This document shows, in pieces, positions 1 through 64,000 of a stretch of 64,000 bases of DNA. The position numbers and the translations under genes are program-made. The stretch is taken from the NCBI RefSeq assembly GCF_000058485.1, contig NC_008278.1:3280962-3344961 (forward strand). Direction: 5' to 3'. The stretch comes from Frankia alni ACN14a (GTDB taxonomy: Bacteria; Actinomycetota; Actinomycetes; Frankiales; Frankiaceae). How positions within the stretch are numbered: position 1 is the first letter of the stretch; each line of letters begins with the position of its first letter. The notes beneath the pieces were generated by a model. The model saw nothing but the letters and a program-made list of their open reading frames with translations. It was not told where the DNA came from and did not search any database.

Positions 1-737
1 CGGACACCGTCCTGGCGGGCACGCCGGGCGATCCGGGCGAGCACCGGGAACACCTCGAGCAGCTCGACGGGCTGGAGCAGCAGGTCGGCGTGGTCGGCCG
101 CATTGCCCATCGGGACGGTGAGCTGCCACTGCCAGGCGACGGCACCCGCGGAGCGTAACCGCCGGTACAGCTCCGGGAGCTCCGGCGTGGTCAGGCGGTT
201 GAGCTGCGTGTTGCAGGTCGCCTCGACCCCGGCCGACCGCAGGCGCTCCATCGTCAGGAAGCACGACTGCCACGAACCCGCCCGTCCGCGGAGTCGATCA
301 TGGGTTGCGGTCATGCCGTCCACGGACACCGAGCACTGGGTGACGCCCGCGGCCCGCAGACCGCGCGCCATCGCCGCGCTCAACCGGTAGCCGCCGGTCG
401 TGACCGTGCAGCCCATCCCCCGGCGGGTGATCTCGGCGGCGATCGTCAGCCAGTCCCGGCGCAGGAACGCCTCCCCGCCGATGAGCGTGACCTCGTCCAC
501 TCCGACCGCGTCGAGCTGGGCCACCACGTCGAGGGCCTGCCCGGTGGACAGCTCCGCCGGGCGCCGGGCCCCGGCGCGCGAGCCGCAGTGCCCGCACGCC
601 AGGTTGCACGCCAGGGTCAGCTCCCACACGGCGTAGGTCCGCCGCCGTCCCCGCACCGCGTCCGGGTGGCTCCCGGACGGTGACCGGGCGGCCGGGGCTG
701 CGGCGGCCCGACCCGCGGCGGCCCCGAACGGGCTCAC
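1..737 (-). CDS. Radical SAM protein (C-terminus beyond window edge)
   Basis: The visible part is the N-terminal radical SAM domain; the C-terminus runs off the left edge. After an Ala/Pro-rich leader the protein reads LTLACNLACGHC, so C44, C48 and C51 form the CxxxCxxC motif that holds the [4Fe-4S] cluster binding S-adenosylmethionine. A GGE motif follows near residue 83. The family makes a 5'-deoxyadenosyl radical and often modifies peptides or matures enzymes. The GTG start overlaps the stop of the upstream small gene by four bases, so the two are probably translationally coupled. A SPASM domain would lie in the missing part, so the subfamily cannot be fixed. Radical SAM is certain; the substrate is unknown. 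Confidence 0.88.
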   Translation of the reverse strand, partial: MSPFGAAAGRAAAAPAARSPSGSHPDAVRGRRRTYAVWELTLACNLACGHCGSRAGARRPAELSTGQALDVVAQLDAVGVDEVTLIGGEAFLRRDWLTIAAEITRRGMGCTVTTGGYRLSAAMARGLRAAGVTQCSVSVDGMTATHDRLRGRAGSWQSCFLTMERLRSAGVEATCNTQLNRLTTPELPELYRRLRSAGAVAWQWQLTVPMGNAADHADLLLQPVELLEVFPVLARIARRARQDGV

Positions 738-1084
738 CGCCGGAACAGCCGGCGCAGCCAGCCCCGCCCACGCCGAGCGGGGGGCCGACCTCCGTCGTCC
801 CACGCCGGCAGCGGTGGACCGCCATAGACCGGCGTCGGCGCCGGCGGCGGGCCCTGCTGCCAGGGCGGCACGGAGGAGGGCCCGGCGGGCGGTGGCGGTG
901 GGCCGGTGGGCAGCCAGCCGGCGGGCGCGATGAGCGTCTCGTCGCCGGTCTCCTCTCCGGCCTCCTCGGCAGCGAGCCGGGCGGCGATGTCGTCGGCGCG
1001 CCGCGGGCCGACCTGCGCGTCCCAGTCGGGACCGCGCGGCAGCCGGGGATCCGGCCGTTGCTCCGGTGATTCGCCCCTCGTCAT
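734..1084 (-). CDS. Small Pro-rich hypothetical protein coupled to radical SAM gene
   Basis: A 116-aa protein that I do not recognise. It begins with a charged N-terminus, has a short acidic helix-like segment (residues about 30-50, AARLAAEEAGEETGDE), then a Pro/Gly-rich stretch, and ends in the basic aromatic tail GRGWLRRLFRR. No signal peptide or transmembrane segment is visible. Its stop overlaps the GTG start of the radical SAM gene, which suggests a shared function as substrate, chaperone or partner. It lacks the short Cys/Thr/Ser-rich core typical of many RiPP precursors, so a precursor role is only one possibility. Confidence 0.6.
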   Translation of the reverse strand: MTRGESPEQRPDPRLPRGPDWDAQVGPRRADDIAARLAAEEAGEETGDETLIAPAGWLPTGPPPPPAGPSSVPPWQQGPPPAPTPVYGGPPLPAWDDGGRPPARRGRGWLRRLFRR

Positions 1085-1225
1085 CCCCCACCCCCGTTCC
1101 GGTCCATCATCGTCGATGGGGCGTTCGGCGCCTACGGACGGGTGGACATCCCCGCGAACCTTCGACAGCGCGGGGGTGGGGCCCGCACGGGCGATGCCGT
1201 CCGGACCCCGTGGACCACGCGGGGC

Positions 1226-2086
1226 TCAGTGGGCGGCGCTGAGCTGCGCGATCTCGTCGAGGGTGACGTCGTAGATGACCTCGGTGGGGGTCAGCGGGAT
1301 CGCGGTGGCCACCGCGCTGTCGGGGTAGACGTCGACGCGGGTGTACTCCCCGCCGACCATGCCGGTCAGCCGGTCGGCCGGGCCGAGGGTGCGGGCGCTG
1401 TAGGCGGTCGCGCCCGCCACCCAGACGGGTACCCCGCCGATCACCCCGGCGGAGGAGTGGTGGGCGTGGCCGGTCAGGACGATCCGGACGTCGGTGCCGG
1501 CCAGCACGTCGGCCAGGTTCGCGGGCTCCGCCAGCAGGTACTTGTTCACCATGGCGATCGGCGACGGCACGGGCGGGTGGTGCAGGGCGAGGACCGTTCC
1601 GCCGGGTGCGGGGGTGGCCAGCTCGTCGGCGAGCCAGCGCAGCTGGGCGGTGCCGAGGAAGCCGCCGTGCTCGCCCGGTTCGGTGGTGTCCAGGACGATG
1701 ATCCGCAGGTCGTCGACCCAGTGGACGTAGTCGTAGGCCTCCTCCGTCGGCTCCGCGCCGAGCAGTCCCGCCCGGAACGGGCCCCGCGCGTCGTGGTTAC
1801 CGACGGCGTAGAGGACCGGCGCGCCCAGCCGCTCGGCGACCGGTTCGACCAGGTCACGCAGGCGCTGGTAGGCGACGAGGTCCCCGCTGTCGGCGAGGTC
1901 GCCGGTCAGCAGCAGCGCACCGACCTTCAGGGTGGACGCCTCGATCTGCTCGAGGGCCGTGCGCAGCCCGGCGTGGGAGTCGACCCTGCCGTGGAGCAGT
2001 TCGCCCTCGCGGACGATGTGGGTGTCGCTGAGCTGGATGAGGATGTGGCTGGGGGTGAAGTCGTTCGGGTCGAGAGAGCTGGACAT
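1226..2086 (-). CDS. Metallophosphoesterase, CpdA/Rv0805-type cyclic nucleotide phosphodiesterase
   Basis: This 286-aa protein has the complete calcineurin-like metal site in order: D21-x-H23 (LSDTH), GDLAD, GNHD, a HHPP motif (ALHHPP) and GHAHH. This class III phosphodiesterase family hydrolyses cAMP, cGMP and other phosphodiesters with two metal ions. Similarity in motif order and spacing is closest to mycobacterial Rv0805. No signal peptide is visible, so it is probably cytoplasmic. It lies 8 bases downstream of the tyrosine phosphatase gene and may share its transcript. The family is clear; the physiological substrate is inferred. Confidence 0.9.
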   Translation of the reverse strand: MSSSLDPNDFTPSHILIQLSDTHIVREGELLHGRVDSHAGLRTALEQIEASTLKVGALLLTGDLADSGDLVAYQRLRDLVEPVAERLGAPVLYAVGNHDARGPFRAGLLGAEPTEEAYDYVHWVDDLRIIVLDTTEPGEHGGFLGTAQLRWLADELATPAPGGTVLALHHPPVPSPIAMVNKYLLAEPANLADVLAGTDVRIVLTGHAHHSSAGVIGGVPVWVAGATAYSARTLGPADRLTGMVGGEYTRVDVYPDSAVATAIPLTPTEVIYDVTLDEIAQLSAAH

Positions 2087-2094
2087 GGGAGCCC

Positions 2095-3123
2095 CTAAAG
2101 ATCGTGATGGTCGGAGGTGACGACGGCTGTCGGGTGCGGGGGAGCCAGGAGCGCGTCGACCAGGCGGTCCAGCGCGTGCGCGGTCGCGCCGTGCGCGAGC
2201 AGGTACGAGCGGGTGTCCCCGAAGCCGGCGCGGATGCGGTCCAGCGCGCGCAGGATGAGCTCCGGCGGGCTGGCCAGCATGGCCGGTGCGACCGCGGCGC
2301 CGTCCGCCGAGGTCCGGGCCGACATCCGCAGGACGGCGGCGGCGGCCTCGTCGCGTAGGAAGTGGGACGTCAGGGCGAAGTCCTCGGCGATGACCTCGAC
2401 GGGCACCCCGGCGAGGTCGAGGACCAGGGCGATGACCAGGCCCGTGCGGTCCTTGCCGGCGCTGCAGTGCACGATCGCCGGCAGTGCGCCCGGCGCGGCG
2501 AGGGCGATGACCGCGGCGGTGAGGCGGCTGCCGCGCTGGTCGACGGCGAAGTCGAACACGCCGGCCAGATCGCCGTCGGCCCCCGCGGCCCGAACGGCCG
2601 CCATGCCGGCGGCGGCGCCGACGGCCACCGACTCGCCCGCGCCGCCTCCGGTGCCGTCGCCGTCGCCGCCGTTGCCGTCGCCGCCGCCGGCACCGGCACC
2701 GGCGCCGGCACCGTTACGGTCGGCCGCCTGGCCCACGGCGGCCTGCGCCGCGGCGGGCAGGGTGAAGATCGGTACCCGGCGGTGGGTGGCGGGCAGCCGG
2801 CCGAGGGCGTCCGGGTCGTGCTCGACCTCGGCGTCCTCGCGCAGGTCGACGACGGTACGCAGGCCGATCTGGGCGAGCACCGCCCGGCCGCGCCCGTCGA
2901 GGCCACGCAGGGCGCCGGAGCGCAGCAGCGTGCGCCACCGCACCGTCCGGCCGTCGGCCGTCGGGTAACCACCGACGTCACGCAGGTTGATCGTGCCGGG
3001 CAGCGGCAGGCTCCGTCGAGCCGGCGGCGCCGCGATCACCTCCGCGATCACCTCCGCGTCGGGGGAGGCGGGGGCGTCGGGGGCGGCGGGGGTGGATGGT
3101 GCCTGGGTGGTCACCGGGTTCAC
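2095..3123 (-). CDS. Tyrosine-protein phosphatase (PtpB-like)
   Basis: A 342-aa protein with the P-loop HCSAGKDRTG, the CX5R signature of cysteine phosphatases, and the N-terminal NLRDVGGY motif common to bacterial PtpB-type enzymes. The GTG start was chosen because it overlaps the stop of the upstream binding-protein gene (GTGA); the open frame runs further upstream but would overlap that gene. Residues about 175-210 are a Gly/Ala/Asp-rich insert encoded by GC-rich short repeats (2640-2715), probably a flexible loop created by repeat expansion. The family acts on phosphotyrosine, phosphoserine or phosphoinositides; the substrate here is unknown. Confidence 0.88.
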   Translation of the reverse strand: MNPVTTQAPSTPAAPDAPASPDAEVIAEVIAAPPARRSLPLPGTINLRDVGGYPTADGRTVRWRTLLRSGALRGLDGRGRAVLAQIGLRTVVDLREDAEVEHDPDALGRLPATHRRVPIFTLPAAAQAAVGQAADRNGAGAGAGAGGGDGNGGDGDGTGGGAGESVAVGAAAGMAAVRAAGADGDLAGVFDFAVDQRGSRLTAAVIALAAPGALPAIVHCSAGKDRTGLVIALVLDLAGVPVEVIAEDFALTSHFLRDEAAAAVLRMSARTSADGAAVAPAMLASPPELILRALDRIRAGFGDTRSYLLAHGATAHALDRLVDALLAPPHPTAVVTSDHHDL

Positions 3124-4613
3124 CGGGCCGGCATGAGGTCGGAGGCCTGCTTCTGGGCGCTGGCCAGGGTGGCGGCGGGGTCCTTGCCGCTGAACACGGC
3201 GCCCTCGACCGCTGTCATCATCGTGTCCTGGATCTGCAGGTAGTTGTCGCCGGGGAAGGCCGCCCACGGCTGCAGTCGGGTGAGCTGGTCGAGGTTGGGC
3301 CGGATGAGGGGGTTCGCCTTCGCCCACGCCTGCAGGCCGTTCGGGTCGTCGATGAGCCCGGTGCGCAGCGGCAGGTAGCCGATCTTCGAGGAGATCTGGG
3401 TGTAGGCGTAGTCGCTGGTGAGGAACTTGATCAGTTCCCAGGCGGCGCGCTGCTTGGCCGGGTCCTTGCTGAAGATGGCCAGGGCCGAGCCCGAGTTGGT
3501 GGGGACGACGGGCTTCGAGCCGAAGCCCGGTTCACCCGTGGCGCCGAGTTCCCAGTTGTTCGCCTTGGCGCCCGCCATCAGGGCGGCCTGCACGGCGCTG
3601 CTCTCGACCATCATGCCGAGCTGGCCGCTGCTGAACGCCTTGAGCGCCTGCTGCTGGTCGAGGTTGGGCATCGCCCCGCTGCGGACGAGGTCCTGCGACA
3701 TCGCGACGGTCTCCACGGCGGGCGCGTCGGCGAAGGTCAGCCTGCTCGCGTCCGGCGCCATCACCCGGCCGCCGTTGGAGAGTACCATCGACTGCCAGCA
3801 CCAGTCCACCGTCTGCTTGGTCAGGCAGTTGACCTCGACGCCTTCCTTGCCGGTCCTCGCCTTGATGGCCAGCGCCGCGGCCCTGACGTCCGCCCAGGTC
3901 TTCGGCGGGTTCGCCGGGTCGAGACCGGCCTGCGCGAACAGCGTCTTGTTGATCCACATCACCGGCGTCGAGAAGACGTACGGGACGGCGTAGGTGCGGC
4001 CGTCGACCTCGCCGAGCTTCGGCACGGACGGGGCGTACGGGTGCGCGCCGGCGTAGTTCGCGGCGAGGGCGCCCTTGCCGACGAGGGTGTCGATGGGCGC
4101 CGCGCCCAGGCTGGTGGCCGCGAACCGCAGCGCGTTGAAGGTGATCTGGCCGACGTCCGGCGGGTTTCCGGCCAGCACCTGGTTCTTGATGCTGGTGGTG
4201 TACTCGTTGCCGCTGGTCACGCCCTGCGGGGGCTGGCCCTTGACGGTGATGTTCGGGTGTTCCTTCTCGAACTGGGCGATGAGGCCCTCGACCACGGGCT
4301 TCCAGGTGCCGGTGCTCAGCAGGTTGTAGCTCTCGAAGACGATCGAGACCTTCTGGTCGGCGGCGAGCTGCGGGATCGTGCCGGTCGCGCCGGCCGGGGC
4401 CTGAGCGGACTCGGACGTGGACGAGTCCGTCGCGCAGGCGGCGGCCAGCGCCGCCACCAGCGTCACGGCGGCGGCGGCGCGCAGCAGGTGCGGACGGGGC
4501 AGTCGCGGCTGGGACAGACGCGGCTGGGGCAGACGAAGCCGGGGTCGGTGTTCACCAGCCGGATGCTCAGGAGCCCGGCGTTCACGAGCCAGGCGTGGTC
4601 GAGCCACGGGCAT
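3120..4613 (-). CDS. Carbohydrate ABC transporter substrate-binding lipoprotein (UgpB-like)
   Basis: A 497-aa extracytoplasmic solute-binding protein of family 1. A long basic n-region is followed by a hydrophobic stretch ending in the lipobox ALAAAC, so the mature protein should be anchored to lipid at that Cys. The body has typical family-1 features: an FEKEHPNITV segment, NPPDV, then a W-rich hinge. It resembles glycerol-3-phosphate or oligosaccharide binding proteins (UgpB type). No permease or ATPase gene is next to it here; phosphatase and phosphodiesterase genes follow, which would fit uptake of a phosphorylated compound. The ATG start leaves a long signal n-region, so the true start may be further in. 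Confidence 0.87.
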   Translation of the reverse strand: MPVARPRLARERRAPEHPAGEHRPRLRLPQPRLSQPRLPRPHLLRAAAAVTLVAALAAACATDSSTSESAQAPAGATGTIPQLAADQKVSIVFESYNLLSTGTWKPVVEGLIAQFEKEHPNITVKGQPPQGVTSGNEYTTSIKNQVLAGNPPDVGQITFNALRFAATSLGAAPIDTLVGKGALAANYAGAHPYAPSVPKLGEVDGRTYAVPYVFSTPVMWINKTLFAQAGLDPANPPKTWADVRAAALAIKARTGKEGVEVNCLTKQTVDWCWQSMVLSNGGRVMAPDASRLTFADAPAVETVAMSQDLVRSGAMPNLDQQQALKAFSSGQLGMMVESSAVQAALMAGAKANNWELGATGEPGFGSKPVVPTNSGSALAIFSKDPAKQRAAWELIKFLTSDYAYTQISSKIGYLPLRTGLIDDPNGLQAWAKANPLIRPNLDQLTRLQPWAAFPGDNYLQIQDTMMTAVEGAVFSGKDPAATLASAQKQASDLMPAR

Positions 4614-4896
4614 GCTCCTTGGGAGAGGGTGGGCGCCGCGCGCCAGGTACGGTCGTTCCGGGAGATTGCGTACTCCCGGTTCGTCGTTACGTCGGTAGCG
4701 TCCGATGCGCAGGTGAACGGCCTACGACGGTCGGGAAACGGATGGCCGTCACTTACCGCAACGAATTCGCCGGGCCTGTCTCCGTCTGGCGGGATCTTCC
4801 CTGGTCGGGGCCCCGGTCGGATGCTCGGTCGGTGTACCGATGGTGACGGGCCGGAGGCGGGTGTTGGTCGGCGTCAGGGCCGGGAGGGCGTTGCCC
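4614..4896. other. Intergenic region
   Basis: This is a 283-base gap between the 5' end of the binding-protein gene and the 3' end of the YbaK gene. It must carry the promoter for the minus-strand binding-protein operon. I see no clear -35/-10 pair, no long inverted repeat and no convincing coding frame. Confidence 0.4.
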
Positions 4897-5382
4897 TCAC
4901 CTGGACAGGTCGTCGAAGATCGGCTTGACCAGCTCGATGAGATGGTCGACGTCGACCTGGATGGTGCGATCGGCCCGCCCGCTGCCGCAGCAGACGACGC
5001 CCATCCGCCGGACGGCGGCGTCGAACACCACGACCACTCCCGGGACCGCGCACACCGGGCTCGCCCCGCCGGGCTCCATGCCGAGGTCCCGCAGATCCTC
5101 CGCAGCCGCCTGGCTGAGTTTCGCGCGGGAGGTTCCCGCCGCCCGGGCCAGCCTGCCGTAGTTGACCCGACCGGTGACGGGGAGCGCGGCGAGGACGAAA
5201 CCGCGGTCCGCATTCCTGAACACCATCGTCTTCAGGAGCCGCTCGGTCGGAAAGCCCAGCAGCTCCGCGTCCGCCGGCCCGACGATCGGCTCGTGATCCA
5301 CTGCCGTGAAGGGCACTCCGGCGGCCAGGAGCACCTGTTCCGGGGACGAAATTCCGTCCGGTCGGCACCCCAGCTCGGACAT
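4897..5382 (-). CDS. YbaK/EbsC-family aminoacyl-tRNA deacylase
   Basis: A 161-aa protein of the YbaK/ProRS INS-like editing family. The order PDGISSPEQVLLAAGVPF, then DHEPIV, then the conserved Lys in RLLKTMVFR matches the family; this Lys is needed in homologues that deacylate mischarged tRNAs such as Cys-tRNA(Pro) or Ala-tRNA(Pro). The ATG at 5382 was chosen because GAAAGG lies about 8 bases upstream and the domain begins right after it; the frame stays open to 5637 but that part is low-complexity. The gene stands alone, with the LysE gene 122 bases upstream on the same strand. The tRNA specificity cannot be read from the sequence. Confidence 0.85.
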   Translation of the reverse strand: MSELGCRPDGISSPEQVLLAAGVPFTAVDHEPIVGPADAELLGFPTERLLKTMVFRNADRGFVLAALPVTGRVNYGRLARAAGTSRAKLSQAAAEDLRDLGMEPGGASPVCAVPGVVVVFDAAVRRMGVVCCGSGRADRTIQVDVDHLIELVKPIFDDLSR

Positions 5383-5504
5383 GAACGGGCCTTTCTTCGA
5401 CGGAACGCGGAACCTGCCGTCCGGATACGCCGGCCGGACCACCGTATTCCGATGCTCCTTCATTCCGGCCGTCGGCCGCCGGCCGCCGGCTACCGGGTGT
5501 GCGG

Positions 5505-6140
5505 TCAGGGTCGGCGGCTGACGGCCAGCTTCACACCCAGTCCCATCATGACAGCGCCCGAGGCCCCGCCGATGGCCGACAGCCGGCGCGGTGACCGCGC
5601 CAGCCAGGTGCGGGCGGTTCCGGCGAGCAGTCCCCACGACACATCCGAAACCAGGGCGATCGCCACGCAGATCAGGCCGAGGAACAGCAACTGGACGGGC
5701 GCATCACCCGCCGAGCGGTCGACGAACTGCGGCAGCACCGCGGTGAAGATGAGCACTCCCTTGGGATTGCCGATTCCCACGACGAAGCCGTCGCGCAGGA
5801 TGCGGCGGGACGTGTACGAGGACGTCGGCCCCGCGATCGCGACGGTGAGCTCGGCGCGATGCCGCCAGGCCTGCCAGCCCAGACATACGAGATAGCCGGC
5901 GCCGGCGAACTTGAGCACGGAGAACACCACCACCGAGCGTTCGACGACGAATCCCAGGCCGCACGCCACCGCCATGACCTGGACCAGCATCGCCGACTCG
6001 TTGCCGAACGCGGTGAACACCGCCGCCCGCCGTCCCAGCGAGACACCCCGGCTGACGACGAAGAGCACGCTCGGCCCGGGCAGCACGATCAGCGTGGCCA
6101 CGACCAGCAGGAAGGACGCGAACCGCTGGGTGTCGATCAC
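5505..6140 (-). CDS. LysE/RhtB-family amino acid exporter
   Basis: A 211-aa integral membrane protein with about six hydrophobic segments and the LysE/RhtB signature near the N-terminus (LIVLPGPSVLFVVSRG), plus the internal GIGNPKG motif. The family exports amino acids such as lysine, threonine, homoserine or leucine with proton exchange. Its GTG start overlaps the stop of the upstream AfsR-type regulator gene (GTGA), so the two are co-transcribed and the regulator may control export. The exported substrate is not identifiable from the sequence. Confidence 0.88.
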   Translation of the reverse strand: MIDTQRFASFLLVVATLIVLPGPSVLFVVSRGVSLGRRAAVFTAFGNESAMLVQVMAVACGLGFVVERSVVVFSVLKFAGAGYLVCLGWQAWRHRAELTVAIAGPTSSYTSRRILRDGFVVGIGNPKGVLIFTAVLPQFVDRSAGDAPVQLLFLGLICVAIALVSDVSWGLLAGTARTWLARSPRRLSAIGGASGAVMMGLGVKLAVSRRP

Positions 6141-9100
6141 GGGAACTCCTCGGTCCCGGTCCCCCCGGTGGCGGTCCCCGCGGTTGTGGTCCCCGCGGTG
6201 GTGGTCATCGCGGTGGTGGTGATCGCGGCGAGGGCGCGGCGGGCCTCGTCGGCCCAGTGGGTGGCACCCCAGCGTTCGGCGACCGTGCGCGCCTGCCGGA
6301 AGTGGTCGGCGGCGTCGGGGTACCGGCCGAGGAAGGCGGCGAGGGCGCCGAGGGTGTGGGCGACCGGCCGCAGCGCCAGCGACAGGCTCAGGGCGCCGGG
6401 CACCTGCCCGCGCAGCGGCAGCAGCGCGCCGTACATCGCGCGGGCGAGCGGGCGGTCCGCGACGGCGATGGCCGCCTCGGCACGCAGGACGGCGAGGGTG
6501 GAGAAGAGAAAGTCGGGCCGCAGGGGCGGGGCTGCGGCGTGCAGGCGAGTGGCCTCGGCCAGCCGTCCGTCGCGGGCCAGCGCGAGCGTGAGCAGGTCGA
6601 TCATGACCGGTCCGTGCGCGGCCAGCAGATCGTCGGCGTGCGCGGCGAACTCGGCCATTCGGCCCTGCGTCAGGCGCAGCGTCGCGACGGCCAGCAGCTG
6701 GAAGCCGGCGGCGTGGATCGACCCGTGGCGCAGCATCCGGGCGCTCGTCTCGGTGTAGCGACGCTCGGCGTCGTCGAGGTCGCCGGCGATGTGCGCGAGC
6801 ATCGCCTGCCCGTAGGCCCCGACGCCCTCGGCCTCCGGCATCCGGTACAGGCGGGCGAGGTGCATCCCGTCGGCGACGAAGCGCCGGACGCCGGTGACGT
6901 CGGAGTCGGCGACCGCCGCGATGGCCCGGGCGAAGTTGCCGAAGGAGCGGTAGGCGGGCAGGTCGTACGCGACACCGATCTCGATCAGCTCCTGGCCGAC
7001 CCGGTCCCGCTCCGGCCAGTCGGGCTCGTGGTTGCGCACCCGGGCCAGCGCGGTGAGGGCGAGCGCGCGCAGGGCGGGATCGTCCTGGGTCGCGGACAGC
7101 GCCACCGCCTCCTCGGCGGCCCGGCGGGGCCGGGCGTCGTCCTCCCCGGCGAGCTCGGTGGTCAGGGCGTCCAACAGCCGGCAGCGCACGGTGGCGTCGA
7201 GACCGGGCCGCTCGAGCAGGCGGGTGAGCACCGCGACGACGGGCGCGTCCACGGTCCCGTACGGCCGGCTCTGCCAGGGAGTGGGGTCCGTCCAGGCGGT
7301 GAAGGCGGCGATCAGCAGGTCCTCGCGACCGGCCGCCTCGGCGTGATCGACGGCCCGTTGCCGGCAGGCGCGTGCGGCCGCCACCGCGCCGGCGCGCACC
7401 TGCGCCCGCAGCAGCCGGCCGAGCAGCAGCACCCGTTCGGCGTCGCGATCGGTCTCGCCGCAGGCGTGGTCGCCGACGGGAAGGCGGTCGAAGCCGTCGA
7501 CCGCGCCCGCGAGCAGGTCGGCCGCCGTGTCGTGGGCGTAGCGGCGCTCGGCGGCCTGCGCGGCTCGGACCGCGTAGTCGACGGCGCGGCGTGCCGTCGC
7601 CGCCGAGGCGGCCCGCAGGTAGTGGTGGGCCAGCGCGGGGGTGTTGTCGGGCTGCAGCCGTTCGAGGGTGGCACCGAGCCTGGCGTGCATGCGCGTGCGG
7701 CGCAGCAGGCTGAGGTCGGTGCTCAGGGTGTCCCGGACGAGGGCGTGGGTGAACCGGACCCGACCCGGCGCGGGCTCGGTGAGCAGGCCGGCGATGAGCC
7801 CGGCGTCCAGGGCGTCGAGTACGCCGTCCTCGTCGGTGTTGGCCGCGTCGATGAGCACCTCGACGTCGGCCTCCCGGCCGGCGACGGCGGCCAGGCGCAG
7901 CACCGCCACCGACGCCGCGGGCAGGCGCGCGAGCCGCCGGCGCAGCACGTCACGCACGCCGTCCGGCACCTCGGACAGCGCGACGAGCGCCCCTTCGCTG
8001 GCGAGCAGGCGTGCGCTCTCCCGCACGTGGAACGGGTTTCCCCCGGTGCGTTCGGCGAGGGCGAGCACGGTGTCGGCGTCGACGGGCCGCCGGCAGACCG
8101 CGCCGACGACGTCGGCGATCGCCGCCCGCGACAGCCCACCCAACGCCAGGCGCCGTGGTGACCGGGCGGCCAGCCCGGCGAGTGCCTCGGTCAGGGCCGG
8201 GCCGACCTCCCCGTCGCGGTAGGCCACCAGCAGCAGGATCGGCGCGTCGGTCACCTGCGCGGCCACCGCGCCGAGCAGCGCCAGGGTCTCCGCGTCGGCC
8301 CAGTGCAGATCGTCCAGGATGATCGCCAGCGGTTCCGCCGGCGTCCGATCGGCGACGGTGCGCAGCCAGGCGAGGACGGCCTGGTGGAGTCGGAACCGGC
8401 CGGCGGAGGCGTCGACGCGGTCCAGGCGGTCCGTGTCCGTGGACTTCTGGCCGGGCCGATGGCCGACTGCGCGGCCGAGATCGCTGCCGAGATCGTGGCC
8501 GGGCGTGGGGCCGGGTGGATGGTCGGGCCGCTGGTCCGACAGGAGGGGTGCAAGGAGCTCGGCCAGCGGCGCCGGCGGGGGAGCGGCGTCGGCCAGCACC
8601 CGCAGGGCCTGCAACCACGCCCAGGCCGGCGGAGCACCCTCGGCCTCGGGACACTGCCCGGTGACGACCAGCCATCCGGTCGTGGCCAGCCGGTGGCGCA
8701 CCTGCCGCAACAGCGCCGATTTCCCGGCTCCCGGCTCGCCGCTGATCAGGGCGATCCTCGCCCGGCCTGCGCCGACGCCGGCGGCTCTGACCTCGGCGGC
8801 TGTGACCTCGGCGGCGACGTCCGCCAGCGCGGCGAGCTCCTGCTCGCGACCGGCGAACAGCTCGGCGGCCGAAGCGGCGGCTGGAAGGGGTGGAGACGAG
8901 CCGTCCGGTTGCGAGGATCCGGGTGGCTCGGAGGGGGGCGCAGAGGGGGGCGCAGAGGTCGGCGCCGAGGGGGGCATCGCCGCGTCGAGGAGCTCGCGGT
9001 TCTGCCGGAGGATCGCCTCCTCCAGCCGGGCGAGTTCGGGTCCCGGGTCCAGGCCGAGCTCCTCGGTGAGCTGTCGACGGGCCCGGCGCAGCGCGTCGAG

Positions 9101-9742
9101 GGCGTCGGCCTGCCGGTTGCCGCCCCAGAGGGACAGGGCCAGCAGGCGCCAGCCCTCCTCCCGCAGGGGCTCGCGCCGGGTGAGCGCGTCCGCGAGCCGC
9201 ACGGCGGCGGCCAGGTTGCCCGCGCGCAGCTCGGCGGCGGCGAGCATCTGCCGTGCCTCGGCGCGTAGCTCCGCCAACCGGGCGATGTCGGCGGTCGCCC
9301 ACGACTCGTCGGCGACCTCGCCGAAGGCCTCGCCGCGCCACAGTGACAGGCCCTCGGAGATCAGCGCCCGGGCGGTGCCGGCGGAGGAGTGCCGGCGGGC
9401 CTCGCGCAGCAGCGACTCGAACCGCCAGGCGTCCACCGCCTCCGGGCCGAGCGCGAGGGCGTAGCCGGGGCTCGCGCTGAGCAGGACCGTCGCAGGTGTC
9501 CGCGGGGGCCGTTGCGGCTCCAGCAGCCTGCGCAGATTGGAGACGTAGGACTGCAGCGAGGTCACGGCCTTGGCCGGTGGTTCGCCGCGCCACAGGTCCT
9601 CGATCAGCCTGTCCACCGAGACGAGCTCGCCGCGGGCGACGACGAGCCGGGCGAGGACCGCCCGCTGGCGTGGTCCGCCCAGGGTGACGGCGCGCCCGCC
9701 CACCTCGACCGCCAGCGGGCCGAGCACTCGGATCCGGACCAT
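6137..9742 (-). CDS. AfsR/SARP-type transcriptional regulator with BTAD and AAA/NACHT-like ATPase
   Basis: A 1201-aa regulator. Residues about 1-100 form an OmpR-like winged helix (RVLGPLAVEVGGRAVTLG, then GPRQRAVLARLV), residues about 100-250 the bacterial transcriptional activation domain, followed by a Ser/Pro-rich linker (about 255-285). An ATPase module follows with Walker A GEPGAGKS near residue 335 and Walker B IILDDLHWAD. The C-terminal 500 residues are Ala/Leu-rich helices, probably TPR-like. AfsR-family proteins activate pathway genes in actinomycetes. It is co-transcribed with the LysE exporter. A second protein of this type lies at 35572-39048. Confidence 0.9.
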   Translation of the reverse strand: MVRIRVLGPLAVEVGGRAVTLGGPRQRAVLARLVVARGELVSVDRLIEDLWRGEPPAKAVTSLQSYVSNLRRLLEPQRPPRTPATVLLSASPGYALALGPEAVDAWRFESLLREARRHSSAGTARALISEGLSLWRGEAFGEVADESWATADIARLAELRAEARQMLAAAELRAGNLAAAVRLADALTRREPLREEGWRLLALSLWGGNRQADALDALRRARRQLTEELGLDPGPELARLEEAILRQNRELLDAAMPPSAPTSAPPSAPPSEPPGSSQPDGSSPPLPAAASAAELFAGREQELAALADVAAEVTAAEVRAAGVGAGRARIALISGEPGAGKSALLRQVRHRLATTGWLVVTGQCPEAEGAPPAWAWLQALRVLADAAPPPAPLAELLAPLLSDQRPDHPPGPTPGHDLGSDLGRAVGHRPGQKSTDTDRLDRVDASAGRFRLHQAVLAWLRTVADRTPAEPLAIILDDLHWADAETLALLGAVAAQVTDAPILLLVAYRDGEVGPALTEALAGLAARSPRRLALGGLSRAAIADVVGAVCRRPVDADTVLALAERTGGNPFHVRESARLLASEGALVALSEVPDGVRDVLRRRLARLPAASVAVLRLAAVAGREADVEVLIDAANTDEDGVLDALDAGLIAGLLTEPAPGRVRFTHALVRDTLSTDLSLLRRTRMHARLGATLERLQPDNTPALAHHYLRAASAATARRAVDYAVRAAQAAERRYAHDTAADLLAGAVDGFDRLPVGDHACGETDRDAERVLLLGRLLRAQVRAGAVAAARACRQRAVDHAEAAGREDLLIAAFTAWTDPTPWQSRPYGTVDAPVVAVLTRLLERPGLDATVRCRLLDALTTELAGEDDARPRRAAEEAVALSATQDDPALRALALTALARVRNHEPDWPERDRVGQELIEIGVAYDLPAYRSFGNFARAIAAVADSDVTGVRRFVADGMHLARLYRMPEAEGVGAYGQAMLAHIAGDLDDAERRYTETSARMLRHGSIHAAGFQLLAVATLRLTQGRMAEFAAHADDLLAAHGPVMIDLLTLALARDGRLAEATRLHAAAPPLRPDFLFSTLAVLRAEAAIAVADRPLARAMYGALLPLRGQVPGALSLSLALRPVAHTLGALAAFLGRYPDAADHFRQARTVAERWGATHWADEARRALAAITTTAMTTTAGTTTAGTATGGTGTEEFP

Positions 9743-9902
9743 CGCCCACCGATCCTAGCCATCCGGCCGGTCCGGTTCCTCCGGTGAACCGGCGGACCGG
9801 CGAAGGGGCGAGACGGCTCCAACTCAGCTCCACGAGCACTCCAAGTGCCGATTCCGATGCTGGCTCCAGCACCACACAACAGTCCGAAGAAAGGGCAGGG
9901 CA

Positions 9903-10652
9903 ATGAATCCTTCCGCAGCTCCCGACACCGAGGTGGAACGCCCGAACACACGGGAAATGGTGATCGTTCATCGGGCCTTCCGCCGCGAGTCGCGGCTGCT
10001 GGCCGAGCTGACCGCCCGGGTTTCCGCGGGGGACACCGCCCGGGCGGCGGTCCTCGCCGGCCACTTCCGGTGGTACCAGCGAGGCCTGTCCGTCCACCAC
10101 CACGGGGAGGACGAGCTGGTCTGGCCGCTGCTGCTGGCCCGTCTGGACCTCGACGCCGATGTCGTGCTGCGGATGGAGGCCCAGCACGAGGGGGTCGCCG
10201 CGAGCCTCGCCCGCGCGCAGGCCGCCCTGGCCGCCTGGGAGTCCGGCGCGGACCCGGCGGCTCGGGACGCCCTCGTCGAGGCTCTCGTCGAGCATCGGGC
10301 GGCACTGGTCGAACACCTCGACGACGAGGAGGCGCACCTGTTGCCACTCGCCGCCGAGCATCTCAGCGTGCGGGAATGGCAGGCCCAGGGCGAGCACTTT
10401 CTCGCCAACACCCCGAAGAACGCGTTGCTGACCCTGCTGGGTGCCGTGTTGGAGGACGCGCGACCCGACGAGCGCACGGCGTTCCTCGCCGACCTTCCGC
10501 TGCCGGCCCGCGTCCTCTGGTACTCGGTCGGCCGGATCGTCTACGCGGCCCACGTGCGGCGGATCCGCGGCGGCCACCGACCCGTCGCCGACGCCGCCGA
10601 CCAGGCGAGCACCGTCCACGGGGCGGCTCCCGCGACCGGATCGGCGCGGTAG
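9903..10652 (+). CDS. Hemerythrin HHE-domain protein
   Basis: A 249-aa alpha-helical protein with hemerythrin-type ligands: an early VHRAFRRE, then VHHHGEDELVWPLL, MEAQHEGV and LVEHLDDEEAHLLPL. Such H-HxxxE-H-HxxxD patterns bind a di-iron centre that senses or carries O2 or NO. The C-terminal third is helical and ends in a disordered tail. A GGGCAG stretch about 4 bases before the ATG at 9903 is a weak ribosome site. The gene is divergent from the AfsR-type regulator and lies 4 bases before a DUF4267 gene, so they are probably an operon. Confidence 0.85.
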   Translation: MNPSAAPDTEVERPNTREMVIVHRAFRRESRLLAELTARVSAGDTARAAVLAGHFRWYQRGLSVHHHGEDELVWPLLLARLDLDADVVLRMEAQHEGVAASLARAQAALAAWESGADPAARDALVEALVEHRAALVEHLDDEEAHLLPLAAEHLSVREWQAQGEHFLANTPKNALLTLLGAVLEDARPDERTAFLADLPLPARVLWYSVGRIVYAAHVRRIRGGHRPVADAADQASTVHGAAPATGSAR

Positions 10653-10655
10653 ACC

Positions 10656-11027
10656 ATGACGACCGTCGGCTATGTGTTCTCGTGGATCGTCAGTGTCGCC
10701 ATCATCTTCATCGGAATGCGGTTTCTGCTCGTGCCCCGGGCCGCCGCGGCCGCCTTCGGCGTCGCCGTGCCGGCGGACATCGGCCGGGCCGACGCCTACT
10801 TCGCGGTCAAGGGGATTCGGGACATCGCCTCGGGGCTCGTCCCGATAGCCCTGATCCTCGCCTCGACCGCACACGCACTCGGCTGGTTCATGATCATGAT
10901 CGCGGTCGTCCCGGTCGGCGACGCCCTCATCGTGCTGCGCCATCAGGGGCCCAGGCTCACCGCGTACGCCGTGCACGGGCTGACCGCGGTGCTGCTGCTC
11001 GTCACCGCGGGCCTGCTGCTCGGCTGA
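10656..11027 (+). CDS. DUF4267-family small membrane protein
   Basis: A 123-aa membrane protein with four hydrophobic segments (about 5-22, 55-70, 72-90 and 103-122). The arrangement, with the conserved-looking YFAVKGIRDIASGL loop, fits the DUF4267 family, whose function is unknown. It starts 4 bases after the hemerythrin-like gene and is followed after 5 bases by a small PH-like gene, so all three are probably one transcript. The family call is by recollection of the pattern and moderately secure; no function is proposed. Confidence 0.75.
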   Translation: MTTVGYVFSWIVSVAIIFIGMRFLLVPRAAAAAFGVAVPADIGRADAYFAVKGIRDIASGLVPIALILASTAHALGWFMIMIAVVPVGDALIVLRHQGPRLTAYAVHGLTAVLLLVTAGLLLG

Positions 11028-11032
11028 CGGCC

Positions 11033-11320
11033 GTGTCCCCTGTCGGACAGCCGACACCACCGCCGAGACCGAGTGGCGGCGGCGTCGACTTCCGGTCAGT
11101 GGCCGTCGACTCCCGCGGCGTCCACCGGAAACGCAGGACGGTGGCCTGGGAGCGCATCGCGGGCTTCTCGGTGCACGAAGGCAGGTTCCGGCTCTGGGAG
11201 GTCGATCGGAAGCGCGCCACCATCACGGCCCAGCTCAACGGCGTCAACGAGTTCCCCATCCTCGTCACCCTGCTGAAGGAGGCGACCACGCGCAGGGATC
11301 ACGCAACCGACGCGTCCTGA
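11033..11320 (+). CDS. Small hypothetical protein, PH-like fold likely
   Basis: A 95-aa protein. The core (residues about 20-85) reads as alternating beta strands: VAVDSRGVHRKRRTVAWERI, then GFSVHEGRFRLWE, then ATITAQL, ending in a short helix (FPILVTLLKEA). This resembles bacterial PH-like domains found in small actinobacterial proteins. The GTG at 11033 was chosen because it lies 5 bases after the DUF4267 stop; the N-terminus is Pro-rich. It probably belongs to the hemerythrin operon. The function is unknown and the fold call is inference. Confidence 0.6.
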   Translation: MSPVGQPTPPPRPSGGGVDFRSVAVDSRGVHRKRRTVAWERIAGFSVHEGRFRLWEVDRKRATITAQLNGVNEFPILVTLLKEATTRRDHATDAS

Positions 11321-11365
11321 GGGGAGCCGCCGAGATCGAGGCCAGGGAGCCGGGACCGGGCGTCG

Positions 11366-11450
11366 ATGCGGACCGGGCGCGCATGCGGACCTGGCGCGCA
11401 TGCGGACCGGGTGTGGATGTAGACCGGGTGTGGATGTAGACCGGGTGTCG
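11366..11450 (+). repeat. Five tandem copies of a 17-nt unit
   Basis: Five head-to-tail 17-nt units begin at 11366, 11383, 11400, 11417 and 11434. The first three read ATGCGGACC followed by a GGGCGCGC-like part; the last two drift to ATGTAGACC plus GGGTGTGG. There are no spacers. The array fills the gap upstream of the Gfo/Idh/MocA oxidoreductase gene. The same 17-nt period recurs elsewhere in the window with unrelated sequences. Confidence 0.9.
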
Positions 11451-11565
11451 GTGCGTTGCCGTAAGGGGGAGAGCCGACCGGCGCTCACCCGGGTCCGGTT
11501 CGCCGGGCACTGCCGAGCGGCGACACTCGACGCGAGTGGCGCCCGACCGAGAAGAGGACGTGCAG

Positions 11566-12675
11566 ATGGCTTCGGATCCCGAGCGCACGGTGGGTGTCGG
11601 CATCGTCGGCCTGAGCGCGAACGGCGGCTGGGCGGCCGGGGCGCACCTGCCCGCGCTGGCCGCCGTCGACGGCTTCGCGGTGCGGGCGGTCGCGGCCAGC
11701 AGCCCGCAGTCGGCGCGTGCCGCCGCGCAGGCCCACGGCGTGCCCGCGGCCAGCGACAGCGTCGAGGAGCTGGCCGGGCGCGACGACGTCGACCTGGTCG
11801 TCGTCTCGGTGAAGGTGCCGCGTCACCGCGAGCTGGTCCTGCCCGCGCTGGCGGCGGGCAAGGCGGTGCTGTGCGAGTGGCCGCTGGCAGCCGGCCTGGA
11901 CGAGGTCCGGGAGCTGGTCGGAGCCGCCACGGGCGTGCGGTCGTTCGTCGGGGTGCAGGGGCGGTTCGCTCCCGCGGTGCGCTACCTGCGCGACCTGGTG
12001 GCCGACGGGTACGTGGGCGAGGTGCTGTCGACGACGCTGGTGGGCAACGGCGGGGTGTGGGGGCCGGTGATCCACCCCGGCGGTGAGTACCTGCTCGACC
12101 GCGACCTGGGTGCGACCATGCTGACGATCCCGTTCGGCCACACCGCCGACGCCCTCACCAGCGTGCTGGGGGAGTTCGCCGACGTCGTCGCCACCACCGC
12201 GACGCGGCGGCCCCAGGTCCGCAACGCCGAGACCGGCGCGGCCGTCCCGATGACGGCCGAGGACCAGATCGCCGTCTCCGGGACCCTCGTCGGCGGGGCC
12301 GTCGCGAGCATCCACCTGCGCGGCGGGACGCCCCGCGGCACCGGCTTCCTGTGGGAGATCAACGGTACCGACGGCGACCTGCAGGTCACCTCGTCCACGG
12401 GCAGCCTCAACTACGGTCAGATCACCATCCTCGGCTCCCAGGGCGGCGAGCCGCTCGCCGAGCTGACCACGCCGGCGTCGTACGACGCCTTCCCCGCCCT
12501 GGCCGGACAGCCGGCCGCCGCCGTCGCCCATGCCTACGCACAGATCGGCCGCGATCTGGCCGAGGGAACGACGGTGGCGCCCGACTTCACCCACGCGCTG
12601 CGCCGCCACGAACTGCTCGACGCCGTCGCCCGCTCCGCGGCCACCGGCCGTCGCGTCGAGGTGCCCGAGAAGTGA
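11566..12675 (+). CDS. Gfo/Idh/MocA-family oxidoreductase
   Basis: A 369-aa NAD(P)-dependent oxidoreductase. The N-terminus carries a Rossmann strand-loop (VGVGIVGLSANGGWAAGAH), and the family motif for the active-site region appears as KAVLCEWPLA, where Glu-Trp-Pro replaces the usual Glu-Lys-Pro. The C-terminal domain (from about 130) is the alpha/beta fold of the family. The ATG at 11566 is preceded by GAGGAC at a suitable spacing; an in-frame upstream ATG exists at 11536. These enzymes oxidise sugars, inositols or related polyols. The Trp in place of the usual catalytic Lys is notable and also occurs in some galactose/lactose regulatory relatives. Confidence 0.85.
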   Translation: MASDPERTVGVGIVGLSANGGWAAGAHLPALAAVDGFAVRAVAASSPQSARAAAQAHGVPAASDSVEELAGRDDVDLVVVSVKVPRHRELVLPALAAGKAVLCEWPLAAGLDEVRELVGAATGVRSFVGVQGRFAPAVRYLRDLVADGYVGEVLSTTLVGNGGVWGPVIHPGGEYLLDRDLGATMLTIPFGHTADALTSVLGEFADVVATTATRRPQVRNAETGAAVPMTAEDQIAVSGTLVGGAVASIHLRGGTPRGTGFLWEINGTDGDLQVTSSTGSLNYGQITILGSQGGEPLAELTTPASYDAFPALAGQPAAAVAHAYAQIGRDLAEGTTVAPDFTHALRRHELLDAVARSAATGRRVEVPEK

Positions 12676-12688
12676 CGTCACCTCCCGG

Positions 12689-12730
12689 CTGAGGGCTGAG
12701 GGCTGAGGGCTGCGGGCTGAGGGCTCAGGG
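12689..12730 (+). repeat. Six tandem 7-nt units (CTGAGGG)
   Basis: Six copies of CTGAGGG, two of them with one change, follow directly after the stop of the Gfo/Idh/MocA gene. This is a simple-sequence tract with no coding sense. It may affect 3' end structure but shows no hairpin followed by a T run. Confidence 0.85.
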
Positions 12731-12853
12731 CGTCCGGGCGGGGCGTCGCGGCGAAACCGTGGCGAGCCGCCACGCGGGACGGGCCGGGCGCGCACGGGGC
12801 GGCGTCCGGCCCCACCGGTGCGCGGGGCGGGCAGAGGAGGTAGGCATACAGGG

Positions 12854-13258
12854 GTGAGCACACCCGAGCCGGCCGAGTTCCCGGCCTCCCACCGCGACCT
12901 GATCGACAACCCGCTGACCGGTGTCCTGACCACGATCGGCACGGGCGGTCGGCCCCAGTCGACCGCTGTCTGGTTCCTCCCTGACGGGCCGACGGTCAAG
13001 GTGTCGATGATCAGTACGCGGCAGAAGCTGGCGAACCTGCGGCGTGTCCCGGTGGCCACCCTGTTCGTGTTCGATCCCGCCAACCCGGGACGCACCCTGG
13101 AGATCCGCGCCGACGTCGAGCTCGTGCCCGACCCGGACAAGTCCGTCCTCGCCCGGATGACGGACCGGTACGGCGCCGACTTCGCCCGGCTCAGCGCTCT
13201 CGACCCCGAACGGACCACGGCCGTGCTGCATCCACGCCGCGTCGTCGTCCGCGGCTGA
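12854..13258 (+). CDS. PPOX-class F420-dependent oxidoreductase
   Basis: A 134-aa flavin-split-barrel protein of the pyridoxamine 5'-phosphate oxidase-like superfamily. The order LTGVLTTIGTGGRPQSTAVWF, then KVSMISTRQKLANLRR, then VATLFVFDP matches actinobacterial proteins of this type that use F420 or FMN. The GTG at 12854 begins the conserved part; AGGAGG lies about 12 bases upstream, which is a little far. Small members reduce quinones, biliverdin or xenobiotics. The next gene is an F420-NADP reductase-like protein, which supports F420 use. The exact substrate is unknown. Confidence 0.82.
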   Translation: MSTPEPAEFPASHRDLIDNPLTGVLTTIGTGGRPQSTAVWFLPDGPTVKVSMISTRQKLANLRRVPVATLFVFDPANPGRTLEIRADVELVPDPDKSVLARMTDRYGADFARLSALDPERTTAVLHPRRVVVRG

Positions 13259-13278
13259 GACCGGGCCGCGGCGGGTCG

Positions 13279-13317
13279 CTCGGCTCGGCTCGGCTCGGGT
13301 CGGGTCGGGTCGGGTCG
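13279..13317 (+). repeat. Tandem 5-nt repeat (GCTCG/GGTCG)
   Basis: A pentanucleotide tract of about eight units, GCTCG shifting to GGTCG, lies between the PPOX-class gene and the F420-NADP reductase-like gene. It is non-coding simple sequence, similar in nature to the other intergenic short-repeat tracts in the window. Confidence 0.8.
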
Positions 13318-13399
13318 GAACAGTTTCCCGGTCGACAGGGTTGGAGACTGCGCGTGGCGGGCGCCGGTGCCTCGCCCCGGTCGTCGAGGAGCGCGGACC

Positions 13400-14059
13400 A
13401 TGAAAATCGGGATCATCGGGGCGGGACAGATCGGCGGGACGCTGACGCGGCGACTGAGCGAGCTCGGCCACCAGGTGCGGGTGGCCAACTCGCGCGACCC
13501 GCAGACCCTGGCGGAACTCGCGGCGCAGAGCGGGGCCACGGCCGTCTGGGCGGCCGACGCCGCCGAGGACGCCGACGTGGTCATCATCAGCATCCCGCAG
13601 AAGAACGTTCCGAGCCTGCCGGCGGGCATCCTCAAGGGGGCGAAGCCGGGGGCGCCGGTGATCGAGACGAACAACTACTACCCCCAGCAGCGCGACGGGC
13701 GCATCGACGCGATCGAGGCCGGCACCCCGGAGAGCATCTGGGTCGCCGAGCAGATCGGTGCGCCGGTGGTCAAGGTGTTCAACGGGATCTTCTGGAAGCA
13801 CCTGTTGGAGCGCGGCCGGCCGAAGGGCGCCGAGGGCCGCATCGCGCTGCCGATCGCAGGCGCGGACGGCCCCGCCAAGGAACTGGTGTTCGCGCTGGTC
13901 GACGAGCTGGGCTTCGACCCGGTCGACGGCGGCACGCTGGCGGACTCGTGGCGTCAGCAGCCCGGCACCCCCGTCTACGGCGCGGACCTCGACGCCGCCG
14001 GCACCGTCAAGGCCTTGGCCGCCGCCTCCCAGGACCGCCCGGCGGACTTCCGCGCCTGA
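13400..14059 (+). CDS. NADPH-dependent F420 reductase-like protein
   Basis: A 219-aa protein with an N-terminal dinucleotide fold (MKIGIIGAGQIGGTLTRRL; GxGxxG) and the F420-reductase-like segments VANSRDPQT, IISIPQKN and IETNNYYP. The family transfers hydride between NADPH and the deazaflavin F420. The ATG at 13400 has GAGGAG about 8 bases upstream and removes an Arg-rich leader that would otherwise precede the Rossmann fold. It sits just after a PPOX-class protein that may use F420. Some relatives act as plain NADP-dependent reductases, so F420 use is likely but not proven. Confidence 0.82.
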   Translation: MKIGIIGAGQIGGTLTRRLSELGHQVRVANSRDPQTLAELAAQSGATAVWAADAAEDADVVIISIPQKNVPSLPAGILKGAKPGAPVIETNNYYPQQRDGRIDAIEAGTPESIWVAEQIGAPVVKVFNGIFWKHLLERGRPKGAEGRIALPIAGADGPAKELVFALVDELGFDPVDGGTLADSWRQQPGTPVYGADLDAAGTVKALAAASQDRPADFRA

Positions 14060-14271
14060 CGGCAGCCGCCTGCGGACTCGACCGCGTCAGCCGACGGTCC
14101 CGCGCCCGCCGACGGTCCCGCGCCGCCGACGGTCCCGACGCCGCCGACGCTGGTGGCGCCGGTGGCGCACTGGCCGGATGGCCCTACCGTTGAGAGGTAC
14201 GGGAGGGTCCGCGACCGGACGGTCTCCGGCAGGCGGGGACCGTCGGAGCGCACCCGGCCCGGGAGGTCTGC

Positions 14272-15120
14272 ATGCCGACCGCAGCCCTGCGCACCGTCAA
14301 GCTTCCATCCGGCGAACCGATTTCCGCTCTGGGCCTGGGAACCTGGCATTTCGCCGAGGATCCCCGCCTGCGCGATCAGGAGATCGAGGCGATCAGGACC
14401 GGGTTGGATCTCGGGATGTCCCTGATCGACACCGCGGAGATGTACGCCGACGGGGCGGCGGAGGAGCTTGTCGGCGAGGCGATCGACGGCCGCCGCGAAG
14501 GCGTGTTCCTTGTCAGCAAGGTGCTCCCGCAGCACGCCACGGCGCGTGGGACGATCGCCGCCTGCGAGGCCAGCCTCGCCCGGCTGCGCACCGATGTTGT
14601 CGACCTCTATCTCCTGCACTGGCGGGGGCCGGTCCCGCTGGCCGAGACGCTGGAGGCGTTCGTCGAGCTGGTGGAGGCCGGCAGGATCCGGCACTGGGGG
14701 GTCAGCAACCTCGACGTGGAGGACATGGCGGAGCTCGTGGAGCTGCCGGGCGGCGAGGCCGTGCAGACCGACCAGGTGCTGTACAACCTGAACCGCCGGG
14801 GCACGGAGCTCGACCTGCTTCCGTGGTGCCGCGAACGGGGAATCCCGATCATGGCGTATTCCCCGCTCGAGCTCGGCCGTCTGGCCCACGAGCCGGCGCT
14901 CACCGGGATCGCGACCAGCCATGGCGCGACACCGGCCCAGGCCGCGCTCGCCTGGGTGCTGGCGCAGGAAGGCGTGGTCGCGATCCCGCGTTCCCACGAC
15001 CCCCGCCACGTCCGCGAGGACCGGGAGGCTCTCGACCTGCGGCTGGCCCCCGACGAGCTCGCCGACCTCGACCGTGCGTTCCCGCCGCCGCCCGAGCCGG
15101 TGCCGCTGGAGATGCACTGA
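14272..15120 (+). CDS. Aldo/keto reductase
   Basis: A 282-aa TIM-barrel oxidoreductase. The catalytic tetrad can be seen: Asp and Tyr in LIDTAEMYADG, Lys in FLVSKVLP and His in LYLLHWRG. The NADPH-binding end appears as VAIPRSHDP near the C-terminus, where family members have IPKT or IPRS. It reduces aldehydes or ketones using NADPH. An AGG precedes the ATG at 14272 by 6 bases. The gene is probably monocistronic and lies upstream of the gas vesicle locus without an evident link to it. Confidence 0.88.
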   Translation: MPTAALRTVKLPSGEPISALGLGTWHFAEDPRLRDQEIEAIRTGLDLGMSLIDTAEMYADGAAEELVGEAIDGRREGVFLVSKVLPQHATARGTIAACEASLARLRTDVVDLYLLHWRGPVPLAETLEAFVELVEAGRIRHWGVSNLDVEDMAELVELPGGEAVQTDQVLYNLNRRGTELDLLPWCRERGIPIMAYSPLELGRLAHEPALTGIATSHGATPAQAALAWVLAQEGVVAIPRSHDPRHVREDREALDLRLAPDELADLDRAFPPPPEPVPLEMH

Positions 15121-15263
15121 GCCCGGTCGGCCCGCAGGCCGGCCGGCCCCGCCGCGGGTCGGTTCCCCAAGGCCGGCGGCGGTGATCAACTTCTCCGTTA
15201 TAGCGGCACTTCTCCTGCCCTGCCACGAAATGTCTCCGCCGGTTCTTCCGCCCGGGGAGCCGT

Positions 15264-15288
15264 GTTTGAACCGAGCGTTCCTGGGCAG
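15264..15288 (+). promoter_or_regulatory. Possible SigB-like promoter upstream of gas vesicle operon
   Basis: GTTT at 15264-15267 and GGGCAG at 15283-15288 are separated by 15 bases, which resembles the stress sigma factor pattern GTTT-N14-16-GGGTAT of actinomycetes. The -10 part deviates from the consensus. It lies about 80 bases upstream of gvpO. This is a weak match offered as the best candidate in the gap. Confidence 0.25.
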
Positions 15289-15369
15289 ATGCGCGTTGTC
15301 GATGTTTTCTCGGTGTGATTCCGATCCCCTGGCCCGGAGACGGGCCTTCGACGGGGGGTTCTTCGCGCC

Positions 15370-15672
15370 ATGCACCCGGACGACGACCCACCACGGCGCC
15401 GAAGTCCGGATCACGCGATACGTGGCGAGTTGGCGACTGTGCTGCCCGACGCGCTCGCCGAGTTCGAGTCCATTCTCGGTCATACTCCAGAGCGAATTTC
15501 GGGGGTGCGGAGGACGGACGACGGTTGGTCGATCCTGGCGGATGTCGTGGAACTGGATCGCATACCGTCCACGACGAGCGTGCTGGCTACGTACCGGCTC
15601 GATGTGGATGCGCGCGGCGCGCTCGTGGGTTATGAGCGCCTACGACGATTCGTTCGGGGTGCTACCGACTAA
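15370..15672 (+). CDS. gvpO: Gas vesicle protein GvpO
   Basis: A 100-aa protein with the GvpO domain: a helical stretch (LATVLPDALAEFESILGHTP), then a beta-rich part (RISGVRRTDDGWSILADVVE) and the closing LATYRLDVDARGALVGYERL with YxR-type ending. GvpO is a small soluble protein found at the front of actinobacterial gas vesicle operons and is needed for, or stimulates, vesicle formation in haloarchaea. Here too it is the first gene of the operon. No strong ribosome site is seen before the ATG at 15370. Confidence 0.88.
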   Translation: MHPDDDPPRRRSPDHAIRGELATVLPDALAEFESILGHTPERISGVRRTDDGWSILADVVELDRIPSTTSVLATYRLDVDARGALVGYERLRRFVRGATD

Positions 15673-15699
15673 GTTCCCCTGACCTTGCCAGGACCGCTG

Positions 15700-16248
15700 A
15701 TGACCGTCGATCGAAGCCTCGCCACCGGGCCGTCTCGGGCACGGGCGTGGAGTGGGCCACGTTCCGACTCCCTCGCGGATGTGCTGGAACGGGTGCTCGA
15801 CAAGGGCATCGTGATCGTCGGTGACGTGGTCGTCAGTGTGCTGGACGTCGAGCTGCTCACCCTGAAGCTGCGTCTGTTCATCGCCTCGGCGGACACGGCC
15901 CGCGAGATGGGTCTGGACTGGTGGACGGCCGATCCCTTCTTCAACTCCAAGGCACGCTCGTTGCGAGAGGAGAACGAGGAGCTGCGCGGCCGGCTGGCGG
16001 CCCTGGAGGCCGCCGGCCGTACGCCTGCGACCGAGGTCGGGCGGGGTCTGCCGGACCGGGCCGCGGTCGAGGCGCCGGCGAGGATGGTCGACGAGCGGCG
16101 ATGGGCGGCCTCCGCCCCGGTCGCCGCCGCCACTCGACGGCCGTACCTGCCCTGGGCCGATTCCGTGGCAAGCGGAGGAGCGGTGAGCGCAGGAGCGCCG
16201 GACGCGACGAGGGGGGAGAGCCGCCATGCCCGCGGCGAGCGACGCTGA
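15700..16248 (+). CDS. gvpJ: Gas vesicle protein GvpJ (GvpA family) with long tail
   Basis: A 182-aa member of the GvpA/GvpJ family. The conserved core (residues about 20-75) reads [20 protein letters not shown] followed by SVLDVELLTLKLRLFIAS and ends in GLDWW, which marks the J type rather than the major shell protein. A coiled-coil-like segment (LREENEELRGRLAALEAA) and a disordered tail of about 80 residues follow; such tails are usual for GvpJ. The ATG at 15700 is preferred to the TTG at 15685. GvpJ is a minor shell protein or nucleator at the tips. The end overlaps the next gene by 23 bases. Confidence 0.87.
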   Translation: MTVDRSLATGPSRARAWSGPRSDSLADVLERVLDKGIVIVGDVVVSVLDVELLTLKLRLFIASADTAREMGLDWWTADPFFNSKARSLREENEELRGRLAALEAAGRTPATEVGRGLPDRAAVEAPARMVDERRWAASAPVAAATRRPYLPWADSVASGGAVSAGAPDATRGESRHARGERR

Positions 16249-17464
16249 CAGCCTCGCCGCCCTTGCCCGACAGCTCGCACCCGGCGTGCTCGAGGAAGCC
16301 GTCTCCGAGGCGCGCAGTGTGGCCCGGCGCCAGCTCGCGCAGCGCCTGGCGCAGGAGATCACGCGGGTCGTGTTCGACGCGGGGGTGCCGGGACTCGCGC
16401 AAGGGTGGACGGGCCTCGCGGAAGGGCTGTGGGGCGAAGGGCTGCCGGGCGAGGCGCCGCCGGGGCCCGACGAGGGGCTGCCGGGTGAGCGCGGGCTAGT
16501 GCGGGAGGCCGAGGTCCCCACCGACGACCGCGTGTCAGACGACCGCGTGTCAGGAGACCTCGCGGTCCCGGGCGGTGAGGGGACTGCGGCCGCATCCACG
16601 GGCGGGTCTCGCGGGCGCGGTTGCGGCGTCGACGTGGACCACGGCCTGTACGCCTACGGGATCGTACCGGAGCAGAGCCGTCACGTGTCCGATCTCGAAG
16701 GTCTGGTGGCCGGGACCGGGGTGCGCGCCGTGGTCCGCCCGCCGGTGGCCCTGGTGGTCTCCGACATCGAGCTCGCGCTGCTGCGTGACCTTGAACAGGA
16801 CGTCTCGGAGACGGGGCGGCTTGCGGACCTTGCCCGCCGGCACGATCAGGTGCTGCGGGCGTTGGCGGAACGCGGTGGGGTGCTCCCGCTGCGTTTCGGC
16901 ACGGTCCTGCCAGACGCGGAGCAGGCGTACGCGGTGCTCGATGATCCGGAGCAGACGCTTTCCCGCACGCTGGCCCAGGTTCAGGACACGAGGGAATGGG
17001 GCCTGCGGGTCGACGCGCCTCAGCCGGTGGCCGATGCGGCGCCTCTCGACCAGCCCATCGATCCTCCGGTGGAGGTGGCGGGACTCGCGCCGGGATCGGG
17101 GACGGCCTATCTTACGGCCCGGCGCCGGGAGATCCGGGCGCAGGAGGCACGCCGGGAAGAACTCGGCACGCTGATCGAACAGGCGGACGAGGAACTGACC
17201 GCCTTCGCCCGGGACACCGCGCGACGCCGGGGCGGCCGGGCCGGGCGGATGTTCGACTGCGCGTACCTCGTGCCGCGCTTGGCCGACGAGGAGTTCCTCG
17301 CGGCGGCGCGGACGCTGGTGCGGCGACTGACGCAGGCCGGTCTCGACGCCGAGATCACGGGGCCCTGGCCGCCGTATTCCTTCGTGCACGTCACCCTCGG
17401 CGGTGGTGGGGACGGCGGTGGTGCGGATGGCGGTGGTGCGGATGGCGGTGGTGCGGATGGCTGA
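16226..17464 (+). CDS. gvpL: Gas vesicle protein GvpL/GvpF with N-terminal extension
   Basis: A 412-aa protein. The GvpF/L domain occupies residues about 138-392 (start [45 protein letters not shown]). About 135 extra residues precede it: an amphipathic helical part (residues about 9-52) and an acidic Gly/Pro linker. The C-terminus ends in three copies of the pentapeptide GGADG encoded by a 15-nt repeat (17414-17458). GvpF/L proteins are accessory or assembly factors that bind GvpA. GGGGAGAG precedes the ATG at 16226. The repeat tail overlaps the start of gvpS. Confidence 0.88.
   Translation: MPAASDADSLAALARQLAPGVLEEAVSEARSVARRQLAQRLAQEITRVVFDAGVPGLAQGWTGLAEGLWGEGLPGEAPPGPDEGLPGERGLVREAEVPTDDRVSDDRVSGDLAVPGGEGTAAASTGGSRGRGCGVDVDHGLYAYGIVPEQSRHVSDLEGLVAGTGVRAVVRPPVALVVSDIELALLRDLEQDVSETGRLADLARRHDQVLRALAERGGVLPLRFGTVLPDAEQAYAVLDDPEQTLSRTLAQVQDTREWGLRVDAPQPVADAAPLDQPIDPPVEVAGLAPGSGTAYLTARRREIRAQEARREELGTLIEQADEELTAFARDTARRRGGRAGRMFDCAYLVPRLADEEFLAAARTLVRRLTQAGLDAEITGPWPPYSFVHVTLGGGGDGGGADGGGADGGGADG
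17414..17458 (+). repeat. Three 15-nt repeats encoding the GvpL tail
   Basis: Three perfect copies of GGCGGTGGTGCGGAT begin at 17414, 17429 and 17444. They encode the Gly/Ala/Asp tail of GvpL, and the last copy also supplies the ATG of gvpS. A change in copy number would keep both frames. Confidence 0.92.
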
Positions 17465-17744
17465 GTCGGGTCGGAGGTGCGAGCCGGGCGGCGGGCCCGT
17501 TCCCCGGGGCCGGGCCGGTGTCGCCGGTCTGGTCCGACCCCGCACCCCGGCCACCACGGGCACGCCCTGCTCTGCGGCCCAGCCGCTCGCCGACCTGTTG
17601 GACCGGCTCGTGGATCGCGGTGTCGTGATCAGCGGAGACGTCGTGATCGCCCTCGCCGGGGTCGACCTGATCCGGCTCGATCTGCGGCTGCTCCTCGTCG
17701 GCATCCAGACGGCCGTGGAGGGTGCTGGGGAGGTGGCGGAATGA
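17457..17744 (+). CDS. gvpS: Gas vesicle protein GvpS (GvpA family)
   Basis: A 95-aa GvpA-family protein. The C-terminal 55 residues carry the core ([20 protein letters not shown], then [20 protein letters not shown]) in the truncated form typical of GvpS, with no tail after the second helix. The N-terminal 35 residues are Gly/Pro/Arg-rich. The ATG at 17457 overlaps the end of gvpL by 8 bases. GvpS is a minor vesicle protein present in actinobacterial and Bacillus operons. It precedes gvpK with an ATGA overlap. Confidence 0.85.
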
Positions 17745-18139
17745 GTGGTTCCGGCGGTGCCGGTCGCCCGTTGCGCCTCGACGCCGACCCGGACCAGGTC
17801 GGTCGAGGTCTGGGACAGCTCGTCGTGGTCGTCCTCGAACTGCTGCGCGAGGTCCTGGAACGCCAGGCGATCCGCCGGATGGACGGCGGCGAGCTGACGG
17901 CGCAGCAGCTCGACGACCTGGGCCAGGCACTGATCGAGATCCGGCACAGCCTCGAGCGGGTCCGCACGTCGCTCGGTGTCACCCAGCGGGAGGCCGACGA
18001 CGCCGTCGCCCGGGCGCGCCGCCTCGTCGAGGCCGGCGCCGGGGCGGTCCCGGACCGCGGGCCGATGGCACCCGCGCGGCGCTCCGCCCGATCCTGCGCC
18101 GACCAGCAATCCTGTCAGAAGGCGAGGTCAGCGCCATGA
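17741..18139 (+). CDS. gvpK: Gas vesicle protein GvpK
   Basis: A 132-aa protein with the GvpK domain in residues about 10-85: [20 protein letters not shown], then [20 protein letters not shown] and [11 protein letters not shown]. The C-terminal 45 residues are basic and probably disordered. GvpK is an essential accessory protein of vesicle assembly. Its ATG at 17741 overlaps the gvpS stop, and its stop overlaps the gvpA start, so the operon is translationally coupled here. Confidence 0.9.
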
Positions 18140-18567
18140 CCGTTGCCAGTCGTCCGATCAATCGAGCTCCCCAACCGAGCAGTCTCGCCGACGTCCTAGA
18201 CGTGGTTCTCGACAAGGGGATCGTCATCGACGCCTACGTTCGCGTCGCGCTGGTGGGAATCGAGATCCTCACGATCGACGCGCGGATCGTCATTGCCAGC
18301 GTCGACACCTACCTGCGGTTCGCGGAAGCGGTGAACCGGCTCGATCTGCAGCCCAGGGAGCAGGTCGCGGGCCTTCCCGGGCTCATGCACGAGGTCACCG
18401 AGGGCACCGCTCGGCACAAGACGAGCGGAGCACTCGGCGGACTCAAGGACACCGCCGAGGAGGTGGTCGGCGCGCTGCGTGGTGCGCCCGTCGAGGAACG
18501 TCGCGGGCGGGACCTGCCGGTAGGTCGCGAGGCCCCGGCAGAGCGCCGCGGCGGCAAGAAGGGGTGA
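18136..18567 (+). CDS. gvpA: Gas vesicle major structural protein GvpA
   Basis: The core (residues about 16-68) is the classic shell sequence: [20 protein letters not shown], then [20 protein letters not shown] and [11 protein letters not shown]. This alpha-beta-beta-alpha subunit polymerises into the ribbed gas-filled shell. At 143 aa it is about twice the usual length of 70-80; the extra 70 residues are hydrophilic and contain a possible short helix ([17 protein letters not shown]). The ATG at 18136 overlaps the gvpK stop, and the stop overlaps the next start. It is not the first structural gene, unlike in Streptomyces. Confidence 0.92.
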
Positions 18568-19391
18568 GCGCCGTGCCCGTCATCGTGTATGGCGTCACGC
18601 GAGCGGGGCACCCGGCTCCCGAACCCGCCCCGCCCGGCCTTGGCCACCCCCCGGAACCGGTGCATCTGGTGCGCTTCGGGCCGTTGTCGGCCGCGGTGAG
18701 CTGCACCGCCGACGTCGGGGTCCTCGGCGACCAGGAGGCGGTGCACCATCTGGACATCCTGCAGCGGCTGCTGGCACGAGGCCCCGTGCTGCCCCTGCGG
18801 TTCGGCACGGTCGCCCCCGACGAGGACGCCGTGCGCGCGGAGGTCCTCGCGCCGCTGGTCGACGTGATGCCGGAGCGGCTCGACGCCGTCGATGGTCTCG
18901 TGGAGCTGCGTCTCGACGTGGACGAGGAGGAGCACTCCGCGTTGCAGGCGGTGCTCCCCGGGTCGCCGGCGGCCGCTTACCCGCCACCGGACGATCTGGA
19001 CGAGCGGATCAGGTTCGGGCAGGAGATCGCCGAGCTGGTCGTGCAGCGGCGGCAGCGGCAGGCCGACGAGATCCTCAGCGAGCTGCAGCCGCTGGCCCGC
19101 TCCGATCGGCCGCGACGGCGACACGGCGGGGCAGAGGATCCCGTGCTCAGTTGGGCCTTCCTGCTGGCCGCCGACGACGTCGAGACCTTCGACGCCGCGG
19201 TCGCGAGGCTGCGTCGGGCCCGCCCGGAGCTCTCGATCGAGTACGTCGGTCCGTTGCCCGCCATCGACTTCATCGAAATCCCCACCGTCACCCGGGCTTC
19301 AGCGGCGGGACCCGCCGACTCGTTTGCGGGCACCGGCCGCTGGGGCTGGGGACCGGAGGGGGACGACCGCAAGGGAGATGATCAACCGTGA
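18564..19391 (+). CDS. gvpF: Gas vesicle protein GvpF
   Basis: A 275-aa GvpF/L-family protein. The order [48 protein letters not shown]-like and [18 protein letters not shown], followed by [11 protein letters not shown], matches the family along its whole length. It directly follows gvpA, the usual place of gvpF. The GTG at 18564 overlaps the gvpA stop (GTGA). GvpF is the accessory protein thought to bind GvpA and control its polymerisation. The C-terminus is a short Gly/Asp-rich tail. Confidence 0.9.
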
Positions 19392-20062
19392 GTAGTGCGA
19401 AGATCGCCGCGGCGCTCGTCGGCGGCTACGTCCTCGGCCGGACCAAAAAGGCGAAGACGGCCATCGGCGTGGCGCTCTGGCTCACCGGACGCCATCACGA
19501 CCCCAAGGATGTCCTGCGGGATCAGGCCGTGAAGCTGCTGAAGTCCCCCCAGGGCGAGGAGCTGCTCGCCCAGGTGCGCGGGCCGGTCGTGGAGGCCGGC
19601 CGGCGTGCCGCCCTGTCGGTGTACGAGTCCCAGGTCGAGCGTCTCACCGAGAACCTGCAGCAACGGACCCAGCAGCTCGCGGAGACCCTCACCGAGAAGG
19701 GCGGCACCACCGCGAAGGCGGCGGCCGGAGCCGTGACCGACGTCCTGAAGACGGTGCCCGGCGCCGGGGGAAAGAAGGACGAGCAGGCGCCCGCGGGGGA
19801 GGAGGCGGACGGCACCCCCGAGGGGCAGGCCGAGGGCAGTCCTGGCGAGCAGGCCGAGGGCAGCACCGGCGACCAGCGCGACGGCGCTGCTGGTGATCAG
19901 GCCGAGGAATCCGACCAGGGGTCGACGGGAGCGGAGCGGGAGGAGGCGGAGACCGAGGAGAAGGGGTCCGACGACAGTGATGGGGAACGCCGTCCCGCCG
20001 GCCGTGCCCCTGCACCCGCGCGCGGCGCTCGTCCTCGCCCTCTCATGGCGGAAGCCGAGTGA
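19388..20062 (+). CDS. gvpY: Gas vesicle-associated protein, GvpY-like
   Basis: A 224-aa protein in the position of gvpY in Streptomyces operons (before the SRPBCC gene gvpZ). The N-terminus (AALVGGYVLGRTKKAKTAI) contains a Gly-rich hydrophobic segment and a basic patch, then a helical region with coiled-coil character (VERLTENLQQRTQQLAETLT). The last 90 residues are highly acidic and repetitive (EGQAEGSPGEQAEGS-type). The GTG at 19388 overlaps the gvpF stop. The symbol rests on gene order and the N-terminal pattern. The molecular role is unknown. Confidence 0.68.
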   Translation: MSSAKIAAALVGGYVLGRTKKAKTAIGVALWLTGRHHDPKDVLRDQAVKLLKSPQGEELLAQVRGPVVEAGRRAALSVYESQVERLTENLQQRTQQLAETLTEKGGTTAKAAAGAVTDVLKTVPGAGGKKDEQAPAGEEADGTPEGQAEGSPGEQAEGSTGDQRDGAAGDQAEESDQGSTGAEREEAETEEKGSDDSDGERRPAGRAPAPARGARPRPLMAEAE

Positions 20063-20085
20063 CGACAGATCGATGAGGAGGGGAC

Positions 20086-21093
20086 ATGACGCAGACGACG
20101 GCAAAGCAGACGGGCATAGTCGGCGCCCTGCGCGAGAACCCGGCGACGAAGAACCTGGTCGACCAGGCGAAGAACCTGGCGAAGGCGCGGGGTGCCCAGC
20201 TGGTCGGGAAGACGACGGAGCGGCTCACCTCGGGTACGGACAAGCTGAACGTGCTCGCCGACACGGGCGGTGCGGCCTCCGCGCTCAAGGCGGGCTCCCA
20301 GCAGCTGGCCAGCGGGAAGTCGCCGCTGCGGGCCGCGTTCGCGACGGCGGCCACGGCGGCGAAGGACAAGGTCAAGTCGGTGCTGCATCTCGGTGGCAAG
20401 GGGGCCGGCGGAAAGGGCGGGCCGCCGAAGGCCACGAACATCGAGGAGACGATCGATGTCGGGGTGCCGGTCTCCGTGGCCTATGACCAGTGGACGCAGT
20501 ACCCGCAGTTCTCTCGCTTCATGAAGGGCGTCGAGGCGGTGGACGCGAAGAGCGAGACCGAGCAGAACTGGCGGGTCAAGGTCTTCAAATCCCGGCGTAG
20601 CTGGGCGGCCAAGGTCCAGGAGCAGATACCGGACCGGCGGATCGTGTGGACCTCGGAGGGCCCGAAGGGCTCCACCAAGGGAGCCGTCACGTTCCACCCG
20701 CTCGCCGACGACCTGACCCGGGTGCTGCTGGCCATGGAATACTACCCGTCCGGACTCATGGAGAAGATCGGTAATATCTGGCGGGCCGGTGGTCGACGGG
20801 CCCGGCTCGATCTCAAGCATTTCCGCCGCTACATCACGATGCAGGGTGAGGCGAGCGGTTCGTGGCGGGGTGTGATCCGCGACGGCGAGGTCGTCCAACG
20901 GCCCGACGAAGGAGAACAGGGCGCGGAGGAGTCCGAGGGCACGCGGGACGCCGACGACGCGGCCAACTCGGGCCGCGGCGACGCCGGGCGGCCCGCGGGC
21001 GCGACACCCGGGCCCTCGGGCGAGGACACCGGCGACGAGTCCGAACAGACCTCCGACGCTGAAGCCAGGCCCAAGGCGTCGGTCGGCGGCTGA
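20086..21093 (+). CDS. gvpZ: SRPBCC-family protein, GvpZ-like
   Basis: A 335-aa protein. Residues about 1-115 are Lys/Ala-rich and helical; residues about 120-265 form an SRPBCC (START-like) domain: IEETIDVGVPVSVAYDQWTQ, YPQFSRFMKGVEAV, RIVWTSEGPKGSTKGAVTFH and VLLAMEYYPSG. The tail of 60 residues is acidic. GAGGAGGGG lies just before the ATG at 20086. This pairing after a GvpY-like gene matches the distal end of the Streptomyces gvp operon, where gvpZ encodes a polyketide-cyclase-like protein. Its role in vesicle formation is not known. Confidence 0.78.
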   Translation: MTQTTAKQTGIVGALRENPATKNLVDQAKNLAKARGAQLVGKTTERLTSGTDKLNVLADTGGAASALKAGSQQLASGKSPLRAAFATAATAAKDKVKSVLHLGGKGAGGKGGPPKATNIEETIDVGVPVSVAYDQWTQYPQFSRFMKGVEAVDAKSETEQNWRVKVFKSRRSWAAKVQEQIPDRRIVWTSEGPKGSTKGAVTFHPLADDLTRVLLAMEYYPSGLMEKIGNIWRAGGRRARLDLKHFRRYITMQGEASGSWRGVIRDGEVVQRPDEGEQGAEESEGTRDADDAANSGRGDAGRPAGATPGPSGEDTGDESEQTSDAEARPKASVGG

Positions 21094-21205
21094 TCGTCCA
21101 TGCCGGCGGGACGTGCCGGAGGGTGATCTCGGCAGGCGGGCCGGGCCCGACGACCGGGGGCCTCGTCGTCGCCGACGAGGCTACGGCCGCGCGCAGGGCA
21201 CGCGG

Positions 21206-21703
21206 TCAGGCCGGGGCCCCGGCCAGCAGGGCGTCGATCTGGCCCAGGGCCTCGGACATGCCCTCGACCATGCCCATGGACACCATCTGCTCCATCGCCT
21301 CGGAGGAGGGGAAGGTGCTCTCGATCGTCATCACGGTCGCCGACTCGTCCTCCGCGGTGAGCCGGACGCGGACGATCGTGGTGGGCATGTCGAGGTTGGG
21401 GCGGCCCTCGTCGTCGGCGAAGCCGTCCTCGAACTCCAGCCGGTGCGGGACGTCGACCGCCCGGACGCGCCACCATCCGTAGTGCCTGTCTCCCTCCGGC
21501 CCGGTCATGAAGTAGGTGACCGAGCCGCCGGGAGCCAGGTCGTGCTCGACGACCGTCGCCGGGTAGGTCGGCGGGCCCCACCACCGCTCGAGCTGGCGCG
21601 GGTCGGCCCAGATCCGCCACACCCGCTGCGGCGGTGCCTCGAACCTGGAGCTGATGGCGAGGCTGAGGGCCTCAGGATCGGTCTTCACGTCGATCACGGT
21701 CAT
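21206..21703 (-). CDS. SRPBCC (AHSA1-like) protein
   Basis: A 165-aa activator-of-Hsp90-homologue-like SRPBCC protein: SSRFEAPPQRVWRIWADPRQ, LERWWGPPTYPATVVEHDLAPGG-type cavity strands, then a C-terminal helix. The ATG at 21703 overlaps the stop of the ArsR gene (ATGA); the open frame extends upstream, but that part lies inside the ArsR gene. ArsR-AHSA1 pairs are common in actinobacteria; the SRPBCC protein is thought to bind a hydrophobic ligand. The ligand is unknown. Confidence 0.87.
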   Translation of the reverse strand: MTVIDVKTDPEALSLAISSRFEAPPQRVWRIWADPRQLERWWGPPTYPATVVEHDLAPGGSVTYFMTGPEGDRHYGWWRVRAVDVPHRLEFEDGFADDEGRPNLDMPTTIVRVRLTAEDESATVMTIESTFPSSEAMEQMVSMGMVEGMSEALGQIDALLAGAPA

Positions 21704-22140
21704 GCGCGTTGCTCCCTGCCGTCTGTATCGTTCGTCGGATCTGGTCGGTGCCTGTCTGCGGTGTCGCTGATTGCGGTGTCGCTGTCTGCGGTGTCGCTCT
21801 CGGGTGGGTCCGGCTCGGCGAGGATCGCGGCCATCCGATCGATGCGTCCCCGCCACAGGTCCGCAAGCTCGTCCAGCAACCGACGCACCTCGCGCAGCGC
21901 GTCCGCGTTGCCCCGCACGCGCTGCTCCCGACCCTGCCGCCGCTTCGTGACCAGCCCGGCGCCCTCCAGCACCGCCACGTGCTTCTGCACGGCCGCGAAG
22001 CTCATCGGGAACCGCCGGGCCAGGTCGGAGACCGAGTGCTCACCGGTCAGGGTGAGTGCCACGATCTCGCGCCTCGTCGCGTCGGCCAGGGCATGGAAGA
22101 GGCGATCGGCCTGCTCGGTGGAGCTCTGATCTACAACCAT
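21700..22140 (-). CDS. ArsR-family transcriptional regulator
   Basis: A 146-aa winged-helix repressor. Residues about 10-95 are the ArsR fold: LFHALADATRREIVALTL, HSVSDLARRFPMSFAAVQKH (recognition helix) and VLEGAGLVTKRRQGREQ. No metal-binding CxC pair is present in the recognition helix, so it belongs to the non-metal class that is usually paired with SRPBCC genes. The tail repeats SDTA-type units encoded by a short DNA repeat. A perfect palindrome over its start codon suggests that it represses itself and the downstream gene. Confidence 0.9.
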   Translation of the reverse strand: MVVDQSSTEQADRLFHALADATRREIVALTLTGEHSVSDLARRFPMSFAAVQKHVAVLEGAGLVTKRRQGREQRVRGNADALREVRRLLDELADLWRGRIDRMAAILAEPDPPESDTADSDTAISDTADRHRPDPTNDTDGREQRA

Positions 22141-22149
22141 CAGGTTGTA
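22132..22149 (-). promoter_or_regulatory. Palindromic operator over the arsR start codon
   Basis: TACAACC at 22132-22138 and GGTTGTA at 22143-22149 form a perfect 7+4+7 inverted repeat. It covers the ATG of the ArsR gene (22138-22140). Operators of ArsR proteins are short perfect inverted repeats of this size, so autorepression is the natural reading. The position implies either a very short leader or a roadblock mechanism. Confidence 0.72.
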
Positions 22150-22979
22150 CGTTAGCGGACGCCGGTGAACGAGGCAAGGTCGGCGTCACCGCAACCGCCG
22201 GTCCGTGCGGCGGCGGCCGACGACCTTCCCGCTCTGGCTGCCCGCTCCCGGCCGCCCGCGTCCGCAAGCTCGCGTCGCCTGTGCCGCCCGCAGGCTCGCG
22301 TCGCCCGTTCCGCCCGTTCCGCCCGTTCCGCCCGTTCCGCCCGTGCCGCCCGTTCCGCCCGTTCCGCCCGTGCCGCCCGTTCCGCCCGTGCCGCCCGTTC
22401 CGCCCGTGCCGCCCGTGCCGCCCGTTCCGCCCGTTCCGTCCGTGCCGCCTGTCCGTCCGTGCCGCCTGTCCGTCCGTGCCGCCTGCAGGCTCGCGTCGGT
22501 CGCTCTCGTCTGCACACTCGCGTCGATCGCTCTCGGTCTTGGACCCGCGCTGCGGGTTCGGGCGCGTGCGGACTGCTCTCGGCCCTGTGTCCGCTCATGC
22601 CCTCATGCGCTACCCGCCCAGGCGCTAACGCTCGGAGCTGGCTGCGGCGCTGTCTGCTCCGCAGGCCTGTCCCCCAGGGTTGTCGGGGGCGCGAGTCTCG
22701 GCGCGGCCTACCGGTGCGGTTCGAGCTCGCTGCCGGTGTCACCGGTTCCTGAGATGCCCCACCGGAACCCGGAAGTTGCCCCCTCCACTGTCATCGGGCG
22801 CCCGGCGCACCAAGACCGGACACACGCTGGGAGCGGCCACTCCGTAAGAGTACGACTACGACTCATTGTTGGCGGATCGGCACGGAGATGGTTCTGCTGG
22901 CGCCGCAGGGGGACAGCCTTGGTGCTGTGGTCGTGCCTTCCGTCCGCGTGGCGAACAGAAAGCCGCCCTGGTTACGGAT
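22141..22979. other. Gene-free repeat-rich region
   Basis: This stretch of about 840 bases between the ArsR gene and the SOS box of the HNH gene holds a 9-nt tandem tract (22302-22446) flanked by direct repeats, but no credible gene. All six frames across the tract give low-complexity Pro/Val, Ala/Arg or Gly/Thr strings. Codon bias does not favour any frame from 22500 to 22980. Confidence 0.55.
22290..22498 (+). repeat. 9-nt tandem tract flanked by 14-bp direct repeats
   Basis: About 16 head-to-tail copies of CGCCCGTTC or CGCCCGTGC run from 22302 to 22446, followed by two copies of a 17-nt unit (CGCCTGTCCGTCCGTGC). GCAGGCTCGCGTCG occurs exactly at 22290-22303 and 22485-22498, on both sides of the tract; a one-base variant lies at 22264-22277. 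There are no spacers, so this is not a CRISPR array. Confidence 0.9.
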
Positions 22980-22995
22980 ACGAACATACGTTCGA
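22980..22995 (+). promoter_or_regulatory. SOS (LexA) box upstream of 13E12-type HNH gene
   Basis: The 16 bases read ACGAACATACGTTCGA. They match the actinobacterial LexA consensus TCGAAC-N4-GTTCGA at all but the first base, and contain the perfect core GAAC-N4-GTTC. The box lies 31 bases before the ATG of the HNH gene, a position where bound LexA would block transcription. Mycobacterial 13E12-repeat genes are known to carry such boxes. Confidence 0.8.
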
Positions 22996-23026
22996 CTTTT
23001 GAAAGGGATTTACTTAGGCTTTCCTC

Positions 23027-24535
23027 ATGGTCTGGAATTCTGCCGGTGCCGGTGGGTCGTCTGCGCTGCTCGAAGGGGTCGCGGCAGTGTCCTCCGGGGT
23101 GGACGAGCTGAACGACGGCCGAGTGTGGGCGCTGTCGGATGCCGAGCTGGATGCCTGTCTGATTGACTGCACGGCGGTAATGACACGGCTAGCGGCGTTT
23201 CGGCTTCAGGTGGTCGCTGAGGTGCACGGCCGGGGTCTGGCGCGGCGGGTCGGTGCAAGCAGCACAGCGGCGTTGCTGCGGGAACGGCTGCGGCTGCGGG
23301 CGGCGGACGCCGGCCGTCTGGTTGATCTGGCCGTGGCCGTGGACGGCCCGCTGGCGGCCACCGGGCAGCGGCTGGCCGCGGGGGAGATCCGTGTGGAGCA
23401 GGCATTGGTGATCGCTGCGGGGATGCGGTCGCTGCCCGCCGAGGCGACCGCAGACGTGCGCCGGCGGGCGGAGGCGTTCCTGCTGCGGCAGGCCGATGAG
23501 TTCGATCCGACCGCGCTGGCCCGGCTGGCCCGTCACCTACGCGAGACCTTGACCTGGGTAGATCCCAGCCCCGGCGGCGATCCGCCCGAGTCGACTCCCG
23601 GCGGCGGGTCTGCCAGCCAGGGCGATGCGCCGGATGCCAGCGGGCAGTCCGGTGACGGAGAGTCAGGCGGTAGCGGCGCGAACAACGGCCAGCCCCACAA
23701 CCCCGCTGACCCCGCCGGCCCTGCCGATCCCGGGGGTCCCGGCGCCGATCCCGGCGGTCTGGCTGGTGGGGGTGGAGAGGATCCGGCGGGGCGGCGGGGG
23801 CTGTGGTTGTCGGAGTTGCCGGACGGGATGACCCGGATCAGCGGCGAGCTCGAGGCGGAAGCCGCCGCTCTGCTGCGCACCGCGCTGGACTCGCTGTCCG
23901 CACCCCGCCCCGCCTTCGACGGCACTCTCGACCCGCGTAACCCCGCCCGGCGGCGCGCCGACGCCCTCGTCGACCTGCTCGGCCGCCCCCTCGACACTGC
24001 CGCACTGCCCGTCACCGGCGGGATCCGCCCGCACCTGGCCGTGACCGTCCCCTGGGCGGCGCTGCTCGGCGGCTCTGGCCTGCCCGCGACCACCAGTTGG
24101 GGACAGCCCCTTTCCCGGGAGGTCCTTCGTCGCATCGCCTGTGACGCGTCGGTCCGTCGCATCATTCTCGACCCCGCCGGCGTCCCCCTCGACGTCGGCC
24201 GTGCGCACCGCACTGTCACCGCCGACATCCGCCAGGCACTGATCGCCCGGGACAACGGCTGCGCGTTTCCCGGCTGCGATCGTCCGGTAGGATGGTGCGA
24301 AGCGCATCATATCCGCCATTGGATTGACGGCGGTCATACTTCGCTGGACAACAGCGTCCTTCTCTGCGGTTATCACCACCGGACTGTCCACCATCAGGGT
24401 TGGACCGTTCAACTAGGCCCTGACCGGCGACCCGAATTCCTGCCTCCGGCCTGGATCGACCCCGACCGTACCCCCCGCCGGAATCCCTACACCCGCCACC
24501 CCCACTCCCTACTCTACGACGTCGCCGCCGGATGA
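23027..24535 (+). CDS. 13E12-repeat family protein: DUF222 domain plus HNH endonuclease
   Basis: A 502-aa protein. The N-terminal DUF222 region (about 25-185) is helical (LDACLIDCTAVMTRLAAFRL); a Gly/Pro/Asp-rich linker of about 60 residues follows. The C-terminal HNH nuclease (about 400-465) reads RDNGCAFPGC, then WCEAHHIRHW and LLCGYHHRTVHH, with the Cys pairs for zinc and the HH catalytic motif intact. Such proteins are multicopy in actinobacteria and are linked to DNA damage response or mobile DNA. The ATG at 23027 is preceded by a sequence with no strong ribosome site. An SOS box lies upstream. Confidence 0.9.
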   Translation: MVWNSAGAGGSSALLEGVAAVSSGVDELNDGRVWALSDAELDACLIDCTAVMTRLAAFRLQVVAEVHGRGLARRVGASSTAALLRERLRLRAADAGRLVDLAVAVDGPLAATGQRLAAGEIRVEQALVIAAGMRSLPAEATADVRRRAEAFLLRQADEFDPTALARLARHLRETLTWVDPSPGGDPPESTPGGGSASQGDAPDASGQSGDGESGGSGANNGQPHNPADPAGPADPGGPGADPGGLAGGGGEDPAGRRGLWLSELPDGMTRISGELEAEAAALLRTALDSLSAPRPAFDGTLDPRNPARRRADALVDLLGRPLDTAALPVTGGIRPHLAVTVPWAALLGGSGLPATTSWGQPLSREVLRRIACDASVRRIILDPAGVPLDVGRAHRTVTADIRQALIARDNGCAFPGCDRPVGWCEAHHIRHWIDGGHTSLDNSVLLCGYHHRTVHHQGWTVQLGPDRRPEFLPPAWIDPDRTPRRNPYTRHPHSLLYDVAAG

Positions 24536-24651
24536 ACCCGACCGCAGCCGTGACCATATTCCGCCTGCTCTCGCTCGCAATTGGGCGAGGACTAACCCCT
24601 CGGTGGCGGCCCCGGCTCTGGGCGGCCCCGAACACTGGAGGCGAGCAGTTG

Positions 24652-25077
24652 ATGGATGACGACAGCGACATGATGGCCACTCATCCGGCGGAAGGGGACT
24701 GCTGGCATGGCGCCGACCCCGCCGAGGGGCTCCGAGCCAGTGAACGTCGGCTGCAGGCGGCGCAGTTGGCCTCCGACGTCGAGGTGCTCGACGAGCCGAT
24801 CGATGAGCGACTCGTGTTCACGGGGCCCGACGGCGCACTCCACACCAAGGCGGATGACCTGCACATCCACCGGTCCGGCGACCAGGTGATGAACAAGGTC
24901 GTCGAGGAGGACCTCACCGTCATCGTCGCTGGGCGGACCGGCGTGACCCTCTTTCTCGGCACGGTCGAGGGCCGGCTGCGCGGCGAACCGTTCAGCGCCC
25001 GCGTCCGCTACACCCGCACCTGGCATCGCGGCGAGCACGGCTGGCGGTTGCTCGCGGCCCACGTCAGCGCCGCATGA
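24652..25077 (+). CDS. NTF2-like (DUF4440/SnoaL-type) protein
   Basis: A 141-aa protein of the nuclear transport factor 2-like fold: an N-terminal helix (GLRASERRLQAAQLASDVEV), then the strands RLVFTGPDGALHTKADDL, LTVIVAGRTGVTLFLGTVEG and the ending WRLLAAHVS. The conserved RYTRTWHRGEHGWRLLAAHVS end is typical of DUF4440 proteins. GGAGG lies 10 bases before the ATG at 24652; the frame stays open to 24532, but that part is Arg/Leu-rich and lacks homology character. Its ligand or reaction is unknown. Confidence 0.8.
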   Translation: MDDDSDMMATHPAEGDCWHGADPAEGLRASERRLQAAQLASDVEVLDEPIDERLVFTGPDGALHTKADDLHIHRSGDQVMNKVVEEDLTVIVAGRTGVTLFLGTVEGRLRGEPFSARVRYTRTWHRGEHGWRLLAAHVSAA

Positions 25078-25425
25078 CCGGCGCCGGCAGCGGCCCCCCA
25101 CGGCACCGCGACACCATCGCCGGCCGCGGATACCGGCGACGGGCGGTTCCGAGAAAGGACGCCGGTTCCGGAAGAAGGGTAGGCGACTCCGGGGGACGTC
25201 AGACGGCTTCGCAGGAGGACGGTCGGCCGCGGGGACGGCCGGCCGGTCTGCGGTCCGCATCGCCTTGCCCGGCCGGCCGCCACGACCCACGCCCAGCCCG
25301 TGGCCGTCGCGGATGCCCGGTTCCCGACCCTCGTCCGGCGGTTGTCCGCACGGTGCCACCGCCGGGACGTCACAGGCGCGATCCCCGGTCAGTCGCGGGC
25401 GAAACCCCGACGGTCGCCGACCCGC
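25078..25425. other. Gene-free convergent region
   Basis: The 348 bases lie between two convergent genes (NTF2-like on plus, DoxX on minus). I see no credible gene. Imperfect ~20-nt repeats (GGTTCCG-containing, around 25145-25200) are present, but no hairpin followed by a T run that would serve as a terminator. Confidence 0.4.
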
Positions 25426-26013
25426 TCAGCCGCGGATGAGCAGTACGACGGCCGCGGTCACCCCGCCGAGGGCGACGGCGGCGGCGCCGACGTCGAGGCG
25501 GTTGTCGCGCAGGACGGGCAACCGGGCGTCGACCGAGAGGCGACCGGGGCCGGTCAGGGCGAGAGACAGGGCCGCCATGGCGATCAGGATCTCGTACTCG
25601 ATGCCGTCCGGGGCGAAGAACCCGCCGCCCCAGCGGATCGCCATGGCATTGATCAGCGTGCCGAGGATCGCGGCGGCGGCGAGCGGCGTGAGCAGGCCGA
25701 CTGCCAGGCCGATTCCACCGAGGGTCTCGGTGAGCCCGGCGACGACGGCGAAGGCCCGGCCCGACGGATAGCCGGCGCTGGTGAAGAACGCCCCGGTGCT
25801 GTCGAGGCCGCCGCCGCCGAACCAGCCGAACAGCTTCTGGGTGCCGTGGCCGGCCATGGTGACGCCGACGGTCAGACGCAGCAGGAGCAGTCCGAGATCG
25901 CGCCCCGTCGGCGCCGGGCGCCGACGTGCCTTCTCTGCGCGTGCATCGCCTGCTCCGATGATCGCTCCGTCTCCCGTCCGGCCAGGGGCTGCTTGCTGAG
26001 CATCCAATGTCAT
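25426..26013 (-). CDS. DoxX-family membrane protein
   Basis: A 195-aa protein with four transmembrane segments after a 45-residue Ala/Arg-rich N-terminus. The DoxX signature is seen in LLLLRLTVGVTMAGHGTQKL, then FGWFGGGGL, and LAVGLLTPLAAAAILGTLIN. DoxX proteins are linked to thiosulfate:quinone oxidation in archaea and to a thiol or redox-stress membrane complex in mycobacteria. The gene is monocistronic; a palindrome lies immediately upstream of its ATG. Confidence 0.87.
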   Translation of the reverse strand: MTLDAQQAAPGRTGDGAIIGAGDARAEKARRRPAPTGRDLGLLLLRLTVGVTMAGHGTQKLFGWFGGGGLDSTGAFFTSAGYPSGRAFAVVAGLTETLGGIGLAVGLLTPLAAAAILGTLINAMAIRWGGGFFAPDGIEYEILIAMAALSLALTGPGRLSVDARLPVLRDNRLDVGAAAVALGGVTAAVVLLIRG

Positions 26014-26019
26014 TGACGC

Positions 26020-26035
26020 ATCGTATACAGACGAT
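26020..26035 (-). promoter_or_regulatory. Possible operator and promoter of the DoxX gene
   Basis: ATCGT at 26020-26024 and ACGAT at 26031-26035 form an inverted repeat with a 6-base spacer 7 bases upstream of the DoxX start codon. On the minus strand the spacer contains TATACG, which would serve as a -10 element with a very short leader. No clear -35 is visible. Confidence 0.35.
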
Positions 26036-26264
26036 CACTTTTCGCGTCCGCGACCCCGGTCGCGATCGACCCCCCGGGGGTGTCACATCCGGCTGAATGC
26101 GTCGATGTCCTGGTAGAAGTCGCGGACGGTCTGTTCGGTCGGCGACGGCCCACGTCCCGAGGGGCGAACGCGAGCCGGCGCACACCGGGGATACTCGGGG
26201 TTGGCCCGCGTCACCCCGGGCGATGGCGACCTAGGCCCGGCGGGCCGACCTGGAGGAGCGTCGG

Positions 26265-26888
26265 ATGAAGTCGTCGGCTCGCCTCGGCCGCCCGGTGAAC
26301 GCCGACGCCGAGCGCACCCGGCGCCGGATCCTGCTGGCGGCGATGACGCATGTGGCCGAGGTGGGGTACTCGAGGGCGACGATGAAGTCCATCGCCGAGC
26401 AGGCGGACCTGACGAGCGCGGCGATCTACCGGTACTTCCCGTCCAAGGCGGACCTGGTCCTCCAGGCGCTCGACGACGTCTTCGCCGACGTGGTGGGGCG
26501 GCTGGAGGCGGCGGCCTTCTCCGTCGAGGGGCTGCGGGCCCGTCTGGTCGCCCTGCTGGAGGAGGCCCTCGCGTGCATGGCGGATCACCCGTCGATGACC
26601 CGCTTCGAGGCGAGCCTGCTGTTCGAGTCGACGCACTCGCCGGAGTTCGCGGCCGCGGTGGGGTACCGCCGCCACACCGAGGAGACGCTCTACCGTCGGC
26701 TGGTCGTCGAGGCGGTCGACACCGGTGAGCTGCCCGTCGGCACCTCCGTCGAGGCCATGGTCGATCTGCTCACCTCGGTGAGCTGGGGGCTGACCCACCT
26801 GTCGGTGACGGCCACGGCCGATCGACACCGGGCGGCCATCCGACTGACCGAGTCGTTGCTCGCCCAGGGATTCCCGACCGGCTCCTGA
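26265..26888 (+). CDS. TetR-family transcriptional regulator
   Basis: A 207-aa regulator with the TetR helix-turn-helix in residues about 15-60: RTRRRILLAAMTHVAEVGYS, ATMKSIAEQADLTSAAIYRYF and the following FPSKADLVLQAL. The C-terminal ligand domain is specific to this protein. GGAGG lies 8 bases before the ATG at 26265. It is upstream of the Rieske-oxygenase operon in the same orientation, and a promoter with an overlapping AAGTAA/TTACTT palindrome lies in between, so it probably represses that operon in response to the substrate. Confidence 0.9.
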   Translation: MKSSARLGRPVNADAERTRRRILLAAMTHVAEVGYSRATMKSIAEQADLTSAAIYRYFPSKADLVLQALDDVFADVVGRLEAAAFSVEGLRARLVALLEEALACMADHPSMTRFEASLLFESTHSPEFAAAVGYRRHTEETLYRRLVVEAVDTGELPVGTSVEAMVDLLTSVSWGLTHLSVTATADRHRAAIRLTESLLAQGFPTGS

Positions 26889-27004
26889 GCGGGAGCGGCC
26901 CGCCCCACCCGCCCTGCAGGCGCCGTGGGTGTCGGGCGGGTCGGCGTGGCGGGCGGCGGTGTGGCGACCTGGCCGATTCCTGCCGATCCATCGCCGTTCG
27001 AGCA

Positions 27005-27033
27005 TTGACATGAGCTACGTCACATCTTAAAGT
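27005..27033 (+). promoter_or_regulatory. Promoter of the Rieske-oxygenase operon
   Basis: A perfect -35 hexamer TTGACA (27005-27010) and TAAAGT (27028-27033) are separated by exactly 17 bases. This is a near-consensus housekeeping promoter in otherwise GC-rich DNA. Transcription would start near 27040, leaving a leader of about 107 bases before the TTG start codon. CTACGTCAC occurs in direct orientation at 27015-27023 and 27054-27062, on each side of the start point. Confidence 0.75.
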
Positions 27034-27053
27034 AAGTGACTGTTTATTTACTT
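27030..27053 (+). promoter_or_regulatory. TetR-type operator overlapping -10 and start point
   Basis: AAGTAA at 27030-27035 and TTACTT at 27048-27053 form an inverted repeat spanning 24 bases. It covers the -10 element and the transcription start, where a bound repressor would exclude RNA polymerase. The adjacent TetR gene (26265-26888) is the obvious candidate to bind it. Confidence 0.62.
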
Positions 27054-27146
27054 CTACGTCACTGCCGTGCAGGCGACCGCCGGATGCGGCGCGCCGGGGG
27101 ACCCGACGCGCACCGGTGCGGGCGCACCCGCGAAGGAGGAGATGCG

Positions 27147-28487
27147 TTGACCATCCACGCCGAACCGGAGGCTCCCAGGCGGGCGGCCTCGCCGGCCTTC
27201 CCCCACGCGATCACCGATCCCTCGCGGGTACCGGTCGGACGGTACTTCGACCGGGAGTTCGCCCGGCGGGAGAACGAGAAGCTGTGGCCGCACGCCTGGC
27301 AGTTCGCCTGCCGGCTGGACGAGATATTACGGCCCGGCGACTTCACCGAATACCGCATCAACGACCAGTCCATCCTCATCGTGCGGGAGACCGCCGACAC
27401 CGTGAAGGCGTACTTCAACGCCTGCCGGCACCGGGCGACCGCGCTGGGAAACGGCACCGGCACGTTCCACGGCGGTCAGATCGTCTGCCCCTACCACGGC
27501 TGGCGGTGGAACCTGGACGGGTCGAGCTCCTACGTCTACGCACGGCGCGGTTTCGCGCCCGACTGCCTCGATCCGGACTCCCTGCGGCTGCGCGAGTGCC
27601 AGGTCGGGACGATGTTCGGGCTGGTCTTCGTCAACATGGATCCCGCGGCCCCTCCGCTGGCCACGGCGATGGCCGGAATCGCGTCGACCCTGGCGCCCAT
27701 CGGGTTCGAGCGGATGCGGGTCCGCTGGTGGCGTCACCTCATTCTGCCGGCGAACTGGAAGATGGCGCAGGAGGCCTTCATGGAGGCCTACCACATCATG
27801 CAGGCGCATCCGTCGCTGAGCATGGGCGCGGCGGACGACGACTACGACATCGACGTGCTCGGCGGCAACTTCGAGTGCTTCGCCGGCGGGCATGCTCATC
27901 TGCGGCCCAGCGACGGCTCGGTGCCCGTCCCCGGAATGTCCATGGCGGACTACTTCACCCAGTTCAACAACGCGCTCTACGTCGGGACGGACGCGTACGC
28001 GACCGACCGGGAGATGTTTCTCCAGCAGAGCCTGGCGACCCGCGACATCGACCCGGACGAGTACCCCATGGCCTTCTTCGGGGCGCTCTACGAGTACGCA
28101 GCGGGCGCCGGCATCCCGCTTCCGCCGCCGGCCACCGACACCACCGGCTATGCGCACATCTTCCCGAACATGACGGTGCTCCCCGCGTACGGGAACTCCA
28201 TCATCTACCGGGTGCGGCCGAACGGGAACGACCCCGAGTCGTGCCTGTTCGAGGTGTGGGCGGTCCAGATCCCCGCCGACGGCGACGACGAGCCCGACCC
28301 CCCGGTCCTGGAGGGCCCGATCGAGATCGAGGACTGGCCGCAGATCTTCAAGGAGGACTTCCGTAACATCGCCGCGCAGCAGAAGGGCGTGCACACCCAG
28401 GGCATGCGGGACCTGGTCCTCTCCGGCCGCTACGAGTCGATGATCGTGAACAGTCATCGGGTGATCGACGAATACCTGTCCCGATGA
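27147..28487 (+). CDS. Rieske non-heme iron ring-hydroxylating oxygenase, alpha subunit
   Basis: A 446-aa oxygenase. The Rieske [2Fe-2S] site is CRH (in FNACRHRATALG) and CPYHGWRW, with normal spacing. The mononuclear iron site appears as EAYHIMQAHP in the region where family members have the facial His-His-Asp triad, next to NWKMAQEAFMEAYH. The TTG at 27147 was chosen because AGGAGGA lies 7-8 bases upstream. Electrons should come from the ferredoxin encoded next; no reductase or beta subunit gene is present, so this is likely an alpha-only type. Substrate unknown; steroid, terpenoid or aromatic acids are possible. Confidence 0.9.
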   Translation: MTIHAEPEAPRRAASPAFPHAITDPSRVPVGRYFDREFARRENEKLWPHAWQFACRLDEILRPGDFTEYRINDQSILIVRETADTVKAYFNACRHRATALGNGTGTFHGGQIVCPYHGWRWNLDGSSSYVYARRGFAPDCLDPDSLRLRECQVGTMFGLVFVNMDPAAPPLATAMAGIASTLAPIGFERMRVRWWRHLILPANWKMAQEAFMEAYHIMQAHPSLSMGAADDDYDIDVLGGNFECFAGGHAHLRPSDGSVPVPGMSMADYFTQFNNALYVGTDAYATDREMFLQQSLATRDIDPDEYPMAFFGALYEYAAGAGIPLPPPATDTTGYAHIFPNMTVLPAYGNSIIYRVRPNGNDPESCLFEVWAVQIPADGDDEPDPPVLEGPIEIEDWPQIFKEDFRNIAAQQKGVHTQGMRDLVLSGRYESMIVNSHRVIDEYLSR

Positions 28488-28843
28488 CGCCGCGCCCGGC
28501 GCGGGTGCGGGTCGAGCCCGCCGGGATCGACCTCCAGGTCGGCGTGGGCGAGACCGTCTTCGCCGCCGCGCTGCGTACGGATCTGACCTGGCCGACGATC
28601 TGTTACGGACAGGCTCGGTGCACCGCGTGCGCCCTTCGGGTGGTCGACGGCCACCAGCACCTCGGCCCGCCGGACTCCGTCGAGCAGGGCGTCCTGCGCC
28701 AGCTCGCCAGCCGGCGCGGCCGGCGATCCAGTCGTGACACCAGGCTGGCCTGCCGGCTCACCGTCACCGGTGACGTGACGGTCGAGAAACGGGGCGTCCG
28801 ACCGAATTCCCGGAACGCCGCGGACGCCGACCCGGCGCGGTAG
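28484..28843 (+). CDS. [2Fe-2S] ferredoxin
   Basis: A 119-aa plant-type ferredoxin. The cluster ligands are C-x5-C-x2-C in TICYGQARCTACALRV and a distal Cys in TRLACRLTV. The first half carries the beta-grasp strands (VRVEPAGIDLQVGVGETVFA). Its ATG overlaps the stop of the Rieske oxygenase gene (ATGA), so it is the natural electron donor to that enzyme. The reductase that would feed it is not encoded nearby. The C-terminal 20 residues are unstructured. Confidence 0.88.
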   Translation: MTPRPARVRVEPAGIDLQVGVGETVFAAALRTDLTWPTICYGQARCTACALRVVDGHQHLGPPDSVEQGVLRQLASRRGRRSSRDTRLACRLTVTGDVTVEKRGVRPNSRNAADADPAR

Positions 28844-28949
28844 CACCGGCGCGGATCGGCGCCGCCTGCCGCGAAGCCCAGAACCGACTCTCTGACATCT
28901 GTGCCGGAGCCCACCGGGGGAGTGCTTCGGAACCGAGGAGCGAGCACCC

Positions 28950-30713
28950 ATGGATTCAGCTGAACCAACACACTTATCCGCGGCCACCGCCGACACCGTC
29001 ACCGAATCGTTCGACGTGGTCGTGGTCGGATTCGGCGGGGCGGGGGCGTGCGCGGCGATCGCGGCCGCCGAGCGCGGCGCCTCCGTCGTCGTCCTGGACC
29101 GCTTCTACGGCGGCGGTTCGACGACGCACTCGGGCGGTGTCGTCTACGCCGGCGGTGGCACCGCCCAGCAGACCCAGGCCGGGGTCACCGACACCGTCGA
29201 GGGCATGTACGAGTATCTCCGCCTGGAGGTCGGCGACGCCGTCAGCGCCGGCACGCTGCGCCGGTTCGTCGAGGGCAGCCGGGAGATGCTCGCATGGCTC
29301 GGCCGGCAGGGGGTCGAGTTCGAGGGCAGCCTGTGCCCGTACAAGACGTCCTATCCGACGAACCGGCACTACCTCTACTACTCGGGCAACGAGCTGGCCA
29401 CCGGCTACGCCGACGTCGCGCGCCCGGCACCGCGGGGGCACCGCACCCACGCGAGGAACTTCTCGGGGGCGACCTTCTACGGCCGGTTGCGGGACTCTGC
29501 GCTGCGCCTGGGGGTCACCTTCCGCCCGCTCGCCGAGGCCCGCGGCCTCGTCGTGGAGAACGGCCGCGTGGTCGGCGTCGACTACGACGGGCCACCGCCG
29601 GGACGTGAACCGGGCGGATGGCACCGGACGTACACGGAGCTCGCGGCGAAGGCCCACGTGTGGAATCCGGCGCTCGGCGCCCGGCTCAGCGCGCTCGCGG
29701 TCGCCGCCGCCCGTCGGCGGTCGACACCGCGGCGGGTCCGGGCGATCGGCGGGGTGGTGCTGACCACCGGTGGGTACGGCTTCAACCGGGAACTCGTCGC
29801 GCGCCACGCCCCCGACTGGGCGGGGCTCGCGGCGCTCGGCACGGCGGGCGACACCGGCGCCGCCCTCGGCCTCGCCGCCGCGGTGGACGCCGCTACCTCG
29901 CACCTGGAGAAGATGTCCGGCTGGCGGTTCCTCTCTCCGCCCTCGGACTTCATGCGCGGAATCGTCGTGAACGACCAGGGCGCACGCTTCGCCAACGAGC
30001 AACTCTACGGCGCGACCTTCTCCGCGCCCCTCGTCGAGGAGCAGCACGCCCGCGGCTACCTCGTCGTCGACGCCGAGACGTGGCGCCGGGCCCGGGGCCA
30101 GATCCGCACGCAGTCGGCGTTCTTCCACCTTCCCCAGCTGGCCTACCTGTTCGGCCCCGCCGGCCACCGGCGCGCCGCCACCCTCGGCGAGCTGGCCCGC
30201 CGGGTGGGCATCGACCCGGCCGGCCTGGACAGGACGGTCCGGGAGTACAACGACACGGCCGCGGCCGGCCTGCCGGACCGGTTCGGCAAGACCGGCGAGT
30301 TCCACCGCGCGATCGGCGCCGGCCCCTACTACGCGGTGGACGTCTCGGCCCGCACCTCGTCGCTCTACCCGTTCCCGTTCATCACCCTCGGGGGGCTGGT
30401 GGTCGACGAGGACAGCGGCGAGGTCCTGCGCCGCGACGCCTCGCGCGTGCCCGGCCTGTACGCCGGGGGGCGGGCGGCGGTCGGCCTGTGCAGCAACAGC
30501 TACGTCTCCGGGCTCTCGCTCGCCGACGCCGTCTTCTCGGGCCGGCGCGCCGGTGCGCATGCGGCGGGCCGAGCCGGCCGCTCCACGCAGGCCGTCGCCC
30601 CCGGTCAGGCCGCCCACTCCGGTCAGACCGCCCACTCCGGTCAGGCCGCCCATCCCAGTAAGACCGCCCACTCCAGCAAGACCGCCCACTCAAGGCAAGG
30701 GGAGCTCTCGTGA
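28950..30713 (+). CDS. FAD-dependent dehydrogenase (3-ketosteroid delta-1-dehydrogenase-like)
   Basis: A 587-aa flavoprotein of the succinate dehydrogenase / fumarate reductase / KstD superfamily. The FAD motif is VVVVGFGGAGACAAIAAAER, followed by GGGSTTHSGGVVYAGGG. The C-terminal FAD motif is LYAGGRAAVGLCSNSYVSGL with the conserved SGLSLADAVFSGRRAG end. It may introduce a double bond into a ring or acyl substrate. The last 35 residues are five hexapeptide repeats (TAHSGQ type) from 18-nt DNA repeats. It follows the ferredoxin by 106 bases and its stop overlaps the E1 alpha gene. Confidence 0.85.
   Translation: MDSAEPTHLSAATADTVTESFDVVVVGFGGAGACAAIAAAERGASVVVLDRFYGGGSTTHSGGVVYAGGGTAQQTQAGVTDTVEGMYEYLRLEVGDAVSAGTLRRFVEGSREMLAWLGRQGVEFEGSLCPYKTSYPTNRHYLYYSGNELATGYADVARPAPRGHRTHARNFSGATFYGRLRDSALRLGVTFRPLAEARGLVVENGRVVGVDYDGPPPGREPGGWHRTYTELAAKAHVWNPALGARLSALAVAAARRRSTPRRVRAIGGVVLTTGGYGFNRELVARHAPDWAGLAALGTAGDTGAALGLAAAVDAATSHLEKMSGWRFLSPPSDFMRGIVVNDQGARFANEQLYGATFSAPLVEEQHARGYLVVDAETWRRARGQIRTQSAFFHLPQLAYLFGPAGHRRAATLGELARRVGIDPAGLDRTVREYNDTAAAGLPDRFGKTGEFHRAIGAGPYYAVDVSARTSSLYPFPFITLGGLVVDEDSGEVLRRDASRVPGLYAGGRAAVGLCSNSYVSGLSLADAVFSGRRAGAHAAGRAGRSTQAVAPGQAAHSGQTAHSGQAAHPSKTAHSSKTAHSRQGELS
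30603..30692 (+). repeat. Five 18-nt repeats in the flavoprotein tail
   Basis: Five tandem 18-nt units (GGTCAGGCCGCCCACTCC and variants) start at 30603, 30621, 30639, 30657 and 30675. Because 18 is a multiple of three, copy changes keep the frame. They encode a hydrophilic His/Ser/Gln/Lys tail that is absent from homologues as far as I recall. Confidence 0.9.
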
Positions 30714-31738
30714 GCATCTCGGCACCCCCGGACTCGGCCGCCGCGGTGGATTTCTCCGCGCCTCCGGACCTCGACGTCCAGCTCGGTCTGTTCCGCACCG
30801 CCACCCGGATCGCGCGCTTCGACGAGAAGTACCGCTCCCTGATGACCAGCGGCGCGATCGGGGGCATGTACTACTCGCCGCGCGGGCAGGAGTTCGCCGC
30901 CGCGTCCGTCGCCGCCCACCTGCGCCGCGACGACTACGTCGTCACCACCTACCGCGGACTGCACGACCAGATCGCCAAGGGCGTGCCGCTGCGCGAGCTG
31001 TGGGCCGAGTACCTCGGCAAGGCGGCCGGCACCTGCGGGGGCAAGGGCGGCCCGATGCACGTCACCGCGCCCGAGTACGGGCTCATGGTGACCACGGGCG
31101 TCGTCGGATCGGGCCTGCCGATCGCCAACGGGCTGGCCCTGTCGGCCCAGCTCCGCGGCACCGACCAGGTCACCGTGGTCAACTTCGGCGACGGCGCGTC
31201 CAACATCGGCGCGTTTCACGAGTCGCTGAACCTGGCGTCGATCTGGCGCCTGCCCGTCATCTTCGTCTGCCAGAACAACCGCTACGCCGAGTACACGCCG
31301 CTGCGTGAGGGCACGTCGGTCGACCGGATCGCGCAGCGGGCCGCCGCGTACTCCCTTCCCGGCGTCACCGTGGACGGCAACGATCCGATCGAGCTGTACA
31401 ACGCCGCCGGCGCCGCGATCGAGCGGGCCAGGACCGGCGGCGGCCCGACGCTGCTGGAGGCGATGACCTTCCGGTTCTGCGGCCACATCATGGGCGACCA
31501 GCAGGTCTACATGCCCCCGGAGGAACTGCGGGCCGCCATCGCCGCCGACCCGCTGGTGCGCTTCCGGGCGCAGCTCGCCGCCGATGTCGGCGAGGACGAG
31601 CTCGCCGCGGTCGAGCGCGCCGCCGCGGACGAGGTGGCCGACGCCTGGGAGTTCGCGCGAACCGCCGAGCTGCCCGCGGCGAGCGCACTGACCACCGACG
31701 TGTACGCGGACACCACGCAGGACGGAGCGACCAGATGA
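30710..31738 (+). CDS. 2-oxoacid dehydrogenase E1 component, alpha subunit
   Basis: A 342-aa thiamine-diphosphate enzyme subunit resembling acetoin/pyruvate dehydrogenase E1 alpha. The TPP motif is GDGASNIGAFHESLNLASIW (GDG-x2-N ... N), and the phosphorylation-loop region FRFCGHIMGDQQVY follows. The early GGKGGPMHV segment is also typical. It forms a heterotetramer with the beta subunit encoded next, decarboxylating a 2-oxo acid or cleaving acetoin. Its ATG overlaps the flavoprotein stop. Confidence 0.9.
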   Translation: MSISAPPDSAAAVDFSAPPDLDVQLGLFRTATRIARFDEKYRSLMTSGAIGGMYYSPRGQEFAAASVAAHLRRDDYVVTTYRGLHDQIAKGVPLRELWAEYLGKAAGTCGGKGGPMHVTAPEYGLMVTTGVVGSGLPIANGLALSAQLRGTDQVTVVNFGDGASNIGAFHESLNLASIWRLPVIFVCQNNRYAEYTPLREGTSVDRIAQRAAAYSLPGVTVDGNDPIELYNAAGAAIERARTGGGPTLLEAMTFRFCGHIMGDQQVYMPPEELRAAIAADPLVRFRAQLAADVGEDELAAVERAAADEVADAWEFARTAELPAASALTTDVYADTTQDGATR

Positions 31739-32745
31739 CAGGCGCCGGGACGGCGACGCAGCAGAAGGCCCGCACGCTCGGCATGGTGCAGGCCGTCAAC
31801 GAGGCCCTCGACGTCGCGCTGGGCGCCGACCCGGCGGTCTTCGCCCTCGGCGAGGACATCCAGGAGCCCGGCGGCGGCGGGTTCGGCGTCCACAAGGGCC
31901 TGGGTGTGAAGCACGGCGCGCACCGGGTGCGGATGACCCCCATCTCCGAGCAGGCCATCCTGGGCGCGGCGATCGGGGCGGCCATCTCGGGCCTGCGGCC
32001 GGTCGCCGAGATCATGCTGATGAACTTCGTGCACGTCTGCATGGACCAGCTCGTCAACCACGCCGCGAAGCTGCGTTACATGTCCGGCGGGCGGACGCCG
32101 GTGCCGCTGACCGTGCGGACCGCCACCGGTGCGGGCGGCGGCTTCGGCGCACAGCACTCGGACATGCTCGAGGCCCAGCTCGTGCACGCGGCCGGGCTCA
32201 AGGTGGTGGTGCCGAGCAACCCGGCGGACGCCAAGGGGCTGCTGCTGTCCTGCATCTTCGACGACGACCCGTGCGTGTTCGTCGAGGTGACCGGGCTGTA
32301 CTTCGCCGCCCGCGGCCCGGTGCCCGAGGGGGACTACCGGATTCCGCTGGGCCAGGCGCACATCGCCCGGGCGGGTGATGACATCACGGTGATCACCTAC
32401 GGGCGCCAGGTGGCCGACTGCCTGGCGGTCGCCGAGCAGCTCGCGGGCGAGGGGGTGGGCGTCGAGGTGATCGACCTGCGCACCCTGCAGCCACTCGACA
32501 CCACGACCCTGCTCACCTCCGTCGCCCGGACCCGCCGGGCCGTGGTCGTCCACGAGGCGGTGCGCCGCAACGGCTTCGGCGCCGAGCTCTCCGCGACGAT
32601 CCACGCCGAGCTGTTCGGCCAGCTCGCGGCCCCCGTCGCCCGGGTCACCGCGCCCGACACGCCGGTGCCCTACGCGCGCTCCCTGGAGGAGGCCTACATC
32701 CCGAGCCAGGCACGGATCGCGGCGGCCATCCGCTCCACGCTCTGA
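31735..32745 (+). CDS. 2-oxoacid dehydrogenase E1 component, beta subunit
   Basis: A 336-aa transketolase-like beta subunit: MVQAVNEALDVALGADPAVF, LGEDIQEPGGGGFGVHKGLG, RMTPISEQAILGAAIGAAIS and the C-terminal domain DDITVITYGRQVADCL. It contributes the glutamate that activates TPP (the conserved E in TPISEQ). The ATG overlaps the stop of the alpha gene, so the pair is made in equal amounts. Confidence 0.92.
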   Translation: MTGAGTATQQKARTLGMVQAVNEALDVALGADPAVFALGEDIQEPGGGGFGVHKGLGVKHGAHRVRMTPISEQAILGAAIGAAISGLRPVAEIMLMNFVHVCMDQLVNHAAKLRYMSGGRTPVPLTVRTATGAGGGFGAQHSDMLEAQLVHAAGLKVVVPSNPADAKGLLLSCIFDDDPCVFVEVTGLYFAARGPVPEGDYRIPLGQAHIARAGDDITVITYGRQVADCLAVAEQLAGEGVGVEVIDLRTLQPLDTTTLLTSVARTRRAVVVHEAVRRNGFGAELSATIHAELFGQLAAPVARVTAPDTPVPYARSLEEAYIPSQARIAAAIRSTL

Positions 32746-32804
32746 CCTGGCCGGCGATCCAGGCACCGAACCGATCAGCCGAACAGTCAGAGGAGACACG
32801 CCCG

Positions 32805-33035
32805 GTGGCGGAGGAACTGCGCATTCCCCAGCTCGGAGTGACGATGACCGAGGGCGTCATCGGCGAGTGGCTCGCCGATGACGGAGCCGCCGTCGAGGCG
32901 GGCCAGCCGCTCTACGTCCTGGCGACCGACAAGACCGAGACCGAGATCGAGGCGCCCGCCGCGGGCACGCTGGTGATCCTCGGCGTGCCGGAGGAGACCT
33001 ACCCGGTGGGCACCCTGGTCGGCCGGATCGAGTGA
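32805..33035 (+). CDS. Stand-alone lipoyl (biotinyl/lipoyl) domain protein
   Basis: A 76-aa protein that is only a lipoyl domain. The lysine to be lipoylated lies in the hairpin turn ATDKTETEIEAPAAG, with the typical N-terminal strand RIPQLGVTMTEGVIGEW. In usual 2-oxoacid dehydrogenases this domain is the front part of the E2 acyltransferase, but here the gene ends after the domain and no catalytic E2 or E3 gene follows. GAGGAGA is about 8 bases before the GTG at 32805. It probably accepts the acyl group from the E1 alpha-beta enzyme. Confidence 0.85.
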   Translation: MAEELRIPQLGVTMTEGVIGEWLADDGAAVEAGQPLYVLATDKTETEIEAPAAGTLVILGVPEETYPVGTLVGRIE

Positions 33036-33058
33036 CCGCGAGGCACCCCGCCGCGGTC

Positions 33059-33886
33059 CTACCAGGCGGGGTGCAGCTCGCGGGCCCGGCAGAGGTCCTG
33101 GGCCTCGATCGTCGTGCCGAGCAGGGAGTCGGCGTCGGGGCTGTCCAGCAGCCAGCGCACGGTCGCGCCGATCGCCGAGGGGGGAGCGGCCCCGACGAGC
33201 TCGCGACCGTAGTCGCGCACCGAGATCTCGTTGCGCTCGGTGGCGACGAAGCCGGGCTCGACGTTGAACACGCGCAGCCCGCGCCCGGCGTATTCGGTGT
33301 GCAGGATTCCGACCAGCGGGTTTCCCGACGCCTTGCCGACGGCGTAGGCCAGCCCCCAGCCGCCCTGCCCGGCCGGGGCGGGCGGGACGAGCCACGCGGC
33401 GCCGGAGGTGATGGTGACGACGGCCCCGCCGCCGCGGGCGAGCATCGCCGGCAGCAGCGCGCGGGTGAGGATGATCGGGGCGATGCAGTGCGCCTCGAAC
33501 ATCTTCTCGTAGGCGTCGAGCGGGGTGTCGAGGAAGACGTCCATGATTCCGGGGCCGATGTAGCGCCCGTTGTGGACGATGACGTCCACGCCGCCCCAGG
33601 TGTCGAGGATGCGGCGCGCGGCCGCCTCGACCGATTCCCGGTCGGTCAGGTCGCACGGTACGACCAGGGCCTCGCGCCCGCGGGCCTCGATCTCGGCGGC
33701 GGTCTCGGCCAGGCTGCCGGGTAAGGGGCGCTCGTCGGAGTGGTGCACCGTCAACGCGTTGTCGCGGATCTCGCCCGGCCGCACCGTGCGGGCCGAGACC
33801 GCCAGGTCGTAGCCGGCCTCGGCCAGGGACAGGGCGATCGCCTTGCCGATGCCGCGGCTCGCGCCGGTGACGAATGCTGTGGGCAT
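33059..33886 (-). CDS. Short-chain dehydrogenase/reductase
   Basis: A 275-aa SDR. The cofactor motif is TGASRGIGKAIALSLAEAG; the catalytic residues are Ser in ITSGAAW and the YxxxK of AYAVGKASG. A conserved Arg in AVSARTVRPG and an Asp in CDLTD fit NADP(H) or NAD binding. The ATG at 33886 has a near-perfect GGAGG 5 bases upstream; a longer frame reading exists but lacks such a site. It points towards the E1-lipoyl operon and ends 24 bases from it, so it is convergent with that operon rather than part of it. Confidence 0.87.
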   Translation of the reverse strand: MPTAFVTGASRGIGKAIALSLAEAGYDLAVSARTVRPGEIRDNALTVHHSDERPLPGSLAETAAEIEARGREALVVPCDLTDRESVEAAARRILDTWGGVDVIVHNGRYIGPGIMDVFLDTPLDAYEKMFEAHCIAPIILTRALLPAMLARGGGAVVTITSGAAWLVPPAPAGQGGWGLAYAVGKASGNPLVGILHTEYAGRGLRVFNVEPGFVATERNEISVRDYGRELVGAAPPSAIGATVRWLLDSPDADSLLGTTIEAQDLCRARELHPAW

Positions 33887-34077
33887 CAAACCTCCAGAGC
33901 CGGATTGGATCATCAACAACCTATCGTCTTGTAGTGATCGCCGTCACCTGTGGCGGGGAGCCAGGTCTGTTGCAAGCCCGCCGCAAGCGGACCGCCGCGC
34001 AGGCCAAGCGGCGGCCAAGTGGGCGTCGGCACGGTGGAGCACGTCCACAGATTCGTGCCTCACCTGGGGAGCCGCCC

Positions 34078-35547
34078 ATGTCCACGCTCGCGCCCGACCC
34101 CGCCGCCCCCGAGCGCACCGCCCTTGATCGCACCGTCCCCGATCGCACTGCCCTCGCCACCGCCCTCGATCGCGGGCTGGCCGACCTCGCCGGGCGTATC
34201 GGTGGTGAGATCCTGCTGCCCGGCAGCGACGCCTACGCCGCCACCGCCACGCCGTGGAACGTCACCGCCGCCTCGGCGCCGGTGGCCGTCGTCGCCGTCG
34301 CGGACGCCGCCGACGTGGCGGCCGCGATCCGCTTCGCCGACGTCCACGACCTCGACGTCGTCGTCCAGGCGACGGGGCACGGCGCGGTGGCGTACAGCCG
34401 GCCGAGCCTGCTCGTGCACACCGGGCGGCTCGACGAGGTGACCATCGACCCGGTGCGCCGCACGGCCCGCGTCGGCGCCGGGGTGCGCTGGCAGCGGGTG
34501 CTCGACGCCGCCGCGCAGCACGGTCTCGGCGCGCTGGCCGGCTCCGCGCCGCACGTCGGCGTCGTCGGCTACCTCACCGGGGGCGGGCTGTCCCCGGTGG
34601 CCCGGACCTTCGGCTACGGCAGCGACCTGGTGACCGCGTTCGACGTCGTCACCGGCGACGGCGAGCCGCGCCGGGTCACCGCCACGCAGAACCCGGCGCT
34701 GTTCTGGGCGCTGCGCGGCGGCAAGGGCGCGCTCGGCGTGGTCACCGCGGTGGAGTTCGCGCTGCTGGACGTCGCGGAGCTCTTTGGCGGCTGCCTGTAC
34801 TTCGACGGTACTCACGCGGACCGGGTCGTGTCGGCGTGGAAGACCTGGTCGGCGGGCCTGCCGGAGCAGGCGACCACGTCGCTGGCGGTGCTGCGGCTGC
34901 CGCCGTCGCCCGCGGTGCCGCCGCCGCTGGCGGGCCGGTGCACGGTCGCGGTCCGCTTCGCCTGGGTCGGCGACTCCGCGGACGGCGAGCGGATCGTCGA
35001 CCCGATCCGCGGGCTGGCACCGGTCATCCTCGGCGGCCTCGGGGTCCTGCCCTTCCACGCGCTTGGCATGATCCACGCCGACCCGGTCGACCCGATGCCG
35101 GTCCACGAACGCGCGGCGCTGCTGCGCGACCTGCCGGACACGGCGGTGCAGACCCTGCTGCGGCTGACCGGGCCCGACTCGGCGTGCCCGCAGGTCATCG
35201 TCGAGCTGCGGCTGCTCGGCGGGGCGCTGGGGCGCGAGCCCCGCGAGCCCAGCGCCGTCTGCCACCGGGACGCGGCGTATTCGCTGCTGACCATCGGCGT
35301 CGCCGCGCCGCCGATCGTCGAGGCCACCGTCGGGCACGCCGCCGGCCTGATGGCGGCGATGCGACCCTGGACGGACGGGCGCTCGGCGCCGAACTTCGAG
35401 GCGAGCGCGGACCCGGCGGTCGTCGCCGGCAAGTACGATCCCGCCGTGCTGACCCGGCTCGCCACCCTCACCGCCGGCTACGACCCGAACGCCCGCATCG
35501 CGGCGTCCCACCCGGTGCGTGCCGCGGCCGGCCTGCTGCACTCCTGA
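34078..35547 (+). CDS. FAD-binding (BBE/PCMH-type) oxidoreductase
   Basis: A 489-aa flavoprotein of the vanillyl-alcohol/berberine-bridge-enzyme superfamily. The PCMH FAD domain appears as PVAVVAVADAADVAAAIRFA, then VVQATGHGAVAY where the GH corresponds to the covalent His region, and VGVVGYLTGGGLSPVARTFG with the Gly-rich loop. The substrate domain and C-terminus follow, but the short BBE ending NPYxxY is not clear. The ATG at 34078 follows GGGGAGCC. Such enzymes oxidise sugars, alkaloids or polyketides. The AfsR-type gene 24 bases downstream is probably co-transcribed. Confidence 0.87.
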   Translation: MSTLAPDPAAPERTALDRTVPDRTALATALDRGLADLAGRIGGEILLPGSDAYAATATPWNVTAASAPVAVVAVADAADVAAAIRFADVHDLDVVVQATGHGAVAYSRPSLLVHTGRLDEVTIDPVRRTARVGAGVRWQRVLDAAAQHGLGALAGSAPHVGVVGYLTGGGLSPVARTFGYGSDLVTAFDVVTGDGEPRRVTATQNPALFWALRGGKGALGVVTAVEFALLDVAELFGGCLYFDGTHADRVVSAWKTWSAGLPEQATTSLAVLRLPPSPAVPPPLAGRCTVAVRFAWVGDSADGERIVDPIRGLAPVILGGLGVLPFHALGMIHADPVDPMPVHERAALLRDLPDTAVQTLLRLTGPDSACPQVIVELRLLGGALGREPREPSAVCHRDAAYSLLTIGVAAPPIVEATVGHAAGLMAAMRPWTDGRSAPNFEASADPAVVAGKYDPAVLTRLATLTAGYDPNARIAASHPVRAAAGLLHS

Positions 35548-35571
35548 GCGGGCGAGGCGGGAACGGCCATC

Positions 35572-38500
35572 ATGGGGAACGTGTCGTTCTACCGGCTGTT
35601 CGGGCCGATCGAGGTCGTCCGGGACGGGCGGCCGATCCTGCTCGGTGGCCCCAAGCAGCGGGCCGTGCTCGCCACGCTGCTGCTCGACGCCGGCCGGGTG
35701 GTCTCCGTCGACCGGATCGCCGACGCCGTCTGGGGGGCGCAGCATCCGCCGAGCAAGCTGTCGAGCCTGCACGCGCACATCTCCAACCTGCGTCGGCTGC
35801 TGCGCGACGACGAGCGGGCGACCTCGCCGATCCTGCGCCGCACCCCCGGCTACGTCGCGGATCTGCCCGCCGGCGACATCGACGTGCGACTGTTCGAGGC
35901 CGAGTGCGACCGGGCCCAGGCGGCCGCGGACGGCGAGGACTGGCCGAGGGCGGTCGAGGCGGCGGACCGGGCGGCGGCGCTGCGCCGGGGGCCGTTGCTC
36001 GCCGAGTTCGCCGACGAGCCGTGGGTGCTGGCCGCGGCGGGAGCGCTGGACGAGCGGTGGGTGCAGGGCGAGCAGAGCGCGGTCGTCGGCCTGCTCGGCG
36101 CGGGGCGGATCACCGCCGCGGTACTGCGCTCGCGTCGGCTGCTCGCCGATGCGCCGCTGGCGCAGCGGGCCTGCTGGCTGCACGTGATCGCGCTGTACCG
36201 GGCGGGACGCGCCGCCGAGGCGCTGGAGGTGCTGCGCGCGCAGGCCCGCCGCATGGACGTCGAGCTCGGGCTGGAGGTGGGCCCGGCGCTGCGGGACCTC
36301 CACGGCGCGATCCTGCGCCAGGATCCCGGCCTGGAGTCGTGGCCGGTGCCCCGCCACCAGGCGGCGACCGGCCCCCTCGACCGGGCCGGGTCCGCCGGCG
36401 GCAGCGGCGCCCCGACCGCCGACGGTGTCGCCGGTCGGGGGGCGCAGGCGGCGTCGGAGCCGGGCGATCTGGTGGGACGGGTGCGGGAGCTCGCCGCGTT
36501 GGAGTCGGTGCTGTCGCAGGCGCGCACGGGAGCCGGGCGCTGGGTGGTGCTCACCGGGCCGGCGGGCATCGGCAAGAGCCGTCTGGCCGAGGAGGCCGCG
36601 GCCCGCTGGCAACGGGCCGGCGGGGCCGTGTCGCGCACCGGCTGCCCGGACGACGACGCGGTTCCGCCGTGGTGGCCGGTGCGCCAGCTCCTGCGCGACC
36701 TCGGCGCCGACCCCGAGGACGCGCTCACCCCACCGAGCGGCGTCGACGCGGACGCGGCCCGCTTCGCCGTCTACGACCGGGTGCTCGGCGCGCTGGCCGA
36801 GGCGGTGCGGGTCCGACCCCTGCTGCTGGTCGCCGAGGACGTGCACTGGGCGGACCCCGCGTCGTTGCGGCTGCTCACCCACCTGGCGGGCGCGGGCACC
36901 GTGCCCGGCCTCGCGGTGATCGCGACCGCGCGTGACGTCGCCGGGCGGCCGGAACTGGACCGGCTGCTCGCCACGGCGGCCCGCCGGCACGGCTCCCGGC
37001 ACCTGGCCGTGCCGCCGCTGACCGAGGCCGAGGTGTCCGAGCTGGTCAGCCGGATCAGCGGGCAGGCGATCGACGCCGCCGAGGCCGCGCAGCTCGCCGA
37101 GCGGACCAGCGGCAATCCGTTCTTCGTCTGCGAGTACGCCCGGCTGCCCGCGGACGAGCGCGCCGGCGGGCAGGTCCCGGTGGCGGTGCGCTCGGTGCTC
37201 GGCCAGCGTCTCGCCGGTCTCGACCCAGCGGTGCTGCAGGTGCTGCGGGCCGCCGCGGTCATCGGCGACGCCCTGGACATCGAGCTGCTCGCCCGCGTCA
37301 CCAGGCTTGACCGCGACGAGCTCGCCGACCTGCTCGACGAGGCCGCGGACGAGCACGTGATCGTCCAGGCCGCCGGCACCGGACGGTACGTGTTCGCGCA
37401 CGCCCTGCTGCGTGAGGAGGTCGTCGCCGGGATCTCCCATCTGCGCCGCCAGCGGCTGCACCTGCGGATCGCCGAGGCGATCGGGTCGGCACCGGGCGGC
37501 GAGGCGCTGACCCGGCGGGCCGCGCACCTCGTCGCCGCGGCCCCCCTCGCCGACGCGGCCGACGTGTTCGACGCCTGCCGGGCGGCGGCGGTCGAGGCCG
37601 ACAACCGGTGGCACGCCGACCTGGCCGCCTACTGGTGGGCGCAGGCGTTGGACACCCTCGACCGCGGCCCGGTCGACCTCGACCCCGAGGTCGACCGGGA
37701 CGAGCTGGTCGTCGCCCGGGTCGGCTCGCTGGCCCGGGCGGGTCGGGGGCAGACACTGCTCGACGTCGTCGACGCGGGACTGCTCGACGCGCTGCGCCGC
37801 GGACGGCTGGACTCCGCCGGCCGGCTGGCCGCCGCGCTCCTGCGTACCAGCGGCTCCTGGCCGTGGGCGGTCTTCGGCGACGACCCGGCCCCGCTGCTGG
37901 CCCGCCTCGCCGGGCTGGAGACACTCGTCGCTGCCGATCCCGTCGCGCACGTGCGGGTGCTGTCCGCGCTCGCCGTCGGAAGTTGCTACGACCCGGACGG
38001 CTCGGTGCCCGACCTGCTCAGCCGCCGGGCGGTCGAGCTGGCCGAGCGGATCGGCGACGGCGAGGCGCTGGCCGACGCGCTGCTCGGCCGGGCCCTGGCC
38101 TTCTCCGGGATCGCGACGCGGGCCGCCGAGACCGTCGAGCTGATCGGCCGGCTCGCGACCGTGCCGCATGCCAGCGCCCCGGTCGACGAGGTGATCGGCC
38201 ACGGTCTGCTCTATCTCGCGAAGGCGGCGCTGGGCGACCCGGCGGCGGTCGAGCACGCTCGCCTGGGCGCGCTCGGCAGCGACCTGCTGCGGCTGCCGGC
38301 GAGCCGGGTGCAGTTCCGCTGGGCGCAGGGGTCGCTCGCCCTGTGGCGCGACGACGAGCTGAGTACCGCCGAGGGGATCTACCGGCACGCCGCCGAGCTG
38401 CACCGGGAGACCGAGCTCTACCAGAGCGGCGCCGACCACGCGGCGCGGCTGACCCTGCGCTGGGAGCAGGGCCGACTGCACGAGGACGACGCGCAGGCGC

Positions 38501-39048
38501 TGCCGGACAGCCCGTTCGCGCCGTTGGCGGCGGTGCTCACCGCCGTCGCCCGCGGCGAGCCGGTCGCCGACGAGCTGATCGCCGCGGAGCTCGCCCGGTC
38601 CGAGCCGGTGTCCTGGACGACGCACAGCCGGCTGACGATCCTCGCCCACGCCGTCGCCGACCGCGGTCTGCGCGAGCACGCCGCCACGCTCGCCGCCCGG
38701 CTGGCACCGGTGTCGCACTGCGTGGCCAACGTGGGCCACTGCGGCATGGCCGGACCGGTCGCGCTGGCCCTCGCCCGCCTCGCCGCCCTGACCGGCGACG
38801 TCGCGGGCGCCCGGGTGCACCTGGCGACGGCGACGGCGCTCGCCGCCCGTTCCCACGGCGTCGGCGCGTTGCTGCGGTGCCGGCTGGTCGCCGCCCAGCT
38901 CGCCCAGCTCGCCGATCCCGCCGATCCGGCGGACGCCGCCGATCCGGCCGACGCCGCCGAGCTGCGCGACATCGCCGAGCGGGCCACCCGGCGCGGGATG
39001 GTCGGCGTCGCCGGCGACGCCCGCGCCCTGCTCGCCGCGCGGAGCTGA
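35572..39048 (+). CDS. AfsR/SARP-type transcriptional regulator with BTAD and ATPase
   Basis: A 1158-aa regulator built like the one at 6137-9742: a winged helix (FGPIEVVRDGRPILLGGPKQ), then the BTAD domain to about residue 245, a short linker, and an ATPase with Walker A GPAGIGKS near residue 330 and Walker B LLLVAEDVHWADP near 420. The rest is Ala/Leu-rich helical repeats. It starts 24 bases after the FAD-oxidoreductase gene, which it may regulate. The two AfsR-type proteins differ in their sequence outside the motifs, so they are paralogues rather than a recent duplication. Confidence 0.9.
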   Translation: MGNVSFYRLFGPIEVVRDGRPILLGGPKQRAVLATLLLDAGRVVSVDRIADAVWGAQHPPSKLSSLHAHISNLRRLLRDDERATSPILRRTPGYVADLPAGDIDVRLFEAECDRAQAAADGEDWPRAVEAADRAAALRRGPLLAEFADEPWVLAAAGALDERWVQGEQSAVVGLLGAGRITAAVLRSRRLLADAPLAQRACWLHVIALYRAGRAAEALEVLRAQARRMDVELGLEVGPALRDLHGAILRQDPGLESWPVPRHQAATGPLDRAGSAGGSGAPTADGVAGRGAQAASEPGDLVGRVRELAALESVLSQARTGAGRWVVLTGPAGIGKSRLAEEAAARWQRAGGAVSRTGCPDDDAVPPWWPVRQLLRDLGADPEDALTPPSGVDADAARFAVYDRVLGALAEAVRVRPLLLVAEDVHWADPASLRLLTHLAGAGTVPGLAVIATARDVAGRPELDRLLATAARRHGSRHLAVPPLTEAEVSELVSRISGQAIDAAEAAQLAERTSGNPFFVCEYARLPADERAGGQVPVAVRSVLGQRLAGLDPAVLQVLRAAAVIGDALDIELLARVTRLDRDELADLLDEAADEHVIVQAAGTGRYVFAHALLREEVVAGISHLRRQRLHLRIAEAIGSAPGGEALTRRAAHLVAAAPLADAADVFDACRAAAVEADNRWHADLAAYWWAQALDTLDRGPVDLDPEVDRDELVVARVGSLARAGRGQTLLDVVDAGLLDALRRGRLDSAGRLAAALLRTSGSWPWAVFGDDPAPLLARLAGLETLVAADPVAHVRVLSALAVGSCYDPDGSVPDLLSRRAVELAERIGDGEALADALLGRALAFSGIATRAAETVELIGRLATVPHASAPVDEVIGHGLLYLAKAALGDPAAVEHARLGALGSDLLRLPASRVQFRWAQGSLALWRDDELSTAEGIYRHAAELHRETELYQSGADHAARLTLRWEQGRLHEDDAQALPDSPFAPLAAVLTAVARGEPVADELIAAELARSEPVSWTTHSRLTILAHAVADRGLREHAATLAARLAPVSHCVANVGHCGMAGPVALALARLAALTGDVAGARVHLATATALAARSHGVGALLRCRLVAAQLAQLADPADPADAADPADAAELRDIAERATRRGMVGVAGDARALLAARS

Positions 39049-39073
39049 CCGCTGATCTCGGGGGTGGTCGACC

Positions 39074-39102
39074 TTGACAGGACGATCCACTTCCGCCAGG
39101 AT
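39074..39102 (+). promoter_or_regulatory. Promoter of the SOS-box small gene
   Basis: A perfect -35 TTGACA (39074-39079) is followed after 17 bases by CAGGAT (39097-39102), which keeps the essential A and T of the -10 element. Transcription would start close to 39109-39110, i.e. at or next to the ATG at 39110, implying a leaderless message. Confidence 0.55.
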
Positions 39103-39117
39103 CGAATGTATGTTCGA
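39102..39117 (+). promoter_or_regulatory. SOS (LexA) box over a start codon
   Basis: The 16 bases read TCGAATGTATGTTCGA, matching the LexA consensus TCGAAC-N4-GTTCGA at all but one position. The box directly abuts the proposed -10 element and covers the ATG at 39110. LexA bound here would block both promoter escape and the leaderless start. Confidence 0.72.
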
Positions 39118-39505
39118 TCTCTTCGGAGTCCGGCCCCGCCCTCGCCTCGCCCCCGAGCGCCGCACCGCGTCCAGGAGCCACCTGACGCCCAGGGGTCACG
39201 CCGCGCCCAGGGGCCGCGTCACGCCGGACGGTCGGATTCCGCCGCAGATGGTCGATTCCGGCGATGGCCGCCCGCTGTCGGACCGGGCCTCCTCCGGCCT
39301 CCCGCCGAGCGTGGCCCGGGTGGCGGCGCGGATGAGACTGTCCGCCGAGCTCCTCGCCGCCATCCTCGAGGTGGAGGGCCGATCCCGGGCCACCCTCGAC
39401 GACATGGAGCGCGCGGACGCCCTCGCCGACGTTCTGCTCGCCCGCCGCCGGCAGCGGGTCAGCAGCCATCGCCCCGAGCTCGCCCGGACCGGGCGTGGCG
39501 GCTGA
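39110..39505 (+). CDS. Small unknown protein under an SOS box
   Basis: A 131-aa protein that I do not recognise. It starts MFDLFGVRPRPRLAP, continues with a Pro/Arg/Gly-rich basic middle containing short repeats, and ends in a helical region (residues about 70-115: SVARVAARMRLSAELLAAIL, then TLDDMERADALADVLLARRR). No transmembrane segment or known domain is visible. The ATG at 39110 lies inside an SOS box and at the expected transcription start of a TTGACA promoter, so the gene should be induced by DNA damage. Its length and charge would allow a DNA- or protein-binding regulator. Confidence 0.55.
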   Translation: MFDLFGVRPRPRLAPERRTASRSHLTPRGHAAPRGRVTPDGRIPPQMVDSGDGRPLSDRASSGLPPSVARVAARMRLSAELLAAILEVEGRSRATLDDMERADALADVLLARRRQRVSSHRPELARTGRGG

Positions 39506-39646
39506 CGGGTCAGCCGGAACTCGCAGGGCGGGGCTGGTCGCGGGTGGCCGGGTACATCACCAGGGCACCACCCCGCGTCGTCGAAGACCCCGCCGGTCGG
39601 GCCGTCCTCGGCAGGATCGCGACGGCATGGATCCGGACGGGCCGGG

Positions 39647-40108
39647 TCACCCCACGGGGTCGGCGGCAGCGGCGGGAGCGGGGTCGGCGCCGCCCTCGGC
39701 CAGCAGGCGGGCGAGGTTGGCGAGCCCCTCGACGGACTGCGCGCGCATCGCGTCGGCGAACGCGGGGCCCAGGTCGGGGAAGTCCACCGTCCGCCGGAAC
39801 CGGGTTCGTCCGTCGGCCAGTGCGGCCAGGGCGTAGCCGATCCGCACCTGACCGGCGTCGACGTCGGTGGTGAACGCCAGCCGCTGCGGACGCTCGCAGT
39901 CGACGATCGTCCAGGTCACGGTGTTGTCGACGCCGGCGACCGTCACCTGCTCCAGGATTCGGTCGCCGAGCCGGGCCGGACGGTCGACCGCGCCCTCGAC
40001 GCGCCGCGCGGCCGGGTGCCACCGGGGCCAGTGCCCGGCCGTGGCGGCGAAGTCGAACACGGCCTCGATCGGCCGGTCGGTGACGAGATCGTCGCTTACC
40101 TGCGGCAT
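39647..40108 (-). CDS. SRPBCC-family (polyketide cyclase-like) protein
   Basis: A 153-aa START-like protein: SDDLVTDRPIEAVFDFAATA, GHWPRWHPAARRVEGAVDRP and a C-terminal helix (FADAMRAQSVEGLANLARLL). It belongs to the polyketide_cyc2/SRPBCC group, whose members bind hydrophobic ligands or cyclise polyketides. It is the last gene of a minus-strand operon after an FAD monooxygenase and a carotenoid oxygenase. The ligand may be an oxidised isoprenoid, which is inference from context. Confidence 0.85.
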   Translation of the reverse strand: MPQVSDDLVTDRPIEAVFDFAATAGHWPRWHPAARRVEGAVDRPARLGDRILEQVTVAGVDNTVTWTIVDCERPQRLAFTTDVDAGQVRIGYALAALADGRTRFRRTVDFPDLGPAFADAMRAQSVEGLANLARLLAEGGADPAPAAAADPVG

Positions 40109-40163
40109 GTCAGCTCCCGGTGGCTGGTCAGGACTGGGGTGCGGAACAGGGCTGGGCGGCGGG

Positions 40164-41414
40164 TCAGGGCTGGGCGGCGGGCGCCGGCGCGGGGGGTAGC
40201 AGGCGCAGGGCGGGCGGGGTGCCGACCTCCTCGTAGAGGGCGGCGAGGTGATCGGGGGCGAAGAACTCCTCGCCGGGGTAGCCTCCGCCGACCATGGCGA
40301 AGAACTTCGCGCGGTAGGCCGGGCTGCGCGTCGCCGCGGACAGCACCGCGTGCAGGAACGGTGGCAGCGCGAGCGCCGCCACCGTGACGGTGAACGCGAA
40401 GGTGCCGGCGGTCTCCCGGTCGCGCCGCGCCGCGTAGCCCGCGACGGCGCCGTCGATCGGGGACTCGCCCGCCAGCCCCCGGTGCAGGGCCTCGGCGAGC
40501 AGCTCGGCGTGGCGGAAGGCGTCGGTGATGCCCCAGGCGGTGAGCGGGTCCTTGTGATAGCCGGCGTCTCCGACCAGGGCCCAGCCCGGTCCGTGGGACC
40601 GGCGGTAGTAGCTGTCGGCGTAGCGCAGCCCCCGGAAGCGTTCGGCCCGCGTGGCGGCCCGAAGGTCCGCGCCGAACTCGGGCACGACGCCTGCCACCAC
40701 GGACCGGAAGCTCTCCTCGACGTCGGCCCGGAACGCGCCGTAGGCGTCCCGGCGGCGCATGACCGCGACCATGGTGCGCCCGTCGTGGGTGGGGCAGCTC
40801 GCGAACTGCCGCCCGTGCGCCGTCCGGTTGTGGAAGCCCCAGTCGAGTCCGTCGAAGTAGGAGTAGTAGACGAATCCGCTCGCGGGCACGTCGCGGTAGA
40901 CCTCCGCGCCCACCAACCGGGCGACCGTCGACTCGACCCCGTCCGCGCCGACGACGAACCGTCCGGCGAAGGCGGTCTCGGTGCCGTCGGCGTCGTATCC
41001 CCGGATCCCCGCCACCCGGCCGTCGGTGACGATCGTCCCGGTGACGGTGAAGCCCTCGATCACCTCGGCGCCGGCCGCGCGGGCCGCGTCGACGAGCAGC
41101 GCGTCGAGCACCGTACGGCGCGGGCAGAGGACCTCGGCGACGCCGTCGATCGCCCCGGCGAACCCCTCGGCGTGGATGCCGTCGTACGAGAAGGTCATGT
41201 GCTGCACCGGCGGCACCCCCGTCGCCCGCAGGCGGTCGAGCAGCCCCCAGTCCCGCAGCCGGGCGAGGCCCGCCTGGTGGATGAAGTGCGTCGACACGGT
41301 GTCGCTCGGAAAGGTCGCCCGGTCCACGGCCAGCACCCGGTGGCCGTGGCGGGCCAGCAGCATGGCCAGCGGCGAGCCCGCGCACCGCGCCCCGACGACG
41401 ATCACGTCGTACAT
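40164..41414 (-). CDS. FAD-dependent monooxygenase/oxidoreductase
   Basis: A 416-aa flavoprotein with the FAD motif VIVVGARCAGSPLAMLLARH, a DG-type motif (VVGADGVESTVARLVG) and the second FAD contact WALVGDAGYHKDPLTAWGI. The overall pattern resembles actinobacterial NAD(P)/FAD-dependent oxidoreductases related to geranylgeranyl reductases and aromatic hydroxylases. It lies 55 bases from the SRPBCC gene and 81 bases after the carotenoid-oxygenase gene on the same strand. The substrate is unknown. Confidence 0.87.
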   Translation of the reverse strand: MYDVIVVGARCAGSPLAMLLARHGHRVLAVDRATFPSDTVSTHFIHQAGLARLRDWGLLDRLRATGVPPVQHMTFSYDGIHAEGFAGAIDGVAEVLCPRRTVLDALLVDAARAAGAEVIEGFTVTGTIVTDGRVAGIRGYDADGTETAFAGRFVVGADGVESTVARLVGAEVYRDVPASGFVYYSYFDGLDWGFHNRTAHGRQFASCPTHDGRTMVAVMRRRDAYGAFRADVEESFRSVVAGVVPEFGADLRAATRAERFRGLRYADSYYRRSHGPGWALVGDAGYHKDPLTAWGITDAFRHAELLAEALHRGLAGESPIDGAVAGYAARRDRETAGTFAFTVTVAALALPPFLHAVLSAATRSPAYRAKFFAMVGGGYPGEEFFAPDHLAALYEEVGTPPALRLLPPAPAPAAQP

Positions 41415-41495
41415 CGTTCCTCGCTTCCTCGCGCGCCTGCTTGCGTGCTTCCCTGCTCTCCCGCTTCCCTGTTTTCCCGGCTACTCGTCGTGCCG

Positions 41496-43154
41496 TCAGC
41501 CGTACTGCTCGAGCACCCGGGCGATCACGGTGCGGGCGGGGACGGGCAGGTCCTTCCAGCTCGGGTCGAGGTCGTCGGCGAAGGAACGCCGGTAGTCGGG
41601 CGGGCGGGTGCGCAGCGTCGGGCTGTAGGCGGAGTGGAACTGGACGGAGAGCTTCAGCCCGGGTGCGCCGGCGACGGCCACCGGTCCGGCCCCCAGCGCC
41701 AGCGCGTCGAAGACCTGCAGCTCACTGCGGTCGGCGTGGTGCACGACGATGACCGCCCAGCCCGCGCCGCCCGCGGGATCGGGGACGTACACCGGCGACT
41801 CACCCACCGTGCCGGCGGGAAAGGACCACGCCGACTGCTCCGTCATCGACTCCAGGTCGAGGCAGACCAGGGAGGATGGGATCTCCCGGGTCGGCAGGCG
41901 GTCCACGGGGACGACGCGCCACGGGTGCGTGGCGTACAGCTCGACGATGCGGGCGACGAGCATCTCCGGGTCGCATCCCCAGTACGCCTGCCAGAGGTAC
42001 CGGCCTCGTTCGAGTGCGCCGCGGCGCATGTCCCGGCCGTACAGCAGGGTCGCCCAGTGCTGGTGCGGGGCCAGGAACAGCCGGCTGTCGCGGACCTCGC
42101 CCGTCCGACCGTCGATGACGTACCGCCCGACGGGCGAGGCGTCGACGGGCGCCGAGATGAACCCGTGCAGTCCCGGGGCGAGGGCGGTGCCCGTTCGCCA
42201 GACCCGGTCGGAGGCGGCCAGGCTGTAGTTGAGGTCCCAGCCGTTGGAATGCGCGATGTACAACGTCACGTCGTCGCCGTCCTGACGATAGTCGGCGAAG
42301 TGGTGGAACGACTCGTACGGGACGCGGGCGTGGGTCACCGGGACCGTCCGGCCGCGTCGGGCCGCGGTCAGGTCCCGTTTGGCGACGAGGTAGATGTCGG
42401 TGAACGGCAGGTGCGGCTTCGTGCGGTTGCGGCCGGCGACGCTGCCCGGCTCCTGCTGGAAACCGATCTCGGTGACGATGACGTAGTCCTGTGTCACCGT
42501 GACCTCGTGGACGCCCTGCACGAGGTGCGCACCGGGCACGCACCAGGTGTCCACGGGTCCGGCACCGTCCCAGCGCGCCACCCACAGTGTGCCCTCGACG
42601 TCCGTCGTCGACGTGCCCTGGGGGTGCAGCCGGGTGTTGCACCACCACATGCAGCCCTCGTCGAGATCCTCGACCGGATGCGCCGCCGTCCGCACCCCGG
42701 GGAACAGCGGATGGGCCGCCACCTCCGGATACTCGTCGACGCCACCGAGGAAACTGTGAAAGTCCGCGGTGATCGGATCGACTTCGACCGGACGTTGACT
42801 GATGCCGGTGAGCACCAGCCGGTCGCGGTAGAAGTGCGGCGCGACGTTCGTCAGCGACGGGCGTGCCCCGAGGGCGAGCGCGGCGAAGTCCTCGGCCGGC
42901 AGGGCCTGGCGCAGAGCCGTGTACAACGCCAGGTCGGGGGTGCGGACCCGGGTCGTCCGCCAGCGCCGGGCGGCCAGGTCGACATGGGTGAGAATGCCGG
43001 GGCCGGCAAACATGAAACGGACGTCGGTCGGCTGGGCGGGGCCGATGAGAAACAACTCGCCGGTGAGGGCGTCGGGCCATCGTCCCGCTGTCACGGTGAG
43101 TTCGAGGTCGTATTCCTGGCTCGCCTCGAGGGCATGGTGAAGAGCGTGGCCCAT
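41496..43154 (-). CDS. Carotenoid oxygenase (RPE65/CCO family)
   Basis: A 552-aa member of the carotenoid cleavage oxygenase family. Four candidate His ligands of the non-heme Fe(II) appear in the expected order: AAHPVEDLDEG, VQGVHEVTVTQDYVIVTE, YESFHHFADYRQDGDDV and VQFHSAYSP. The early LTGELFLIGPAQ segment matches the family pattern for the first blade. Such enzymes cleave double bonds of carotenoids, apocarotenoids or stilbenoids. GAGGGG lies 8 bases before the ATG at 43154. It is the first gene of a three-gene operon. Confidence 0.88.
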   Translation of the reverse strand: MGHALHHALEASQEYDLELTVTAGRWPDALTGELFLIGPAQPTDVRFMFAGPGILTHVDLAARRWRTTRVRTPDLALYTALRQALPAEDFAALALGARPSLTNVAPHFYRDRLVLTGISQRPVEVDPITADFHSFLGGVDEYPEVAAHPLFPGVRTAAHPVEDLDEGCMWWCNTRLHPQGTSTTDVEGTLWVARWDGAGPVDTWCVPGAHLVQGVHEVTVTQDYVIVTEIGFQQEPGSVAGRNRTKPHLPFTDIYLVAKRDLTAARRGRTVPVTHARVPYESFHHFADYRQDGDDVTLYIAHSNGWDLNYSLAASDRVWRTGTALAPGLHGFISAPVDASPVGRYVIDGRTGEVRDSRLFLAPHQHWATLLYGRDMRRGALERGRYLWQAYWGCDPEMLVARIVELYATHPWRVVPVDRLPTREIPSSLVCLDLESMTEQSAWSFPAGTVGESPVYVPDPAGGAGWAVIVVHHADRSELQVFDALALGAGPVAVAGAPGLKLSVQFHSAYSPTLRTRPPDYRRSFADDLDPSWKDLPVPARTVIARVLEQYG

Positions 43155-43543
43155 AGTGTGTCCCCTCGCCGGGTTGGGCGCGGCAGTGCGCCCTTGCGCC
43201 CGTAGCGCGCCGGGCGCTGTGCCGGTGCGCGGAACGTGCGGCTGGGCTGGTGCGGCATGACCGTACTTCTGCCCGCCGCGGCCGGCCCGGGAGGATCGAG
43301 GTTTCCAAACGTGTCATTGGACGCGTAGGTCGCGTATCCCATCGTGTTCGCGTCCGGACAGCAGGGTGACACCCCGGCACACGAGCGGGCCGACCACCCG
43401 GAAGAAGACCGCGGACGAGGACAGCTCCGGGCTGCACCGGTCGGAACGCAGTGGCGACAGGCCGGATCAGATCCGGTGCACATCCGCGCCTTCGCCCCCA
43501 GGGCCTACGCCAGGCATGGGTGTCGTCGATTACTCCTCGCCGG
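43155..43543. other. Intergenic region
   Basis: The 389 bases between the carotenoid-oxygenase gene and the end of the VHL-like gene (both minus) should hold the promoter of the carotenoid-oxygenase operon. I see no good -35/-10 pair and no long repeat or palindrome. Confidence 0.4.
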
Positions 43544-44257
43544 CTATCGGGCGTCGAAAATCTGGATGCGGCCGGGTCCGCGCAGCGCGAAGATGCCGAT
43601 GCAGTCCGCCTGGCCGGTGGCGGGCAGCCAGGCGTCGCCCAGGTGGCTCCGGATGGAAACGCTGCGGCCGGAGGCAAGGGTGGTCTGCGCGATCCGGTTT
43701 CCCGTCGCGTCGAGATAGTAGAGCTGGATGATCTGGGAGCTGCGGTTGTCCACCACGAGTTGCGCCGGGGCCTGGAACAGTGACCGGATCCGGCCCTCCG
43801 ACGAGCACGGGTACTGACTCGCCCCGGCGAAGGTGTACTGCAGCGGCCGGGGATTGTCGAGGGCCGTCCCGTCGGACGGTCGGGACGGGGAGGCCAGCCG
43901 GCCGTCGGTGGTGACGAACGGCCGCGGCGACGTCGTCCGCACGGTGGGGGACGAGTCGCCACCCGATGGGTCCCCGGACGGCGACGGGGCGGGAGATGGC
44001 GACCGCGTCGGCGTTGGCGACGGCGTGGGCGAGGTGGGGGAGGAGATGCTCGGGGTGGGGGTGGGACCGTCGGGCCCGGCCGTCAGTCTGGTCGCGACGC
44101 CCACGCTGAAGGTCACCACTGCGAGAATGCCCGTAACCACCGCCCAGAAGGCGACGGCCCTGTTGCCGAGCAGGCCACCGTCGGAACCACCCGAAGCACT
44201 CACAGGCCCCCCAACCCATGACGCACGGCCGCCGTGGATCCGGGTCATCTCGAGCAT
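43544..44257 (-). CDS. Membrane-anchored protein with VHL-beta-like domain
   Basis: A 237-aa protein with one transmembrane helix (residues about 33-55, AFWAVVTGILAVVTFSVGVA) and a Pro/Ser/Thr linker of about 60 residues, suggesting a type II protein with the C-terminus outside the cell. The C-terminal 75 residues resemble the beta domain of the von Hippel-Lindau protein: LVVDNRSSQIIQLYYLDATG, NRIAQTTLASGRSVSIRSHL and GDAWLPATGQ line up with the VHL pattern NRS-x-(hydrophobic)-LN/D-x2-G ... TL-x2-G ... H-x2-G-x2-WL. VHL-beta domains occur in bacterial extracellular proteins, function unknown. Confidence 0.7.
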   Translation of the reverse strand: MLEMTRIHGGRASWVGGPVSASGGSDGGLLGNRAVAFWAVVTGILAVVTFSVGVATRLTAGPDGPTPTPSISSPTSPTPSPTPTRSPSPAPSPSGDPSGGDSSPTVRTTSPRPFVTTDGRLASPSRPSDGTALDNPRPLQYTFAGASQYPCSSEGRIRSLFQAPAQLVVDNRSSQIIQLYYLDATGNRIAQTTLASGRSVSIRSHLGDAWLPATGQADCIGIFALRGPGRIQIFDAR

Positions 44258-44332
44258 GACCGCGCCGAATTTCGCCGCCCGTGCAGTGATCTGATCGCAC
44301 TGTACCCGTTGGACGCCGAGCCCTTCCCGGTG

Positions 44333-46363
44333 CTACGGGGCCGGGGTAACGGCCGCGGCGACGAGGTCGACGGAATCGGGGCGATCGACCCGATCGAGTT
44401 CCGCGTGGAGCATGTCGCTGCGGCCGGGCGGATCGACGAATCCCGGGAGATCGGTCCCGCGCGGTGGGGTCGAAAAAATGCCCAGCAGGAAACGGTCGGG
44501 TCGGACGACGGCGACCCTCGGTGCGACGGCCCTCGACGCGACGGCCCTCGACGCGACGGCCCTCGGTGCAACGGCCCGTGGGGCCGGGCTCACGTCCGTG
44601 GCCGAACTCCCGCGGCCCACGCGGGTCGGGTGGGCCAGGCGGGCGACGCGGGCCAGGCGGGGGGCGGTCAGCAGGCGGATCAGGGTGCCGTCCAGATCCT
44701 CGACGGCCGGGCAGGTCACCCCGGCGAGGGTGCGCAGGCCGCCGGGTGCCACGACCGCGAACGCGGTGACGCCGCGCCGGTCCGCCCAGGCGCGCGCCGC
44801 CGGATCCAGGCCGGCGACGGGGTCACCGCCGAGGCCGATCAGCGTCCACCCGTCCGTGAGAAGATCGTCGAGGTGGCAGCGGCGGCCGTCGAGAGTGCGC
44901 AGGCGGGGATTGGGCAGGACGAGGCCGGCGCCCGGCAGGGGGCCGGCGACCTGCCCGGGGAGGCGGGGTCGCTGTTGGATGGCACCGCCACGCAGTGCCT
45001 GGCGCAGACCCGGGGTGCGGTCGAGGGTGAACAGCAGGGCGCGGGTGAGCCGGGAGACGGTCGGGTCGGTGGTCTGCAGGATGCGGCCGATCCGCAGCGC
45101 TCCGGCGATCACCGTCTCGACGTGCCGGCGCCGTTCTCGTTCGTAGCTGTCCAGCAGGTCGTCGCCGGCGAGGCCGCGCAGGATCTCGTCGAGTCGCCAG
45201 GCGAGGGCGGCGGCGTCGCGGACGCCCGCGCCCAGGCCCTGCCCGCTGAACGGTGGCATGCTGTGCGCCGCGTCGCCGGCGAGCAGGACGCGTCCCCGCC
45301 GCCACCGGTCGGCTGTGCGGGCGTGGAAGGTGTAGACGGCCGTGCGGGCGACCTGGACCTGGTCCGGGTCGACCCAGGGGCGCAGCAGCGCGCGCACGCC
45401 GTCGGGCGCGGCCATCCGCTCCGGATCCTCGCCGGGCAGGAGCATCCACTCCCACCGGTGACCCCCGGGCATGGGCATGCTGACCGACGGGCGTCGCGGA
45501 TCGCAGCTGTAGGTGAAGTACGGCAGGTGCGCCAGCGGCGCCGGGGCGGTGACGTCGACGACCAGCCAGCGCTGCGTGAAGGTGGAGCCCTGGTAGCCGA
45601 TGCCGAGCATGCGTCGCACGGGGCTCGCGGCACCGTCGCAGCCGACGACCCAGCGGGCGCGTAGCCGGCTGCCGTCGTCCAGTTCGACGGTCACGCCGCC
45701 GTCGTCGTGGCGGATGGTGCCGCTGGTGCCAGTGGTGCCAGTGGTGCCGGTGTTGCTGGTGCTGGTGCTGGTGCCGGTGCCGGTGCCGGTGTTGCTGGTG
45801 CCGGTGCCGGTGCCGGTCCGGGGGTGCTGGTGCAGGGCGGTGACGGCGCGGCCGAGATGGGTTCGGACCGTCGGCAGGGTGGCGATGCCGGCACGCAGGT
45901 CACGTTCGAGTGTGGGCTGGTGGAAGAAGGCCGCGGCGGGCATGCCGAGCTCGCTCTCGCCGAGGCCCAGCTCGATGAGGACCCGCCGGCTGGGCCCGAG
46001 GATCGTGCTGCGCTCCGAGGCGTGGACGTGGTCGAGCAGGTCACCGAGGCCCGGCAGCCGGACCAGCAGGCGCAGGATCTCCTCGTCGAGGCTCACCGCG
46101 CGGGGCAGCGGCACGGGCTCGTGCTGCGGGTCGACGACGGCCACCGACAGCCCGCGTCCGCCGAGCAGGGCGGCCAGCACGGCGCCGACCGGGCCGTAAC
46201 CCGCGATCAGCACGTCGACCTGCGGGTCATCCCGGACGTGCGGGTCATCCCGGACTCGCGAGTCAGGCTGGACGTCCGGGTCATCCTGCGATCCGGCCAC
46301 CCGCGGTGCCGGGATCGACAGAGGCGAACGCCCTGGGGCCAGCACCTGGACATCGTCGTCCAC
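44333..46363 (-). CDS. FAD-dependent aromatic hydroxylase (MhpA-like)
   Basis: A 676-aa flavoprotein monooxygenase similar to 3-(3-hydroxyphenyl)propionate hydroxylase. Motifs: VDVLIAGYGPVGAVLAALLG (FAD, after a 50-residue Asp-rich leader), VGCDGAASPVRRMLGI (DG), VLLAGDAAHSMPPFSGQGLG (GD). A Thr/Gly/Ser insert of about 35 residues (45722-45817) and an Ala/Arg repeat near residue 590 come from DNA repeats. The GTG at 46363 has GAAGGGAAAC upstream. It would hydroxylate a phenolic substrate using NAD(P)H and O2. It is divergent from the SDR gene at 46595. Confidence 0.87.
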   Translation of the reverse strand: MDDDVQVLAPGRSPLSIPAPRVAGSQDDPDVQPDSRVRDDPHVRDDPQVDVLIAGYGPVGAVLAALLGGRGLSVAVVDPQHEPVPLPRAVSLDEEILRLLVRLPGLGDLLDHVHASERSTILGPSRRVLIELGLGESELGMPAAAFFHQPTLERDLRAGIATLPTVRTHLGRAVTALHQHPRTGTGTGTSNTGTGTGTSTSTSNTGTTGTTGTSGTIRHDDGGVTVELDDGSRLRARWVVGCDGAASPVRRMLGIGYQGSTFTQRWLVVDVTAPAPLAHLPYFTYSCDPRRPSVSMPMPGGHRWEWMLLPGEDPERMAAPDGVRALLRPWVDPDQVQVARTAVYTFHARTADRWRRGRVLLAGDAAHSMPPFSGQGLGAGVRDAAALAWRLDEILRGLAGDDLLDSYERERRRHVETVIAGALRIGRILQTTDPTVSRLTRALLFTLDRTPGLRQALRGGAIQQRPRLPGQVAGPLPGAGLVLPNPRLRTLDGRRCHLDDLLTDGWTLIGLGGDPVAGLDPAARAWADRRGVTAFAVVAPGGLRTLAGVTCPAVEDLDGTLIRLLTAPRLARVARLAHPTRVGRGSSATDVSPAPRAVAPRAVASRAVASRAVAPRVAVVRPDRFLLGIFSTPPRGTDLPGFVDPPGRSDMLHAELDRVDRPDSVDLVAAAVTPAP
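45722..45817 (+). repeat. In-frame 6/9-nt repeats inside the MhpA-like gene
   Basis: GGTGCC, GGTGTT and GCTGGT-type units run for about 95 bases inside the gene. They encode (minus strand) a Thr/Gly/Ser-rich insert. All units are multiples of three, so the frame survives length change. The insert interrupts the region between the FAD and DG motifs, probably a surface loop. Confidence 0.85.
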
Positions 46364-46594
46364 AGGTTCGTTTCCCTTCGTGTTGCCGTTCCGCGAACCG
46401 TCCAGTTACGGAACGTAGAAGACCCGTCTGCACAGCGCAACGGCCGGCTCCGCCGCGCCGCGAACTCTCGCCGGCGGCCGGACGCCGGACGGTGGCAAAT
46501 CCCCCGTCGGGGTCCCTGCGGTCGGTAGGCGCCCGCCCCCGCTCGCCGGCTGCCGACGTCGACGTCCGGGGGCGTTTGCCGGCAGGATGCGGTC

Positions 46595-47410
46595 ATGAGG
46601 ATCGAACAGGGGCAGGTCGCGGTGGTGACGGGGGCGGCCAGCGGCATCGGGTACGGGCTGGCCGAGGCGCTGGCCGCCCGGGGCGTTCACGTCGTCCTGT
46701 CCGACGTGCAGACCGACGCCGTCGAGCGGGCCGCCGCCACGCTCGCCGCGGCCGGGGCCACGACGCTCGCGGTCGCGGCCGACGTCGGCGACGCCGACCA
46801 GGTGGGCGCCCTCGCCGCGGCCACGATCGACCGGTTCGGCCGGGTGGACCTGGTGTGCAACAACGCCGGCGTGGTGAGCCGGCCGGCGCCGATGTGGGAG
46901 CAGGGTCTGGCCAGTTGGCGCTGGCTGATCGACGTGGCGCTGCTCGGGGTGGTCCACGGCGTGCACCACTTCGTGCCGCACCTGATCCGCCAGGGTGGCG
47001 GCCACGTCCTCAACACCGCGTCCGTCGGCGGCCTCATGCCGCTGCCGACGTTGACGCCGTACAACGCTGTCAAGCATGCCGTCATCGGGCTGACCGAGAC
47101 GCTCGACCTGGAGCTTCGGGCGGTCGCCCCCACCCTCGGCGCGAGCGTGCTGTGCCCCGGGCCGGTGGCGACGGCGCTCAGCGAGACGTCGCGGGCGAAC
47201 CGGCCGGCGGGGGCGCGGACACCCGACCCGACCGACACCCTCGCCGACCGGGCGGCGCAGCGCGGCGGCTCCGTCCTGCTACCGGCGGACGTCGCCCGGA
47301 TCGCGCTCGAGGGCGTCGAGGCCGACCGGGTTCACATCCTCACCAACCCGGAGACGGCGGCGGGGGTGCGAGCGCGCGTCGAGGCGCTGCTCGCCGACGT
47401 GCCCTGGTAG
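46595..47410 (+). CDS. Short-chain dehydrogenase/reductase
   Basis: A 271-aa SDR: cofactor motif TGAASGIGYGLAEALAARG, Asp in SDVQTDAVER that prefers NAD(H), NNAG in VCNNAGVVSR, Ser in NTASVGGL and catalytic YNAVK in TPYNAVKHAV. It is the classical SDR type, oxidising a secondary alcohol or reducing a ketone. The gene stands alone between divergent genes. An AGGATG precedes the start by a few bases. The substrate is unknown. Confidence 0.88.
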   Translation: MRIEQGQVAVVTGAASGIGYGLAEALAARGVHVVLSDVQTDAVERAAATLAAAGATTLAVAADVGDADQVGALAAATIDRFGRVDLVCNNAGVVSRPAPMWEQGLASWRWLIDVALLGVVHGVHHFVPHLIRQGGGHVLNTASVGGLMPLPTLTPYNAVKHAVIGLTETLDLELRAVAPTLGASVLCPGPVATALSETSRANRPAGARTPDPTDTLADRAAQRGGSVLLPADVARIALEGVEADRVHILTNPETAAGVRARVEALLADVPW

Positions 47411-47420
47411 ACCGTTGCCC

Positions 47421-47469
47421 GCAGGACGGACGGGCACCGCAGGACGGACGGGCACCGCAGGACGGACGG
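47421..47469 (+). repeat. 18-nt tandem repeat, 2.7 copies
   Basis: Two full copies of GCAGGACGGACGGGCACC (47421-47438 and 47439-47456) and a 13-base partial copy lie just after the SDR stop. They are in the gap between two convergent genes. No hairpin with a T run is present. Confidence 0.88.
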
Positions 47470-47484
47470 CGCCAGGCGTGGTGG

Positions 47485-47886
47485 TCAGACGAGCAGGAGC
47501 CGCTCCAGGCCGGCGCGCTGCTCGGCGGTGAAGGGCATCGAGTGCAGCCGGTCGGCGTCGACCTTGACCAGGGTCGCGGTCAGGTTCGCCGCCGAGTGGT
47601 CGTGCTGGGTGAGTTCCAGGGCGAAGGTCAGCGAGCTCGTGCCGAACTTCGCCAGGCTGACGTCGAACAGGACGTCGCCGGTGAACAGCTCCCGGCGGTA
47701 GGTGCTGGCCACGTCGACGACGGCGAGATCGGCGGGGGAGAGCAGCCCCTCACAGGTCGTCGCGAGCGCCCGCGCCCAGGCCTGCGAGGCGATCTCCAGG
47801 GCCAGGAAGAAGGGGACGTGGCGGTGTCGGCTCACCGCGCCGTCACGATCCGGCCGGTGTGTCACCGGCAGCATGTACCGAAGCAT
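47485..47886 (-). CDS. Hotdog-fold acyl-CoA thioesterase
   Basis: A 133-aa hotdog (4HBT-like) protein. The long helix reads VPFFLALEIASQAWARALAT, preceded by a His-rich loop (RDGAVSRHRHVPF), and is followed by strands STYRRELFTGDVLFDVSLAK, FGTSSLTFALEL and ANLTATLVKVDADRL. The start at 47886 (MLRYMLPV) was chosen because the fold begins there; a further upstream in-frame start would add a basic, unstructured part. No strong ribosome site is seen. It would hydrolyse acyl-CoA esters. It lies downstream of, and not coupled to, the TetR gene. Confidence 0.72.
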   Translation of the reverse strand: MLRYMLPVTHRPDRDGAVSRHRHVPFFLALEIASQAWARALATTCEGLLSPADLAVVDVASTYRRELFTGDVLFDVSLAKFGTSSLTFALELTQHDHSAANLTATLVKVDADRLHSMPFTAEQRAGLERLLLV

Positions 47887-48033
47887 CGACCGCGGTGCCT
47901 CGCTCCCCCTGACGGCCGCGCGGCACGGCCGCGGGCACAACCGACCCGGGCCGCTCCGACTGCTCGACCCGCTGGGCTTGACCCGGTGAGCTGCGTGTTC
48001 GGCTCTCATCCGGCGTCGCGCCGAATTCCGACA

Positions 48034-48738
48034 CTACCGGTCGACGGGGCTCGGCGCGTCGGAGTGGATGTGCCGGCTCGTCTGCGCCGAGACCGGGGCG
48101 GCGAGGATCGCCGTCACCAGGTCGACGAGGTGGCTGGCGAACAGGCGGTGGTCCGGGCGGTGGTGCTCCCGGGCGCGGGTGGCCAGCTCCCCGTTGAGGA
48201 AGCGGATCGCTGCGAACCGGCGGTGCAGCGGCGGGCCCACCGCGGCGGGTGGCAGGAACGGCGTGACCAGGGCGCGCCAGCGGACCATGCTCGGTGCGGC
48301 CGACGCCGTCGCGAAGCTGGTGGCGAAGTGTTCGGGGCGCGCGGTCACCTCGGCGATGATCTGCAGATACTCGGGTCCGCCGTCGTGGTGGTCGAGGCGG
48401 GCCGCCTGGGGGAGCACGAGCGCGGCGGCCAGCGCGCGCAGCCCGGGATTCCCGTCGGGCTCCCCGGGGATCTTCCCGGGGAGCCCGACGGGGGGTTCCC
48501 CGTCGAGCTCCAGGGCGTCGAGCAGGCCGAGCCGGTGGGTCTCGATGTCCCGGTGATGCCGGTCGATGATCGCGGCGAGAACGGCCTGCCGGTCGCCGAA
48601 GTGGTACTGCAGCGCGCTCGTGTTGAGCTGGCCGGCGGCCTTGCTGATCTCACGCATGCTGGGGCCGTCGATGCCGCCGGCGGCGAACAGCCGCTCGGCG
48701 GCCAGCAGCAGGTCGCGGCGGGTGTGCTCGCCGCTCAT
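48034..48738 (-). CDS. TetR-family transcriptional regulator (operon end)
   Basis: A 234-aa TetR regulator: TRRDLLLAAERLFAAGGIDG, MREISKAAGQLNTSALQYHF (helix-turn-helix) and GDRQAVLAAIIDRH. It is the third gene of the acyl-CoA dehydrogenase operon, its ATG overlapping the phosphotransferase stop. A palindrome sits in the promoter of this operon, so it probably regulates its own operon. Residues about 78-95 (GEPPVGLPGKIPGEPDGNPG) are encoded by an 18-bp perfect inverted repeat (48451-48492), probably an insertion in a loop. Confidence 0.88.
   Translation of the reverse strand: MSGEHTRRDLLLAAERLFAAGGIDGPSMREISKAAGQLNTSALQYHFGDRQAVLAAIIDRHHRDIETHRLGLLDALELDGEPPVGLPGKIPGEPDGNPGLRALAAALVLPQAARLDHHDGGPEYLQIIAEVTARPEHFATSFATASAAPSMVRWRALVTPFLPPAAVGPPLHRRFAAIRFLNGELATRAREHHRPDHRLFASHLVDLVTAILAAPVSAQTSRHIHSDAPSPVDR
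48451..48492. repeat. 18-bp perfect inverted repeat inside the tetR gene
   Basis: CCCGTCGGGCTCCCCGGG (48451-48468) and its exact reverse complement (48475-48492) are separated by 6 bases (GATCTT). The DNA or RNA hairpin would be extremely stable. It lies in frame inside the TetR coding region and adds a Gly/Pro-rich loop, as would be expected of a palindromic insertion. Confidence 0.9.
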
Positions 48739-49796
48739 GCCGCCGCGATGCGCGCGCTCGCCTGGGCGAACAGCCGCCGGGCGGTCGCGCGCAGCTGCCG
48801 GCCGACCGCGGGATCGGCCTGGCCGGCGCAGGCGCGGGCGTAGGTCCCCTCCAGGATGATCCCGATCTTGTAGCCGGCGAGGACCTCGTACCAGGGCAGG
48901 GACCGCAGGTCCCGGCCGCTGACCTCGCCGTAGCGGGCGACGAGCTCGGCGGCCGTGGGGAACCCGTCCCAGGGACGCACGCCCAGCGCCCCGGGGGGTG
49001 GCCCCTCGGGACCGGGCCAGGTGCTGAGCAGGCCACCGAGGTCGAGCAGGGGATCGCCGATGGTCGCCAGCTCCCAGTCGATGATCGCGGCGAGCGCCGG
49101 GCGGTCCGCCGTCACGAGCACGTTGGCGAGATGGTAGTCGCCGTGCACCAGCCCGGGGCGGAAGTCGTCGGGCCGGTGGGCGTCGAGCCAGGCACCGATC
49201 GCATCCAGCTCCGGTGCCTCGGGCCCCGGGTAGCCGGGCAGCGTGTGATAGCTCTCGAGCTGACTACGCCAGCGGCCGACCTGGCGTTCCAGGTAGCCGT
49301 CGGGGCGGCCGAGATCCGCGAGGCCGGCGGCGACGTGGTCGACGGCGGCGATCGCGGCGGCCCCCTCGGCCATCGCGAGACCCAGCCGGTGCCGCCAGCC
49401 CGGCGAGGTCCGGTAACCGGCGGGCAGCTCGACCGTGGGATTGGCGCCGTCGACCGGTTCCATCAGGTAGAAGGCCGCGCCCAGGACGGTCTCGTCGGCG
49501 CAGGCGGCGAGCAGCCGGGGGTGCGGCACGGCCGTGGACGCGAGCGCGGCGAGCACGCGGGCCTCGCGGCGCATCGTCCGGTCGCTGTCGGGCCGCTTGT
49601 GCACGGGCGGACGGCGCAGCACGAATCGCAGCCCGCCGCGGTCGAACCGGACGAGCACGTTCTGGGTGCCGCCGGCGAGCCGTTCGACGGCGGTGATCGG
49701 CCCCGCCGGCAGACCCTGGTCGTCCATCCACGCGGCCAGGCGGCCGAGGTCCACCCCGGGCACGGCGACCGCCGGACCGTCCACGGCCCCGCTCAT
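48735..49796 (-). CDS. APH-family phosphotransferase (acyl-CoA dehydrogenase-associated)
   Basis: A 353-aa aminoglycoside-phosphotransferase-fold kinase: Gly-rich part LAGGTQNVLVRFDRGGLRFV, catalytic loop LVHGDYHLANVLVTADRPAL with the HGD-x-H-x2-N pattern and the metal site IIDWELATIGDPLLDLGGLL. Members next to acyl-CoA dehydrogenase genes correspond to the kinase half of ACAD10/ACAD11, which phosphorylate 4-hydroxy acyl-CoA to allow its breakdown. The ATGA overlaps with both neighbours support a joint role with the dehydrogenase encoded just upstream. Confidence 0.9.
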   Translation of the reverse strand: MSGAVDGPAVAVPGVDLGRLAAWMDDQGLPAGPITAVERLAGGTQNVLVRFDRGGLRFVLRRPPVHKRPDSDRTMRREARVLAALASTAVPHPRLLAACADETVLGAAFYLMEPVDGANPTVELPAGYRTSPGWRHRLGLAMAEGAAAIAAVDHVAAGLADLGRPDGYLERQVGRWRSQLESYHTLPGYPGPEAPELDAIGAWLDAHRPDDFRPGLVHGDYHLANVLVTADRPALAAIIDWELATIGDPLLDLGGLLSTWPGPEGPPPGALGVRPWDGFPTAAELVARYGEVSGRDLRSLPWYEVLAGYKIGIILEGTYARACAGQADPAVGRQLRATARRLFAQASARIAAA

Positions 49797-51136
49797 GCCT
49801 GCGCCGAGGCGACACCGTCATCGAGGCCGCCGAGACCGCCGCCGCCGAGACCGCCGCCGCCGAGGCGGTCGGCGAACCGGCGGGTGGCCGCCTCCCGCAG
49901 GGTCGGCAGGTGGTCGCTCGGGAACAGCGTCTCGACCGCGCGGTGATCCTTGAGGACCTCGCGGGCGATCGTGACCCGGTGCACCTCGGTGGGACCGTCG
50001 GCGAGGCCGAGCAGCTCCGCGGCGACCAGCATCTCGACGAAGTTCATCTCGTTGGAGATCCCGAGCGCGCCGTGCAGGTGCAGCGCGCGGCGGGAGATGT
50101 CGTGCAGCACCTTCGGCATCGCCACCTTCACCGCGGCGATGTCGCGGCGGACCCGGCGGTAGTCGTTGTGCTTGTCGATCAGCCAGGCCGTGCGCAGCAC
50201 CAGCAGGCGGAACTGCTCGATCTCGATCCAGCTGTCGGCGATCTGCTCCTGCACCACGCCGAGGGAGGCCAGCGGGCCGGAGCGCACCTGGCGCGACAGG
50301 GCCCGTTCGCACATCGCGTCGAAGACTCGGCGGGCCATGGCGATGGTCCGCATCGCGTGGTGGATGCGGCCGCCGCCGAGGCGGGTCTGGGCGATCGCGA
50401 ACGCCCGGCCGCGCTGCCCGAGCAGGTGATCGGCCGGGATGCGCACGTCGTCGTAGCGGACGTACCCGTGCGCGCCGAGCTCGGGCGCCTCGTGGCCGAG
50501 TGCCACGTTGCGGACGATCTCCAGACCGGGCGTGCCCGCCGGCACGATGAACATGCTGGCGCGCTCGTACGGGCCGGCGTCCGGATCGGTGATCGCCATG
50601 ACCAGGAAGAAGCTGGCGTAGCGGGCGTTGGTGGAGAACCACTTCTCGCCGCGCAGGACCCACTCGTCGCCGTCGAGGCGGGCGGAGGCGCGGAACAGCG
50701 TCGGGTCGGCGCCGGCCTGCGGCTCGGTCATCGAATAGCACGAGCTGATCCGGCCGTCGAGCAGCGGCTGGAGGTAGCGGGCCCGCTGCTCGGGCGTGCC
50801 GAAGTGGGCGAGGATCTCGGCGTTGCCGGAGTCCGGCGCCTGGCAGCCGAACACCGACGGCGCCCAGCGGGAGCGGCCGAGGATCTCGTTGAGCAGCGCG
50901 AGGTGTACCTGCCCGTAGCCGGATCCGCCGAGCTCGGGCCCGAGGTGGGCGGCCCACAGCCCGCGCTCCCGCACGAGGTGCTGCAGCGGTTGCACGATCG
51001 CGTTCGCCACCTCGTCGGTCTTGTCGAACGGCTCCCGCAGGACATGATCCAGCGGCTCGACCTCCTCCCGCACGAACGCGTCGACCCACTCGAGCTGCTC
51101 GGCGAACGCCCGGTCCGTCTCGAAGTCCCACGCCAT
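49793..51136 (-). CDS. Acyl-CoA dehydrogenase (ACAD10/11-like)
   Basis: A 447-aa FAD enzyme: MTEPQAGADPTLF, WVLRGEKWFSTNA, RLGGGRIHHAMRTIAMARRV and LHGALGISNEMNFVEMLVAA are the usual motifs; the LGGGRIHHAMR region fits the ACAD10/11-like group. It oxidises acyl-CoA, feeding an electron-transfer flavoprotein. The C-terminus is a Gly/Leu repeat tail. It is the first gene of the operon with the phosphotransferase. A promoter-operator directly abuts the ATG at 51136, so translation is probably leaderless; there is no room for a ribosome site. Confidence 0.92.
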   Translation of the reverse strand: MAWDFETDRAFAEQLEWVDAFVREEVEPLDHVLREPFDKTDEVANAIVQPLQHLVRERGLWAAHLGPELGGSGYGQVHLALLNEILGRSRWAPSVFGCQAPDSGNAEILAHFGTPEQRARYLQPLLDGRISSCYSMTEPQAGADPTLFRASARLDGDEWVLRGEKWFSTNARYASFFLVMAITDPDAGPYERASMFIVPAGTPGLEIVRNVALGHEAPELGAHGYVRYDDVRIPADHLLGQRGRAFAIAQTRLGGGRIHHAMRTIAMARRVFDAMCERALSRQVRSGPLASLGVVQEQIADSWIEIEQFRLLVLRTAWLIDKHNDYRRVRRDIAAVKVAMPKVLHDISRRALHLHGALGISNEMNFVEMLVAAELLGLADGPTEVHRVTIAREVLKDHRAVETLFPSDHLPTLREAATRRFADRLGGGGLGGGGLGGLDDGVASAQA

Positions 51137-51144
51137 GACGTCGA

Positions 51145-51173
51145 TTTCTAAGCCACCTGCTTTAGAACGTCAA
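51145..51173 (-). promoter_or_regulatory. Promoter of the acyl-CoA dehydrogenase operon
   Basis: On the minus strand TTGACG (51173-51168) and TAGAAA (51150-51145) are separated by exactly 17 bases. Transcription should start near 51138, about two bases before the ATG at 51136, so the message is leaderless or nearly so. The spacer is wholly covered by the palindrome described next. Confidence 0.72.
51146..51167 (-). promoter_or_regulatory. TetR-type operator in the promoter spacer
   Basis: TTCTAA at 51146-51151 and TTAGAA at 51162-51167 form an inverted repeat across 22 bases, with additional partial symmetry (AAGC/CTTT) inside. It fills the space between -35 and -10 and overlaps the -10 element. 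The TetR encoded by the last gene of this operon (48034-48738) is the likely ligand-controlled repressor. Confidence 0.68.
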
Positions 51174-51275
51174 GCGAGAGACTTAGTCCGCGTCCGCGTC
51201 TGTGATCGGGACGGCTCGTCGGCGCCAGGTGATCCGGGCCCGTTAGGAGCGTCGGCGCGGGGACCTCACATGATC

Positions 51276-51326
51276 ATGGATGCCGGGTCGCCATGGATGC
51301 CGGGTCGCCATGGATGCCGGGCTCTC
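51276..51326 (+). repeat. Three tandem copies of a 17-nt unit
   Basis: ATGGATGCCGGGTCGCC begins at 51276, 51293 and 51310; the third copy decays at its end. There are no spacers. It is the first of three 17-nt arrays in this gap. Confidence 0.88.
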
Positions 51327-51367
51327 CGGCGGCGCGGCACGGTTGCGCGAATCTGTATGACCGCGCC

Positions 51368-51407
51368 CTGTCGTCCTGGTGGCGCTGTCGTCCTGGTGGC
51401 GCTGTCG
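51368..51407 (+). repeat. 17-nt tandem repeat, two copies plus partial
   Basis: CTGTCGTCCTGGTGGCG begins at 51368 and 51385, with a partial third copy (CTGTCG) at 51402. The unit length is again 17, but the sequence is unrelated to the neighbouring arrays. Confidence 0.85.
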
Positions 51408-51497
51408 GCCCGGTCGGGATGGTCACCGCGGTAGTCAGGCCGAGATGCCGCCTCGTGCCGGGTCCGGCCAGCCGGCGGGCCGGGTCGCCGGCTCGGC

Positions 51498-51582
51498 GAC
51501 TGCCCGGTCTCGGCGACTGCCCGGTCTCGGCGACTGCCCGGTCTCGGCGACTGCCCGGTCTCGGCGACTGCCCGGTCTCGAC
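51498..51582 (+). repeat. Five tandem copies of a 17-nt unit
   Basis: GACTGCCCGGTCTCGGC begins at 51498, 51515, 51532, 51549 and 51566, nearly perfect in all copies. There are no spacers between units, which excludes a CRISPR array. Confidence 0.9.
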
Positions 51583-51636
51583 AACCGCCCGCTCCCGTCG
51601 CCCGCTTCCTGGCGTGTGACCAGATGAGTACAGAAA

Positions 51637-51662
51637 CGTGCCGAGGCTTCGGCACGCTTTTT
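51637..51662 (+). terminator. Hairpin with T tract (possible terminator)
   Basis: CGTGCCGA (51637-51644) pairs with TCGGCACG (51649-51656) around a 4-base loop, followed by C and five T (51658-51662). On the plus strand this has the form of an intrinsic terminator. No plus-strand gene lies directly before it, so it may instead be one of a pair of palindromic sites. Confidence 0.4.
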
Positions 51663-51673
51663 GGCCGGAGAAC

Positions 51674-51693
51674 CGTGCCGAGACCTCGGCACG
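51674..51693. repeat. Second 20-bp palindrome of a pair
   Basis: CGTGCCGAG and CTCGGCACG form a near-complete 20-bp palindrome (2-base centre). It differs from the palindrome at 51637-51656 at only two central positions; the two start 37 bases apart. Paired palindromes like these could be binding sites for a dimeric regulator, or mobile palindromic repeats. Confidence 0.8.
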
Positions 51694-51747
51694 ATCTGGC
51701 CGGGATCTGGCCGGGATTTGGCCGGGATCTGGCCGGGATCTGGACGG
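51693..51747 (+). repeat. Five tandem copies of an 11-nt unit
   Basis: GATCTGGCCGG begins at 51693, 51704, 51715 (GATTTGG variant), 51726 and 51737. The unit is 11 nt, about one helical turn. It directly follows the second palindrome. Confidence 0.88.
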
Positions 51748-52256
51748 GTGGGCGGGCGAAACGGCTCCGTGAGCGACGAATGTGGATCGCAAGCGACTGC
51801 GGGCGACCGAGCGGCGCCACCGACAGGCCCGGTCAGCGGAATCTGCATGACCGTGTCGAGCCGTCGTCACACTGGCGGGTCGTGGCGCGGGGCGTGCTTC
51901 CGCGGACACGACGATCATCCAGGCCGGGCGCGGGAGGCGCCCTGCGGTACGGAATGCACGGTCCGATGGGCCCAGACCGGGCAGAACGCACCGCATCGGC
52001 CGCGGTGGCCAAGGACTTCCCGCTGCAGCCGCCGAACCGTAGGCCTACCGCGGCACAGGCGTGAGGAACGCGGCGCGGGGGCGGCCGGTGGCGGCGCGGG
52101 CGGTGCGCGGTGGGGTGGCGGCGCGGGCGGGGTCGGCGCCGCTGTTCCGTCGACCGTTGGGTTGACAAAAATCGGGGGCGATCTTACGGTCTGCGAATCC
52201 TCGCGGCGACGGTGCCGGGGGACCGGCCGCGCCGGTGCTGGAGGGAGATCGCCCCC

Positions 52257-53192
52257 GTGGACCTCTGCCTGTTCGCCCGGCCCGGCCTGGCCCCCGACGG
52301 CGAGTTCGACGCCTTCCTCGCGATGGCCCGCCAGGCCGACGTGGCCGGGCTGCACTCGCTGTGCTTCGGCGAGCACCTCGTGATCGCGCCCGACACCTCG
52401 CGCTACCCGTACGGGCCCTGGGGCCACCCGCCCGACACCGCCTGGCCCGATCCGCTGCTGTCGCTGGCCGCGGTCGCCGCGGTCACCGAGCGGATCCGGC
52501 TGTCGACCGCGGTGCTGCTCGCCCCGCTGCGGCCCGGTCTCGTGCTCGCGAAGGAGGTCGCGACCCTCGACGTGATCTCCCACGGGCGGGTCGAGCTCGG
52601 CGTCGGGACCGGCTGGCAGTCCGAGGAGTACGCCGGTGTCGGGCTGGCCTGGGACGAGCGCCGGCGCCGCTTCGACGAGGTGATCGAGACCTGCCGGCTG
52701 GCCTGGGGCGAGCAGCCGTTCTCCCTACCGCTCGACGCCGGCCGCCTCGACGCCGCCGGCGGTGACGCCGTCGGCCGTGGTACCGGCCGCCTCGACGGCC
52801 TGACCGCGCGGCCCGTGCCGGTCCAGCGCCGCATCCCGCTCTACTACGGCGTGGCCGCGACGGCGGCGAACGTCCGCCGCATCGCCCGGCTCGGCGACGG
52901 GTGGACGCCGGTCGGCGTCACCGCCGAGCAGGTGCGCGCCGGCGTGACCGCGCTGCGCTCTGCGTACGCCGACGCCGGCCGCGACCCGGCGACACTCGTC
53001 GTGCGGGTGCCGCTGCCCCCCGTGCCCGACGCGGCCGGCGGGATCGACGCGGCACGCACCGTCGCCGCCGCCGAGCCCTACCTCGAGGCCGGGGCGACCA
53101 TGGCCGTCGCCGGCCCCAACCACCGCCTGCGCTCGGCCGCGGAGGCGGGGGAGCTGATCGAAGGCCTTGCGGCCGCGGCGAAGGCACTCTGA
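52257..53192 (+). CDS. LLM-class F420-dependent oxidoreductase
   Basis: A 311-aa luciferase-like TIM barrel. Typical segments: LHSLCFGEHLVIAPDTS, ERIRLSTAVLLAPLRPGLVL, LDVISHGRVELGVGTGWQSE and YAGVGLAWDERRRRFDEVIE. These occur in actinobacterial enzymes that use reduced F420 or FMN. The GTG at 52257 is preceded by GGAGGGAG about 10 bases upstream; the frame continues to 52110, but without family character. It is the first gene of an operon with an SDR, a SnoaL-like protein and a P450. A catabolic or biosynthetic oxidation is likely. Confidence 0.87.
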   Translation: MDLCLFARPGLAPDGEFDAFLAMARQADVAGLHSLCFGEHLVIAPDTSRYPYGPWGHPPDTAWPDPLLSLAAVAAVTERIRLSTAVLLAPLRPGLVLAKEVATLDVISHGRVELGVGTGWQSEEYAGVGLAWDERRRRFDEVIETCRLAWGEQPFSLPLDAGRLDAAGGDAVGRGTGRLDGLTARPVPVQRRIPLYYGVAATAANVRRIARLGDGWTPVGVTAEQVRAGVTALRSAYADAGRDPATLVVRVPLPPVPDAAGGIDAARTVAAAEPYLEAGATMAVAGPNHRLRSAAEAGELIEGLAAAAKAL

Positions 53193-53253
53193 GCAGCCGC
53201 GTCGTCGCGTCTGTTGCGCGAGCCCGTCGGAAGATCCAGGATCGGAGATCGTC

Positions 53254-54111
53254 ATGAGTCTGCGGGGGAGGGTGGCACTCGTCACCGGGGCGGCGTCGGG
53301 CATCGGCGCCGCGACCGCGAGGGTGCTCGCCGCCGACGGCGCCAGGGTCGTCGTCGCCGACATCGACCAGCAGGGGGAGGCGGTGGCGAAGGAGATCGTG
53401 GCCGCCGGCGGCGAGGCCGTGTTCCAGCGGGTGGACGTGCGCCGCCTCGACGAGGTGCGGGCGGCCGTCGCCGCCGCCGAGTCCACCTACGGCCACCTCG
53501 ACACGGTGATCGCGAACGCGGGCACGGTGGGCGGTCCGGCGGTGGCGCGGCGGCTGGAGGACCTCGACGAGGAGCGGTGGACGGCCATCCTCGACATCAA
53601 CCTGGCGGGCACCATCCGCACGTTCGCCGCCGCCGTCCCGGCCCTGCGCCGCGCGGGCGGCGGGGCGATGTCGGCGACGGCGTCGATCGCCGGGCTGACC
53701 GGGGTGGCCGGGCAGGCCGCGTACAGCGCGTCGAAGGGCGGCATCGTCGCCGTCGTGCGGGCCCTCGCCTTCGAGCTGGTCACCGATCGGATCCGGGTCA
53801 ACTGCGCCTGCCCGGGCGGGGTCGCCACCAACCTGCTGGCGAACACCGACGTGCTGCCGGTGCTCATGGCCCAGGCCGAGGCGCAGGCCGAGGCAGACGC
53901 GGACACGGCGCCCGCGTCGGCGCCGGCGTCGGCCGGGCCGGGCGGCGGGCCGGCGGCGCAGGCGCTGATGAACCGGGCCGCGGACCCGGCGGAGGTGGCG
54001 AGGGTGCACCGCTTCCTGGTCTCCGACGAGGCCTCGCTCGTCAACGGGCAGGCGGTCGTCTGTGACGCCGGCAGCTCGGTGGCGAACCTCTGGATGGTCA
54101 TCGACCGCTGA
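53254..54111 (+). CDS. Short-chain dehydrogenase/reductase
   Basis: A 285-aa classical SDR: TGAASGIGAATARVLAADGA, Asp in VVADIDQQGEA (NAD preference), ANAG in VIANAGTVGG, Ser in TASIAGLTG and YSASK in AAYSASKGGIV, followed by the CPGGVATNL loop. An Ala-rich insert (AQAEAQAEADADTAPASAPA) of about 25 residues interrupts the C-terminal part. GGAGATC precedes the ATG at 53254. It lies 61 bases after the LLM gene and would oxidise or reduce the same pathway intermediate. Confidence 0.88.
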   Translation: MSLRGRVALVTGAASGIGAATARVLAADGARVVVADIDQQGEAVAKEIVAAGGEAVFQRVDVRRLDEVRAAVAAAESTYGHLDTVIANAGTVGGPAVARRLEDLDEERWTAILDINLAGTIRTFAAAVPALRRAGGGAMSATASIAGLTGVAGQAAYSASKGGIVAVVRALAFELVTDRIRVNCACPGGVATNLLANTDVLPVLMAQAEAQAEADADTAPASAPASAGPGGGPAAQALMNRAADPAEVARVHRFLVSDEASLVNGQAVVCDAGSSVANLWMVIDR

Positions 54112-54189
54112 TCCGGCGTCACCGCCGATCGGCGGAGCCGGTGATCGGACGACAACGCTGACGGGACGAAGACGAAAGGGAGAGGCTGC

Positions 54190-54684
54190 ATGCCTGACTT
54201 ACCGGACGACCGCGGGCCGGCCGAGCTCGGCTGGCGCGCGGGCACGGTCCTGCACCGCTACTGCCGGGCGATCGACCAGGGCGACGCGGGCGCCCTGCGG
54301 GCGGTCTTCGCCGCGGACGCCGCCCTCGTCGTGGCCGGCGGGACCGTCGAGGGCGGCCCGGGAACCCAGCAGGTCTTCGCCGGGCGGGACACCGTGGTGG
54401 GCATCCTCGCCTCGCTGTTCGACCAGCGGCAGTGGGCCCGCCACCTCGTGTCCAACCTGCTCGTCGACGTCGAGGCCGACGGCTCCGTCGACGTGCGCAG
54501 CTACTTCCAGTACTGGCTGGGCCGGGCCGACGGCACCGCCCACGGCGTCGGCGACTACCACGTGACGATGCGCGAGGCCGACGGTCGCCTCGCGATCACG
54601 ACACTCTCGGCGACCATCCTCCAGGAGATCACTCTGCCCGCCGCGGCGCCGGCGGTCTCGACCGCGGGAGCAGCAACCGCATGA
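54190..54684 (+). CDS. SnoaL-like (NTF2-fold) protein
   Basis: A 164-aa protein of the SnoaL_4 type: VLHRYCRAIDQGDAGALRAV, FAADAALVVAGGTVEGGPGT and the strands VDVRSYFQYWLG. Residues Tyr and Asp in the first helix lie where related dehydratases and isomerases have catalytic residues. GAAAGGGAGAG precedes the ATG at 54190. It lies between an SDR and a P450 whose start overlaps its stop. A role as hydratase or isomerase on a steroid-like or terpenoid substrate is possible but unproven. Confidence 0.83.
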   Translation: MPDLPDDRGPAELGWRAGTVLHRYCRAIDQGDAGALRAVFAADAALVVAGGTVEGGPGTQQVFAGRDTVVGILASLFDQRQWARHLVSNLLVDVEADGSVDVRSYFQYWLGRADGTAHGVGDYHVTMREADGRLAITTLSATILQEITLPAAAPAVSTAGAATA

Positions 54685-55865
54685 CGATCGTGGAAACCGA
54701 GTCGATCGACCTCTACTCCCTGGCGAGCTTCGAGCACGGGCATCCGCATGCCCTCTACGCCCGGCTGCGCGAGCACGACCCCGTGCACTGGAACGACGAG
54801 CCGAACGGGCCGGGCTTCTGGGCCGTCACCCGCTGGGAGGACATCCGCGCCGTCAACCGCGACGACGAGAACTTCTCCCACTGGCCGGTCTCCATGATCG
54901 AGGACTTCATGGAGACCGAGGACAAGTCGATGGTGAACCTCGACCCGCCGCTGCACACGGTGATCCGCCGTGCGGTCGTCCCCGGGTTCATGCCCTCGGC
55001 GGTGCGCCGCCGGATGACCCGTTTCGTCGACGCCGCCGAGGCCATCGTTGACGAGATCCGCCCGGCCGGCGGGTGCGACCTCGCCGTCGACGTGGCCGGG
55101 AAGATCGCCGCCTACGTGACGGCCGACGTGCTGCGCATCCCCCGCGAGGACGCGGTGCGCCTCTACGAGTACATCGAGATCGGTCTCGGCGGCGGCGCCT
55201 ACACCGAGCAGGAGCGCCAGGGCGCGACCGAGGCGTTGATCCGGTACTCGATCCAGGTCTGGGAGGACCGCCGGGCCCACCCCGGCGACGACGTCTGTTC
55301 GATGCTCGCGGCCTGCGAGGTGGACGGGGCGCCGATGAGCCTGGAGAACTTCTCGGCGAACATGACCCTGCTCATCGTCGGCGCCGGGGACACCACCCGG
55401 CACCTGATCGGCGGCGGCCTGCACGCCCTGTTCACCCATCCCGACCAGCGCGAGCTGCTGCAGGCCGACCTCGACGGCCGGATGCCCGCCGCCGTCGAGG
55501 AGATGCTGCGCTGGGTCACCCCGGTGGTGTACAACCGCCGGACGGCCCTGCGCGACGTCGAGATCGGCGGGCGGAGCATCAGTGCCGGCGACAAGGTGTG
55601 CGTCTACTACGGCGCCGGCAACCGGGACCCGAGGGAGTTCGCCGACCCGGAGCGGTTCGACATCACCCGCTCGCCCAACCGGCATCTCGCCTTCAGCGGC
55701 CTCGGCCAGCACTTCTGCCTCGGCGCCCATGTCGCCCGGGCGGAGGCCATCGCGATGATCACCACGTTGCTGCGGGCGTTCCCCGGCATCCACCCCGCCG
55801 GCGAGATGGAGTGGACCCGGTCGAACTTCGTCATGGGCCCCGCGCACCTGCCCGTCACCTGGTGA
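54681..55865 (+). CDS. Cytochrome P450
   Basis: A 394-aa bacterial class I P450. Motifs: I-helix LIVGAGDTTRHLIGGG, ExxR in EEMLRWVTPV, and heme-binding loop FSGLGQHFCLGAHVARAE with the axial thiolate at C346. The ATG at 54681 overlaps the stop of the SnoaL-like gene. The sequence resembles CYP families that act on steroids or terpenes in actinobacteria. It needs an external ferredoxin and reductase, not encoded in this operon. It is convergent with the next gene. Confidence 0.93.
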   Translation: MTIVETESIDLYSLASFEHGHPHALYARLREHDPVHWNDEPNGPGFWAVTRWEDIRAVNRDDENFSHWPVSMIEDFMETEDKSMVNLDPPLHTVIRRAVVPGFMPSAVRRRMTRFVDAAEAIVDEIRPAGGCDLAVDVAGKIAAYVTADVLRIPREDAVRLYEYIEIGLGGGAYTEQERQGATEALIRYSIQVWEDRRAHPGDDVCSMLAACEVDGAPMSLENFSANMTLLIVGAGDTTRHLIGGGLHALFTHPDQRELLQADLDGRMPAAVEEMLRWVTPVVYNRRTALRDVEIGGRSISAGDKVCVYYGAGNRDPREFADPERFDITRSPNRHLAFSGLGQHFCLGAHVARAEAIAMITTLLRAFPGIHPAGEMEWTRSNFVMGPAHLPVTW

Positions 55866-55958
55866 CGGCGCCCGCGGGGGGCGGGCCCTCCCCGGCCGCG
55901 TGACCGTGACCGGGAAGGGCCCGAGCCGGGCCGCGGGCGGCTACCGGGTGATCTCCCG

Positions 55959-57164
55959 TTACTGGGTGATCTCCCGTCCGCAGCGGTCCCGGTCGATGAC
56001 GTCGAAGGCCGTGCCCGTCGGGCTGACCTGGACGAACGAGTAGCAGTTCGTCGTCCTGCCGAGCCCGTGGGCGAAGTCGACCGGCGAGATCAGACCGTCG
56101 GCGTCGTAGTCCGTCACCGACCGCAGCCCGTCGATGAACGCCCGCCGGGTGGGGCAGGGGCCGGCCGCCTCCAACCCGCGGATGAACATGTCGGTGTCGA
56201 CGTAGGACATCAGGGCGAAGTCGTGCTGCGCCTGCGGGATCTGGGGGGCGAAGCGGGTCACCGCCTTCTCGTAGGTGTCGACGGCGGCGCCGCCGAGTTC
56301 GAACGGGCGGTAGAAGACGGGGATGACGAGCCCGGCCATCTGCGCACCCGAGGTTTCCAGGAGCTGCCGGTCATAACCGGTGACCGCCATGACGAGTCCC
56401 GGTAGCCGACCGGCGCCGCGCAGGGCGCTCAGCACCTGGAGATAGTCGGGCGGCTGGATGAGGAAGATGACCGTGTCGGCGCCCGACTCGGTGATCCGCC
56501 GCGCGGTATCCGCGGGATTGTCGGTCTGCGACGAGTAGCTCAGGATTCCGGCCAGGTCTAGCCCGGCGGCCCGGATGCTCTGGTCGTATTTCGAGGTGAG
56601 CTCCGAGACGCTGGCGGACAACGCGGCCTGCACCAGCAGGACGCGTTTTCCGCCACGGTTGTGGACGAAGGTACCGAACGTGTCGACCGCGTTCCCGTCG
56701 GTGTAGGAGAACGAGAACATGTTCCGGTAGTGCGACCAGATGTTCTCGGTCGCGATTCCGGTCACCGGGACGCCACGGTCGGCGAGGTACTGGGCGCTGC
56801 CACTGGCGGAGAAGGAGGACTCGATGACGCCGAAGACGTTCTGCCGTTCCACCAGAGTGCGGGCGCCCTGGCTGTTCGCGTCGGCGGTCCCGCGGTCGTC
56901 CTGCCAGTCGTAGACGATCTTCCGGCCGTGGACGCCGCCGTGCTCGTTGGCCAGGCCGATGCGGGCGTCGATGCCGGCCCGGGAGGAACTGAAGGTAGGC
57001 GCGAGAACACCGGAGTCGGGATAGAGCAGCCCGATTCTCACCTCGTTCGGCGTGACTCCGGGACTGACGCACCCGGCCGATTTCGCCTCATGGGACGCAC
57101 AGCCGGTCAGCGTCGCGGCGGCGAGCAGGGCCAGTGCGGGGGCTAGGCGGGAACAGCGGCGCAT
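55959..57164 (-). CDS. ABC transporter substrate-binding lipoprotein (branched-chain amino acid type)
   Basis: A 401-aa periplasmic-binding-protein-like lipoprotein of the LivJ/Peripla_BP_6 family. The signal peptide MRRCSRLAPALALLAAATLT ends at the lipobox LTGC. The body has VRIGLLYPDSG, YDWQDDRGTADANSQGARTL and VFGVIESSF. The ATG at 57164 was chosen because the signal peptide starts there; the open frame extends upstream without sense. No permease genes are nearby. The ligand may be an amino acid, amide or aromatic acid taken up for breakdown. Confidence 0.88.
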   Translation of the reverse strand: MRRCSRLAPALALLAAATLTGCASHEAKSAGCVSPGVTPNEVRIGLLYPDSGVLAPTFSSSRAGIDARIGLANEHGGVHGRKIVYDWQDDRGTADANSQGARTLVERQNVFGVIESSFSASGSAQYLADRGVPVTGIATENIWSHYRNMFSFSYTDGNAVDTFGTFVHNRGGKRVLLVQAALSASVSELTSKYDQSIRAAGLDLAGILSYSSQTDNPADTARRITESGADTVIFLIQPPDYLQVLSALRGAGRLPGLVMAVTGYDRQLLETSGAQMAGLVIPVFYRPFELGGAAVDTYEKAVTRFAPQIPQAQHDFALMSYVDTDMFIRGLEAAGPCPTRRAFIDGLRSVTDYDADGLISPVDFAHGLGRTTNCYSFVQVSPTGTAFDVIDRDRCGREITQ

Positions 57165-57917
57165 AAGAGGAGAAACTCCGGGGTCGGACGGTCTTCGGGG
57201 CAACGAGCGCGGGCCGGTTCGCCGTGACCGACCGGTCGGACCACCACAATGCGGCGGAGGGGGAATGCGGCGCCGCCGCCGGCAGCCGCCGGACGGGAAC
57301 GCGGGATGGGTATCGAACGGGTATCCGTCATTTCGGCAGCTTAGGGTGCGTGTATCCAGCGGGTAAACCAATATGCCGGCGCGGCCTGCGGTAAATTTCG
57401 CCGCCGGCCACGGGCCGGCGGCGAACGCCGCCCGGGGATGCGCGGCCGGCCGGCTGCCGGTCGTGCACCTCGGCCAGGCCGCCGGCATCCAAACACCCCA
57501 CGCCGACCACCCCGCCCGCCGACCACCCCGCCCGCCGGGCGACCAGCCTGCCGCGGCCCCCCGCGGCGTCGTCGCCACCCGGGCCCACCATGTGGAAGCA
57601 CCGATGTCGCCGAACGGCTCGCGGCCCGGGGCGAGACGAATGCGTCGGTCGTGGGTTCGAGCCCCACCCGCCCCGCCACGCTCCGTGTCTAGCTTCTGAC
57701 CTGGTCAAGTGGGGTTTGACCTATCGGTCGGGATGGTCGGCGAGGTTCCGTAGGTGCAGGTCAGCGGATGCGGGAAGTCGGTTCGTACATTGCCAGCTTC
57801 TCGAACTGACGGCTCCGGTTGTAACTCTCGGTGGTGGGTTCGGGTCGTTGGGCGTCGATTGTGGTCGTGCGTGGTCCCGCGAGGTGCTTGGGTACCCAAG
57901 TCCAGGGCTGGAGTGGG
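57165..57917. other. Gene-free region with tRNA 3' fragment
   Basis: The 753 bases between the binding-protein gene and the MFS pseudogene contain the promoter of the former and a tRNA 3' fragment at 57630-57678. No intact gene is seen. Open frames over the tRNA fragment give GWGSNPRP-type sequence, a well-known artefact of tRNA genes. Confidence 0.5.
57630..57678 (+). pseudogene. tRNA 3'-half fragment (possible att site remnant)
   Basis: The sequence contains a perfect T arm (GTGGG-TTCGAGC-CCCAC, 57651-57667), a 7-base acceptor strand CCGCCCC, a discriminator G and an encoded CCA (57676-57678). The matching 5' acceptor (GGGGCGG) is absent in the 100 bases upstream, and no anticodon arm can be folded, so the 5' half is missing. 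The 3' ends of tRNA genes are the usual targets of integrases. I cannot assign the isotype. Confidence 0.5.
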
Positions 57918-58325
57918 TCAGCCGCGGCCGGGTGCTTGCGGAGGCTCGCGTCCTTCATGCGGCCTGATGATCCCTACCGCGTCGGCATGATCGCGGCTGA
58001 GGTCGCCGTGATGACGTTCGTCCCGGATGTCGGCGAGGCCGCCTTGCTGGAGAGTGATCTGATCTGCGGCGCCGTCTGAGCGTTGACGGCGAAAGCCGGG
58101 GAGCAGGGCGAGGATCAGCAGGGCGTTGGCTGCGCAGGCGAGGCCGCCGGAGACCGCGGAGGCGGCGTCTGCGAGGGTGGTGGCGACGGCGCCCGCCTCA
58201 AGGTCGCCGAGCCGCGGCCCGCCGGTGACGACCGAGATCTGTAGGCCGGTAAGCCGGCCTCGCAGCGTGGCTAGAGGAGCGCGGCTGGCGCGGCTGGACC
58301 AAGTTCGAGCGGATCGATCCGACAT
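57918..58325 (-). pseudogene. C-terminal remnant of an MFS transporter (EntS-like)
   Basis: Translation on the minus strand gives LATLRGRLTGLQISVVTGGP, RLGDLEAGAVATTLADAASA and VSGGLACAANALLILALLPG, then FRR. This is the C-terminal end of MFS exporters of the enterobactin-exporter type (LRGRL-x-G ... GGPRLGD ... SGG ... PGFRR). Everything before it (about 330 residues) is missing, and unrelated sequence continues after it. It is therefore a truncated pseudogene next to the tRNA fragment. Confidence 0.68.
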
Positions 58326-58418
58326 AGCGCTGTCGTCGGCATGAGCGGTCGTCTGCGAACGGGTGTGTACGCGACCGGTCTCGTCAGACGGCCCAGTCCG
58401 ACCTCTCAGTCCGACCGC

Positions 58419-60038
58419 TCAGTCCGACCTCGCGACGTCGCTCAACATGCCGGCAAGGAGTCGCCGGTCTATCTTGGTTGACGACAGAACAGGTAGATCC
58501 GCCGGTTGGATGATTCTTATCACCCGCGGGATCTTGTACTCGGACAGCGTGCCCCGCAGCGATCGACGGATGTCCTCCGCAAGCAGGGTGGCTCCGCCCC
58601 GGGCAACGACAACGGCGCCGACGATGCTGACCCGCTGCGGATCGGGCACGCTCACGACGATCGCCTGCTCGATCCCCGGGAGGCTCGCCAGCGCGGCCTC
58701 GACTTCGCGTGGGGAGACGTTGGCACCCGACGATTTGATCATGTCGTCGAGTCGGCCGTGGAAGAAGATGTGGTCGTCGCGGTACGAGCACAGGTCACCT
58801 GTGTGGTACCAGCCCGCGGCATCGAAGCAGGCTTCGCGTTCCTGCTTCACGAACCCGGCCATGAGGGTGTCGCCGCGGACGAGTAGTTCGCCGGGAGCCC
58901 CCGGGGCGACGTCTGTGCCGCTGTCCGGGTCGATGAGCCGGTGTTCCATCCCGGGCATGACCGGCCCGAGTGTCCCGGCAAGTTCGTCGGGATAGTCGGG
59001 ATGAGAGACGGTGTGCGGGCCGGCGGTCTCCGTCATGCCGAGGGCTATTCCGAAGACCTGGTTGCGCGGTCGCTGGCCGGGGGGCAGCGCGGCGAGGAGG
59101 TTGCCTCCGCGTAGGGCGCTCAGATCGCGCTGCGGGAACGACGGATCGGTCTCGAGCGCGGTCAACAGGTGGGGCCAGCCGGTGAGGTAGGTGACGCGCT
59201 CTCGCTCCAGGAAGTCGAGCAGCTCCGAGCCGGTGCTGCCGCTTCCCAGCAGGGCGCAGCCGACATGCATGGCGGCCAGGACGGTGTATGTCAGGCCACC
59301 GACCCAGAAGAACGGCATCGGGGTGAAGACGCGATCGTCGCGCCTGTACGGCATGATGGCGCCGAGCTTCGCGGCCTGGCGCATGAAACCGTTGTGAGTG
59401 TGCATGGTGCCCTTCGGCGAGCCAGTGGATCCCGAGGTGTAGATGATGCTGACGAGATCGGCCGGCGACACCTCACCCTCGATTGCCGCCAGTAATTCGC
59501 GGGAGACACCGCTCGGCGTCGACAGATCGAGAGCGGAGGCCCACGCCGGTGCCGAAGACCCCCACACCCAGACTCCGCGAAGATAGGGAGCATCATGTAG
59601 CCGCAGCGCACCACGGGACTCGGCGAGTCCCTCGAGAGCGCTCTCCAGGCCGGCCGGGTAGTCACGGTTTCGGTAACGGTCCGCCGTCACCAACAGCGCA
59701 AGGTCGGAGTGGCGGATGACTGACCTGAGCTCGGTGCCGGTGGACAGGGTACTGATGGGAACGGCCACGGCTCCGATGCGAACGATCGCCAGCCAGACGA
59801 TGATGAACTCGGGACTGTTGGGGAAGACCATCCCGACCCTGGTCGCCTTGCCGACCCCCGCCGCCACGAACTGGCCGGCCAACAGTGCGGAACGCTCGTC
59901 GGCCTCCCCGTAGGTCAGCCGCCGGTCATCGAACACGCAGAGCTCACGGGCCGGGTGGTGGGTGGCGCAATGGCGTAGCAGTGCCGGTACGGACGGATCG
60001 ACGTCCGCGACGGCGGTCCAGTCGGCCACGCCCCTCAT
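58419..60038 (-). CDS. Acyl-CoA synthetase (class I adenylate-forming ligase)
   Basis: A 539-aa AMP-binding enzyme. P-loop IIYTSGSTGSPKGTMHTHNG, then A5-type GIALGMTETAG, hinge YHTGDLCSYRDDHIFFHGRL and the catalytic lysine in VLSSTKIDRRLL are all present. It activates a carboxylic acid to its acyl-AMP and then CoA thioester. The ATG at 60038 (MRGVADW) was chosen over the TTG at 60074 because AGGAG lies between them. The gene is divergent from the LysR gene, which may control it. The substrate is unknown. Confidence 0.88.
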   Translation of the reverse strand: MRGVADWTAVADVDPSVPALLRHCATHHPARELCVFDDRRLTYGEADERSALLAGQFVAAGVGKATRVGMVFPNSPEFIIVWLAIVRIGAVAVPISTLSTGTELRSVIRHSDLALLVTADRYRNRDYPAGLESALEGLAESRGALRLHDAPYLRGVWVWGSSAPAWASALDLSTPSGVSRELLAAIEGEVSPADLVSIIYTSGSTGSPKGTMHTHNGFMRQAAKLGAIMPYRRDDRVFTPMPFFWVGGLTYTVLAAMHVGCALLGSGSTGSELLDFLERERVTYLTGWPHLLTALETDPSFPQRDLSALRGGNLLAALPPGQRPRNQVFGIALGMTETAGPHTVSHPDYPDELAGTLGPVMPGMEHRLIDPDSGTDVAPGAPGELLVRGDTLMAGFVKQEREACFDAAGWYHTGDLCSYRDDHIFFHGRLDDMIKSSGANVSPREVEAALASLPGIEQAIVVSVPDPQRVSIVGAVVVARGGATLLAEDIRRSLRGTLSEYKIPRVIRIIQPADLPVLSSTKIDRRLLAGMLSDVARSD

Positions 60039-60097
60039 GTCGCCGTAGCTGTCTCCTAACCGGTGCACAAGCAACGTCCTTTCTGTCCTGATCGATC

Positions 60098-60163
60098 GAA
60101 GCCGAAGCCGATGCCGGAGCCGGAGCCGGGGGCGCAGCCGGGACCGGAGCCGGGATCGGAGCC
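60098..60163 (+). repeat. Eleven 6-nt units (GAAGCC/GGAGCC)
   Basis: A hexanucleotide tract of GAAGCC, GATGCC and GGAGCC-type units lies in the divergent gap between the acyl-CoA synthetase and LysR genes, close to where both promoters should be. Length change would alter promoter spacing. Confidence 0.85.
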
Positions 60164-60217
60164 AAGGTCGCGTAGTCGTGTCGGACGACTGCCGCCGGGC
60201 GTATGCTCACCGGTGCT

Positions 60218-61144
60218 ATGGCCGTCGAGTTGCATCATCTTCGTCACTTCGTCGCCGTGGCCGAGGATCTCAACTTCAGTCGGGCCGCCCGTCGGCTCTG
60301 TATTGCGCAGCCCGCGCTCAGCCAGTCGATCAAGAGGCTCGAGGTCTCGCTCGGGCTTGAGCTCTTCGTACGCTCGCGCACCAATGTGGAGCTGACGCCT
60401 GCCGGCCATGCTTTTCTCGTCGAGACGAAGGCGACGCTGCTGCAGGTGGAGCGTGCGGAACTGACGGCACGAAGAGTGGCTTCGGGGGAGCAGGGAAGCC
60501 TCCGGCTGGGTTATGTCACCCCGGCGGTGTTCGAGATCCTGCCGGCGATCATCCGCAGCTTCAGCCGCGAGTCGCCGGACGTCGAGGTGATCTTCGAGGA
60601 ACTGCCCGTGGAGGACCAGATAGACAAACTTCGGGGCGGCGACATCGACCTCGGAATCATCATGGGCCGGCGTGAACTGCCGCCGGAGGTTCACCTTCAC
60701 CTCATCGGTCACGTCGATGTTGCGGCGGCTGTGCCGTCGACGTGGCCGCTGGCCCGCCGTGAGCAGATCCGACTGAAGGACCTGCGCCATCAGCCGCTCA
60801 TCATGGTGCCCCGCGAACGACACCCGGACATCTACGACGACTTCATGGCCGCCTGTCGTCGACTGGGATTTTCGCCGACCGTCGCCCACCGTACCTCGAA
60901 CCCGATGACGACCCTCAGCCTGGTGGCCGGTGGAATGGGCATCGGGCTCGTCGCGGGTGCGTCCACGAGTTTCTGGGTACGCGATGTGACGATAGTGCCC
61001 ATCGTGGACTCGCCGGGGGACCCGATCGCCCGCAGCATGTTCGCGGCCTGGATTCCCCGTGCCCAGAATCCCGCCCTGGAGCGACTGCTGTCGAGCGTTA
61101 TGGCGTTGCCGCCCGCCACGCGACCACAGCGACACGAGACCTGA
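60218..61144 (+). CDS. LysR-family transcriptional regulator
   Basis: A 308-aa LysR regulator. The helix-turn-helix (residues about 3-60) reads LHHLRHFVAVAEDLNFSRAA, RRLCIAQPALSQSIKRLEVS; the effector domain follows from about 90. Its sequence fits the group controlling aromatic catabolism (CatR/BenM-like). The ATG at 60218 gives the usual length before the helix; an in-frame ATG at 60203 is an alternative. It is divergent from the acyl-CoA synthetase gene and upstream of the amidohydrolase, so it may regulate either. Confidence 0.88.
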   Translation: MAVELHHLRHFVAVAEDLNFSRAARRLCIAQPALSQSIKRLEVSLGLELFVRSRTNVELTPAGHAFLVETKATLLQVERAELTARRVASGEQGSLRLGYVTPAVFEILPAIIRSFSRESPDVEVIFEELPVEDQIDKLRGGDIDLGIIMGRRELPPEVHLHLIGHVDVAAAVPSTWPLARREQIRLKDLRHQPLIMVPRERHPDIYDDFMAACRRLGFSPTVAHRTSNPMTTLSLVAGGMGIGLVAGASTSFWVRDVTIVPIVDSPGDPIARSMFAAWIPRAQNPALERLLSSVMALPPATRPQRHET

Positions 61145-61581
61145 GTCCCTTCGGTTGGCGTTGTCGACGAGTCGTGCCACCGCGACCGCAACAGTCTCAC
61201 CGGGTGCCGCAGGCGTCCAATATCAGTCGTGTCGACATCCATACCGGCTGCGTATCAGAGCGCTCCGCCGAACCCACGTCGACAACGCGCGACGGCATCG
61301 AGAGTCTTGTGGTCGAAATAGGCGTTTAGTCCGGAAAGTCGCGGACATCGGCCGCGGCGATCGCGTCGGCCTGACCGAGCGAACGACAAGTGTCCCGACG
61401 CGCGGCACGCTGACCCGCACTTCTGCGCCGTGGCTCTGGCCAGCATGTGCCGGCGCCGTCATACGTCGGCGGTATCAGGGTACACGGAGGTCATATTGGA
61501 CAGAGCTGGGCGCGCGGAGCCAGTCTCGAGCAGGCGCACCTCGCGCCCGCCCTGGAGACCCTCACGACGGGACTTGTCAAG
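61145..61581. other. Intergenic region with a separated inverted repeat
   Basis: The 437 bases between the LysR gene and the amidohydrolase gene carry no credible gene. GCGTTGTCGACG (61158-61169) and its exact reverse complement (61277-61288) are 107 bases apart. Base composition is slightly lower in GC than in the genes. The promoter of the amidohydrolase must lie here. Confidence 0.45.
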
Positions 61582-62802
61582 ATGCCCCTGCTCCAGCCGG
61601 AAACACCTGTTGAGCGCCGACCCATCGACTCGGACGGCCACTACTACGAGCCCTATGACGCGTTCACCCGCCACATCGAGGCGAAATACCGCTCGCGGGC
61701 CGTGAACGTGCGCGTCAGTGCACGAGACGGGTTGGGGCGTCTCTACTACGGCGACCAGAAGGCCGGCCTCATCCGGGTCGTTCAGTGCGACTACACGGGC
61801 GCACCCGGTAGTCGAGCGGGCGCCTTCCTCGGGATTCACGACGACGAGGACCCGGGCGGCTGGAGCCAGCCCGAAATGATCAGTGCCCATGATTTCCCGG
61901 CAATGATGCACCGGGCGAACCGTCTCGCGCTCCTGGACGACCAGGGCCTCGACGGCACGTTACTGTTCCCGAGCCTGGGTGTCTCGGTGGAGCACGAACT
62001 GCACGACGACACGGACGTCCTCTACGCGAACCTGCGTTCCTTCAACCGCTGGCTGGAAGAGGACTGGGGTTTCGCCGCGGACGGCCGTCTTTTCGCGGCG
62101 CCGATGATCTCGCTGGTGGACGTCGAGCAGGCGGTCGCCGAGACCGAGCGCGTCCTCGCGGCCGGCGCGCGGCTCCTGCACCTGCGGCTGGGGCCGATCT
62201 ACGGGGAGTCCGCCGCCGACCCCGGGCGTGACCGCTTCTGGGGGCTGGTGCAGGAGGCCGACGTTCCGGTGAGCTTCCACGTCTCGGACGCCGGCTACCA
62301 CGAGCTGTGGGGAGCGCAGTGGGGCGAGCTGCCGCGGCCGCCGCTGCAGCACCAGTCCCCGTTCAACAACTACCTCGCCGGGACCTCGGCGCAGGACACC
62401 TTCGCCAACCTCATTCTCAACAACCTTTTCGAGCGCTTCCCGCGGCTGAAGGTCCTGAGCATCGAGAACGGCGCCAGCTGGGTCAAGCCGCTGATGAAGC
62501 GCCTCGACAAGGTGGCCTTCATGACGCGGGGGCAGGCGGGCGTCGGTGGCCCCGTCGCGGGTCGACCGTCGGAGACCTTCCAGCGCAACTTCTACGTCTG
62601 CCCCTTCTTCGAGGAGGATCCGGTCGAGCTCGCGGAAGCCATCGGCTACGACCATGTGCTCTTCGGCTCCGACTGGCCTCATCCCGAGGGGCTGGAGCAG
62701 CCGCTCAACTTCGCGGACAAGCTCGTCGACCGTGCGGACCCGGTGGAGACGGCCCGGGTGATGCGTGGCAACATCGCCGGACTGATTCGGGTCGACGCGT
62801 GA
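61582..62802 (+). CDS. Amidohydrolase-family protein (amidohydrolase_2)
   Basis: A 406-aa TIM-barrel metal-dependent hydrolase or decarboxylase. Motifs: DSDGHYYEPYDAF near the start (in place of the usual D-x-H-x-E), VSFHVSDAGYHELWG with the His in the middle, and HVLFGSDWPHPEG with the final Asp near the C-terminus. Members act on aromatic acids or ring-cleavage products. The ATG at 61582 was chosen because the domain begins about 15 residues later. The next gene, a phytoene-desaturase-like FAD enzyme, starts 37 bases downstream. Confidence 0.85.
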   Translation: MPLLQPETPVERRPIDSDGHYYEPYDAFTRHIEAKYRSRAVNVRVSARDGLGRLYYGDQKAGLIRVVQCDYTGAPGSRAGAFLGIHDDEDPGGWSQPEMISAHDFPAMMHRANRLALLDDQGLDGTLLFPSLGVSVEHELHDDTDVLYANLRSFNRWLEEDWGFAADGRLFAAPMISLVDVEQAVAETERVLAAGARLLHLRLGPIYGESAADPGRDRFWGLVQEADVPVSFHVSDAGYHELWGAQWGELPRPPLQHQSPFNNYLAGTSAQDTFANLILNNLFERFPRLKVLSIENGASWVKPLMKRLDKVAFMTRGQAGVGGPVAGRPSETFQRNFYVCPFFEEDPVELAEAIGYDHVLFGSDWPHPEGLEQPLNFADKLVDRADPVETARVMRGNIAGLIRVDA

Positions 62803-62839
62803 GGCGCACCCGCGCCCGCAGCCGCGCGAGCGAGACCTC

Positions 62840-64000
62840 ATGACGTCGAACTCCGACACAACCGGGCCCGGGTTCGGCACGACCCTCCCGGCGGAGGTCG
62901 ACGTCGCGGTGATCGGGGCGGGCCACAACGGCCTCGTCGCGGCCTGCTATCTGGCGAAGGCCGGCCTGCGGGTGGCGGTCGTGGAGGCGGCGAACCTGCC
63001 GGGCGGGATGACGACGTCCGGCCCGTTCATCGCCGAGGCGCCCGGACACACGGTCAACACGTGCGCTGTCGACATCATCGCGCTCCTGCACTCGCAGATT
63101 CCGCGTGAGCTCTCGCTGCGGGAGCACGGGCTGCGCCTGGTCAAGCCCGATCCGAGCTACGTCTCGCTCCACCCGGACGGTTCGTCCCTCGCCCTGTGGC
63201 GTGACCCGCAGCGCACCGCCGAGGAGATCCGGGCCTTCTCGCGGCAGGACGCCGCCGCCTTCCTCGACTTCGTGAACCTGCTGGACCGGGTGATGGCCAC
63301 GGCGGTTCCGGTCATGGGCGCCGACATGGCGCGGCCCTCGCCGTCGCTCGTCGTCGGTGTCGCCCGCGAGCTCGTCAGGAGCCGCAGGCGGATGTCCGAC
63401 ATCGTCGCCCTGCTCACGGGCAGCGCCAGCATGGCTGTGGACGAGCGATTCCAGCATCCGGTGGTGCGCGGGGCCCTGCTCAACCTCGCGGCGGGCGCCG
63501 GACCGGTGTCGGAACCCGGCAGCGGGCTCGGGTTCCTGCTGTTGGCACTGTTGACCAGGGTCGGTGTGGGCCGGCCTGTCGGCGGCATGCAGTCCCTCAC
63601 GACGGCGCTGATCAACTGTCTGGAGAGCGCCGGAGGAACCGTCACCGTCGCCGCCCGAGTCGCCGAGATAACGCGTGCCGGGGACACCGTCCGCGGCATC
63701 CGGTTGACCGATGGTCGTACGTTGCGCGCTCGCGCCGTCGTGTCGTCGGTGGACCCGTGGACCACGCTGCGCGAACTGGTCGACGGTGACGTGATCAGCC
63801 AGTCCACCGCCGCCCGTCTCGACCATGCCAGCGCCAACCGGATCGGCTCCGGGGTGTTCAAGATCGACATGGCTCTCTCGGAGCAGATCGAGGTCACCGG
63901 CCATATCCGCGCCGACGGGGTCGACCTTCGCAGGCCCACCCTGCTTCTCGGCACGGCGGAGTCGGTGGTCGATTCCTACGCGGCCGCCAGCCGCGGTGAA
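62840..64000 (+). CDS. Phytoene desaturase-like FAD oxidoreductase (3' end beyond window)
   Basis: The open frame runs from an ATG at 62840 to the right edge (387 codons) without a stop. The FAD motif reads VDVAVIGAGHNGLVAACYLA, followed by AKAGLRVAVVEAANLPGGMT. The segment VGRPVGGMQSLTTALINCLE matches the middle motif of phytoene dehydrogenase-like proteins (GG-x2-L). It belongs to the amine-oxidase-like flavoproteins. The gene probably shares the amidohydrolase transcript. The reaction is unknown; carotenoid desaturation is not implied. Confidence 0.88.
   Translation, partial: MTSNSDTTGPGFGTTLPAEVDVAVIGAGHNGLVAACYLAKAGLRVAVVEAANLPGGMTTSGPFIAEAPGHTVNTCAVDIIALLHSQIPRELSLREHGLRLVKPDPSYVSLHPDGSSLALWRDPQRTAEEIRAFSRQDAAAFLDFVNLLDRVMATAVPVMGADMARPSPSLVVGVARELVRSRRRMSDIVALLTGSASMAVDERFQHPVVRGALLNLAAGAGPVSEPGSGLGFLLLALLTRVGVGRPVGGMQSLTTALINCLESAGGTVTVAARVAEITRAGDTVRGIRLTDGRTLRARAVVSSVDPWTTLRELVDGDVISQSTAARLDHASANRIGSGVFKIDMALSEQIEVTGHIRADGVDLRRPTLLLGTAESVVDSYAAASRGE

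Follow-up and report, generated by a model that had tools for sequence, protein, structure and literature searches.

A LexA-type box over the predicted leaderless start of a Frankiaceae gene for a small basic protein

The question raised by this locus of Frankia alni ACN14a, a member of a nitrogen-fixing group, is whether a short reading frame that begins inside a LexA-type box is a gene of the SOS type, and what its product might do in the cell. The locus lies in the stretch of 64,000 nt that was analysed here (the window), which is part of a single-contig genome of 7,497,934 bp.

Promoter, box and reading frame at the window locus

The original prediction, made from the sequence alone, had placed at this locus TTGACA and CAGGAT elements spaced by 17 nt, a box with one mismatch at 39102-39117 over an ATG at 39110, and an ORF of 131 aa, and all of these were re-found exactly (Table 1). 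The first T of the box is also the final base of the −10 element, and the start codon lies within its right half. A single stretch of DNA is here the end of the −10 element, the operator, the start codon and the N-terminus of the protein, which makes the locus a clear case of such an overlap. LexA-type boxes with at most one mismatch occur twice in the window, against 0.12 expected, and none of 100 shuffled versions reached two; a chance origin of the box was rejected. A simple sigma-70 scan called no promoter at the window gene, as CAGGAT matches TATAAT at 3 of 6 positions and the scan demands 4; the case for the promoter therefore rests on its conservation in the 23 full genes of the same type (type A). 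Longer ORFs that overlap the gene on the same or the opposite strand (frames of 269 and 1701 aa) were set aside, because conservation tracks the 131-aa frame.

Table 1. Features of the window locus and the type B gene of the same genome
Feature	Position	Strand	Remarks
−35 element TTGACA	39074-39079	+	present in 23/23 type A genes
Spacer GATC, role unassigned	39084-39087	+	at least 65% conserved per base; consensus TtgacaG...gatc, 23 promoters
−10 element CAGGAT	39097-39102	+	form xAxxxT in 23/23 type A genes
LexA/SOS-type box TCGAATGTATGTTCGA	39102-39117	+	one mismatch to TCGAACN4GTTCGA
Coding sequence, 131 aa, predicted leaderless, Frankiaceae type A protein	39110-39505	+	
N-terminal stretch MFDLFGVRPRPR	39110-39145	+	MFD codons inside the box
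Variable Pro/Arg-rich linker	39146-39298	+	low model confidence, probably disordered
Conserved C-terminal domain LPPSVARVAARMRLSAELLAAILEVEGRSRATLDDMERADALADVLLARRRQR	39299-39457	+	predicted helical hairpin, aa 66-89 and 96-120
Type B gene of the same genome (L037, L157)	G000:C1:4024125-4024514	minus	

Distribution and conservation of the two types

A search of 58 genomes with the protein gave matches in 31 of the 35 Frankiaceae genomes, and a profile run against 393 genomes of the class detected the family in 31 genomes, every one of them from Frankiaceae. The relatives belong to Frankia, Parafrankia, Pseudofrankia and Protofrankia. When GTDB contigs were scanned in a pattern-led way, 35 loci came back, in Frankiaceae records only. 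A match outside Frankiaceae, in genome G052, was weak (33% identity, with an internal stop) and was not counted; a second match in G003 (E 0.003) and a third in G011 (E 0.009) were dropped as spurious, and a weak match with an internal stop in G018 and, in the profile search, a weak match in G009 (E 7e-5) were left out. No relative outside Frankiaceae was confirmed in the collections searched. The proposal that the gene serves "these actinobacteria" thus holds for Frankiaceae, with 31 genomes, and fails for the wider class at the level of the 393 genomes profile-searched. A mobile-element origin was likewise set aside: 98 pattern matches in viral contigs yielded no confirmed relative, and none was confirmed in plasmids.

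The family was divided into types A and B, first by rank and box, and the split was then examined on a tree built only from the domain common to both, where the branch between the types has a support of 0.984. Type A comprises 23 full genes, including that of the window, in 23 Frankiaceae genomes and one per genome (L007-L029), and a 24th gene, in genome G007, is truncated by a contig edge. As a one-gene unit of the SOS type it occurs in three Frankiaceae genera. Every one of the 23 promoters has TTGACA, a spacer of 17 nt (16 genes) or 18 nt (7 genes), the xAxxxT form of the −10 element and a box over the start. The start codon in the right half of the box is ATG in 22 genes and GTG in one, and it follows the end of xAxxxT after 7 nt in all 23, which leaves no room for a ribosome-binding site. 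On average the box carries 1.86 bits of information per base, compared with 0.43 in the upstream flank, 0.97 in the remaining promoter bases and 1.03 in the coding sequence just downstream. The search for homologues that the original prediction had proposed thus returned 23 of 23 type A genes with the promoter, the box and a conserved frame, a comparison that lends strong support to its claim of a leaderless SOS-type gene.

The claim that the gene is "tightly repressed" fared less well, as position 6, a C in the consensus, is taken by another base in 21 of the 23 boxes (T in 19 and A in 2). The "mismatch" of the window box is therefore itself conserved, and it may tune the affinity for LexA or the region of the start; it could weaken one half-site.

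The protein is conserved along with its switch. In the hairpin domain of type A the differences at codon positions 1, 2 and 3 were 0.088, 0.046 and 0.388, and 4691 synonymous differences stood against 1640 non-synonymous ones over 13662 codon pairs, a pattern that indicates purifying selection on the type A protein; 36 columns are invariant across the 23 proteins, in an alignment that is shallow and drawn from a single bacterial family. Codon positions and promoter conservation together show, on the comparative level, that selection acts on both the protein and the switch, and by the same comparison the ORF at 39110-39505 was confirmed as a real gene.

Of the genes around it in the window, four were scanned and proved ordinary: they code for a SARP-type regulator and a polyketide cyclase-like protein, which are the immediate neighbours, and for FAD-binding and RPE65-type proteins. 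Across 17 named loci and the window, neighbours were mostly common only to close clades, although L096 and L104 share one and there may be further exceptions, so that the gene and its promoter appear to form a self-contained unit. The FAD protein next to the gene shows 92% identity in G011, a genome with type A, and 52-68% identity in four genomes that have no full type A gene; at this identity the four genomes probably do not present the same locus, and synteny provided no case of clean loss.

The composite pattern TTGACA-N22/23-TCGAAN6TTCGA gave 27 matches in 24 of the 35 Frankiaceae genomes, and its reversed control gave none. The matches correspond to 24 type A genes (among them the contig-cut gene of G007) and to three DUF222 genes, one in G008 and two in G007, and all of these genes read Met/Val-Phe-Asp/Glu out of the box. 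The pattern is absent from 11 of the 35 genomes, including G003 and G010, two single-contig genomes with type B only, and type A is therefore not indispensable.

Type B comprises 27 genes, one per genome (L030-L056), and has its last 55 aa in common with type A. It carries the same C-terminal domain as the window protein, with 42-61% identity over the aligned stretch, and like type A it is basic, has a variable linker and has a predicted start directly after a −10-like element, here TATCAC. The two types differ in their switch and in their N-terminus: no LexA box with at most two mismatches was found between −200 and +40 in any of the 27 type B genes, and the type B proteins begin with MALLHR and variants, whereas type A mostly begins with MFDL[LF]. 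The type B promoter is conserved as GTCAAGG..TTG ... TATCACTG, with variants, and the start was not found for one of the 27 genes. In the same genome as the window gene it reads GTCAAGGCGTTG-N18-GTATCACTG immediately before the ATG (G000:C1:4024125-4024680, minus strand), and this is the single match in that genome. Position 45 of the domain also separates the types: all 23 type A proteins have Val or Ala there, and all 27 type B proteins have Arg. The joint alignment held 39 of 50 rows (20 A and 19 B), and a smaller alignment held 21 rows, the first of them without its last 10 residues. From the wider spread of type B we infer that the duplication order was B before A. The type B neighbourhood (an acyltransferase, a zinc dehydrogenase, a PNPOx-like protein and a 330-aa protein with no Pfam match) gave no functional lead.

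LexA-type boxes elsewhere and known systems

The lexA gene of the same genome (L156; Pfam LexA_DNA_bind, 1.2e-28) has a one-mismatch box, ACGAACTCCCGTTCGA, upstream. The DUF222 genes L001, L071 and L131 of this genome, and possibly L006 and L136, read MFD or VFD from a LexA-type box. DUF222 and 13E12 are names of one family. These DUF222/HNH (13E12) genes have the box-over-start design in common with the window gene, and the three in two other Frankia genomes share TTGACA-N22/23-box. The likeness is confined to the promoter design, as the window protein has 131 aa and neither domain (DUF222 and HNH were both absent in the Pfam search).

For Mycobacterium tuberculosis, the available parts of two reports assign 13E12 genes to LexA control (PMC5005354, PMC4181829), and the extended SOS motif given there, MKWMTCGAAMRYWTGTTCGA, has a start-like WTG within the box (PMC4181829, PMC5005354). 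According to a further report, available in part, the lexA gene of M. tuberculosis is leaderless by experiment, its translation start being its transcription start (PMC2897130). That gene and the window gene both combine an SOS-type switch with a leaderless start; the proteins differ, and the start of the window gene is a predicted one. Since the same box-over-start occurs in DUF222 genes and the M. tuberculosis SOS motif fits, the regulatory design is, judged by sequence, known in kind. In the literature on Frankia with LexA or SOS, the available part of PMC8223512 contains no Frankia SOS regulon.

The second box of the window, ACGAACATACGTTCGA at 22980-22995, precedes a DUF222/HNH (13E12-type) gene at 23027-24535; it overlaps a −35-like TTCGAC, which is followed by a −10 element TAGGCT and a predicted leaderless ATG. 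This is an instance of a second layout, in which the right half of the box takes the place of the −35 element and is followed by 15-18 nt, TAnnnT, 4-8 nt and ATG or GTG. In scans for both arrangements, which covered the window and the box-site loci of the same genome, the second layout fitted nine loci (L002, L006, L135, L136, L137, L139, L140, L141 and the window gene at 23027-24535). Eight of these pass the DUF222 cut-off, among them L006 and L136, for which either start is possible, and L135 lies just below it. Judged by its sequence, the second layout seems to represent another class of leaderless promoter under LexA repression, separate from the box-over-start design.

LexA-type boxes were also observed at genes of other kinds. 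A Ku gene (L146:889-2007) has a one-mismatch box, GCGAACATGCGTTCGA, on the minus strand, with its predicted ATG in the middle of the box and not in the right half, and a gene in divergent orientation begins 242 nt away from this box; DNA end-joining may accordingly be under SOS control in Frankia. A DnaB-type helicase gene (L147:1-2073, minus strand), whose frame is open at the end of the locus and which has an intein-like insert of the LAGLIDADG/homing-endonuclease type, carries a one-mismatch box over a possible GTG start. At L134:2038-2889, an ORF matching the Amino acid:DNA transferase family (PF18724, E 9e-39) has its ATG inside a two-mismatch box. Such transferases are phage DNA-modification genes, so the L134 locus may be a prophage.

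The protein and its possible role

The statement of the original prediction that the product has no recognised domain was upheld, in that no accepted family was found in Pfam, NCBIfam or PHROGs. With Pfam the only match was a sub-threshold one to an Xre-like HTH (E 0.013; 16.2 bits against a cut-off of 25.8), and neither NCBIfam nor PHROGs gave a match at E≤1. The domain reads LPPSVARVAARTRLSAELLAAILxVDGRSRATLDDMERADALADVLLARRRQR. An AlphaFold2 model of the window protein has helices at 66-89 and 96-120, with a mean pLDDT of 94-97 at residues 71-110 and 85-86 on either side, low values elsewhere and a pTM of 0.48. A second model, made with residues 1-81 of the 91 of a type B protein, has a like hairpin (34-60 and 64-80) at lower confidence, with a pTM of 0.37. 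The protein is thus predicted to be a disordered arm followed by a helical hairpin. Fold comparison found nothing significant: for the first model the best Foldseek E was 0.52, with mostly histones among the matches, and a second look gave a best Z of 5.4, and the second model had one match, at E 5.9. A sequence search against solved structures returned three designed helical bundles only (best E 0.0081), which were taken as an effect of composition. In eight proteins (5 type A and 3 type B) the pI was 11.4-11.9; this is weak evidence, as genes of high G+C content are biased towards arginine. Across 50 family proteins the hydropathy mean over 19 residues never exceeded 1.5, so that no segment is hydrophobic enough for a membrane helix. 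The family is therefore, by sequence search, undescribed in Pfam, NCBIfam and PHROGs, and it appears restricted to Frankiaceae as far as searched.

Several readings of the locus compete. That box and ORF overlap by chance and no protein is made might be argued from the start being a predicted leaderless one and from the many overlapping ORFs on both strands of this G+C-rich region, but the coding-type codon-position pattern, the box in all 23 type A genes and the low number of boxes expected per window already largely refute this reading on comparative grounds, and we give it a negligible probability. A small DNA-binding regulator of the Xre-like HTH type, induced by damage and switching other genes, would suit the basic protein, its stretch RLSAELLAAIL, which we read as resembling the start of an HTH, and the weak profile similarity to the Xre-like HTH antitoxin (PF20432) at aa 58-98; two of 39 family members match this profile at E≤0.1, the best at 0.0055. 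However, the other 37 do not match it at E 0.1, the kleA_kleC profile was matched as weakly by three of the 39, and in both models the two-helix hairpin is unbroken between the would-be HTH helices. The window protein also differs from PF20432 in its neighbours, the SARP-type regulator and the polyketide-cyclase-like protein, with no toxin. This regulator is thus an unlikely explanation.

An SOS inhibitor that halts septation during DNA damage is rather improbable. In other bacteria small lineage-specific SOS proteins inhibit division, which counts for such a role, but YneA, SidA and ChiZ are membrane-spanning SOS division inhibitors and the hydropathy maximum of the 50 family proteins leaves no membrane-spanning segment. 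The suggestion of a cell-division regulator in the original prediction found no backing either among the four neighbouring genes that were scanned in the window, none of which is a division gene, or in an accepted Pfam, NCBIfam or PHROGs family. In favour of an inhibitor, Streptomyces has, in the part of PMC9380542 available, no clear homologues of known division inhibitors. The N-terminus suggests another role, in which MFDLF or MFDLL binds the sliding clamp, so that the induced protein would compete with polymerases or recruit them at stalled forks. A DnaE-type polymerase of the same genome (L158) has QFDLF near the position of the internal clamp motif; type A has MFDLF in 3 of 23 and MFDLL in 15 of 23 proteins, and type B, which has no SOS box, has the other N-terminus described above. 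The clamp motif is Q-x-[DS]-L-[FL], with the first Gln as its best-kept residue; in type A this position is Met, the remainder fits in 18 of 23 proteins, and five depart from MFDL[LF] (MFDAFG, MFEFLG, MFDASG, MFDRLA and MFDVMG). As type A lacks this crucial Gln and the box by itself dictates the codons of MFD, the likeness is only a lead, and clamp binding is decidedly improbable.

The reading that we prefer, at somewhat better than even probability, is an SOS-type Frankiaceae gene with its own conserved promoter and a leaderless start, whose product is a damage-induced basic adaptor that acts on nucleic acid or on the replication or repair machinery. Its regulatory part is strongly supported by comparison; the adaptor role and its partner are guessed from shape, charge and conservation. 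From what is established about LexA, we propose that a dimer bound to the box would cover the −10 element together with the start codon and the point where transcription begins, and would thereby keep polymerase from starting. After DNA damage, RecA-stimulated cleavage of LexA would free the promoter, and translation would then proceed on a leaderless mRNA whose first codon is the ATG at 39110. The product would be the DNA-damage-induced form of a Frankiaceae-specific protein, with a type B counterpart under a different promoter. Its basic, flexible N-terminal arm would be joined to the conserved hairpin, which probably pairs, docks on a conserved partner, or both; docking on a conserved partner is suggested by the highly conserved hairpin beside a fast-changing arm, and the protein would be an adaptor rather than an enzyme or a membrane protein.

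A bolder version, which we regard as a long shot, is that Frankiaceae built an SOS effector of their own, by bringing the gene of a family-specific hairpin protein under a 13E12-type LexA promoter, the box of which also codes for residues 1-3; the protein, with a Met-Phe-Asp-Leu-Leu/Phe tip like the QFDLF clamp peptide of DnaE, would act as a damage checkpoint at the replication fork. A study of LexA in Streptomyces venezuelae states, in the part available, that known checkpoint proteins have no clear Streptomyces homologues and that a mechanism is still unidentified (PMC9380542). How DNA damage is coupled to replication and division in filamentous actinobacteria is unsettled, and the window gene, with its exact promoter and defined domain, would offer a testable candidate in Frankia.
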